A DNA stretch of 32,559 bases from a virus: the IMG/VR virus record IMGVR_UViG_3300043419_000447, positions 1-32,559 of that record. The stretch is one strand, 5' to 3'. Both the position numbers and the translations under genes were made by a program. Shown piece after piece: positions 1-32,559 of the stretch. Numbering within the stretch: the first letter of the stretch is position 1; each line of letters starts with the position of its first letter. Under the pieces are notes generated by a model that did not search any database, was not told the origin of the DNA, and worked only from the letters and a program-made list of their open reading frames with translations.

Positions 1-150
1 CTTGCTCTCGATCGCTTCCATGCCAACACGGCGCTTGGGGCGGCATTGAACGCGCAACTGGAAGCAGCAGGAGACGCGCTCAGAGTTACGATCGTCATGC
101 CAGACGGCTACGCTTTCGCAGAAGGCCAATTCACCTACGCACAGCCATGA
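1..150 (+). CDS. C-terminal part of the small tail-associated protein (partial, cut by contig start)
   Basis: The frame is open from base 1 and ends at the TGA at 148-150. It matches the last 49 residues of the complete gene at 32131-32439 except near the end: it reads EGQFTYAQP where the other copy reads DGQFTYTAP. It is the same gene seen twice because the contig overlaps itself, not a second gene. The function is discussed with the complete copy. The stop overlaps the next ATG in an ATGA. Confidence 0.85.
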   Translation, partial: LALDRFHANTALGAALNAQLEAAGDALRVTIVMPDGYAFAEGQFTYAQP

Positions 151-270
151 TCGAAATTGAACAAGCGAAAATCATCGGCCTCAGCATCGCCGCACTCGCG
201 AGCCAGTTCGGAGGCACGGCACTTGCCCAGGCGCTTCCCGACGAGCTAAGCCAGTGGAGTGAGAAGGGCG
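1..270. repeat. Terminal redundancy, left copy (contig closes to a circle)
   Basis: Bases 1-270 repeat bases 32290-32559 at a constant offset of 32289. I see five differences, at 123, 139, 141, 142 and 143, all within 21 bp at the end of one gene. A perfect overlap would be plain circular closure. The clustered differences suggest two phage variants in the sample. The unit genome is therefore about 32,289 bp. Whether the packaged DNA has defined ends cannot be told from this. Confidence 0.93.
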
Positions 271-458
271 GCACAGCGGCTTGCATCTTCTTTCTGGCCT
301 ATGCGGTCAAGGCGCTCCGAGCCGAGCGTGATGAGCGGCAAAAAAAACTTGACGAGATGCACGATCGTGAGGTAGAAATGACAAAGAAGTCAGCGGAAAG
401 CCGTGAGCGGCTCTCTACTGCTCTCGACAAGCTAACCGAAGCCGTGAACCGCAAATGA
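147..458 (+). CDS. Small membrane protein with coiled coil; candidate holin or inner-membrane spanin
   Basis: This is a 103-residue protein. Residues 8-30 are mildly hydrophobic, a clear transmembrane stretch follows at about 41-58 (core CIFFLAYAV), and residues 58-103 are highly charged and heptad-like, so probably coiled coil. It is the first gene of a lysis-type cluster and lies upstream of a lipoprotein and an endolysin. One membrane segment plus a charged tail fits either a small holin or an inner-membrane spanin whose partner would be the 42-aa lipoprotein at 874-1002. The start is fixed by a 4-base ATGA overlap with the gene before it. The second copy of its 5' end is at 32436. Function is inferred from topology and position. 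Confidence 0.6.
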   Translation: MIEIEQAKIIGLSIAALASQFGGTALAQALPDELSQWSEKGGTAACIFFLAYAVKALRAERDERQKKLDEMHDREVEMTKKSAESRERLSTALDKLTEAVNRK

Positions 459-877
459 GAATCAAGATCGTCCAGCGTCCGAGTTTCCACACCGATAAAG
501 CTAAGTCGTGGCTTTATTGCACCACGGGTATGGCATCGTATCGGTTCCAAGGAATCAGCTTACCGAACTGCGACATTTACCATCGAAACAAGCTACTCGG
601 CAGCGTGCTGCACAACATTCTGACCATCTACCGTGGCTACGCTTTCGACGGCATGACGAACTGGCCTGATTCAGCCGCGAATCTTCCCTGCGCTTTGCTG
701 CACGATTTCTTGTATCAGACGGCGCTTGTCGAACGCGGCGAAGCTGACGAAGCTCTCAGAGCCTGCATGGAATCAAACGGCGCACCATGGCGGCGCACGG
801 TCTGGCTTGGCGTTACACTTTTCGGCTGGATCCACTTCGGCGATGAAGCCGACAAAATCAGAATCGTAAAAGCATGA
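455..877 (+). CDS. DUF1353-like phage protein
   Basis: A 140-residue protein. Residues about 60-95 contain GYAFDGMTNWPD followed by ALLHDFLYQ. This resembles the DUF1353 signature of a glycine/aspartate loop followed by an H-D-x-L-Y motif. DUF1353 proteins are common near lysis and tail genes of phages and their biochemical role is not established. The HD pair at about residues 88-89 looks like the conserved centre. It overlaps its upstream neighbour by ATGA and the downstream lipoprotein gene in the same way, so it is translated as part of this cluster. No signal peptide is visible. Confidence 0.62.
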   Translation: MRIKIVQRPSFHTDKAKSWLYCTTGMASYRFQGISLPNCDIYHRNKLLGSVLHNILTIYRGYAFDGMTNWPDSAANLPCALLHDFLYQTALVERGEADEALRACMESNGAPWRRTVWLGVTLFGWIHFGDEADKIRIVKA

Positions 878-1002
878 AAACAATCGCTGCACTCATCACG
901 CTAGCTCTGGCATCCTGCACCGTCTCTGAGGTATCAGTGCATGGGAGATTCGGGGAATACATTTTCAAGCCTTACAGACCGATCGTCATCGAATCGAAAT
1001 GA
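874..1002 (+). CDS. 42-aa lipoprotein; candidate outer-membrane spanin
   Basis: This short gene begins at an ATG that overlaps the previous stop (ATGA) and ends in an ATGA overlap with the endolysin gene, so it fits exactly between two real genes. The product starts MKTIAALITLALASCTV: a lysine, a hydrophobic core and a lipobox with Cys15. Cleavage by signal peptidase II would leave a 28-residue lipoprotein. Very small lipoproteins beside endolysins are typical o-spanins, which fuse the inner and outer membranes in the last step of lysis of Gram-negative hosts. The partner could be the coiled-coil membrane protein at 147-458. Lipoprotein call strong, spanin role inferred. Confidence 0.72.
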   Translation: MKTIAALITLALASCTVSEVSVHGRFGEYIFKPYRPIVIESK

Positions 1003-1550
1003 ACCTACCATTACGCTACGAGTGGCTCTACGTGATCAACGCACTCCCGCGCACGATCAGTGAGGCGCTGACGCATTACGGCATCGTGGAGATACCTGGC
1101 GCGAAGAACAACGCGACGATCATGGGCTGGGCATCGGAGCTAACTGCGGCGGGATGCAATCTCGCGGACTATTCAAATGACGAGATCCCGTGGTGCGGTC
1201 TTTTCGCTGCAATCGTGACCTACAGACGGCGCGGCAACATCAAGGAAGTCGTTTCCTCGCCACTCTGGGCGCGAAGCTGGGCGAACTACGGCAAGCCGGT
1301 GCAATCACCCGGCTTAGGTGACGTGCTGGTCTTCACACGCAACGGCGGCGGTCATGTCGGATTCTACGTTGCCGAGGACAAAGACTGCTACCACGTCCTA
1401 GGCGGCAATCAGAGCAACAGTGTGACCATCACACGCATCGCTAAATCGCGCTGTATCGCTTTCCGTCGCCCGATCTACATAAACACACCCGCCAGCGTAA
1501 AACCCTACCTTGTTGGGGCATCTGGAGCCATTAGCGAGGATGAAGCGTAA
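999..1550 (+). CDS. Endolysin-like cysteine peptidase/amidase (TIGR02594, NlpC/P60-CHAP type)
   Basis: A 183-residue protein expected to cut cell-wall peptide bonds. The visible catalytic pattern is Cys66 in IPWCGLFA, His119 in GGGHVGFY and Asn137 in VLGGNQSN. This spacing and the GDVLVF strand before the histidine match the TIGR02594 family of phage cysteine peptidases. Residues 1-55 are the family's usual helical N-terminus. No signal peptide is present, so export would need the holin. It sits directly after the candidate o-spanin gene, which supports a lysis role. The start is set by the ATGA overlap, and its 3' end overlaps the next gene by 11 bases. Confidence 0.82.
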   Translation: MNLPLRYEWLYVINALPRTISEALTHYGIVEIPGAKNNATIMGWASELTAAGCNLADYSNDEIPWCGLFAAIVTYRRRGNIKEVVSSPLWARSWANYGKPVQSPGLGDVLVFTRNGGGHVGFYVAEDKDCYHVLGGNQSNSVTITRIAKSRCIAFRRPIYINTPASVKPYLVGASGAISEDEA

Positions 1551-1839
1551 ACTTCCAACATCGGTCATGATTGGAGGCATTCGCTTTGCGATTGTCTGCC
1601 AACCGATCGACGAGGGAGATTACGGGCGAATGATCTTCGACCAGCGAAAGATCGTCATCAACACGGTCTGCCTTGCCAAAGCATCGCTTTTACGCGAGAC
1701 GCTACGGCACGAGATTCTGCACGCGGCGCTGCACGTTAGCGGCGTATCATTTCTGGAACGCTATGACGAGGAGGCGCTTGTGCGTGCCATGGATCACATC
1801 TTTTTCCCAGCGTGGGACACCGTGAAAGCAAAGCTATGA
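1540..1839 (+). CDS. Small HExxH putative metallopeptidase
   Basis: A 99-residue protein starting at the ATG at 1540, preceded by GCGAGG. An upstream in-frame start at 1510 would lie deeper in the endolysin gene. The core is RETLRHEILHAALH (about residues 51-64), an HExxH zinc-binding motif in a helix followed by further histidines. This is seen in small ImmA/IrrE-like or SprT-like phage proteins. Substrate is unknown: it could degrade a host regulator or act on a virion protein. It is coupled to the phosphoesterase gene by an ATGA overlap. Fold assignment rests only on the motif. Confidence 0.62.
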   Translation: MKRKLPTSVMIGGIRFAIVCQPIDEGDYGRMIFDQRKIVINTVCLAKASLLRETLRHEILHAALHVSGVSFLERYDEEALVRAMDHIFFPAWDTVKAKL

Positions 1840-2567
1840 GCTACAAAAAATTCATCGTCGCGACCGACAACCACGGAGGACTCGTTTCCAAGGACGCGAT
1901 GAGGGTCTTGCTCGCGTTCTGCGACTCATGGAAGCCCGCCTATCGCATACACCTAGGGGATCTGTGGGACTTCTCACCGCTTCGCCGAGGCGCTTCTCAG
2001 GAAGAAAAAGCATATGGTATTTCTGACGACTACGTTGAAGGCTTGAACTTCCTCGATGAATACAAGCCGCAGTTTCTGACACTCGGCAATCACGATGACA
2101 GAATTTACCAATACGCTCAACACTGCGCTGATGGGATGCTGCGCGAGCGATGCGAGGAACTGGTGCTGGCATCAGAGAAGGAGTTTAAGCGCCGCAAGAT
2201 CACGTTCTGCGAATACAAGGTGACGAAGTTCCTGCGGATGCCGGAAGGTGGTCCGAAGCTCATCCACGGATTCCGCTCAACCGTCAGCCCGGCGAAGGCG
2301 CATTTTGATAATTGGGGATCGTGCCTGCATGGGCATTGCCATACCGTAGACGAGCACACAGCGCGGCACATCGACGGTGGTAAGGCGTATTCCATCGGCT
2401 GCATGGCAGATCTCGATCAACTCTCATACAGCGACAGACAGCCTGCGAAGCTAGGGCATCGCAACGGCTTTTTGTATGGCATCATCAACACCAAGACAGG
2501 AGACTGGAAGGCATGGCAAGTAACCAAGGAAAACGGAGTCTGGATAAGTCCACAAGGAATACTCTGA
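1836..2567 (+). CDS. Calcineurin-like metallophosphoesterase
   Basis: A 243-residue protein. The metal-ligand motifs of the calcineurin-like phosphoesterase superfamily occur in order: TDNHGG near residue 11 (D-x-H), LGDLWDF near residue 41, LGNHDD near residue 86, and LHGHCH near residue 166. The set is complete, so an active two-metal phosphoesterase is likely. Phage members include nucleases and nucleotide phosphodiesterases, and the substrate here cannot be told. The ATG at 1836 overlaps the preceding stop. The 3' end overlaps the next gene by 55 bases. Confidence 0.8.
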   Translation: MSYKKFIVATDNHGGLVSKDAMRVLLAFCDSWKPAYRIHLGDLWDFSPLRRGASQEEKAYGISDDYVEGLNFLDEYKPQFLTLGNHDDRIYQYAQHCADGMLRERCEELVLASEKEFKRRKITFCEYKVTKFLRMPEGGPKLIHGFRSTVSPAKAHFDNWGSCLHGHCHTVDEHTARHIDGGKAYSIGCMADLDQLSYSDRQPAKLGHRNGFLYGIINTKTGDWKAWQVTKENGVWISPQGIL

Positions 2568-2785
2568 GCGCACTGGAGAAGGCGCTTGAAATGTCCATTG
2601 AATCGCCGCTGCAAGACGACGAATTCACATCTGAGCAATACATCGCGAAGATGAAGGAGATCGGCCATTACCACAGCGATGACGCTTGCCGAATGATACT
2701 AAAAAGACTCGCGCAATCAGGCCAATTCAAGGTGCGCAAGATCAAGATGCACGGGAAGCAGTGCAACGCTTACAGCTTGAAATGA
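2513..2785 (+). CDS. Small winged-helix-like protein, unknown role
   Basis: A 90-residue basic protein, last gene of the late region. The start at 2513 follows a clear GGAGA site (AGGAGACTGG at about 2498-2507). Residues 40-90 read like a small helix-turn-helix with a wing: helices around TSEQYIAKMKEI and DDACRMILKRLAQSG, then a basic hairpin ending KQCNAYSLK. DNA binding is inferred. Its stop codon abuts the tRNA-like element that follows. Confidence 0.55.
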   Translation: MASNQGKRSLDKSTRNTLSALEKALEMSIESPLQDDEFTSEQYIAKMKEIGHYHSDDACRMILKRLAQSGQFKVRKIKMHGKQCNAYSLK

Positions 2786-2853
2786 GCGCCAGCGGGATTG
2801 CAACCCGCATTGCCTAGAGAGCTAGGCATCTTAGCATATTAGATCATGGCGCT
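2785..2853 (-). ncRNA. tRNA-like cloverleaf B (degenerate, no normal anticodon loop)
   Basis: Read on the minus strand, 69 nt fold into a cloverleaf with all four arms perfectly paired. The acceptor has 7 bp (2785-2791 with 2847-2853). The T arm has 5 bp with a 7-nt loop TTGCAAT. The anticodon arm is GCCTAG/CTAGGC with only 4 unpaired bases, and the D arm is ATCT/AGAT with a 9-nt loop. The two-base linker between acceptor and D arm and the 3-base variable region fit this strand and not the other. Base 26, the D-loop GG and a 7-base anticodon loop are absent, so it should not decode normally. Decay product, RNA mimic or terminator structure are possible. Confidence 0.5.
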
Positions 2854-2926
2854 TGCAACCGTCGAGGCTCGAACTCGAAACAACCGATTTATCTTTTCGG
2901 CACTCTACCGATTGAGCTACGGCGCG
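2854..2926 (-). tRNA. tRNA-like element A, canonical core but abnormal anticodon loop and acceptor (probably degenerate)
   Basis: On the minus strand this has standard tRNA numbering: T8, D arm GCTC/GAGT with loop AATCGGTA (A14, G18 G19, A21), 5-base variable loop, and T arm TCGAG/CTCGA with loop TTCGAGC. Translated on this strand it gives AVAQSVEC, the peptide typical of tRNA genes. Two parts are abnormal. The acceptor pairs only at the four inner positions (CGCGCCG with CGGTTGC). The anticodon loop is AAGATAA with A33 instead of U33 and an A-A mismatch closing the stem. The formal anticodon is GAT (Ile), but function is doubtful. Element B starts at the next base, so the two are in tandem. 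Confidence 0.55.
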
Positions 2927-2965
2927 ATACGATGTTAGCACATGGCGAACGATTGTCAACTCGCG

Positions 2966-2998
2966 TTGCACGATAAACTCGTCAACTTTACCGTGCAA
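2966..2998. repeat. Inverted repeat TTGCACG/CGTGCAA in the control region
   Basis: A perfect 7-bp inverted repeat, TTGCACG at 2966-2972 and CGTGCAA at 2992-2998, encloses 19 bases. Nearby, GTCAACT occurs twice (2955-2961 and 2981-2987). ACCGT-GCAAAA-ACGGT (2990-3005) could form an alternative hairpin that shares the right arm. This lies between the tRNA-like elements and the phased repeats, in a stretch with no gene (2786-3207). A protein-binding or terminator role is possible. Confidence 0.45.
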
Positions 2999-3019
2999 AA
3001 ACGGTTTACGATCACGCCA

Positions 3020-3102
3020 ATTTCGCGCAACTAAGTGGCATTTCGCGCAACTTTCGCGCCATTTCCCGCAGATTTCCCGATCGGGAAGTGCAGATTTCCC
3101 GC
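3020..3102 (+). repeat. Helically phased ATTTC(G/C)CGC array; candidate iterons/operators
   Basis: Six copies of a 9-base unit lie in one orientation: ATTTCGCGC at 3020 and 3040, CTTTCGCGC at 3051, ATTTCCCGC at 3061, ATTTCCCGA at 3072 and ATTTCCCGC at 3094. The steps are 20, 11, 10, 11 and 22 bases, i.e. one or two helical turns. A protein bound to each would sit on one face of the DNA. The array lies about 50 bp upstream of the early promoter -35 box, so it may be an origin, an activator array or operators. A 14-bp palindrome overlaps the fifth copy. Confidence 0.6.
3074..3087. promoter_or_regulatory. Perfect 14-bp palindrome TTCCCGATCGGGAA
   Basis: A perfect palindrome embedded in the phased repeat array. 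It places a second, opposite-strand copy of the TTCCCG half next to the direct copy at 3072. It is a plausible dimer-binding operator upstream of the first early promoter. Confidence 0.5.
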
Positions 3103-3110
3103 GCTGGAAG

Positions 3111-3195
3111 CCTTGTAAAATCAAGGAAAATGAAAATAGTTGAAAAAAGTCCTTGCAAAAAAGCAAGTTCTGAGTGAATCTTTGCGCGTCACCCG
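3111..3195 (+). promoter_or_regulatory. Early promoter P1 with two CTTG...CAAG inverted repeats
   Basis: The -35 box TTGCAA (3153-3158), a 17-bp spacer and the -10 box GAATCT (3176-3181) are followed after 2 bases by GCGCGTCACCCG (3184-3195), near the expected start site. The boxes are weak, but the layout is identical to P2 (7312) and P3 (12083). Two inverted repeats precede or overlap it: CCTTG-TAAAAT-CAAGG (3111-3126) and CTTGC-AAAAAA-GCAAG (3152-3167). They are 40 bp apart and the second covers the -35 box. This suggests repression or activation by a dimeric protein. Confidence 0.6.
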
Positions 3196-3207
3196 ACACC
3201 AACTACC

Positions 3208-3552
3208 ATGACCGAAGAAAAAATTGCCGAAATCCGCGAAGTTGCAGAAAACCTTCAAGACGTTCTCGACTTTGATTCCATCTGCGAAATCTGCGCTGAG
3301 TTTTACGATGCTAACGACTGGCCAATCGCAGACTGGAAAGTCGAAGATCAAGCCGATGACGTAGTCAAAGCTGAAATCATCGTTCGCATCGAAATCGAAG
3401 GCAATGGCGACCGTTCCGCAGTCAATGACCTAATGAATGCTGAGATCGCAAAAATCAAAGCAGCAGCGCAAGAGATCGGATGCGAGTTGATTGAAGCTAA
3501 TGACATCAACCGATCCAATGGCGGTCTGCAAGCTAATCTCAAAGTCGCCTAA
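3208..3552 (+). CDS. Hypothetical acidic early protein
   Basis: A 114-residue acidic protein, the first gene after promoter P1. I do not recognise a family. Predicted features are an N-terminal helix (residues 2-20), an alternating hydrophobic strand around VVKAEIIVRIEIEG (residues 52-65), then a long helix with MNAEIAKIKAAAQEIG. That helix-strand-helix pattern is compatible with a small alpha/beta protein. The ATG follows ACTACC with no Shine-Dalgarno site, and the leader from the inferred start site is about 20 nt. First-position early genes often act on the host, but nothing here shows that. Confidence 0.7.
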   Translation: MTEEKIAEIREVAENLQDVLDFDSICEICAEFYDANDWPIADWKVEDQADDVVKAEIIVRIEIEGNGDRSAVNDLMNAEIAKIKAAAQEIGCELIEANDINRSNGGLQANLKVA

Positions 3553-3562
3553 TCTTTCCACC

Positions 3563-3754
3563 ATGATACCAAGAAACAAACGAGGCGCGGTCACGATCGC
3601 GCTGGGACAAGAAGGGCTGCTAAAGCTACGGCAAGCAGCGAAACTAACCAAGCACAAACCGGCGGCAGTTGCCAAGGCTCTGATCTTCTCAGGCATTGAC
3701 AGCGTGCTAAACGGTGAGCTTAAAATCGAAACTAAACCAAGACTAACGAAATGA
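3563..3754 (+). CDS. Ribbon-helix-helix-like small DNA-binding protein
   Basis: A 63-residue basic protein from the ATG at 3563, chosen because it lies just after the previous stop at 3552. Longer in-frame starts run into that gene. The pattern GAVTIALGQEGLLKLRQAAKLTKHKPAAVAKALI, in pieces, is a short beta strand followed by two helices separated by a basic turn, as in ribbon-helix-helix (Arc/CopG) repressors. It is the second early gene and a natural candidate to bind the inverted repeats at P1 in an autoregulatory loop. That link is inference. Confidence 0.6.
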   Translation: MIPRNKRGAVTIALGQEGLLKLRQAAKLTKHKPAAVAKALIFSGIDSVLNGELKIETKPRLTK

Positions 3755-4125
3755 GCAACCAACTACACAAACTAAAGATCGACCTGCTGAAGGTCACAGG
3801 CGCGCGCAAGTTCACCGCCAAGGACGGCAGCGAACACGTTGCAATCCCCGCGACCTCGCTCTACATAGGAAAAGGCGCTTATCTGGATCTCGACATGCGT
3901 GAAAATCGCGATGGCGAGGATCAATACGGAAACACTCACTTCATCGCTATCTCGCCAACCAAGGAGCAGCGCATGGCGAAGGAGAAGACACCGATCATCG
4001 GCAATGCAAAGACGCTGACGTTCGGTGACACTCAGCCGCAGCAGACGCAGCGCCAGCAGCCAGTATCAACGCCAAAGCCAGCGAGCGATGCGTTCGATGA
4101 TGAAGCCGAAGATTTGCCCTTCTGA
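3751..4125 (+). CDS. Single-stranded DNA-binding protein-like
   Basis: A 124-residue protein. Residues 1-85 look beta-rich and contain aromatic and basic residues, and residues 92-112 are a Gln/Pro-rich flexible linker. The C-terminus ends DDEAEDLPF, close to the acidic D-D-D-I-P-F tip by which SSB proteins recruit partners. The tail, linker and position just upstream of a RecT-like protein and a YqaJ exonuclease support an SSB role in recombination and replication. The N-terminal domain is not a textbook OB-fold by eye, so the fold is unproven. The start overlaps the previous gene by ATGA. Confidence 0.66.
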   Translation: MSNQLHKLKIDLLKVTGARKFTAKDGSEHVAIPATSLYIGKGAYLDLDMRENRDGEDQYGNTHFIAISPTKEQRMAKEKTPIIGNAKTLTFGDTQPQQTQRQQPVSTPKPASDAFDDEAEDLPF

Positions 4126-4128
4126 CCT

Positions 4129-4230
4129 ATGAACCAAGAACCACCTATTGTCGGAATCCTCGCAATCTACTGCTTTGGAGTAGCGTGCGGATTCGGAGCC
4201 GCCTTCCTTGTTTTTACCTTTGCATTCTAA
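4129..4230 (+). CDS. 33-aa single-pass membrane peptide
   Basis: A short ORF fills the gap between the SSB-like and RecT-like genes. It starts 3 bases after one stop and ends 13 bases before the next start. The product begins MNQEPPIVGILAIYCFG and is almost entirely hydrophobic from residue 7 to 33, with small residues (G, A) in the middle. It would form one transmembrane helix with a short N-terminal tail. No clear ribosome-binding site is visible. A real mini-protein is likely from its position, and its function is unknown. Confidence 0.5.
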   Translation: MNQEPPIVGILAIYCFGVACGFGAAFLVFTFAF

Positions 4231-4243
4231 ACTACCAAACGAA

Positions 4244-4885
4244 ATGAATACCGAACTAACTACCACAACCGCAGAAACGCAAGCCTTCGAGCTTGTCCAA
4301 CGCCAAGCCAAGATGCTTTCAGCGTCCACGCTTGTTCCTAAAGAGTTTCAAGGCAACATGGGCAACTGCGCCATCGCCTTGAATATCGCCAAACGACTGG
4401 GGGCTGACCCCTTCATGGTGATTCAGAATATCGACATCATCCACGGGCGGCCCAGTTTCCGCGCTACGTTCCTAATCGCCATGGTCAATGCATCGGGGCG
4501 CTTCACGCCGCTCCAATTCCGCATGGCTGGAGAAGGCGCTTCCCGCTCGTGCGTTGCATGGGCTAAGGACAAGGAGACTGGCGATGTGATCGAAGGCACC
4601 GAGATCACCATGGCGATGGCGAAAGCTGAGGGATGGTCAACCAAGTCAGGAAGCAAGTGGGTCACCATGCCGGAGCAAATGCTCCGCTACCGTGCCGCTG
4701 CGTTCTTCGCTCGGATCTACGCTCCTGACATCACGCTTGGAATGCAGACCAGCGAGGAGATGCGCGACATTGAGCCGGTGCGCAACGTCACGCCAGCAGT
4801 GCGTAGCGAGCCGATCAACCCGTTCGCTCCGGCATTGCCAGCGATTGAGGCTGAAACTCTGGCAGAGGAAGGAGGTGAAGCATGA
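4244..4885 (+). CDS. RecT-like ssDNA-annealing protein (candidate)
   Basis: A 213-residue protein. Residues 18-80 contain QAKMLSASTLVPKEFQG, then NCAIALNIAKRLGADPFMVIQN and IIHGRPSF. I associate this pattern with phage RecT-related proteins (some annotated as enterohemolysin-associated) that pair with a lambda-exo-like nuclease. Residues 130-165 have a basic, aromatic stretch. The C-terminal about 40 residues are low complexity and acidic. The neighbours are an SSB-like gene upstream and a YqaJ exonuclease downstream, the usual recombination module. The ATG at 4244 is chosen because the longer frame runs back into the membrane peptide gene. Confidence 0.66.
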   Translation: MNTELTTTTAETQAFELVQRQAKMLSASTLVPKEFQGNMGNCAIALNIAKRLGADPFMVIQNIDIIHGRPSFRATFLIAMVNASGRFTPLQFRMAGEGASRSCVAWAKDKETGDVIEGTEITMAMAKAEGWSTKSGSKWVTMPEQMLRYRAAAFFARIYAPDITLGMQTSEEMRDIEPVRNVTPAVRSEPINPFAPALPAIEAETLAEEGGEA

Positions 4886-5100
4886 GCCAAGAGCAAGACA
4901 ACAGCGCGTTCCCCTTGCATATGCACGGTGACTACGGCAAAGGCATGACCCTGCGCGATTACTTCGCGGCGGCAACTTTGCAGGGTTTTCTTGCTAACTC
5001 AAGCAATGAGTTTGTGATGCTCCCGCACGTCAACCTAGCGTCCGAAGCCTACATGGTGGCCGACGCAATGCTCGCAGCAAGAAAGGAGGCACAACCATGA
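4882..5100 (+). CDS. Conserved small phage protein (G-MTLRDYFAA motif)
   Basis: A 72-residue protein with the segment GMTLRDYFAAATLQG at residues 21-35 and a C-terminal helix YMVADAMLAARKEA. Small proteins with this motif pair are widespread in phages and prophages and have no known function. The start has a strong GGAGGTG ribosome-binding site at 4871-4877 and overlaps the RecT-like stop by ATGA, so the two are translationally coupled. Confidence 0.7.
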   Translation: MSQEQDNSAFPLHMHGDYGKGMTLRDYFAAATLQGFLANSSNEFVMLPHVNLASEAYMVADAMLAARKEAQP

Positions 5101-5369
5101 TGACCCACGACGAAATGATTGCGGTGATCCAGCATCACAGGGACGGGGGCAAGGTGGAGTCCAAAAAATCCAATGATTCACAGTGGGAAGAATTGCTTGA
5201 ACCACATTGGAATTTTTCAGCGTGCGACTACCGCCCCAAGCCCGAACCGATGACGATATACGCCGAAATCTGCGCCTTGAAAGGCACTCTTATGCGGGCG
5301 AGGAAGGAGCGGATTAATCCGGTTTACGTTAACACAATCATCAAGAGATTCATCGAAGCCAATGACTAG
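5097..5369 (+). CDS. Conserved small phage protein (W-NF...DYR-KPEP type)
   Basis: A 90-residue protein. The first 55 residues follow a pattern common in phage early regions: an N-terminal helix EMIAVIQHHRDGGKVE, a Trp, then HWNFSACDYRPKPEP. Its biochemical role is not known. The ATG has a good AAAGGAGG site (5082-5089) and overlaps the previous stop. The C-terminal 35 residues form a basic helix. It overlaps the next gene by 8 bases. Confidence 0.66.
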   Translation: MMTHDEMIAVIQHHRDGGKVESKKSNDSQWEELLEPHWNFSACDYRPKPEPMTIYAEICALKGTLMRARKERINPVYVNTIIKRFIEAND

Positions 5370-5658
5370 CATCCAAGCCGCGCTGAATCTTCTGCGCAAC
5401 ATCAAGCCGACGAAGGCAGAGATCTGCAAAGCTAAAATCCTGCTCGCCGCTCATGGCGAGTGGGTAACTTCTAAGCAGATCCGCGAAAAGGCGAATTTCA
5501 AAGACTGGCCGTATTTAGGCTTGATGCACTTAGCCAAAGAGGGTCTGATCGAGGAACGGCGCTTCATGCACCTAGTCGAATGCGGCGCAAAGTGCTATCG
5601 CCGGCATTACAGGACTACAGCGAAAGGAACTAAACACCTCACCCAACTCATGAAATGA
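5362..5658 (+). CDS. Winged-helix-like protein
   Basis: A 98-residue basic protein. Residues 21-65 read as a winged helix: KAKILLAAHGEWVTSKQIREK, a turn, WPYLGLMHLAKEGLIEERRF, then a wing. Two cysteines (about 71 and 75) flank the C-terminal strand. The fold suggests DNA or RNA binding, or a structural adaptor. It sits immediately upstream of the exonuclease, overlapped by ATGA, and may be part of the recombination operon only by position. Confidence 0.55.
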   Translation: MTSIQAALNLLRNIKPTKAEICKAKILLAAHGEWVTSKQIREKANFKDWPYLGLMHLAKEGLIEERRFMHLVECGAKCYRRHYRTTAKGTKHLTQLMK

Positions 5659-6281
5659 ACTACCACATCCTAAATCTAGAACAAGGCACGCCGGAGTGGC
5701 TAAACGCTCGCAAGGGCAAGCTGACGGCATCGCAAGCGGCAAGCATCATCACGCCAACAGGCAAACTAGCGGCGGCATCCAAGGGGTTGATGCGCAAGCT
5801 GGCCCGGGAGTGCCTGCTGGATGATCCTCTGGAGTTCCAAGGCAACGCCGCTACGCAATGGGGACATGCGCACGAGCCAATCGCTCGCAATGCATTCTCC
5901 GAGCTAACCGGTCACGCAGTCGACACCGTTGGAATGCTGCAATCTAGCTTGCATCCATGCTTGGCTTGCTCGCCTGATGGACTGCTGATGATCGACGGCG
6001 TGATTCACGGGCTGGAGATCAAGTGCCCATCGGTGGACACTCACGTCGATTATCTACTCGATGGCGAGTTGCCAGCTAAATACCGTCCACAGGTGCATTT
6101 CAGCATGGCGATCACTGGCATTCAGACGTGGTATTTCATGAGCTACTTTCCGGGGTTAAAGCCTTTGATCCTGCCAGTCCACTGGGACGAATACACCGAG
6201 AAGATCAAGGACGCTGCATTGTCATTTGCAGCGGAGTATGAGCAGGAGATGCCGAGAATCCTTAACGCGATCAGACCATGA
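5655..6281 (+). CDS. YqaJ/lambda-exonuclease-family recombination nuclease
   Basis: A 208-residue protein. GTPEWLNARKGKLTASQAAS at the N-terminus is the hallmark opening of YqaJ viral recombinases. Catalytic residues of the PD-(D/E)xK fold are visible: Glu74 in GHAHEPIA, Asp108 in SPDGLL, Glu121 and Lys123 in LEIKCPS, and Gln146 in PQVHF. These enzymes degrade the 5' strand of double-stranded ends so that the RecT-like partner can anneal the 3' strand. With the SSB-like gene this makes a complete two-component recombination system. All motifs are intact. The start is set by ATGA overlap. Confidence 0.9.
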   Translation: MNYHILNLEQGTPEWLNARKGKLTASQAASIITPTGKLAAASKGLMRKLARECLLDDPLEFQGNAATQWGHAHEPIARNAFSELTGHAVDTVGMLQSSLHPCLACSPDGLLMIDGVIHGLEIKCPSVDTHVDYLLDGELPAKYRPQVHFSMAITGIQTWYFMSYFPGLKPLILPVHWDEYTEKIKDAALSFAAEYEQEMPRILNAIRP

Positions 6282-6541
6282 CACCAACACAAGAACAGAT
6301 CGAGGCGGCGTTGGCGTATGCTGCTGATAACGAAATCGCATGGGACACCGAAATTATTGACGCATGGCAGCAAAAGAAATGCGTCAACAATCTTCTTGCG
6401 GATAGATACGCAGCATCAGCAGCAATCCTCGCCGCCGCATACCGCGAACTGCGAGAAGAAAACAACCGCTTGAAGGCATGGGCAGATTTGGCGATTTCGT
6501 CAAACGCATTGCTTGAAATTGAAAGATTGAAGAAACTATGA
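6278..6541 (+). CDS. Hypothetical helical protein
   Basis: An 87-residue, largely helical protein: residues 5-20 (EQIEAALAYAADNEI), then a long Ala- and Glu-rich helix from about residue 45 to 87 that could be coiled coil (YRELREENNRLKAWADLA). I recognise no family with a known function. Similar short proteins are frequent in phage early operons. Overlaps of ATGA type on both sides support the coordinates. Confidence 0.6.
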   Translation: MTPTQEQIEAALAYAADNEIAWDTEIIDAWQQKKCVNNLLADRYAASAAILAAAYRELREENNRLKAWADLAISSNALLEIERLKKL

Positions 6542-6744
6542 GCAGACCGATGAGCAGCGCGGAATCCGCGCATTATGAACGCAGATCGAAGGACTCCGAA
6601 ACCGAGCCGCCACAGGCGCGATGGCAAGCGTCGTTTAACCGCGCGTGCGACAAGTTCCTGATGGAGCGTGTGCCAGGCTACAAGGTGCAGTTTGTCGAAT
6701 ACAGTGAGCGAGCCAAAAAGTCATGGGCGAAACGGAAACTTTAG
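6538..6744 (+). CDS. Hypothetical small basic protein
   Basis: A 68-residue protein rich in Arg and Lys at the C-terminus (YSERAKKSWAKRKL). No motif is recognised. The net positive charge would fit nucleic-acid binding, but nothing specific shows it. The start overlaps the previous gene by ATGA. The 3' end overlaps the next ORF by 22 bases, so one of the two boundaries may be imprecise. Confidence 0.5.
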   Translation: MSRPMSSAESAHYERRSKDSETEPPQARWQASFNRACDKFLMERVPGYKVQFVEYSERAKKSWAKRKL

Positions 6745-6908
6745 AGAAGCTGCGCCAATGGTGGCAGGCCGCGCCAAAAGAGGAACGGCTTGCCATCAAC
6801 ATCACAGCCGCGGCGCTGAAGGTTGACGACCCAGAGCATCGGCAAAGCGTGCAGCGGCGGATAGAGGCGCATTGGAGGAGATTCATCAACAAGGATTACA
6901 CGAAATGA
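6723..6908 (+). CDS. Hypothetical small helical protein
   Basis: A 61-residue protein with several Trp and Arg residues (LRQWWQAAPKEERLAIN; RRIEAHWRRFI). Probably two or three helices. No family is recognised. It overlaps the gene before by 22 bases and the gene after by ATGA. No strong ribosome-binding site is present, so translational coupling is likely. Confidence 0.5.
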   Translation: MGETETLEKLRQWWQAAPKEERLAINITAAALKVDDPEHRQSVQRRIEAHWRRFINKDYTK

Positions 6909-7105
6909 AAGAACGATACGGACTCGAAAGTATTCCGACAGTCAAAGACGCGCATTCACCGGCGGGGCAAGCATTTCACGCGCCAGTGAGCTATGCAGAT
7001 CTACCTGACTGCCCTGTTTGCAAATATGGAACGCCAATGGAAAGAGACGGCAAACTGGTATGTATTGATTGCAAGGCAGTTGTCGGAACTACTCAAAAAC
7101 GATGA
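6905..7105 (+). CDS. Small zinc-ribbon protein
   Basis: A 66-residue protein with CPVC at about residues 36-39 and CIDC at about 53-56, separated by a short beta-hairpin (YGTPMERDGKLV). This four-cysteine knuckle pair is a typical zinc ribbon. Such small proteins often bind DNA, RNA or RNA polymerase, and the target here is unknown. The ATG at 6905 is chosen for its ATGA overlap with the preceding stop. Starting earlier would only extend into the previous gene. Confidence 0.65.
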   Translation: MKERYGLESIPTVKDAHSPAGQAFHAPVSYADLPDCPVCKYGTPMERDGKLVCIDCKAVVGTTQKR

Positions 7106-7302
7106 AACAAGCACTATCCACAACCGAGAAGATGATCCTGCGTGACTTGAGCGCTGGGCAGTCAACTGCGGATGCTATCGCGCTGCGATTCGGGCAGACA
7201 GCCGAGCAGATCCGCAAGGCGATGACGCGACTTGAGAAGCTGCGCATGGTAGGATCGAAGAAGATCAACAATGGAAAGTTTACGGTTTATGAGTTGCGGT
7301 AA
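7102..7302 (+). CDS. Small winged-helix protein
   Basis: A 66-residue protein with the sequence logic of a winged helix: KMILRDLSAGQSTADAIALRF, then QTAEQIRKAMTRLEKLRMVG, then a wing NNGKFTVYELR. The second helix is a good recognition helix. It is the last gene of early operon 1 and lies just before promoter P2 and the structured leader, so it is a candidate regulator of that leader or of P1-P3. The start overlaps the previous stop by ATGA. Confidence 0.62.
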   Translation: MKQALSTTEKMILRDLSAGQSTADAIALRFGQTAEQIRKAMTRLEKLRMVGSKKINNGKFTVYELR

Positions 7303-7311
7303 AAAATAAAT

Positions 7312-7351
7312 TTGACACAAACGCAATTTGCTGACATATTCAGCGCGTCAC
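7312..7351 (+). promoter_or_regulatory. Early promoter P2
   Basis: TTGACA at 7312-7317 is a perfect -35 box. It is followed by a 17-bp spacer and CATATT (7335-7340), then after 2 bases GCGCGTCAC (7343-7351), which spans the expected start site near 7347. This is the best sigma70-like promoter in the window. It shares spacing and the start-site block with P1 and P3. It points into the structured leader upstream of the helicase gene. Confidence 0.72.
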
Positions 7352-7456
7352 GACCGGACCCGTGATTAGCCTTCAAAACATTTTCCCCGCCATGGGGTCA
7401 GTTCTGCAAATGCTCAGGCACGCGCAGGTCCGGACTGACAACGTGGCGGGATTTTT
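7343..7456 (+). ncRNA. Structured leader or small RNA with alternative helices and terminator-like end
   Basis: Transcription from P2 would start near 7347. Visible helices: CCCGCCA (7386-7392) with TGGCGGG (7444-7450), followed by ATTTTTATT; GTCAGT (7397-7402) with ACTGAC (7434-7439); CTGC/GCAG (7404-7407/7424-7427); TGC/GCA (7411-7413/7418-7420). Together they make one long irregular hairpin. Competing with it are CCCC-GCCAT-GGGG (7385-7397) and a long-range perfect helix CCGGACC (7354-7360) with GGTCCGG (7427-7433). The last crosses the terminator helix, so it is either a pseudoknot or a switch. The hairpin ends 12 bases before the GTG start of the helicase. Either an attenuator or a free-standing RNA of about 110 nt fits. 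Confidence 0.62.
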
Positions 7457-7462
7457 ATTGTC

Positions 7463-8818
7463 GTGATTCTAAGACCATATCAACAGGAACTCTTCGCCGA
7501 TATTCAAGGCGCATTGCGTTCTGGTATTCGCGCACCGCTTGTCGTATCACCTACTGGATCCGGCAAGACTGCCACATTCTGCTACATAGCACACAGAGCA
7601 GGACAAGCGCAAAGCGATACACTGATACTAGTTCATCGCACCGAGCTAGTCAGTCAAACGAGCCAGACGCTGACGAACTACGGCGTGACGCACGGAATCA
7701 TTCAACCAGGTATATCGCCGGCACCTCAGCACAAGGTGCAACTCGGCATGGTGCAGACCATCGCTCGTAGGTTGACAAAGATCACTCCACCGAAGCTGAT
7801 CATCGTGGATGAATGCCATCACATGCCAGCATCGCAATACCGCGCAGTGGTCATGGCATTCCCATCCGCTCGCGTGATTGGATTTACTGCAACGCCATTG
7901 CGTCTTGATGGCAAGGGGCTGGGTGATTTCTTCGATCAGATCATCGAAGGGCCGAAAGTCGAATGGTTGATGGAAAACGGATTCTTGTGCCGTCCAAAGT
8001 ATTATGCACCGCCAACCTGCGCGGATCTAAGTAACATACGCAAGCGTGCCGGAGACTATGCGTCTGATGATCTTGCCGCAGCGATGAACAAACCAAAGGT
8101 GACAGGTGGCGTGATTGCTCACTACCGCAAGATTTGCCCGGGAGCGCGAGCAGTTGCGTTTTGCGTTACCATCGCTCATGCCGAGCAGGTGGCCGAAGAA
8201 TTTAACGCCGCAGGAATACCGTCTGGAGTCATCAGCGGGAACATGGACAAAAACGATCGGAAGCAAATTGTGCAGGATCTCGCGGATGCGAAAATCAAGG
8301 TCATGTGCAGTGTTGATACGGTATCGGAAGGATTTGACCTGCCAAGCGTTGACGCGGCGATCCTGCTTCGCAAGACGCAATCTCTGGGTTTGTATTTGCA
8401 ACAGGTCGGTCGCGTATTGAGGCCAGCGGAAGGCAAGCAAGCGGTCATTCTGGATCATGTCGGAAACATTGCAAAGCATGGACTCGCAGAGGATGAGCGC
8501 GAATGGTCACTGGAAGGCATCGAAAAGGACGACAAAAAGAAGAAATCCGAGCTGTCACGCAATAAGCAATGCGGATCCTGCTACGCGGTTTATGACAGGT
8601 TCAAAAGCAAATCCTGCCCAGAGTGCGGACATGTCGAAGCGCCGAAGATCCCAGAGCAGACAGATGGCGAGCTTGTCGAAATCAAGCGCATCGAAAAAGC
8701 GCCATTGCGCGAACTTATGAAGGAAGTCAAAACCAGAGAAGACCTGAAGCGCATCGCCAAAGTCAAAGGCTACAAGCCGGGATTCGTATGGTATAAAGCC
8801 AAGGAACTAAATTTATGA
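7463..8818 (+). CDS. SF2 DEAD/DEAH-box helicase with C-terminal zinc ribbon
   Basis: A 451-residue superfamily 2 helicase. Motif I SPTGSGKT is at 29-36, motif II DECHH at 116-120, motif III FTATP at 141-145 and motif VI QQVGRVLRP at 313-321, so both RecA-like domains are complete. C370, C373, C385 and C388 form a zinc ribbon (CGSC...CPEC), and a basic tail follows. Phage enzymes of this type remodel replication forks and recombination intermediates (UvsW-like role). The start is a GTG directly at the N-terminus of the conserved domain. There is no Shine-Dalgarno site, and a terminator-like hairpin lies just upstream, so expression may be controlled there. It is coupled to the nuclease gene by ATGA. 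Confidence 0.9.
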   Translation: MILRPYQQELFADIQGALRSGIRAPLVVSPTGSGKTATFCYIAHRAGQAQSDTLILVHRTELVSQTSQTLTNYGVTHGIIQPGISPAPQHKVQLGMVQTIARRLTKITPPKLIIVDECHHMPASQYRAVVMAFPSARVIGFTATPLRLDGKGLGDFFDQIIEGPKVEWLMENGFLCRPKYYAPPTCADLSNIRKRAGDYASDDLAAAMNKPKVTGGVIAHYRKICPGARAVAFCVTIAHAEQVAEEFNAAGIPSGVISGNMDKNDRKQIVQDLADAKIKVMCSVDTVSEGFDLPSVDAAILLRKTQSLGLYLQQVGRVLRPAEGKQAVILDHVGNIAKHGLAEDEREWSLEGIEKDDKKKKSELSRNKQCGSCYAVYDRFKSKSCPECGHVEAPKIPEQTDGELVEIKRIEKAPLRELMKEVKTREDLKRIAKVKGYKPGFVWYKAKELNL

Positions 8819-9168
8819 CAGAATCGAAAATACAATCGGAAATCATGGCGGCTTGCAATAAAGCCGAAACGCGAGCATGGCGAAACAACATCGCTAAGCT
8901 ACAGGTGCGAGGTCGCTGGGTGAATTTCGGAATACCCGGCAAAGGCGGATCCGACTTGATCGGATTCCACACGATGACAATCGAGCCACACCACGTCGGG
9001 CAGAAAGTTGCGGTTTTTCTTGCAATCGAATGCAAAACGGAAACAGGTAAAGCCTCGCCAGAACAAAAGAACTTCATCGAATTTGTGCGCAGTCGCGGTG
9101 GAATCGCTGGAATCGCACGAAGCGCATCGGACGCAGTGAAACTCATTAACCAATACAAATCATGCTAG
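8815..9168 (+). CDS. VRR-NUC domain nuclease
   Basis: A 117-residue protein matching the VRR-NUC subgroup of PD-(D/E)xK nucleases: Glu9 in the first helix, Asp47 in GGSDLIG, Glu72 and Lys74 in AIECKTETG, and Gln84 in SPEQKNFIE. Stand-alone VRR-NUC proteins are common in phages beside SF2 helicases. Some related proteins resolve branched DNA. It overlaps the helicase gene by ATGA and the primase gene by 7 bases, so the three are probably made together for fork processing. Confidence 0.85.
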   Translation: MTESKIQSEIMAACNKAETRAWRNNIAKLQVRGRWVNFGIPGKGGSDLIGFHTMTIEPHHVGQKVAVFLAIECKTETGKASPEQKNFIEFVRSRGGIAGIARSASDAVKLINQYKSC

Positions 9169-11594
9169 ACACATCAAAAATCGAGCGCCTACGCTCCAAA
9201 GGAACAAAACAAATCGGACGTTGCCCAGCTTGTGCAGAGCATGGCGGCGATAACAACGCGGATCACCTCATCATCAACGAGGACGGTAAATTCGGATGCG
9301 TAGTAAACCAAGGCGCGGAAGGCAAAGACCACAGGAAGCGCATTGCGGAGCTTGTCGGGATCCCGACGGAGAAACCAGCAAAGCGAACCTACACGGCACT
9401 GCCACACGCGCCAACAAATCAACCGATGCCAGACCTGCGGCATTACAAACACGGTAGACCGTCGACGCATTGGATCTATCGAACCGAGGAAGGCAACATC
9501 GCGGGAATCATCGCACGATTCGACCTGTCGAATGGCAAAAAGGAAACACTGCCAATGGTATGGTGCAAAGACTCAAACGGAGGCGCGACTTGGCAATGGA
9601 AAGCGATGAAAGAACCACGACCACTCTATGCGCTGCCATTCACAAGTGAAACCATCGTTGTCGTCGAAGGCGAGAAATGCGCCGATGCCGTAGCTCGCGC
9701 TGGGTATCACGCAACAACGTGGGCAGGTGGATGCGCGGCAATGTCGAAGACCGACTTTTCGACGCTCAAAGGCAAACATGTGATTCTCTGGCCCGATAAC
9801 GATGCGCCTGGTAAGCGAGCCATGGAATCAGTCGCGGCGATCATTAAACCGTATGCCGCAAGCGTGAAATTCGTGCAGATCCCAGACGGCAAACCCGAAG
9901 CATGGGACGCGGCTGATACCGATGATGACGAGGTCAGTCAGTTAATCTCGACCGCATCGGAGCCAATCAAGCGGATCGCTGTGGATTGCTTCGAAGCGCC
10001 AGAGAATGCGCCAACCGACCGACTGCTTGATTTGCCATTCCGAGTGCTTGGCATGGACGATGGGCAAATGCGCTATATGCCAGACAACGGCCAGCACATC
10101 GTTAGCCTGTCACCCGCGAGCCACAGCAAGCTGAATCTGATGCAGCTCGCGCCATTGCAGACTTGGGAGCAATCATTCCCGGGCAAGTCGGGAGTCGATT
10201 GGGATGCCGCTTGTAACGCGCTAATCCAGTTCTCTCAGTCCATGCCGAAATTTGACCCACGCTTAATCCGTGGACGTGGATGCTGGATCGACGGCGGCGA
10301 CGTGGTCTACCATGCCGGCGACAAGCTAGCAGTCGGAGGAAAGTCGATGCTGATACCTCGCTACAAATCACCTCAGAGGGCAATTTACGAATCTGGGCTG
10401 TCTATTTCCATCGACACCGAGAACCCCGCCAAAAACGCCGATTCTGCGCAACTGATCACGCTTTGCGAGTTGCTATCATTCGAGCAACCCCTATTCGGTA
10501 AACTCCTCGCTGGATGGATCGCGCTCGCACCAATATGCGGCGCTATGCAGTGGAGACCGCACATCTGGATTACAGGCGCATCTGGCAGCGGAAAGACATG
10601 GATCATGGGTAACATCGTCAAGCCTCTGGTAGGTGGCAGCGCTGTATTCGTGCAGGGCAACACATCCGAGGCGGGAATCCGTGGGCAACTTGGATCCGAT
10701 GCGCTACCAGTGATGTTCGACGAAGCGGAGGCGGAAAACCAACGCAGCGGAACACGCATGGAAGGCGTTCTAGAACTAGCTCGCCAATCATCGGCAGAAT
10801 CAGGCGCTGGAATCGTCAAAGGAACGCAGACAGGCGGAAGCATCACCTACATGGTGCGCTCGATGTTCTGTTTTGCTTCCATCGGAGTCGCCGCAGTAAA
10901 AAAAGCCGATACGAGCCGGATCACGGTTCTGGGACTTCGCAAATCCGACGATACAAAGCAATTCGCTCGCGTCGTGGCGCTATGGCGCGAAACAGTCGCC
11001 CGGGCTGAGTATTGCGCGAGCATACGCGCACGCAGCATTGCCAACGCCCGAACGATCCGCCATAACGCGCAGATCTTCAGCAATGCGGCCGTCATCCATA
11101 CCGGTGACAAGCGTAGCGCGGATCAGATCGGCACACTGCTCGCTGGGGCATTCTCGCTAACCAGCACCAAGGAGATCACCGAGCAAGTTGCCGGTGATTG
11201 GCTCGCGAAGCAGGACTGGAGCGGATTTAAGGTAGATGCAGTGGACGCAGACGAGAACCAGTGCCTTGCTCATCTGTTCTCCTCGCTCATTCGGGTTGAA
11301 AAGCAGTTTGGCACCGAGCAGATCACGATCGACGAAGCTGTCACGCGTATCAAGATGGGCGTAAATGCCGAACCGGAGACGATGGCATTGCTTCGTATCG
11401 GCATCAAGATCGAGGGCGAGGTGATGGCCATCGCGAATAATCATCAAGGACTGGAACGGTGTTACGCCAACACGCCATGGGCTGGGGCAAAATGGAAGGG
11501 GCAATTCCTGCGCGTCCCGGGTGCATACGCGAGCAAAAACCCCGAAAGGTTCGGTTCCAAGGTGCTCCAGAGGGCTGTTTTCGTCCCTTTGTAA
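9162..11594 (+). CDS. Primase-helicase: zinc finger, Toprim domain and P-loop ATPase (DUF927-like)
   Basis: An 810-residue replication protein. Residues 21-46 hold a CHC2-like zinc finger (CPAC ... C46). The Toprim centre is Glu170 in VVEGEKCADA with Asp212 and Asp214 in LWPDNDAPG. A linker follows, then a helicase-type ATPase with Walker A GASGSGKT (472-479) and Walker B PVMFDEAE (516-523), as in DUF927-type phage helicases. It should synthesise primers and unwind DNA. The 3' end runs into the GTTAC repeats, so the gene end forms part of the candidate origin. Motifs are intact and there is no sign of frameshift. Confidence 0.88.
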   Translation: MLDTSKIERLRSKGTKQIGRCPACAEHGGDNNADHLIINEDGKFGCVVNQGAEGKDHRKRIAELVGIPTEKPAKRTYTALPHAPTNQPMPDLRHYKHGRPSTHWIYRTEEGNIAGIIARFDLSNGKKETLPMVWCKDSNGGATWQWKAMKEPRPLYALPFTSETIVVVEGEKCADAVARAGYHATTWAGGCAAMSKTDFSTLKGKHVILWPDNDAPGKRAMESVAAIIKPYAASVKFVQIPDGKPEAWDAADTDDDEVSQLISTASEPIKRIAVDCFEAPENAPTDRLLDLPFRVLGMDDGQMRYMPDNGQHIVSLSPASHSKLNLMQLAPLQTWEQSFPGKSGVDWDAACNALIQFSQSMPKFDPRLIRGRGCWIDGGDVVYHAGDKLAVGGKSMLIPRYKSPQRAIYESGLSISIDTENPAKNADSAQLITLCELLSFEQPLFGKLLAGWIALAPICGAMQWRPHIWITGASGSGKTWIMGNIVKPLVGGSAVFVQGNTSEAGIRGQLGSDALPVMFDEAEAENQRSGTRMEGVLELARQSSAESGAGIVKGTQTGGSITYMVRSMFCFASIGVAAVKKADTSRITVLGLRKSDDTKQFARVVALWRETVARAEYCASIRARSIANARTIRHNAQIFSNAAVIHTGDKRSADQIGTLLAGAFSLTSTKEITEQVAGDWLAKQDWSGFKVDAVDADENQCLAHLFSSLIRVEKQFGTEQITIDEAVTRIKMGVNAEPETMALLRIGIKIEGEVMAIANNHQGLERCYANTPWAGAKWKGQFLRVPGAYASKNPERFGSKVLQRAVFVPL

Positions 11595-11836
11595 CGCTTT
11601 GTTACGCCCCTTGTTACGCCGCAAACCCTTATGGAATATAGGATGTTACAGATGTTACAGATGTTACGCGAAATTCGCACACATATCCATATATACACAC
11701 ACATTTACACCCCTCCTTATATTAATATCTATGTACAAATATATGTAACAATGTAACAAAACGGAAAAACCCATTGGCACACATAAGAAAAACCTGTTAC
11801 AACCCTCTGTAACACCCTGTAACACCCTGTAACACC
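11591..11836. repeat. Candidate replication origin: twelve GTTAC/GTAAC elements flanking an AT-rich core
   Basis: GTTAC or its complement GTAAC starts at 11591, 11601, 11613, 11645, 11654, 11663, 11745, 11753, 11796, 11809, 11819 and 11829. The left clusters are mainly GTTAC (GATGTTACA three times at 9-bp steps). The right clusters are mainly GTAAC (CCTGTAACAC at 10-bp steps), so the arms are inverted. Between them lies an AT-rich stretch of CATATA/ATATTAATA type (about 11690-11745). The layout resembles iteron origins, and it sits directly after the primase-helicase gene. No other function is seen in these 240 bases. Confidence 0.65.
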
Positions 11837-12043
11837 ATGAACACCCTACCCAACGACGTAGCACGCTGCAACGGCTCCGGATCCGAAGAAGACGGCATCT
11901 GGTATTGGCGCGAAGGCTGTGAGGACTGCCTGAGACGCACGGCACGTAGAAACGGCGTGCATTCGTTCATCGAGCCGCCGCTAATCATCGCTTTTTGGTG
12001 CGAATGGCACATTGAGCCGGAAGAAAAAACCCTTGATAAATAA
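11837..12043 (+). CDS. Cysteine-rich small phage protein (CEDCLRR motif)
   Basis: A 68-residue protein with Cys11, the pair GCEDCLRRT (about 28-36) and Cys55, placed as in a single zinc-binding module. Similar small proteins with a W...CEDCLRR core occur in many phages, with no proven function. The ATG lies directly after the last GTAAC repeat and has no Shine-Dalgarno site, so binding of a protein to the repeats could also block its expression. Confidence 0.6.
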   Translation: MNTLPNDVARCNGSGSEEDGIWYWREGCEDCLRRTARRNGVHSFIEPPLIIAFWCEWHIEPEEKTLDK

Positions 12044-12082
12044 AGGCTGGAAAACTTTTTTTATTTTTCTTGAGAAATATGC

Positions 12083-12131
12083 TTTACACTTTGCAAGTAA
12101 TACATCACATTGCACACGTCACCCGCGTGAC
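12083..12131 (+). promoter_or_regulatory. Early promoter P3 with GTCAC-N4-GTGAC inverted repeat at the start site
   Basis: TTTACA (12083-12088), a 17-bp spacer and CACATT (12106-12111) are followed after 2 bases by ACACGTCACCCG (12114-12125). Spacing and start-site block match P1 and P2. Here the block is part of an inverted repeat, GTCAC (12118-12122) and GTGAC (12127-12131), which could be an operator. It drives the gene at 12159. The 115-base gap after 12043 is AT-rich and holds nothing else that I can support. Confidence 0.58.
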
Positions 12132-12158
12132 CGACATATCAAACGAAACTACACCATT

Positions 12159-12365
12159 ATGACCATACTATCACTCATTGACTACATCGTGCTGACCGCG
12201 CTCACGCTCTCAGCTATCGCAATCACCTGGGCAATCGCGGATTACTTCCGCATGGCTCAGGACACCGAATCGGAAGGCTGGGATCTTCCAGCGCTCGACC
12301 TCGACACCCGTGACCTTGGCGGCGCTGAACATCGGAAAGCTATCTTGAAAGGAGGTCAGCCATGA
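12159..12365 (+). CDS. Small membrane protein
   Basis: A 68-residue protein from the ATG at 12159. Longer in-frame starts lie upstream of the inferred P3 start site and are not supported. Residues 4-29 (core IVLTALTLSAIAITWAI) form one transmembrane segment. Residues 30-68 are acidic and soluble. Function unknown. It is the first gene after P3, and its end contains the GGAGG site for the next gene. Confidence 0.6.
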   Translation: MTILSLIDYIVLTALTLSAIAITWAIADYFRMAQDTESEGWDLPALDLDTRDLGGAEHRKAILKGGQP

Positions 12366-12760
12366 TCCAAAGACACGCACTGGCACTCTGCGAATCCTGC
12401 GATGGATGCGGAACCACCGAGGGAGATCTACGGAATCGCGACTGCCAAGACTGCCTTGGCACCGGCTACGCTTCACCGCAGAAGCGAATCCTGAATCTGC
12501 AAAGCGAGCTTTCCGAGACGCGCTATGAACTCGACAGCTGGGCGAAGCAATGCGAGGCGAATATGGCTCTGCTCAAATTGGCGCTAGAAGCCGGAGATCA
12601 AGCGATCAGGCAACGCGACATACTGGCGGAGGCTTGCAGCAAGCTCATGAAGGTTGTTGGCGCACCAGACACCAATGAATGGCAAACAATAGAAGAATGC
12701 GATGCTGCTTATTTAGCAGGCAAGAAAGCCCTGGCCGCCGTAAAAGGGGGTGGCAAGTGA
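12362..12760 (+). CDS. Zinc-finger plus coiled-coil phage protein
   Basis: A 132-residue protein. Residues 10-36 hold two DnaJ-like knuckles, CESCDGCG and CQDCLGTG, expected to bind zinc. Residues 42-70 form a heptad-rich helix, and the C-terminus ends in a helix AAYLAGKKALAAVKGG. The tail resembles that of the protein at 12938-13273 (AKQALAAMKGG), so the two may share a domain. Role unknown. Start: strong GGAGG site at 12351-12355 and ATGA overlap. Confidence 0.66.
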   Translation: MIQRHALALCESCDGCGTTEGDLRNRDCQDCLGTGYASPQKRILNLQSELSETRYELDSWAKQCEANMALLKLALEAGDQAIRQRDILAEACSKLMKVVGAPDTNEWQTIEECDAAYLAGKKALAAVKGGGK

Positions 12761-12945
12761 GAAACAACGAAGCAGTTATAGGGTTCTTGCTTACTGCAAC
12801 AACCATGGCTATCATTGGTGTTTTCACATTAAGAGAAAAGCTAGACATGCTGCGCGCAGAAGCGGTGCAAAAAGGCTTTGCTGAGTGGATTGTTGACGCA
12901 AGAGGTGAAACTGAATGGCGTTGGAAAGGAGGGAGTCATGAGTGA
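12757..12945 (+). CDS. Small membrane protein with AEW...G...W-WKG tail (GTG start)
   Basis: A 62-residue protein starting at GTG in a GTGA overlap with the previous stop, preceded by a GGGGG run. Residues 7-24 are a transmembrane segment (IGFLLTATTMAIIGVF). The soluble part AVQKGFAEWIVDARGETEWRWKGG is a pattern I associate with small phage membrane proteins. It is possibly a lysis-timing or superinfection factor, which is inference. Confidence 0.6.
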   Translation: MRNNEAVIGFLLTATTMAIIGVFTLREKLDMLRAEAVQKGFAEWIVDARGETEWRWKGGSHE

Positions 12946-13273
12946 TACGCCGAGGACGGATGCCGCTGCAATGCCGATTGATCGGGTAAATACATTTGCA
13001 AGCAGACCATGCAATGTAGTTCATGAAGACGTATGCCGCAAACTCGAACGCGAGCTTGCTGAGGCGAAATTTGATTTGCAATTCCGCCGCGATCTTTACG
13101 CACTTCAATCAAAGGAGCTTGCCGAGGCGCGAGAGCAACGCGATGAGCTGGCGGAGGCTTTGGAGATGGTCGCAACGCACACATACGCAGACGGGCAATG
13201 CGATAATGGCTATTCACCGCAATATGTCGCCAAGCAAGCCCTAGCCGCCATGAAAGGAGGCGCCGATGACTAA
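12938..13273 (+). CDS. Conserved phage protein with DTPRTDA N-terminus and coiled coil
   Basis: A 111-residue protein beginning MSDTPRTDAAA, a recurrent opening of small phage and prophage proteins of unknown role. Residues 35-80 contain the coiled-coil segment KLERELAEAKFDL and EAREQRDELAEALEM. The start has a GGAGGG site and overlaps the previous stop by 8 bases. The C-terminal AAMKGG helix is similar to the end of the protein at 12362-12760, which suggests duplication or domain sharing. Confidence 0.68.
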   Translation: MSDTPRTDAAAMPIDRVNTFASRPCNVVHEDVCRKLERELAEAKFDLQFRRDLYALQSKELAEAREQRDELAEALEMVATHTYADGQCDNGYSPQYVAKQALAAMKGGADD

Positions 13274-13469
13274 GCAAGAGAGAATCACGCGCTTCATCGC
13301 GGAGCTTGCCGACCTGTGCGAGCGCTACGACGTGGAGATCGCCACCGAGTCAATGCGCGACTGGAGCGCAGCGCTCTCCGACGATACCGGTCACCACGCG
13401 ATACTTCCGACCTTCGCGCTGCCATGCGAGATTCGCGGCGCCACGATAATTTCCCCCAGCGAGTGCTGA
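13266..13469 (+). CDS. Hypothetical small protein
   Basis: A 67-residue protein. Its first half is a helix (ITRFIAELADLCERYDVEI) of a kind seen in many small phage proteins, followed by a short mixed region with two cysteines. No family is recognised. The start has a GGAGG site (13256-13260) and overlaps the previous gene by 8 bases. Downstream lies the large hairpin at 13486-13524. Confidence 0.55.
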   Translation: MTKQERITRFIAELADLCERYDVEIATESMRDWSAALSDDTGHHAILPTFALPCEIRGATIISPSEC

Positions 13470-13485
13470 CGGGAGCATAACAAGG

Positions 13486-13524
13486 CCCTGTCGCCCTCAA
13501 ATGATTTGGTGAGCGGCGGCAGGG
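13486..13524 (+). promoter_or_regulatory. Strong RNA hairpin upstream of the DpdA-like gene
   Basis: CCCTGTCGCC (13486-13495) pairs with GGCGGCAGGG (13515-13524) over 10 bp with one G-U pair. CTCA (13496-13499) pairs with TGAG (13510-13513), leaving a bulged C and a 10-base loop. No T-run follows, so it is not a standard terminator. It ends 16 bases before the ATG at 13541, which lacks a clear Shine-Dalgarno site, so a role in translation control or RNA processing is plausible. Confidence 0.55.
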
Positions 13525-13540
13525 TGAATACTTAAGCGAT

Positions 13541-14191
13541 ATGTTCAACATAAACGACATCACGAAAAACGCACCTAAGCCAATGATGGTAATGCCATCA
13601 AACAATACCGGATTCGATGCTGGCTATTTGTTCGGCAAACACCCCGGTAGGTTAGCGCATCTGCATTCATGCGAGCGACTCTGTGAACCACGCCAAGGAA
13701 TACCATGGGCGCTAGATAATGGAGTGTTCGGAGCATTCACCACAGGCAGAGTATGGAGCGAAGAACCTTTCTACGAGTTTCTCGACGAATACGCTGCATG
13801 GAAACCTATGTGGTGCGTTGTACCGGATAGCGTCGGCAATCGCGATGAAACACTGCGGATGTGGGATCATCATGCTCCAGCACTGCAAGCGTTTGGCGTT
13901 CCACTAGCTATGGCGGTTCAAGACGGTATGACTCCAAGCGATGTCCCGAAGGAGGCGAGCATTGTCTTCGTCGGAGGCACGACTAGTTGGAAGTGGCGGA
14001 ATCTCAAGACATGGACAGCAGCATTTCCTCGCGTCCACGTCGGTCGAGTCAACTCTTTGCGCTTGCTGCTCATGGCGGAAAATGCCGGTGCTGAATCCTG
14101 CGATGGCACTGGGTGGTTTCGATCACCTAAGCGCACTGCCGAACTTGCAAGCTATCTTTCACACAACCACAACCATCCAACCCTGCTATGA
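13541..14191 (+). CDS. dpdA: DpdA-like 7-deazaguanine DNA transglycosylase (TGT superfamily)
   Basis: A 216-residue protein resembling phage DpdA proteins, relatives of tRNA-guanine transglycosylase that swap guanine in DNA for a 7-deazaguanine. Visible blocks: WALDNGVFGAF (Asp59), VVPDSVGNRDETL (Asp96), AVQDGM (Asp128), FVGGTTSWKW (145-151), VHVGRVNS (165-172) and ESCDGTGWF (Asp188). The order matches a TIM-barrel TGT core, with aspartates where the nucleophile and base-recognition residues are expected. No preQ0/preQ1 synthesis genes (FolE, QueD, QueE, QueC) are in the window, so the base would come from the host. The family call is by pattern memory. Which base is inserted is unknown. Confidence 0.72.
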   Translation: MFNINDITKNAPKPMMVMPSNNTGFDAGYLFGKHPGRLAHLHSCERLCEPRQGIPWALDNGVFGAFTTGRVWSEEPFYEFLDEYAAWKPMWCVVPDSVGNRDETLRMWDHHAPALQAFGVPLAMAVQDGMTPSDVPKEASIVFVGGTTSWKWRNLKTWTAAFPRVHVGRVNSLRLLLMAENAGAESCDGTGWFRSPKRTAELASYLSHNHNHPTLL

Positions 14192-14430
14192 ACCGATACA
14201 AAATAAAGCACACAGCAAAATGCCCGAATGGAGACTTGGTCGATACCTACGACATCGAACTCAGATCCCCATACTCAATCCAAGTCGAACACATCATCAA
14301 GACGCTAAAAGACGCACCGACTGAAATTTATCAGGAGGATCTAGCGACTTACATTCGCTCAAAAATCGCGGCTGAAGTCATCGTTATTGGATGGCATCAC
14401 GGCGTTCAAATCACAAGCACAAGATTATGA
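14188..14430 (+). CDS. Hypothetical small protein coupled to the DpdA-like gene
   Basis: An 80-residue protein of alpha/beta type: a strand pair at YKIKHTAK and VDTYDIELRS, a helix VEHIIKTLKDAP, a helix EDLATYIRSKI, then a strand EVIVIGWHHGVQIT. Its ATG overlaps the DpdA stop, so they are translated together and it may assist base exchange. I do not recognise the family. The HH pair near residue 70 is worth noting. The next gene overlaps by ATGA. Confidence 0.55.
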   Translation: MNRYKIKHTAKCPNGDLVDTYDIELRSPYSIQVEHIIKTLKDAPTEIYQEDLATYIRSKIAAEVIVIGWHHGVQITSTRL

Positions 14431-14696
14431 AAGACATCACATCCAACAAACACGGCGGCAACGCGGAATCAGTCGCGGCATACGAGACAATCCTAGAGAC
14501 CCTCGCAAATCGCCAGAATGACGTGCTCAGCGCGTTTTTTCGCCATCCAAGTGGGATGACAAGCAAAGAGGTCGCGGAGCGGCTAGAATCGCCTCTCAAC
14601 GCGATTTCTGGGCGCATCTCAGAACTCAAGGCGATGGGCAAGATCCAGCAGATCGGAAGACGCGATGGGTGCGGGGTTTATGTGGCGAACTTATGA
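14427..14696 (+). CDS. Winged-helix DNA-binding protein (MarR-like core)
   Basis: An 89-residue protein from the ATG at 14427 (ATGA overlap). Residues 40-85 give a clear winged helix: SGMTSKEVAERLESPLNAIS, GRISELKAMGKIQQIG, then a wing RRDGCGVYVANL. The sequence is like phage regulators that control nearby operons. It lies 20 bp upstream of a promoter with a palindromic operator (14709-14738), which it could bind. That pairing is inferred. Confidence 0.66.
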   Translation: MKDITSNKHGGNAESVAAYETILETLANRQNDVLSAFFRHPSGMTSKEVAERLESPLNAISGRISELKAMGKIQQIGRRDGCGVYVANL

Positions 14697-14708
14697 CGCG
14701 ATTTAGTG

Positions 14709-14738
14709 TTGACGCACTCGAATTCGAGCCTGTAAAAT
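14709..14738 (+). promoter_or_regulatory. Promoter with a perfect 12-bp palindromic operator in the spacer
   Basis: TTGACG (14709-14714), an 18-bp spacer and TAAAAT (14733-14738) form a good sigma70-like promoter. The spacer holds the perfect palindrome CTCGAATTCGAG (14717-14728), well placed for a dimeric repressor to block RNA polymerase. The expected start site is near 14745, so the ATG at 14742 is probably not used and the ATG at 14760 is preferred. Confidence 0.62.
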
Positions 14739-14759
14739 TAAATGCACACAAGAAATAAC

Positions 14760-14963
14760 ATGAATATTAAAATTGAAATTGAAGTCGGCGCTCAAAAAGT
14801 AACATTTGAAGGCGGAATTGAAGCGGACACCCAAACCGAAGAACGTAACTACGCTGTAAAGAGGATGATCCACCTTTGCAATTCTGTATTGTGGGATGAT
14901 TTCGAGCAAAATGACTCAGACTCTGTATTGCAGGAATTATTGGCTGAATGCCTAGGTGACTGA
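14760..14963 (+). CDS. Hypothetical acidic protein
   Basis: A 67-residue, strongly acidic protein. A strand-rich start (MNIKIEIEVGAQKVTFEGG) is followed by a helical acidic half ending LQELLAECLGD. No family is recognised. I chose the ATG at 14760 because the inferred start site of the upstream promoter lies next to the alternative ATG at 14742. A low-mass acidic phage protein under its own regulated promoter could be an inhibitor, but the sequence does not show a target. Confidence 0.55.
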   Translation: MNIKIEIEVGAQKVTFEGGIEADTQTEERNYAVKRMIHLCNSVLWDDFEQNDSDSVLQELLAECLGD

Positions 14964-14968
14964 TAAAG

Positions 14969-15017
14969 GATGTTTTTGTTGGGCGAACTTTTTCCTTGCC
15001 AACTTCCGAAAAACATC
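14969..15017. promoter_or_regulatory. Inverted repeat GATGTTTTT/AAAAACATC before the HTH gene
   Basis: A perfect 9-bp inverted repeat (14969-14977 and 15009-15017) is extended by GTTGG (14978-14982) with CCAAC (14999-15003), leaving a 5-base bulge and a 16-base loop. A possible weak promoter, TTGCCA (14996-15001) with CATAAT (15017-15022) at a short 15-bp spacing, overlaps the right arm. It may be an operator for the HTH gene at 15032 or a two-way terminator. Neither is proven. Confidence 0.42.
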
Positions 15018-15031
15018 ATAATCGTTCGCAT

Positions 15032-15397
15032 ATGAATATCGGCGACAAACAAGCGTTCGAAGCATGGCAAGCAAGCCAAGCAAGCGACATCGCGGATTCA
15101 CCTTCGCATGTTTACCGAGAATGCGCACTCGCCATGATGCGCGTCATGCATCTCGCAGTTGCATACGCGATTGAATCCCCAGAGAAAGCATGGGGCGTGA
15201 TGTTCGCTATTGATCATGCTTATTGCGCTGGCAAGTCAATCTCAGAGGTGGCAACACAGCTTGGAGTTCATAGAGCAACAATCTCAAACGCAGCAACGCA
15301 GTTTTGTAAGCAAGCAAAGATTCCGCCAAGTGGTTACATGAAATCAGAAGAGTCGCGGGAAATCGCGCGGGAATTACGAACCAAGAATAAAAAATGA
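15032..15397 (+). CDS. Helix-turn-helix regulator, candidate late-gene switch
   Basis: A 121-residue protein. Residues 66-92 form a good helix-turn-helix (KSISEVATQLGVHRATISNAATQF), like sigma-factor region 4 or transposase-type HTHs. A basic C-terminal tail ends RELRTKNKK. The N-terminal half is helical. Placed at the end of the early region and just before the terminase genes, it is a reasonable candidate to switch on late transcription. The ATG at 15032 follows a gap with an inverted repeat. A longer reading from 14996 would begin inside that repeat and is less likely. Confidence 0.62.
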   Translation: MNIGDKQAFEAWQASQASDIADSPSHVYRECALAMMRVMHLAVAYAIESPEKAWGVMFAIDHAYCAGKSISEVATQLGVHRATISNAATQFCKQAKIPPSGYMKSEESREIARELRTKNKK

Positions 15398-15894
15398 ATA
15401 CCGAATTATCTAACGCAGTAGCAAGTAGGATCAAAGAACTACACAATACTGTCATCGAATCCGTAAAGGGTGCAACTGATTGCGTCAACGCCGCAATGAT
15501 GGCCAGCGTCGAAATTGGCGGTCACATCAGGCAGATCAGCAAGGGCGAGCGTATCGCATGGCTTCGCGACAACTGCCCATCAATCACGCAGAAGCAGATT
15601 GCGGCCTACCTATCAATCGAGGCAACTTATCGAAAGCGACCCAATAACGCGATTGACCACCGATTCTTTGCGCTTCTCGGCATGACAGAGCAAACAACGA
15701 GAGACGACCGCAAATTTATGAAGAGCGCGATTCCTCAGTGGATCGCATGGTCTGGCAAGCTGACTGGACACTTCAGCGAGATGATCAAGCAGACCCCACC
15801 GGATAGTTGGGACGAGATGCAGCGGATCGCGGTGGCAGAGCAACTCAAACCGATTGTCGAGATCTATGAGCGGATCACCAAGGCAGAGGCGTGA
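15394..15894 (+). CDS. DUF3102-like helical protein
   Basis: A 166-residue helical protein. Residues 45-80 include GERIAWLRDNCPSITQKQIAAYLSIEAT, in pieces. This resembles DUF3102-type proteins, where a K-G-x-W/R-x-x-W-L stretch precedes an HTH-like segment with a Y-L motif. Members occur in phages and mobile elements with no settled role. It overlaps the HTH regulator by ATGA, so they are co-expressed and may act together. It is the last gene before the terminator at 15955, and TGAAC-ACT-GTTCA (15892-15904) overlaps its stop codon. Confidence 0.55.
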   Translation: MNTELSNAVASRIKELHNTVIESVKGATDCVNAAMMASVEIGGHIRQISKGERIAWLRDNCPSITQKQIAAYLSIEATYRKRPNNAIDHRFFALLGMTEQTTRDDRKFMKSAIPQWIAWSGKLTGHFSEMIKQTPPDSWDEMQRIAVAEQLKPIVEIYERITKAEA

Positions 15895-15954
15895 ACACTG
15901 TTCAAAAGCTACCCCCGGCAAGAAATCTATTGATTTTCAAGCCTCACGCGGTGG

Positions 15955-15991
15955 CGGACTCATCGCATTCTGTAAAAATGAGCCGTTTTTT
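15955..15991 (+). terminator. Rho-independent terminator between early and virion genes
   Basis: CGG-(A)-CTCAT (15955-15963) pairs with ATGAGCCG (15978-15985) over 8 bp with one bulged A, then TTTTTT (15986-15991). The loop is 14 bases, longer than usual, but stem and T-run are clear. It would separate early transcripts from the terminase genes. A second small inverted repeat, GCAAC-AAA-GTTGC (15992-16004), sits just upstream of the TerS start. Confidence 0.62.
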
Positions 15992-16013
15992 GCAACAAAG
16001 TTGCGTTTGACCT

Positions 16014-16565
16014 ATGCCTAAGCCACAAAAACACCGCCCAGACATCAATACGGCTGCCAGAATGGACGCGGTGGCGCACAAGACTGGTATCAGCGTTTCC
16101 GCTTTACGGCTTTACCAACGAAACGGCGTGGACATCTATGACGACGACGCTTTGCGGGAGCATGTGCGAAAAGTCGGCAATCGGACGCGAACGCTAAACC
16201 TCGAATGGCTGGGAGTTGGGCAAGCGCAAGAGAACGTTGACATTGAGACGCTCAAAAACCAACTGCTGCACACGATCGACCGCAACGAAGCGCAGCGGCT
16301 GAAAACTCAGATCGACGGCTTGCTTTCCGCGCAAAAGCTGGAAGTTCTCAACGCGTCATACATCTCCATGATCGACGTGAAAGAAGCGTTCACGAAGTTG
16401 GGCGCAATCATCCGTGCTGGAATCATGCGGATGCAAGCCGATCTCCCTCCGGCATTGGAGGGTCAATCACCGAGCCGGATGGCAAAGATCATCGGTGAGG
16501 CGGCGGAGACATTGCTTAATGAACTGAGCGAGCGAGAAGCTGAACTGTGGCAGGACGATAATTGA
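16014..16565 (+). CDS. Terminase small subunit
   Basis: A 183-residue protein directly upstream of the large terminase. Residues 12-45 look like a DNA-binding HTH (AARMDAVAHKTGISVSALRLYQRNGVDIY), as in Nu1-type subunits. Residues 80-110 are helical and charged. The C-terminal part has the segment YISMIDVKEAFTKLGAI followed by long helices, as in DUF1441/Nu1-like proteins. It recognises the packaging site and feeds DNA to TerL. A nearby cos or pac site cannot be defined from sequence alone. Confidence 0.75.
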   Translation: MPKPQKHRPDINTAARMDAVAHKTGISVSALRLYQRNGVDIYDDDALREHVRKVGNRTRTLNLEWLGVGQAQENVDIETLKNQLLHTIDRNEAQRLKTQIDGLLSAQKLEVLNASYISMIDVKEAFTKLGAIIRAGIMRMQADLPPALEGQSPSRMAKIIGEAAETLLNELSEREAELWQDDN

Positions 16566-16569
16566 CACC
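16562..16569 (+). promoter_or_regulatory. TTGACACC element, copy 1 (21 nt before the TerL ATG)
   Basis: TTGACACC overlaps the TerS stop codon and starts 21 nt upstream of the ATG at 16583. The same octamer precedes other late start codons (18295, 21297, 22928, 24358, 29831) at 19-21 nt. No -10 box lies 16-18 bp downstream at these copies, so it does not look like an ordinary -35 box. A translation-related or late-regulatory element is possible. Confidence 0.5.
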
Positions 16570-16582
16570 GCGCATTTCTCAG

Positions 16583-18298
16583 ATGAATAAATCTGAGATT
16601 CTTTTCAGCGCCTTCCGCTCCGCGTGCCGTCCACCGGTCAAGATGCCGCCAAGTGAGTGGGCAACTGGCAGGGTGGCACTCTACGAGGGATTATCACCAA
16701 CTTACCAGGCAGACTCAGCGCCATGGCTCCGAGAGCCGCTGGATGCATTCGCTGACATTGACGCGAAAGAGGTTTGCCTACTCGCGCCCGTCGGAACTGG
16801 CAAAACTACGATGATCGAGGCGGCGCTTTCGTTCGTGATTTCCGAAGACCCAGGTGGCACCATGATCGTGGGCCAGACCGATGCCGACATCAAGGACTGG
16901 GCAGAGACGCGGATGCAGCACACGTTGCGGAATACAAAGGAAACCGCGGGACTACTTCCAACTGGCAAGCACCGACACAAGCTACGGAAAGACGCGATCA
17001 TTTTCCCGCACATGAGCATGTTCCTGACTGGCGCGAATATCTCTGGCTTGCAAGCAAAGTCGATGCGACGCGTTCTCTGCGACGAGGTTTGGACATGGGA
17101 CAAGGGCATGATCCGCGAGGCTCAGGGGCGCTTGCATGATCGCTGGAACCGGCAGTTCTACCTTCTAAGCCAAGGCGGCTATGTCGGTGACGACTGGCAC
17201 AAGAAATGGGCGGCGACTTCGCAGCATGAATTCTCATTCTGCTGCCCATCGTGCCAGACATGGCAGGGCTGGCGCTGGGAGAATGTGGTCTATGATGACA
17301 CTATCGCGGATCGTGTGACGATGGCGCAGACGGCACGAATCAAGTGTTCGAATGCCGACTGCGATTACAACATCGAGGACAAGCCGCAGATCCGGCGCGA
17401 ACTAGCGACCGCTGGCAAATACATTCAGCAAACCGAGGGAATGCCGGATTCCAAGGGCTACCACTATTCTGCTCTGGCGAACTGGCGGCTTTCACTGTGG
17501 CGGCTTGTGATTGAACGCTGCGAAGCGATGGACGAGGTGAGTCGCGGCAATCTCGACTTGCTCCGGCAGTTCATCCAGAAACGCTTGGCCGAGTTCTGGA
17601 GCGATGAGCAGGAGGACAACCGCGTAACGCTGTCAGATTTCGGCTACCTGCTTTCTGACTACGACCAAGCGCAGCCGATTGACGACGAGGCGCAGCGATT
17701 CATGACGATCGACCGCCAGGCAGACCATTTCTGGGTCGTGATTCGCGCATGGCGAGCCGACGGATCCTCGCGCTTGCTCTGGTTCGGCAAGGTTGACACA
17801 TGGGAGCGCGTCAAAGTGATCCAAGAGACTTACAAAGTCGAAAACCGCAAAACGCAAATTGACTGTGGATACCAGACCAGCGAAGTTTACTCACGATGCA
17901 ACCAATACGGATGGCTTGCGCTTCGGGGAGACGGTCGCGACAGCTACCCGCATCCAACCAAGCAAGGAAAACCGATTTACAAGGCATTCAGCCGATACCA
18001 AAAAGTTACCAGCGCGAACGGCAAGAAAACGATGGTCTGCTACTGGTCGAACCTTCGGCACAAGGATATTCTCTTTCAGCTGCGAAACCAGAAAGGCGTG
18101 GCGTGGGAAATTCCCGACGATGCCGGGCGTGAATACCTCCGGCAGATTGATGCCGAGGTGAGGCGCGGCGAAGGCAAGACGGCGGTCTGGAAAAAGCGCC
18201 ACAACGACAACCACGCGACCGACTGCGAAGCTATGCAGATCGTTCTGGCTTCGATGTTCGGACTGATTGGGTCGCCAGAGGAGAAGGAGGATATTTGA
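16583..18298 (+). CDS. terL: Terminase large subunit (lambda GpA family)
   Basis: A 571-residue packaging motor and nuclease. The ATPase has Walker A APVGTGKTT (68-76) and Walker B RVLCDEVW (163-170). A zinc ribbon follows (CCPSC ... CSNADC, about 215-260), then the nuclease with aspartates in FMTIDRQ, IDCGYQTSE and HATDCEAMQ. This domain order is that of lambda GpA. I prefer the ATG at 16583. A TTG at 16562 would give a 4-base overlap with TerS and seven extra residues. The ATG matches the 19-21 nt distance from the TTGACACC element seen at other late genes. Confidence 0.92.
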   Translation: MNKSEILFSAFRSACRPPVKMPPSEWATGRVALYEGLSPTYQADSAPWLREPLDAFADIDAKEVCLLAPVGTGKTTMIEAALSFVISEDPGGTMIVGQTDADIKDWAETRMQHTLRNTKETAGLLPTGKHRHKLRKDAIIFPHMSMFLTGANISGLQAKSMRRVLCDEVWTWDKGMIREAQGRLHDRWNRQFYLLSQGGYVGDDWHKKWAATSQHEFSFCCPSCQTWQGWRWENVVYDDTIADRVTMAQTARIKCSNADCDYNIEDKPQIRRELATAGKYIQQTEGMPDSKGYHYSALANWRLSLWRLVIERCEAMDEVSRGNLDLLRQFIQKRLAEFWSDEQEDNRVTLSDFGYLLSDYDQAQPIDDEAQRFMTIDRQADHFWVVIRAWRADGSSRLLWFGKVDTWERVKVIQETYKVENRKTQIDCGYQTSEVYSRCNQYGWLALRGDGRDSYPHPTKQGKPIYKAFSRYQKVTSANGKKTMVCYWSNLRHKDILFQLRNQKGVAWEIPDDAGREYLRQIDAEVRRGEGKTAVWKKRHNDNHATDCEAMQIVLASMFGLIGSPEEKEDI

Positions 18299-18302
18299 CA
18301 CC
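18295..18302 (+). promoter_or_regulatory. TTGACACC element, copy 2
   Basis: This copy overlaps the TerL stop (TGA at 18296-18298) and lies 19 nt before the ATG at 18314. The 15-base gap between the genes is made up almost entirely of this element and its spacer. Confidence 0.5.
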
Positions 18303-18313
18303 GTGACTAGTTC

Positions 18314-18604
18314 ATGGATGTTTCGCCCAAGCAACTGATTCAAGCGTATTACGACGCAGCGCAGGACGATCCGAACATTCTCCGATCTTTGATTGACGCT
18401 CGCGCCGCAGCGCTGACTGGGATGCTGTCAAAAGGCGGCGGAAACACGCTGACCAACTCCCAGAAGAACGGAATCAGCTACACAGTCCTGGTATCACTAC
18501 CTGAGACGACTCGGCTTGTCGTGCTCAATACTGCTATCGCTTGGATCAAACGCGGGATTCGCCCGAACTCACGCACAGTGGGCGATTTGCTGACACGCTC
18601 CTAA
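18314..18604 (+). CDS. gpW-position head protein
   Basis: A 96-residue protein between TerL and portal, where lambda has gpW (a head-completion protein). The first 45 residues are helical (PKQLIQAYYDAAQDD). A central hairpin LTNSQKNGISYTVLVSLPETT and a final helix follow, so the helix-hairpin-helix order recalls gpW, but residue similarity is weak. A role in closing the head is inferred from position. No Shine-Dalgarno site is present. Confidence 0.58.
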   Translation: MDVSPKQLIQAYYDAAQDDPNILRSLIDARAAALTGMLSKGGGNTLTNSQKNGISYTVLVSLPETTRLVVLNTAIAWIKRGIRPNSRTVGDLLTRS

Positions 18605-18610
18605 AACTTT

Positions 18611-20068
18611 ATGATCGTCGACCAATACGGACAGCCATGGAAGGCAGCGCAGAGCGCGGTGAGATATTCACCAGCGCGACCATATCAACCCGTGCAGATG
18701 AAGGACATCGGCGAACTGGTGCCGAGCTATGACCGCAAGGCGCTTGTTTCCTTCTCGCGCCGGCTTTATCTAAATGAAGGCGTGCTGCTCGGCGCAATCC
18801 AACAGAAGGCTATGTATGCCGTCGGGCGCTCATGGCAAGCTCAGAGCAAATCGAAAGATCGCGAGTTCGCGATGCAATCGGAGGAGTTACTCAACGATGA
18901 ATGGTATCGCATCTGTGACGTTCGAGGCGGCCAGAACACGTTTCAGACAAATCTCTACGCCATGTCATGCGCTGTGGACCGCGATGGAGAGGCTTTCATT
19001 CTGCTGACAAAGACGGATAACGACTACCCGAAAATCCAGCAAATTCCCGCGCATCGGATCGCAACGCCAAGGGACATGCAGGATGGCAAGCTGACCACTG
19101 GCCAGTATCGCGGAAGAACACTCACTGATGGCATCATCTACGCCAATGGCGCACCAGCGGCTTACTGCTTCAATGACGAGCAAGGCAATCTGATCCAATA
19201 CATTAGCGCCGAGAACATGGTGCATATCTTCGACCCATCTTGGCAGGAGCAGGGGCGCGGATTACCGGCATTCACTCACGCGATAAATGACCTGCGCGAT
19301 GCCCTGCAATCGCACGAATGGGAGCGATACGCGCAACTCATGCTGTCATCCATCGTGATGACCGAGCACAATGAGACTGGCTTGCCAGACATTGACGACA
19401 ACGCCAACATCATCGGTGGGACAAGTTGCACGAACGAAAGCGGCATCATTTCCGAGACTTATCAAGGCGGCACGGTTCGCTACTTCTCAGCCAAGTCAGG
19501 AGGCAAGCTGGAGGTCGTGAAGAATGATCGACCTGGGGACATGTGGGAGAGTTTCCAAAACCGAATCTACCGTAAGGCACTCGCTGGCATTAACTGGCCC
19601 TATTCGATGGTATGGCACGCAACCGGTCAAGGAACCGCAGAGCGTGCTGATCTAGGACGCGCACAGCGAGCCGTGGAAGATCGTCAGGACTTGCTGGAAT
19701 ACGCGGCGAATCGAATCATCAACTATGCGGTGGCTAAACTCATCAATCTTGGACGCTTGCAAGCTGCAAAGGACTGGTGGAAATGGAAATTCACCTATCC
19801 GAAAAAGCTAACCATCGACGATGGTCGCGTATCGAAAGAACTCATCGAGATGTGGAAAGGCGGATTCCTCAACCCGCAGGACATTCTCGGTTACCTCGGC
19901 AAATCGCCAGACGAGCACCTCGATGAGCGCATTGCTTATCTCACGCAGCAAAAGCTGAAGCAGAAAGCAATCAATGAATCAAACCTAGGCATCGTCATCG
20001 AGGATCGCGAAATGGCAATGCTTACACCGAACGAAACTCCAACACAAACAACTCAAGGCAATGGCTAA
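18611..20068 (+). CDS. Portal protein (lambda gpB family)
   Basis: A 485-residue protein following the terminase. The N-terminal half has the lambda-portal pattern: YDRKALVSFSRRLYLNEG, then QNTFQTNLYAMSCAVDRDGEAF, and IPAHRIATP. The central region has HIFDPSWQEQGRGLPAF, and the stem/wing part WHATGQGTAERADL is followed by long helices. Twelve copies form the ring through which DNA enters and leaves the capsid. The C-terminal 20 residues are a Thr/Gln-rich tail. It overlaps the next gene by 8 bases. The start is the first ATG after the previous stop. Confidence 0.9.
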   Translation: MIVDQYGQPWKAAQSAVRYSPARPYQPVQMKDIGELVPSYDRKALVSFSRRLYLNEGVLLGAIQQKAMYAVGRSWQAQSKSKDREFAMQSEELLNDEWYRICDVRGGQNTFQTNLYAMSCAVDRDGEAFILLTKTDNDYPKIQQIPAHRIATPRDMQDGKLTTGQYRGRTLTDGIIYANGAPAAYCFNDEQGNLIQYISAENMVHIFDPSWQEQGRGLPAFTHAINDLRDALQSHEWERYAQLMLSSIVMTEHNETGLPDIDDNANIIGGTSCTNESGIISETYQGGTVRYFSAKSGGKLEVVKNDRPGDMWESFQNRIYRKALAGINWPYSMVWHATGQGTAERADLGRAQRAVEDRQDLLEYAANRIINYAVAKLINLGRLQAAKDWWKWKFTYPKKLTIDDGRVSKELIEMWKGGFLNPQDILGYLGKSPDEHLDERIAYLTQQKLKQKAINESNLGIVIEDREMAMLTPNETPTQTTQGNG

Positions 20069-20423
20069 CGAAGTATCATTTTCAGTGGCGCTCAAAGCGA
20101 CCAAAGGCAACGCATCAGTCAATCAAAGCGCGAATCTTTTCGCGAACATGGCTGGAACCGACATGCTCCAAGCGACTCAGAACATCGGCACGACTGCCGA
20201 GCTTGTATCGTTTGGCGACATTACCGGCGCTCCTCAGTTCGTGATGATTCGCAACTTGGATACCACCAACTTTGTGGAGCTTGGCGGTGATTCTGGCCTA
20301 ACGGTGTTCAAAACGAAATTGCTTGCAGGTCAGGTCTGCTTGTTCACGCCGTCATCGGCTACGCTTTATGCGAAAGCAGACACGGCGGCAGTCAGCATCA
20401 TGGTCGTAGCAGTGGAGGCATAA
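20061..20423 (+). CDS. Small beta-rich virion protein, possible decoration or head protein
   Basis: A 120-residue, beta-rich protein without charged clusters. The middle reads FVMIRNLDTTNFVELGG and the end ATLYAKADTAAVSIMVVAVEA. I associate this layout with small phage virion proteins that form trimers or cap proteins. It lies between portal and protease, where accessory head proteins are sometimes found. Function is inferred from position and beta content only. ATG and stop abut its neighbours with 8- and 1-base overlaps. Confidence 0.52.
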   Translation: MANEVSFSVALKATKGNASVNQSANLFANMAGTDMLQATQNIGTTAELVSFGDITGAPQFVMIRNLDTTNFVELGGDSGLTVFKTKLLAGQVCLFTPSSATLYAKADTAAVSIMVVAVEA

Positions 20424-21778
20424 TGAAACCGACGGCAGAAATGGCAGAGGAAGCGCGGCGCGGGCTTGCATGGCGAGCCGAATACAAGCGCGGCGGCACA
20501 GCGGTCGGAGTGGCACGCGCTCGTGACATTAGCAATCGTTCCAATCTCTCACCGGAAACAATCCGACGCATGGTTTCATATTTCGCGCGGCATGAGGTAG
20601 ACAAACAAGCCGAGGGATTCCGACAAGGTGAAGAAGGCTACCCATCAGCCGGGCGAATCGCATGGGCGCTCTGGGGCGGCGACGCTGGGCAGACATGGGC
20701 AAATCAACAATCAAAACAACTCGAAAACTCTATGATCGAAATCGAAAACAAGGCAGCGAAGGTGAAGCTGAATGACCATGTGGATAAGTTCAGCGTGGAC
20801 AAGCTGATTGATGACATTGCCAAAGTCTACGGCATGAAGGCGGTGGAAAACTCTTACGCGTTCGGAGAGATCGTGGCTTGTGCTGACAATGCCGTCGATA
20901 CTCTAGAAGTCGAAATACACTCCGGCGGCGGAAGCGTCTTTGAAGGTTACCGAATCTTCAACGAGATGAAGAAGCTGCGCGAACGCGGCGTTTACGTCAC
21001 CGCACGCATAAACACGCTCGCGGCATCCATGGGCAGCGTCATCGCGATGGCAGCCGATAAAGTGGAAATCGCCAGCAACGGAAAAATCATGATCCACGAA
21101 GCGAGCGGCGGCGCTCAAGGCGATAGCGAAACATTGCTACGCTATGCCGAGCTTCTCGAAAACATCAGCGACGAAATCGCCGGTATCTATGCTGAGAAAA
21201 CCAAGCGAGACAAGGATGACATCCGTAAGTTGATGAAAAAAGAGACTTGGATGACAGCAGATCAAGCGATCGAGTTAGGATTCGCAGATGAAATTTTTGA
21301 CACCAACGCAAAGGCAATGAGCATTCTGGACAAATTCCGCCCTGATGCAGTCTTGACTGAAAAAGTTCAAGGACTGGAAGCAAGCCTCGAATCCGCGCAA
21401 GCCGAGATCACCGAGATGACCGCAGCATTGACCGAGCGCACTGGTGACTTGGAAAACGCCATCAGCGAACTTGCCACCATTAAGGCGCAACTCGACGAGA
21501 TCACAGCAGAGCGCGAAACGCTGACCGCTTCGCTCACTGAAGCTCAAAGCAAAGTTGCCGAACTGGAAGCCAGCATCGTGGAAGCTAGCACTTCCGCCGA
21601 GGCTCGCGCTGCCGAGATCGTCGCTCAGGCTGGCATCGCTCCTCTCGACGTTGCTTCCGATGAACAGCCGGAAGAAATCAACGCTGAACAACTTCGCGCC
21701 AAAATCGAAGCAATCGCTGACCCGAAAGCTCGCTTGGAAGCGCGTCTCAAAAACTGGGACAAACTCAACTCTCACTAA
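20423..21778 (+). CDS. Head maturation protease (ClpP/S49-like) fused to scaffold, with extra N-terminal domain
   Basis: A 451-residue fusion. Residues 1-100 are a domain (GLAWRAEYKRGG ... RMVSYFARHEVD ... RIAWALWGGDAG) that I have seen in phage virion genes but cannot name. Residues 105-310 are a ClpP-like protease: HSGGGSVFEG (166-175), Ser202 in LAASMGS and His225 in KIMIHEA. Residues 310-451 are a long coiled coil with the composition of a capsid scaffold. An internal ATG at 21317 could release the scaffold alone, as lambda Nu3 is made from within C. A second internal ATG at 20732 would start the protease without the extra domain. Confidence 0.85.
   Translation: MKPTAEMAEEARRGLAWRAEYKRGGTAVGVARARDISNRSNLSPETIRRMVSYFARHEVDKQAEGFRQGEEGYPSAGRIAWALWGGDAGQTWANQQSKQLENSMIEIENKAAKVKLNDHVDKFSVDKLIDDIAKVYGMKAVENSYAFGEIVACADNAVDTLEVEIHSGGGSVFEGYRIFNEMKKLRERGVYVTARINTLAASMGSVIAMAADKVEIASNGKIMIHEASGGAQGDSETLLRYAELLENISDEIAGIYAEKTKRDKDDIRKLMKKETWMTADQAIELGFADEIFDTNAKAMSILDKFRPDAVLTEKVQGLEASLESAQAEITEMTAALTERTGDLENAISELATIKAQLDEITAERETLTASLTEAQSKVAELEASIVEASTSAEARAAEIVAQAGIAPLDVASDEQPEEINAEQLRAKIEAIADPKARLEARLKNWDKLNSH
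21297..21304 (+). promoter_or_regulatory. TTGACACC element, copy 3, before an internal ATG of the protease-scaffold gene
   Basis: It lies inside the protease gene, 20 nt before the in-frame ATG at 21317. The wider context TTTTGACACCAACGCAAAGG, followed by CAATG, is similar to copies 4 and 5 at real gene starts. Confidence 0.48.
21317..21778 (+). CDS. Nested scaffold protein from an internal start (predicted)
   Basis: The internal ATG at codon 299 of the protease gene would give a 153-residue protein, MSILDKFRPDA followed by about 90 residues of coiled coil rich in Glu, Ala and Thr, then a basic end ARLEARLKNWDKLN. This is the size and composition of a capsid scaffold, and lambda-like phages commonly make the scaffold from an internal start within the protease gene. 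The TTGACACC element 20 nt upstream matches that of neighbouring genes. The start is not proven. Confidence 0.5.
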   Translation: MSILDKFRPDAVLTEKVQGLEASLESAQAEITEMTAALTERTGDLENAISELATIKAQLDEITAERETLTASLTEAQSKVAELEASIVEASTSAEARAAEIVAQAGIAPLDVASDEQPEEINAEQLRAKIEAIADPKARLEARLKNWDKLNSH

Positions 21779-21788
21779 CTAAAAAACA

Positions 21789-22652
21789 ATGGCTAACACA
21801 TTCGACTCCGCATTGGTGACGGACGTTCTTCGCGATACCGCGATCACCGTTCTTCAATCTCGCTTGGCTCCCTTGAACTCTTTCTCGAAAGACTTCACCG
21901 CTGAAGCCGTCAAACCTCGCGCCACGATCCAAGTTCCGATCGCGACCGCTGGTTCCACCACTCAAACCAACGCTACCGACTTCGAAAGCGGCAACAGCAC
22001 GCTCGACAACGTCGCCGTTACGGTGAATCAATACAGCAACTCGTTTGCCCTGAGCAATGAGGAGCTAAACCAAGGCTTCCGCCTGGAGAACATCGCCAAG
22101 ATCAACCTGCATCAGTTGGCAAACAAAATCATCGACATCGCTCTGACTCCAGTGACGACCACCAACTTCGGTTCGGCTGTCGTGGACAAAGACACCGCTG
22201 CTGATGTTGGCGTGGCCGACCTCAAGGCTCTGTGGGCCGCTCTGAAAGATGGCGACGTCCGTAACGTGATCTTGGATGGCTCGATCTACGCTCAGTTTCT
22301 TCCCTCCAACTTGGAAGCGTTCCAACTCGCTTCCGGTGGCAAGAACGTCGGCATGTATGGCTTTGACTTCTTCAGCTACAATAACCGCTGGACTGGCGCT
22401 GGTGCTAACATCCGCGGCTTCGCTTGCTCTCCTCAAGCTATCGCCGTTGCTTCCGGAGTTCCTGTGGCTTCCGCAGTTGCTTCTGACATGGTATCGCAAG
22501 ACACCGTGGTCATTCCTGACCTTGGCTTGTCCGTGCAGATGAACATGTGGGTCAGCCGTCAGAGCCGCTCGCTCTGGGCATCCTACGATGTGATGTTCGG
22601 TGCTGCTAAAGCAGATGGATCCGCTCTGAAGATCCTCACTCTCACTCCCTAA
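21789..22652 (+). CDS. Major capsid protein
   Basis: A 287-residue protein right after the protease-scaffold gene, the standard place for the capsid protein. It opens MANTFDSALVTDVLRDTAI and has SKDFTAEAVKPRATIQVPI, then VTVNQYSNSFALSNEEL. This pattern, with a basic-to-neutral N-terminal arm and a beta-rich P-domain-like region, is seen in phage major capsid proteins. Codon choice is visibly different from its neighbours (many GCT, CTC, ACC and AAC codons), as expected for a very abundant protein. Whether it is a strict HK97 fold is not resolved here. The stop overlaps the next ATG by one base. Confidence 0.82.
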   Translation: MANTFDSALVTDVLRDTAITVLQSRLAPLNSFSKDFTAEAVKPRATIQVPIATAGSTTQTNATDFESGNSTLDNVAVTVNQYSNSFALSNEELNQGFRLENIAKINLHQLANKIIDIALTPVTTTNFGSAVVDKDTAADVGVADLKALWAALKDGDVRNVILDGSIYAQFLPSNLEAFQLASGGKNVGMYGFDFFSYNNRWTGAGANIRGFACSPQAIAVASGVPVASAVASDMVSQDTVVIPDLGLSVQMNMWVSRQSRSLWASYDVMFGAAKADGSALKILTLTP

Positions 22653-22861
22653 TGTTCTTGGTGGTTTCTAGCATGGGTGTAACGACTGCCGCAGGTTACT
22701 CTGCGGCAGTCAAAACCGCTCAGGATTTAGCCGACGAAACGAACGAAAAAGCTCGCATCTACCGGATGCCTTCCGCCGTTGAATTTGTCGCTTGCCCTCG
22801 CCGTCAACCTGTGCAAGAATCCGCAGCGCCGCAGCCGAAGAAAAAGGCGAAGCGCAAATGA
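22652..22861 (+). CDS. Small protein with lysine-rich tail
   Basis: A 69-residue protein with a TAATG start overlapping the capsid stop. The C-terminal ten residues are Pro/Lys-rich (QPKKKAKRK), so it may bind DNA or the acidic capsid. It falls in the operon of the capsid gene, before the terminator. I do not recognise a family. The N-terminal 20 residues are hydrophobic (MFLVVSSMGVTTAAGYSAAV). Confidence 0.55.
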   Translation: MFLVVSSMGVTTAAGYSAAVKTAQDLADETNEKARIYRMPSAVEFVACPRRQPVQESAAPQPKKKAKRK

Positions 22862-22890
22862 CTTTTATCGGTGTTGTTTCACGCATGGTT

Positions 22891-22929
22891 CCCCTCTCGC
22901 TTTAACCGGCGGGAGGGGTTCTTTGTTTT
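22891..22929 (+). terminator. Strong rho-independent terminator after the capsid genes
   Basis: CCCCTCTCGC (22891-22900) pairs with GCGGGAGGGG (22909-22918) over 10 bp with one G-U pair and an 8-base loop. The T-rich tail TTCTTTGTTTT (22919-22929) follows. This is the clearest terminator in the window. It should reduce tail-gene expression relative to the capsid and would set the head-to-tail protein ratio. Confidence 0.82.
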
Positions 22930-22935
22930 GACACC
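22928..22935 (+). promoter_or_regulatory. TTGACACC element, copy 4, just after the terminator
   Basis: It begins within the T-tail of the terminator and lies 19 nt before the ATG at 22947. The context TTTTGACACCACGCCCAAAG, followed by CATGAG, matches copy 5 at 24358 closely. Confidence 0.55.
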
Positions 22936-22946
22936 ACGCCCAAAGC

Positions 22947-23261
22947 ATGAGCCTTCTGGACGACTTCATGCTTTCCCACAATGACGAATGCGATTCGACG
23001 ATGGGAACGTCTTCAATGGTCTGCAATGGGCAGACGTTCGCCGTAGTTGATAACATCACCAGTAAATCAGTGGAAGGCGAATTTGGAGGCCTGGAGCCGC
23101 AAGTGCGCGGCGTGGTGACCGCTCAACCAAGCGATGTAACTTCGCCACTGGCGATGCTCAACAAGCGCTGCACGATTGGAGGCGTAGCGTATCGCGTGAC
23201 GCAAGTGGAGATCGGCACGATTGGAGTTCATTTCACGCTAGCAGACCCGAACGAGCGATGA
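22947..23261 (+). CDS. Head-tail joining protein (candidate)
   Basis: A 104-residue protein, first gene after the capsid terminator. The N-terminus SLLDDFMLSHNDE resembles head-tail adaptors, which often start with a short L-D-D-F helix. The rest is beta-rich (VAYRVTQVEIGTIGVHFTLAD), as in the FII/gp9 class. The role is inferred from position between capsid and the tail genes. No Shine-Dalgarno site is present; the TTGACACC element is the only conserved sequence upstream. It overlaps the next gene by ATGA. Confidence 0.58.
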   Translation: MSLLDDFMLSHNDECDSTMGTSSMVCNGQTFAVVDNITSKSVEGEFGGLEPQVRGVVTAQPSDVTSPLAMLNKRCTIGGVAYRVTQVEIGTIGVHFTLADPNER

Positions 23262-23956
23262 TCGAAGTAAGAATAAGTCCTCGCCAACTCGCGAAGTTGG
23301 AGTCCGAGATAAAAGAGTTCACTCGAAAATCCGGCGTTGCAGTCGCCGAGACTGTGGCAATCATCGGACACGAAGCGGCAAAGGAACTAGCCAGCAAAAT
23401 TCAGCCGTGGGGGATGTCTCAGGCAGTTGGGACGAAGTATGAACTCAACATTCTGAAGCAGGTGCAGAAGGCTGCACGATGGGCGAACTACAAAGGCACG
23501 CAAGGCGACATCGCTAGCGTCCACAGCCAGTATCGGAATCGACGCGGCTCGGTGACGGTTAGACCGCCAAGAACATTCCAGCCAAAAAGTCACATCATCG
23601 ACAAGCAGGAGATCCTCAATTACGCGAAGCAAAAGCAGAAGAATGCCGGGATCGCAAAATCTGGATGGGTGGCAGCAGGTGAAAACATCGACTCGCCACT
23701 GCTCAAGACGAGTCGCGGGAAATTCAAGCGCATGAAAGGCGTTGCAAAGTGGATTCGTCGTCATGCATCAGACAAGACTGGCGAGTCGAGAATGATCAAG
23801 CGGCAACTCATCAGCAGCTCTGTGCTGCTCACAAATAAGGTGGACTATGCTTACGCATCAGGAAGCCCGAATCGGGGATATGTCGAGAAGTCAATCGCGA
23901 CTGGATACCGCAAGAGCATAAACGCAATCAGAAAACTCATAAAAAATCTCAAATGA
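23258..23956 (+). CDS. Minor tail protein/neck protein (gpZ or gp10-like)
   Basis: A 232-residue basic protein (many Lys and Arg). The first 50 residues form a helical start (RQLAKLESEIKEFTRKSGVAVAETVAI), and the C-terminal part includes a helix-rich region ending VEKSIATGYRKSINAIRKL. This is the general pattern of HK97 gp10/lambda gpZ-type proteins, which join tail to head. In most siphophages the gene lies just after the head-tail joining gene, as here. Family assignment is tentative. Confidence 0.6.
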   Translation: MIEVRISPRQLAKLESEIKEFTRKSGVAVAETVAIIGHEAAKELASKIQPWGMSQAVGTKYELNILKQVQKAARWANYKGTQGDIASVHSQYRNRRGSVTVRPPRTFQPKSHIIDKQEILNYAKQKQKNAGIAKSGWVAAGENIDSPLLKTSRGKFKRMKGVAKWIRRHASDKTGESRMIKRQLISSSVLLTNKVDYAYASGSPNRGYVEKSIATGYRKSINAIRKLIKNLK

Positions 23957-24354
23957 CCACTCAACAAATCAAGCAAGCAATCGTTTCAATCATTGGCGCG
24001 AACATTCCAGACATTCCAACGGTGGATGCCGAGCAGTTCTCCGAGGTGGAGTTGCCGTTCATTGGTGTTACGATGACCACAGAGCGCATTTCCAACGCTT
24101 TGCCTAAAGCATATCGCGGAACGGTGGAGATCAAGCTAAGGGCGCATTCTGGCGACTCTCTGACGGTTGATAATATCAACGACATAACCAACGACTTGGA
24201 GACGATACTGGCTGCCGGGTTCGCGGATCTAATCAATGCCGAATTGAATGGCATCTGCATCGACTACTTCGCCCAGAATGGCGGCGTGCCTCAGTGGGAG
24301 AATGACAGCTTGGAATGCTCGTTCGATTGCGACATCGTATTTCAAACCACATAA
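23953..24354 (+). CDS. Tail terminator-like protein (gpU position)
   Basis: A 133-residue protein with alternating strands and helices: a helix MTTQQIKQAIVSIIG, then ELPFIGVTMTTERISN, then TVEIKLRAHSGDSLTV and a helix DITNDLETILA. The layout is close to tail terminator proteins (lambda gpU), which cap the tail tube and set its length. It lies directly before the tail-tube gene. ATGA overlap with the previous gene fixes the start. The C-terminus has three Cys residues, which may be incidental. Confidence 0.58.
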   Translation: MTTQQIKQAIVSIIGANIPDIPTVDAEQFSEVELPFIGVTMTTERISNALPKAYRGTVEIKLRAHSGDSLTVDNINDITNDLETILAAGFADLINAELNGICIDYFAQNGGVPQWENDSLECSFDCDIVFQTT

Positions 24355-24357
24355 TTT

Positions 24358-24365
24358 TTGACACC
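24358..24365 (+). promoter_or_regulatory. TTGACACC element, copy 5
   Basis: It lies in the 22-base gap after the tail-terminator gene, 19 nt before the ATG at 24377. An earlier ATG at 24366 directly follows the element but is in a different frame. The context TTTTGACACCATGCAAAGAG, then CATGG, is nearly the same as that of copy 4. Confidence 0.55.
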
Positions 24366-24376
24366 ATGCAAAGAGC

Positions 24377-24754
24377 ATGGCGACTTTACTTGGTGCGACT
24401 AACGGCGTTTGGGGTATTCCACTCCAGCAAACTGGATTTCTCTTGGAAGGCGTGACTTGGAGCTACAAGTGCCAGACCAAGCACGTTATGAACGTGACAG
24501 GTGACCGCACAGGACGCAGCGACTTTGACGAAGACTGCACGATCGCTTTGAACGGCAAGATCCCATCAGCCAGCGCATTCGCTGGTAGCATCAGCACAAG
24601 TATCTCACTCGCCACTGTTCCAGCTGATCATCTAATTGCCGCCATGAATGCTGGCATGACAATCATTGACACCATCGAGGTGACGCAAGCTGCCGATGAC
24701 TATCGTTCGATTTCGCTTTCAGCCACCTACGTTCCGACGATCACCGCATCATAA
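24377..24754 (+). CDS. Major tail-tube protein (candidate)
   Basis: A 125-residue beta-rich protein: GIPLQQTGFLLEGVTWSYKC, DEDCTIALNG, then alternating strands to SLSATYVPTITAS. Tail-tube proteins are of this size class and fold, and the order tail terminator, tube, chaperones, tape measure is standard. No family-specific motif is decisive, so the call is mainly from position and beta content. The strong upstream element fits a highly expressed gene. It is followed by 14 bases with no feature. Confidence 0.6.
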   Translation: MATLLGATNGVWGIPLQQTGFLLEGVTWSYKCQTKHVMNVTGDRTGRSDFDEDCTIALNGKIPSASAFAGSISTSISLATVPADHLIAAMNAGMTIIDTIEVTQAADDYRSISLSATYVPTITAS

Positions 24755-24768
24755 AATATCCAAAATAG

Positions 24769-25470
24769 ATGAATAAGCCATACACAGGCGTGCGCGGCGA
24801 TAGTGTCGCGCACATCATGCAGGAAGTCACCGACCCAAAGCTGGCGGCGGCAATTATTAGCATCGACGTTCCGCTGCATCCGACAGCACCGATGCGCGTG
24901 ATCGTAGGCGAAGGGATCAGAAGTCAGCGCATCATATGGCAGTTCTGCGGCGCTTCGCCAACTGGCAACACGGCTGGGACTGTGATAAAGGCATGGCACG
25001 ACGAATCATGGCTAGCCAAGAATCCAGACCACACGCTTGCCAAGATCAAGAAAGCATTTTCGGCAATGTTCTTGATGGCGGAACAGGCGAAGACTGGCGA
25101 GCAGCATTTCAGCAAATGCACGCACGCGGACACAGTTCGAACAGCGAACACGCCGGCGGCGGCTACGCTTGTGGCCCTAGGGCATCCGTGCCTTGGCTTC
25201 ACTTGGTTCTCGGATTCAATGTGGTGGCACTTTGACCGCGCGGCGGCTGTCGATCTCGATCTCTGGATGGATCGCGAGATTCACGAAAAGCTACCAACTG
25301 CGGATCTAAGCTACATCAAGGCGGCGCTCTTGAACTGGAAGCAACTCCTGCATGACATCAAATCACCGACGCACACGGCGGTTAAGAACAAAGGACGAAC
25401 AGCCTACGTCGGCAAGGATGACGACCAGAAGACCATTCTCACACTCGAAAAACTACTCTACAGAAAATGA
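24769..25470 (+). CDS. Hypothetical protein in the tail operon
   Basis: A 233-residue protein between the tail tube and the tail-assembly chaperones. The sequence contains two Trp-rich segments, FTWFSDSMWWHF (about 148-159) and LDLWMDREIHEKL, and an Ala-rich helix around TPAAATLVALGHPCLG. I do not recognise a family, and an extra gene is not usual here. It might be a tail-specific accessory protein unique to this phage group. No RBS of note. Confidence 0.6.
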   Translation: MNKPYTGVRGDSVAHIMQEVTDPKLAAAIISIDVPLHPTAPMRVIVGEGIRSQRIIWQFCGASPTGNTAGTVIKAWHDESWLAKNPDHTLAKIKKAFSAMFLMAEQAKTGEQHFSKCTHADTVRTANTPAAATLVALGHPCLGFTWFSDSMWWHFDRAAAVDLDLWMDREIHEKLPTADLSYIKAALLNWKQLLHDIKSPTHTAVKNKGRTAYVGKDDDQKTILTLEKLLYRK

Positions 25471-25832
25471 ACACTACTCCAATAATCCAAGGCAAGGAAC
25501 TGCGACCACTCAACCACTTTATCTGGGCAAGGCTATGTGAGCTGCTACCAGAGGAGAAGCGCCGGGGGAAATCGCACAGCACGATTCTGATTTACGGATA
25601 CGCGGCGCTTGCAATGAGCAGCGCGGCAGACGTTAAAAAAGCAATGCGATGCGATGATGATTTCTTCGACGCGATCACCAACGTTTGTTTGGAGCTCAGC
25701 GAGGACGAGGAGAACGAGATCGGCACTTACGTCCAAGGAACGATCAACCGATGGGAGGCGGCGCAAGTCGTGACTGGCAATGAGGGAAAGCCGAAGACCG
25801 AGGAGATCCGCCAAGTGACCGATCCTTCCTGA
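25467..25832 (+). CDS. Tail assembly chaperone (G-like)
   Basis: A 121-residue protein starting in an ATGA overlap. It is helical and acidic, with a C-terminal region NEGKPKTEEIRQVTDPS. Its position before the tape measure and the heptamer GGGAAAG near its end identify it as the G-like chaperone, which binds the tape-measure protein during tail assembly. The stop TGA is at 25830-25832, but the -1 frame stays open past it (see the fusion). Confidence 0.78.
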   Translation: MNTTPIIQGKELRPLNHFIWARLCELLPEEKRRGKSHSTILIYGYAALAMSSAADVKKAMRCDDDFFDAITNVCLELSEDEENEIGTYVQGTINRWEAAQVVTGNEGKPKTEEIRQVTDPS

Positions 25833-26059
25833 TTGATTTGTTCGCGTCGGAATATGGATGGACGCAGCAACAGATCGACGAGCTACCAATCGACGAAGAA
25901 GCGGAACTGCTTCACGCGATCTTGTATCGCAAAGGCGCTAAGACTTACCGCAAAGAGATCCAGACCGAAAGCTACAGCGTTTCATTGGCAGAACTCAGGC
26001 AGGAACGTGAAATTGACACCAGCGACTTAACAGAAGGAATATCATGGCATTTACCGTAG
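25467..26059 (+). CDS. Tail assembly chaperone fusion (GT-like), by -1 frameshift
   Basis: Ribosomes slipping back one base at GGGAAAG (25784-25790) would continue from codon 25790 in the -1 frame to the TAG at 26057-26059. The product has 197 residues: 108 from the G part, then 89 including RSFLIDLFASEYGWTQQQID, the usual start of T-type domains. The -1 frame is open from 25784, directly at the slip site, so the fusion is the natural reading. The second ORF alone has only TTG as a start. Lambda uses the same heptamer. It overlaps the tape-measure gene by 16 bases. Confidence 0.8.
25784..25790 (+). promoter_or_regulatory. -1 ribosomal frameshift site GGGAAAG
   Basis: In the zero frame this reads G GGA AAG, matching the X XXY YYZ rule for tandem slippage, and it is identical to the lambda G/T heptamer. 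The -1 frame has a stop (TGA, 25781-25783) just upstream, so the site lies within the first few bases where the shift can work. No strong downstream stem is obvious, as in lambda. Confidence 0.82.
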
Positions 26060-27312
26060 ACATTCGCGGCAACGCATCGCACTTGGAGAAGACGCTGAAT
26101 AGCATGAAAGGCTCCATTGCGAGCCTTGGCAGTGCGGCGACTGCTGGAGTTGGCGCATTGACCGCGCTTGGTGCTGCTGGAGCGGCTGGAATCGCGGCGT
26201 TTGTCGCTAGCAGCAGCAAGGCGGCTAGTGATGTCGAATCGCTCACGATGCAGTTCACCACGCTACTGGGAAGCGCTGACGCGGCTGGGAAGCGCATGAA
26301 GGAGATTGTGGACTTTGCTGCCTCTACTCCTTTTGAGGTGGCAGAGCTTTCGTCAACAAGCAAGCTACTCCAAACAATGGGCGGCGATCTTCTGGCGACA
26401 GGAGACGGTCTTCGCATGGTGGGCGACGCTGCCGCGATCTCAGGTCAACCATTACAGGAAGTCGGATTGCACATCGGTCGTGTTTTTAACGCGATTACAA
26501 GCGGAACAAGCGCGGGAGAAAGCGTTTCGCGATTGCAAGAACTCGGCTTGATTACCGGCACAGTAAAGCGTGAATTTGAAGACTTGGCAGAAGCGCAGAA
26601 GAAAGGCAAAGCAGCAACGCTGACAAGCGAACAGGCGCTCGCCAAGCTGAAAGGCATTCTATCGCAAACTGACGGGGCAATGGCTAGACTTGCCGCTACC
26701 ACGGAAGGCATGAAGTCAAACCTTGCCGACAATATCACTAAGCTGCAAGTTGCATTCGGAACTGGTTTCAACAAAGGATTCAAAGACGTGCTGAAAGCAG
26801 CGAACAATTTTCTTCCTGAGCTAGAAGGCAAATTCGCCGAGGCTGGCACGATTGTCGGAAACGCTCTAAGTGAGGCAGTGCAAGGCAACACTGAGAGACT
26901 CGCTGCAATCGGGGCTTTTGCCGGGGAGATTTTTTTTGAGGGATTCAAGGCTTTTTATCTGAAGGCGATGGATGAGCTTGTTGGATTTGGAGGAAGAATG
27001 GGAGAAGTAGTAAAGAACCCAGCTTTTTTCCATAAAACACTGATGGAAGGCTTTACTCCAGAGAACTTGCAAAAAGCGAAAGAACTCGGCATAACAGAAT
27101 CACCTGCGGCATCAACCGCAAGCTATCTGCAATCAGCAATGGAGAATCTCAAAAACAGCGACACACTCAAAATGATAAGCCAGCCGTCAGCTGCGCAATC
27201 GGCCGAGGTTCGCGAAATGCCGAGAACCTTCAATGCGATGATGAAATATCTCGAGGAAATCTCACAGAATACAGAAATGAAATCGCCAGTTGGCGCAAGA
27301 TTCAGCAACTAA
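26044..27312 (+). CDS. Tape-measure protein (short)
   Basis: A 422-residue protein with an Ala/Gly-rich hydrophobic segment at about residues 26-57 (GAATAGVGALTALGAAGAAGIAAF in pieces), then STPFEVAELSSTSKLLQTMGG, a motif common in tape-measure proteins. The middle is helical with AATTEGMKSNLADNITKLQVAFG. It sets tail length and helps DNA entry. By the usual ratio of about 0.15 nm per residue the tail would be roughly 60-65 nm, short for a siphophage. The start overlaps the GT stop by 16 bases. The C-terminus ends shortly before the next ATG. Confidence 0.8.
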   Translation: MAFTVDIRGNASHLEKTLNSMKGSIASLGSAATAGVGALTALGAAGAAGIAAFVASSSKAASDVESLTMQFTTLLGSADAAGKRMKEIVDFAASTPFEVAELSSTSKLLQTMGGDLLATGDGLRMVGDAAAISGQPLQEVGLHIGRVFNAITSGTSAGESVSRLQELGLITGTVKREFEDLAEAQKKGKAATLTSEQALAKLKGILSQTDGAMARLAATTEGMKSNLADNITKLQVAFGTGFNKGFKDVLKAANNFLPELEGKFAEAGTIVGNALSEAVQGNTERLAAIGAFAGEIFFEGFKAFYLKAMDELVGFGGRMGEVVKNPAFFHKTLMEGFTPENLQKAKELGITESPAASTASYLQSAMENLKNSDTLKMISQPSAAQSAEVREMPRTFNAMMKYLEEISQNTEMKSPVGARFSN

Positions 27313-27316
27313 CACC

Positions 27317-28141
27317 ATGGCAGCTACTATATTTGGATTTGGGCCAGCAGAGATCAAGCCACAGCCCGGCTTGCAAATCTCGCGAAGTGAAGGCGGCGGC
27401 TATATCGCGACGCATGAATTCATCGTGAGGGCCGACGCGCTCGCGGATGTGGCACAGTTTTTCAACAAAGGCGACTACTTGGTTGATATTGACCCGTCAA
27501 TTCCATCGCCTCAATCTGACTACCTCAAGATCGACACGGTTTCGTTCGTTCGATCTGAGGGCGATCTTATTACGCTGAGCGTAACAGCGACTGGTGGAGA
27601 TTCCCAGTATGAAAGCGAAGGGCTTTCTCAAAACGCTCAGGCGACTTACGAACTGCGTGGTCAACTTGTTGATGTTGGCTTTGACCAGCATAGAAAATGG
27701 AAAGATCTATCTCCAAAAAGCAAGACGCTTTTAGGTAATATGCTCAATGGATATTTAACGTTCGGCTTATTTACTGAGATATTGTATATTACCACCGAGC
27801 AGGACATGAGTGTCGCTTACATTGACCAGTTTGACCCAGGCGAAGAAGATGCCATCGAATTCGCGAAAAGAATTCAACAAGGTCAGACAACTTACCAAAA
27901 GGCAGTATATACATGGAACGAGTCAACAGAAGGGAAAGATAAATTTACTACAGAGCAAGTAAGTAAATTGGGATTGGTTTCAACCCCAAGAGGCGATCCA
28001 CCAACACCATCAGATGATCGTGACTGGATGCTGACAAGCGTTTCGCAATCACAAGCTGGCGAGCTTTACAGAACAAATCTCGAATGGACGCTTTCGGAAG
28101 AAGGTAAGTTCGATGACTTCCTTTACACAGATGAAGGCTAA
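27317..28141 (+). CDS. Tail tip/hub protein (unknown family)
   Basis: A 274-residue protein directly after the tape measure. The ATG at 27317 is the first in frame after the previous stop; a longer frame from 27290 overlaps it. The protein is acidic and beta-rich at the N-terminus (FEFGPAEIK-like region, DYLVDIDPSIP), and its middle contains YLTFGLFTEILYITTEQDMS. Genes in this position normally encode the distal tail or hub. I find no diagnostic motif, so the function is by position only. Confidence 0.55.
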   Translation: MAATIFGFGPAEIKPQPGLQISRSEGGGYIATHEFIVRADALADVAQFFNKGDYLVDIDPSIPSPQSDYLKIDTVSFVRSEGDLITLSVTATGGDSQYESEGLSQNAQATYELRGQLVDVGFDQHRKWKDLSPKSKTLLGNMLNGYLTFGLFTEILYITTEQDMSVAYIDQFDPGEEDAIEFAKRIQQGQTTYQKAVYTWNESTEGKDKFTTEQVSKLGLVSTPRGDPPTPSDDRDWMLTSVSQSQAGELYRTNLEWTLSEEGKFDDFLYTDEG

Positions 28142-28715
28142 AAACTCAGAAACACCGATTCAGCTTCCAAGCGTTGTCCGCAATGGTGATCCAATCACCG
28201 CAAAGTGGGCAAATTCGATTCGCGACTCGATCCAGAGACTGAGGGACAGGATCCCGCTGATGACTCCTCAGATCGTAAGAGCTAGAATTAGACGGCCTTT
28301 CTGCTATGTTTTCTCAGAGTTGCCAGAAGGCGAGACTGAATTTGTTGTCAAGTTGCTTGGCGGCATCGTCACGGGTGGCCCTACAAACTACGTAGTCGAT
28401 GACATCACGCTGGAGCTAACCGATGGAGGATCTCCAAAACCAGACGGAACGCGCTTATTTCTGAAGATCTACGTCACGGCAATAACCGCAGACGATGTGC
28501 TGATGCCGGGCATCGAGTCAGTTGACGATGTCACAACTGAATATCTCGCTTCAGATTCACCAGACCCTGCAAACATTCTTCCGACAAACCTTGTCCCGAC
28601 AGGTCTTCTCTATGTGTCACTTGGCGTTATCATGTCTGGGAAGTTCCTTCCTGCTGAATGTGGCGACAAGATCGTATATCACTGCCCAGGAAGTTTAACA
28701 TCTTCAGCAGAATGA
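28113..28715 (+). CDS. Tail tip-associated protein, unknown
   Basis: A 200-residue protein. The N-terminal 60 residues are basic (SIRDSIQRLRDRIPLMTPQIVRARIRRP), followed by beta strands FVVKLLGGIVTGG and DDITLELTDGG. It belongs to the tail tip cluster by position. Two starts are possible: 28113, preceded by GAAGG at 28099-28103, and 28131. The first overlaps the previous gene by 29 bases and is preferred for its ribosome-binding site. Confidence 0.5.
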   Translation: MTSFTQMKAKNSETPIQLPSVVRNGDPITAKWANSIRDSIQRLRDRIPLMTPQIVRARIRRPFCYVFSELPEGETEFVVKLLGGIVTGGPTNYVVDDITLELTDGGSPKPDGTRLFLKIYVTAITADDVLMPGIESVDDVTTEYLASDSPDPANILPTNLVPTGLLYVSLGVIMSGKFLPAECGDKIVYHCPGSLTSSAE

Positions 28716-29632
28716 GCGAGTTTCACCCACCAATCAACACTCTTGAGGAGTGGAATGAAAGGCTTCAAACTTGTAATTGTTGCCAAATGCCTACTTGTGA
28801 AGCTCCTATTTTGGATTGCCAGAATCTAGCTTATGTTCCGTGCGTTATTGTAGTCGATCAAGGGCTTGGAACATGGGACGCTTATAAAAAGCAAAGACTT
28901 GGTGCCGCATTTGATCCGATTGTTGTAACCACATGGACTGGTGAATGGGTTTTGCAACAAGAGTATTTTGATTGCGACACAGTAACAGAAGATCCACCAG
29001 AGGATGAACCAGTCAACGAGTTTCTAGAGCCAGTTTTATGCTCAGATATGCAATCCCAAATTGCTGGCATAACCCCAGACTTTGGGCATGAGTCAGTGGG
29101 CAATACTTGTATGGCATCTTTTTTTTGCGAATGGCCTGACAGCCCATTGAGCGAATTGAGCATTTTCCGTTACCGATGGAGAGTCGCCCCATGCCATCCG
29201 GGCTCTTATTACAAAATCGAATGGGATGAGATATTTTTCCCGCTTGCATATCTCGATTGGCTTCAAGACGCCCAAGATCCTGACGTTATTGCTTTTGACC
29301 CCAATGCTAACCCGCCCCCAGCATTGCCAGCAATCACAACGAAAAACTGGGAATGGGAAGGAACCGCGCTAGGTGATTGCGTTCCCCTTGATCCGACAAA
29401 TAACTACGACTACCGGAAAGATATTGCAGAACGCATGTCTGATTGGTCTGGCCCAGTGAGGACAACCGAACAAGGAATCATCGAGATCCACAACGTAAGA
29501 GTCTATTGCTATCGCAGCACATACGGGAGCAAGCCTCAGTATGTTACGCCAGCGGGAGGAAGCACAGGAACATACAGCACTGGAGACGTTGACCAAGATG
29601 GGGTGCCAGACATTGATGAGCCTACAACATGA
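28712..29632 (+). CDS. Cysteine-rich tail protein with C-terminal calcium-loop motif
   Basis: A 306-residue protein with a Cys cluster in the first 45 residues (CNCCQMPTC, then C36 and C44), suggesting disulfides or zinc. The centre is acidic and Trp/Pro-rich. The C-terminus ends VDQDGVPDIDEPTT, a D-x-D-x-D-G-x-x-D loop typical of calcium-binding type 3 repeats. An extracellular, calcium-dependent tail part such as a receptor-binding adaptor is plausible. The ATG at 28712 overlaps the previous stop. No family is recognised. Confidence 0.58.
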   Translation: MSEFHPPINTLEEWNERLQTCNCCQMPTCEAPILDCQNLAYVPCVIVVDQGLGTWDAYKKQRLGAAFDPIVVTTWTGEWVLQQEYFDCDTVTEDPPEDEPVNEFLEPVLCSDMQSQIAGITPDFGHESVGNTCMASFFCEWPDSPLSELSIFRYRWRVAPCHPGSYYKIEWDEIFFPLAYLDWLQDAQDPDVIAFDPNANPPPALPAITTKNWEWEGTALGDCVPLDPTNNYDYRKDIAERMSDWSGPVRTTEQGIIEIHNVRVYCYRSTYGSKPQYVTPAGGSTGTYSTGDVDQDGVPDIDEPTT

Positions 29633-29850
29633 AAAACGAAATCAAAACGCTAAGCGTAAAAGTCGCTGACAAGATTGTAATGCCAAGATCCAGAATGCGA
29701 GGACTCGGCGACGTTGTGGCAGCGATTGCCAATCCAATAGCTAAGGCTGCAGATGCGGTTCTAAAAACAAACATCACAGGATGCGGAGCTTGCGGAAAGC
29801 GACAAGACAAGCTCAACAAGCTGATGCCTTTTGACACCACCACTAAGTAA
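29629..29850 (+). CDS. Small phage protein with GCGACGKRQDKLNKL motif
   Basis: A 73-residue protein. The last third holds CGACGKRQDKLNKLMPF, a CxxC knuckle with a helix. This recurs in many small phage and prophage proteins of unknown function, often located near tail fibre genes. The first 30 residues are basic. The final residues FDTTTK encode copy 6 of the TTGACACC octamer. ATGA overlap links it to the previous gene. Confidence 0.62.
   Translation: MKNEIKTLSVKVADKIVMPRSRMRGLGDVVAAIANPIAKAADAVLKTNITGCGACGKRQDKLNKLMPFDTTTK
29831..29838 (+). promoter_or_regulatory. TTGACACC element, copy 6 (inside coding sequence)
   Basis: The octamer lies in the end of the small CxxC gene, 20 nt before the ATG at 29851. 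Here coding constraint could also explain it, so this copy carries less weight. Confidence 0.4.
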
Positions 29851-30195
29851 ATGCAGCCGATCAACTTCTACATCGAACGCGACACGGACTTTTCCCGCTC
29901 GCTGAAATTTTACAGCGATTGCGCGAAGACTCAGCCCATCGACATGACAGGCTGGTCATTCGTTGCAGAGATCCGCGCGACCGTTGAAGGCGCTCAGGTG
30001 ATTGGAGAGTTCGACATCGACACGACGAACTTAGCCACTGGCGAGATCGTTCTGAGCATGGACGCGGCGGATACGCTGGACATTGCAGTCGGTGTCTATC
30101 AGTGGGATTTACGGATTCAAGACGACGATGGGCAGAGCCTCGCTGACAGACCGAGCGGAGCGGTGACAATCGAAGGAACAGTATCACGAGCATGA
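29851..30195 (+). CDS. Baseplate/tail fibre adaptor-like protein (BppU-like beta fold)
   Basis: A 114-residue protein with the sequence style of small baseplate or fibre adaptors: FYIERDTDFSRSLKFYSDC, DMTGWSFVAEIRAT, then GEIVLSMDAADTL and VYQWDLRIQDDDGQ. These strand pairs with a GWSF turn occur in the N-terminal domains of BppU-type proteins. It precedes the tail fibre gene, which supports a joining role. The family call is by pattern and not certain. It overlaps the fibre gene by ATGA. Confidence 0.6.
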   Translation: MQPINFYIERDTDFSRSLKFYSDCAKTQPIDMTGWSFVAEIRATVEGAQVIGEFDIDTTNLATGEIVLSMDAADTLDIAVGVYQWDLRIQDDDGQSLADRPSGAVTIEGTVSRA

Positions 30196-32126
30196 GCGAC
30201 ATACACATTTACCTAGAGCGCACGCATCCGATCAAGGTCATCACCTTGGAGCCAACAGGCGCACGCGGACCAATCGGTCCAGCAGGCCCAACTGGCCCAG
30301 CAGGCCCAGCCGGACCAAACAGCGTGACGAGCGCGACGACGAGCAACGGCACTTGTGATTTGTCCCTCCAAAGTTTAACGGTTGAACCAACCATATCGAA
30401 CCCATCTGCAATTGACATCACATCGGGATCATCAGTTGGAATTTCGATTAACACAACTACCGGTTACGGAATTTCTATTACCAGTAGCGATAGCACAGCA
30501 GTCCAGGCATCGAGTCAAAGCGCAAACGGCGCGAATTTGGGTTCCAACGATGCATTTGGCGCAACGGTGTCATCCTACTCATCGACGGCATTGCAACTAA
30601 ATACCGTCAGCGGAAATTATTACGTCGAATGTCAAAACAATTATACCACCATCGAGGCCGCAATCGAACGCGTCAGGGGATGGTTTGTGTGGTTTTACAA
30701 CACGTTTACAGGCCGACTCAAAACGGCCGACATTACCGCGGATCGTGATTGGACTCTACCGGATCAATCGGGAACGATTGCGGTTTTCGATGATACTGGA
30801 AGTTTAACGGTTGATGGCATCCTCTACGCCAACCACATCCACGGCAACCTCGCGGGATCGGTCTACGCTCACGTCCGCGCAGGTGAGGCGCTCGCCAAGG
30901 GCGATCCGGTCTACATCTCAGGCAGTCACGGCACAGCTCCGAACTTGATCCCGATTGTGTCTAAAGCTGATGCGTCTAACTCTGCAAAGATGCCTGCCAT
31001 CGGCATCATGGACGCTGACCTTGCAAACAACGCAAACGGTCACATGGTCATCACAGGCACGATTGCAGACCTCAACACGGCGGCGTATGCGGTCAATGAC
31101 ACTCTCTACGTCGCATCAGGCGGCGGCCTAACTGCAACGCCACCAGCGGCGAACAGTCAGCCCGTGGCCCGCGTGGATCGCAGCAACGCCAACAACGGCG
31201 CTTTGATCGTAAAGGTGAACGGCTTGGCGTCCAGCGGCGGGAACGGCGCTAGTGATGCGAACAAGCTAGTGAGATTCAGCAGCACAGGCACGATACCAGT
31301 GGCAAGCATTGGAGGGCTAGGCACAGGCGTTGGAACGGCGCTTGCTATCAATGTCGGATCCTCAGGCGCAGTTGTTGTGAATGGCGGCGCTCTTGGAACG
31401 CCTTCCAGCGGAACGCTTACCAACGCGACAGGCTTGCCAGTTAGCACTGGAATCAGCGGACTTGGCGCAGGCGTTGCGACATTCCTTGCAACTCCGACAA
31501 GCGCGAACCTCGCAGCAGCTGTCACAGACGAGACTGGCAGCGGATCTCTCGTCTTCGCTACATCCCCGACTCTCACCACGCCAACGCTTTCTAGGGGATC
31601 AACTGGCCTTGTATTCACCGCACAGGATAACAACAACGCAAGCTGCAACTTGACTACCGACGCATCGGGAAGATGCTTCTTTACGGTCAACGGCAAGACG
31701 AACGGAACAGGCAACAGCGGCGCGTATGTTCAACTTAACGGATTTGAGGAAGCGTGGACTACGCTTAACGTCACATCCAACACATCAGGGCAACGCGTGA
31801 TGCGATTCGGGACGCTATCGAACCGCTTTTCGATCCAGCGACTAAACGACGCGATCAGCAGCATCACGGCCACACCGTTCAGCTTTGCGAACAACGCCCC
31901 GACAAATTCCTTTTACATGGATTCCAGCGGCAACATCGGACTAGGCACTTCATCGCCTACCGCGTTTGTGGACATCAACAGCAACACGCTCCGAGTTCGC
32001 ACGGCGAGAACGCCAGCAAGCGCAACCGCTACAGGCAACGCTGGAGACATCTGCTGGGATGCGAATTACATCTACGTCTGCACCGCAACAAACACTTGGA
32101 AGCGCACCGCAATCTCAACTTGGTAA
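30192..32126 (+). CDS. Tail fibre with collagen-like repeat
   Basis: A 644-residue fibre. Residues 24-40 are GARGPIGPAGPTGPAGP, a short collagen-like (Gly-X-Y) stretch that would trimerise. It is followed by Ser/Thr/Ala/Gly-rich beta regions. About residues 208-345 (HVRAGEALAKGDPVYIS ... SQPVARVDRS) look like a separate globular domain that recurs in phage structural proteins. From about residue 380 come Gly/Ser/Thr repeats (GALGTPSSGTLTNATGLP), common in fibres. The C-terminus (WDANYIYVCTATNTWKRTAI) is a small capping motif. It probably binds the host surface. Full length, no break. Confidence 0.78.
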   Translation: MSDIHIYLERTHPIKVITLEPTGARGPIGPAGPTGPAGPAGPNSVTSATTSNGTCDLSLQSLTVEPTISNPSAIDITSGSSVGISINTTTGYGISITSSDSTAVQASSQSANGANLGSNDAFGATVSSYSSTALQLNTVSGNYYVECQNNYTTIEAAIERVRGWFVWFYNTFTGRLKTADITADRDWTLPDQSGTIAVFDDTGSLTVDGILYANHIHGNLAGSVYAHVRAGEALAKGDPVYISGSHGTAPNLIPIVSKADASNSAKMPAIGIMDADLANNANGHMVITGTIADLNTAAYAVNDTLYVASGGGLTATPPAANSQPVARVDRSNANNGALIVKVNGLASSGGNGASDANKLVRFSSTGTIPVASIGGLGTGVGTALAINVGSSGAVVVNGGALGTPSSGTLTNATGLPVSTGISGLGAGVATFLATPTSANLAAAVTDETGSGSLVFATSPTLTTPTLSRGSTGLVFTAQDNNNASCNLTTDASGRCFFTVNGKTNGTGNSGAYVQLNGFEEAWTTLNVTSNTSGQRVMRFGTLSNRFSIQRLNDAISSITATPFSFANNAPTNSFYMDSSGNIGLGTSSPTAFVDINSNTLRVRTARTPASATATGNAGDICWDANYIYVCTATNTWKRTAISTW

Positions 32127-32130
32127 CTTT

Positions 32131-32439
32131 ATGATCGAGCCAATCACCCCACAACAGTTCAACAACAATCTGACGCTTATCGCGCTGGATGCCGTTCGTC
32201 ATCTCGCCATCACATTAAACGAGTGTTACAGAAAATTCTGGAGCCGAGACAGCGCTGAGATCCTCGCATCGTTGAACTCGAATACCGCGCTTGCTCTCGA
32301 TCGCTTCCATGCCAACACGGCGCTTGGGGCGGCATTGAACGCGCAACTGGAAGCAGCAGGAGACGCGCTCAGAGTTACGATCGTCATGCCAGACGGCTAC
32401 GCTTTCGCAGACGGCCAATTCACCTACACCGCGCCATGA
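32131..32439 (+). CDS. Small tail-associated protein downstream of the fibre
   Basis: A 102-residue helical protein. After an N-terminal motif EPITPQQFNNNLTLIALD come helices VRHLAITLNECYRKFW and ASLNSNTALALDRFHANTALG. It resembles fibre-associated or chaperone-like proteins that lie after the fibre gene, but I do not recognise a family. The ATG at 32131 is 4 bases after the fibre stop. Reading from 31966 would sit entirely within the fibre gene and is rejected. Its last third is repeated at the start of the contig with a changed C-terminus. Confidence 0.6.
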   Translation: MIEPITPQQFNNNLTLIALDAVRHLAITLNECYRKFWSRDSAEILASLNSNTALALDRFHANTALGAALNAQLEAAGDALRVTIVMPDGYAFADGQFTYTAP

Positions 32440-32559
32440 TCGAAATTGAACAAGCGAAAATCATCGGCCTCAGCATCGCCGCACTCGCGAGCCAGTTCGG
32501 AGGCACGGCACTTGCCCAGGCGCTTCCCGACGAGCTAAGCCAGTGGAGTGAGAAGGGCG
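32290..32559. repeat. Terminal redundancy, right copy
   Basis: The last 270 bases match bases 1-270 with five clustered differences, which closes the map into a circle. See the entry at the left end. Confidence 0.93.
32436..32559 (+). CDS. 5' part of the candidate holin/i-spanin gene (partial, cut by contig end)
   Basis: The ATG at 32436 corresponds to the ATG at 147 and is read identically until the contig ends. It is the same gene as 147-458. Confidence 0.85.
   Translation, partial: MIEIEQAKIIGLSIAALASQFGGTALAQALPDELSQWSEKG

Follow-up and report, generated by a model that had tools for sequence, protein, structure and literature searches.

Translation of RepY/RepZ that depends on a pseudoknot was reportedly described by Asano and Mizobuchi in 1998 (cited in PMC10286972 and PMC10724649). 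This RepY/RepZ (RepB/RepA) leader operates in I-complex and IncL/M plasmids, whose replication gene needs both translation of a leader peptide and the pseudoknot (PMC8125031, PMC10286972, PMC10724649); PMC8125031 describes the IncM case.

The RNA element reported here precedes a helicase gene in a 32.5-kb stretch of viral DNA (the window, meaning the whole stretch analysed) and resembles the plasmid leader in two respects: the loop of a 5' hairpin pairs with a distant site, and, judging by sequence, a short leader ORF in between stops at or near the start of the gene to be controlled. However, in RepY/RepZ the partner of the loop is buried in a stem until the leader has been translated, whereas MFE folds of the phage element leave it in an unpaired bulge. 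The plasmid leader controls a replication initiator, whereas the phage elements precede genes for a helicase, an N6/N4 methylase, a GIY-YIG protein or a DUF1376 protein. RepY/RepZ also has an antisense RNA against its 5' stem-loop, but none is evident for the phage element: no minus-strand sigma-70-like promoter was found near it in the window or in the related phage contig L010, and one weak site was found in contig L008. Finally, the phage element carries a U-run after its hairpin, and no sequence kinship between the two systems is apparent. By analogy, the phage element would thus work like a RepY/RepZ-type leader, but with an exposed partner strand, other genes downstream and no sign of an antisense RNA, I do not file it as a member.

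Two further systems invite comparison. Leader-ORF attenuators of the trp/his type share the order of promoter, short ORF, hairpin with U-run and structural gene, but in the phage element no codon bias or conserved peptide is seen, there is no antiterminator hairpin, the U-run is not conserved, and a pseudoknot is present. The T4-type gene 32 mRNA is likewise a phage message for DNA replication whose leader combines a pseudoknot with an A-rich linker, but the second pseudoknot strand of the present element sits in the bulge of a long hairpin, and I know of no coupled leader ORF or long terminator-like hairpin in the gene 32 leader.

The locus and its predicted fold

In the window, 160 nt separate a 77-aa ORF (ending at 7302) from the GTG start of the helicase gene (Table 1). 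Transcription from the promoter in this interval would begin at about 7347, and a TTGAC box stands at a comparable place in all seven elements described below. The initial annotation called this promoter the best of the window; its 10/12 match is confirmed, but it shares the top rank with two other 10/12 sites. Similarly, the helicase GTG indeed has no ribosome-binding site, but this does not set it apart: the missing Shine-Dalgarno sequence is unremarkable because many genes of this phage have little or none.

Table 1. Features of the leader element and its immediate surroundings in the window.
Feature	Position	Strand	Description and basis
Sigma-70-like promoter	7312..7340	+	TTGACA-17 nt-CATATT, TG before the -10; 10/12
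P1, 5' hairpin	7348..7365	+	TCACG-ACCGGACC-CGTGA; MFE fold; loop holds the 5' half of the pseudoknot
Pseudoknot, 5' strand	7354..7359	+	CCGGAC; loop-bulge matching in 7/7 elements; C7360 can give a seventh pair
Putative leader ORF	7362..7466	+	34 codons; GTG at the P1 3' strand; TGA overlaps the helicase GTG (GTGA)
P2-P3-P4 long hairpin	7386..7450	+	9 bp, 2x2 internal loop, 7 bp, 3' bulge, apical hairpin; MFE fold
Pseudoknot, 3' strand	7428..7433	+	GTCCGG; unpaired 3'-side bulge 7428-7432 of the long hairpin plus one flanking base
U-rich tail	7451..7459	+	ATTTTTATT; from sequence; possible intrinsic terminator or U-rich ribosome landing site
Helicase gene	7463..8818	+	GTG start; PHROG 16, ResIII/DEAD plus Helicase_C

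Two other features of the window can be recorded here. The box TTTGACACC occurs on the plus strand at 18294, 22927, 24357 and 29830, and also at 21296 (five occurrences against 0.21 expected by chance), and four of the five lie 20-21 nt upstream of an ATG start; TTTGACACA is found at 7311. The TTTTGACACC form of the box was not found in related records, and the box is perhaps a phage-specific promoter or start signal. There is also a tRNA gene at 2854-2925 on the minus strand, opposite to the surrounding phage genes (Rfam RF00005, 35 bits).

Positions 7340-7460 fold at -47.5 kcal/mol (z = -3.04), and one of 200 shuffled sequences folds equally well. The initial annotation had described a stem that ends the transcript, and the long hairpin, with CCCGCCATG/CGTGGCGGG outermost, is indeed followed by the U-rich tail, the helicase GTG lying 12 nt past the stem. 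Its long-range helix between CCGGACC (7354-7360) and GGTCCGG (7427-7433) is likewise perfectly complementary, but the proposal that this helix competes with the hairpins fails. Because the cores of both strands are unpaired in the MFE fold (loop 7353-7360 and bulge 7428-7432), the helix is instead a compatible pseudoknot, five pairs of which form in the window with everything else intact; in some elements the outermost one or two pairs require the opening of a hairpin closing pair. The loop bases that pair lie directly against the P1 3' strand, which is the usual geometry of an H-type pseudoknot. A second supposed competitor, the CCCC/GGGG helix at 7385-7397, exists as letters but is absent from the best fold and has no counterpart in relatives, and it was rejected as not conserved. 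A switch between mutually exclusive helices is therefore not supported, since one of the supposed competitors is compatible with both hairpins and the other is not conserved.

Relatives in other phages

Relatives of the locus were reached through the primase and helicase genes, which led to phage contigs L004-L010. The same layout, in different letters, lies directly upstream of the orthologous helicase in L010 (66% identity) and L008 (59%); these elements are called L010b and L008b, and with the window they share synteny. A descriptor scan for a P1 loop with a six-mer complementary to the bulge of a downstream long hairpin gave three more in the same contig group, L010a and L008a, each preceding a DNA methylase gene (N6/N4 methylase), and one in L006, which precedes a GIY-YIG gene with the helicase next after it. 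The L231 element came from a promoter-pattern scan of IMG/VR; it precedes a DUF1376 gene, and the neighbouring genes in this phage are different. Altogether, the matches listed comprise at least seven elements in five phage contigs, plus one truncated copy. Every element reads in the sense direction and is preceded by a promoter, and the next gene starts no more than ~25 nt further on.

The element is rare, with at least five contigs carrying it. In L004, L005 and L007, whose primase is the same and whose helicase is related, it is missing before the helicase, and the whole records of L005, L007, L009, L188 and L220 contain no member. Relaxed promoter and stem-pattern scans of IMG/VR gave no further member among the matches listed.

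Some of these contigs show additional features. The methylase genes and their element copies lie in tandem duplications (L010 1952-2068 and 2868-2965; L008 3250-3460 and 4100-4310). The truncated copy, at L010 2868-2965, has lost both promoter and P1, and a 1-nt difference joins its ORF to the methylase in one continuous frame. Directly upstream of the L231 element, on the minus strand, is an 884-aa ORF (4175-6829) that by eye looks like an SNF2-type helicase-DNA methylase fusion. In another phage group (L023, L025, L028 and L030), a GTGCGGGA...TCCCGCAC inverted repeat occurs ~110 nt before the related helicase match and in several of these contigs encloses CGTTATAA/TTATAACG. Among the stable hairpins checked upstream of other phage helicases, the L057/L043 type was set aside; to my reading it looks like the start of a divergent minus-strand gene rather than this element.

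Covariation and specificity

In all seven elements, the loop (7-9 nt) matches its own bulge (6-9 nt) by 6-7 bp while other combinations average 2.6, and in an all-against-all comparison none of the 5040 possible assignments of loops to bulges does better than the true one. This test is independent of the structural alignment, but the limits of the loops and bulges were set by hand. All six pseudoknot positions show at least two pair types, and a counterpart of P1 with two-sided changes is present in every relative.

The structural alignment leans to the model's structure because it was fitted to it; in it, 97% of cells are paired and compensatory changes, which the initial annotation had suggested looking for in relatives, affect both sides of 20 of the 24 pairs, a result reached by none of 500 shuffles. 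When the partner strand was slid in the alignment as a control, pairing fell to 40-45%. With the pseudoknot included, 95% of cells are paired and 24 of 30 pairs are two-sided, and most pseudoknot misfits trace to the truncated copy and to L231, with its shift of one base. L008b and L231 are 90% identical and differ mainly in P1, its loop, P4 and the bulge, largely by compensatory changes.

A covariance model built from L008b and L231 only, searched against 202 kb, placed L010a (E = 2e-6), L008a (2e-5) and L010b (1e-4) at the top, followed by the truncated copy (0.003), with the best other match at 0.31. A six-member model searched again in 683 kb returned only those six (81-101 bits), the next match having E = 0.54. 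The window and L006 copies have no sequence match to the covariance models; their pseudoknot, layout and position, which in the window is before the orthologous helicase as in L010 and L008, make a good case that they belong. Confidence in the structure is high for the L231, L008 and L010 elements and good for the window and L006.

The six-base match is not specific by itself, since it occurs 129 times in 968 kb of mixed phage DNA and nearly as often, 109 times, after shuffling, and in that scan members were distinguished only when the U-tail, intergenic position, promoter and covariance model were added. Searches of 768 bacterial genomes (one class and one order) with the covariance model returned three matches that resemble chance hairpins, two of them ordinary terminators. 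Comparing the elements with INPHARED and PLSDB by blastn gave nothing but short chance matches. No Rfam 15 family exceeds its gathering threshold, in agreement with the earlier failure to match the RNA to a known class, and at gathering and relaxed thresholds only a chance microRNA match falls at the element.

The original suggestion that a structured RNA lies between the promoter and the helicase gene is strongly supported, and the compensatory changes were indeed found in relatives. Because relatives from other uncultured phages keep the same knot with different letters, the element, as far as sequence comparison can tell, is a real, conserved and unnamed pseudoknotted RNA element.

The leader ORF

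Overlooked in the earlier reading is the ORF that overlaps the helicase start. In all seven elements a frame of 30-40 codons begins close to the end of P1, its start codon standing from 4 nt upstream to 7 nt downstream of that point. The last base of its stop falls in the interval from 5 nt upstream to 10 nt downstream of the next gene's start. Stop and start overlap in the window (GTGA) and L008a (ATGA); the junction is TAATG in L231 and TAG|ATG in L010b. Across linker and hairpin, the ORF frame has no stop in 7/7 cases, whereas the other two frames are open in 3/14. Under a null that randomises the sequence while keeping the pairing, the product of the seven probabilities is ~1e-5, in a test that was framed after the data had been seen and in which the start codon was not randomised. 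Upstream of the leader start codons no clear Shine-Dalgarno sequence stands out.

Conservation does not extend to the peptides, and nearly identical hairpin DNA is even read in different frames in L008b and L231; an explanation by coding alone was rejected on the ground of these unconserved peptides. What appears from the sequences to be conserved is an open frame that ends at the next start.

Function of the element

The best explanation, to which I assign a probability of roughly 0.6, is that the element is a cis-acting leader RNA of ~115 nt before the helicase gene, which would couple a short upstream ORF to the next gene and would represent a small, unnamed phage RNA family. A cis-acting leader fits because the orientation is constant, a promoter lies ahead, a gene start lies just behind and the ORF is coupled. 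Sequence comparison supports the view that the P1 loop pairs with the bulge of the long hairpin, so that P1, pseudoknot and hairpin would make up one compact fold, and that the short ORF begins at P1, crosses the long hairpin and stops at the next gene's start. With the leader ORF untranslated, the pseudoknot would clamp both the long hairpin and the start region. Expression of the downstream gene would then be poor, owing to a hairpin where ribosomes enter and, in elements with a good U-run, to early termination too. A ribosome on the leader ORF would melt the hairpin and pseudoknot, and the stop codon would deliver it to the helicase start by translational coupling. Points that count against this reading are the unconserved peptides and their different frames in L008b and L231, the lack of a clear Shine-Dalgarno sequence at the leader starts, the variable U-run, the orthologous helicases of L004, L005 and L007 that have no element, and the failure of the window and L006 copies to match the covariance model. 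My confidence in this function overall is moderate.

The U-run bears on how much of this control might be termination. It is terminator-like in about three of seven elements (the window, L008a and L006, where it follows a G+C-rich stem at once), displaced by AACC in L231 and L010b, and weak in L008b and L010a. Since it varies in this way, termination is unlikely as the shared function, and translation control through the leader ORF is more likely to be the common one; an attenuator is possible. As for the riboswitch that was initially considered, the seven elements have few invariant columns, and it is in the pseudoknot and P4 that most changes fall; with hardly any nucleotide conserved, such a switch is unlikely.

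The same variable U-run weighs on the main rival, which I consider unlikely: that the element is a free, pseudoknotted small RNA of 105-115 nt with its own promoter and intrinsic terminator, acting in trans on a protein, the ribosome or a host factor, with the downstream gene a mere neighbour. The promoter directly ahead, the terminal hairpin and U-run of the window, L008a and L006, the compact conserved fold with its variable letters and the four different kinds of gene that follow would all suit such an RNA. However, four of seven elements have a U-run that is either weak or set off by AACC, and a free RNA would need neither the gene start that is always close nor the leader ORF that ends there in 7/7.

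It is much less probable that the element is a signal for RNA processing or stability, the long hairpin being an RNase III site or 5' protector, as between T7 early genes, with a pseudoknot that only stabilises it. Although the hairpin is long, bulged and located between genes, this would leave the compensated loop-bulge pairing, the adjacent promoter and the coupled ORF unexplained. Least credible is a DNA-level element, a single-strand hairpin for replication or recombination that lies between gene modules by chance, which would suit the position at module borders and the part that the elements take in the L008 and L010 tandem duplications, where methylase genes are involved, but not the fixed orientation relative to promoter and gene start, nor, easily, the pairing of a leader loop with a bulge.

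Returning to the cis-acting leader, one may tentatively go further and suppose a new class of gene-control RNA in phages, a promoter-leader cassette in which the loop-bulge pseudoknot, a lock-and-key sequence re-encoded in each copy, gates translation of the coupled leader ORF and hence of phage replication and modification genes. Diversified pairs would then prevent interference between copies in one genome or between co-infecting phages. I regard this extension as possible but doubtful.

Significance

To my knowledge, DNA phages have so far yielded few leader RNAs with a pseudoknot, and control of phage genes through coupled leader ORFs has been little studied. L008b and L231 amount to a natural experiment in which the pseudoknot letters are changed on both sides and most else is unchanged; therefore, the mechanism is testable with a small set of reporters. 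The covariance model can now be used for searching other viromes. In the phages that carry it, this still unnamed RNA element probably has the downstream gene under its control.
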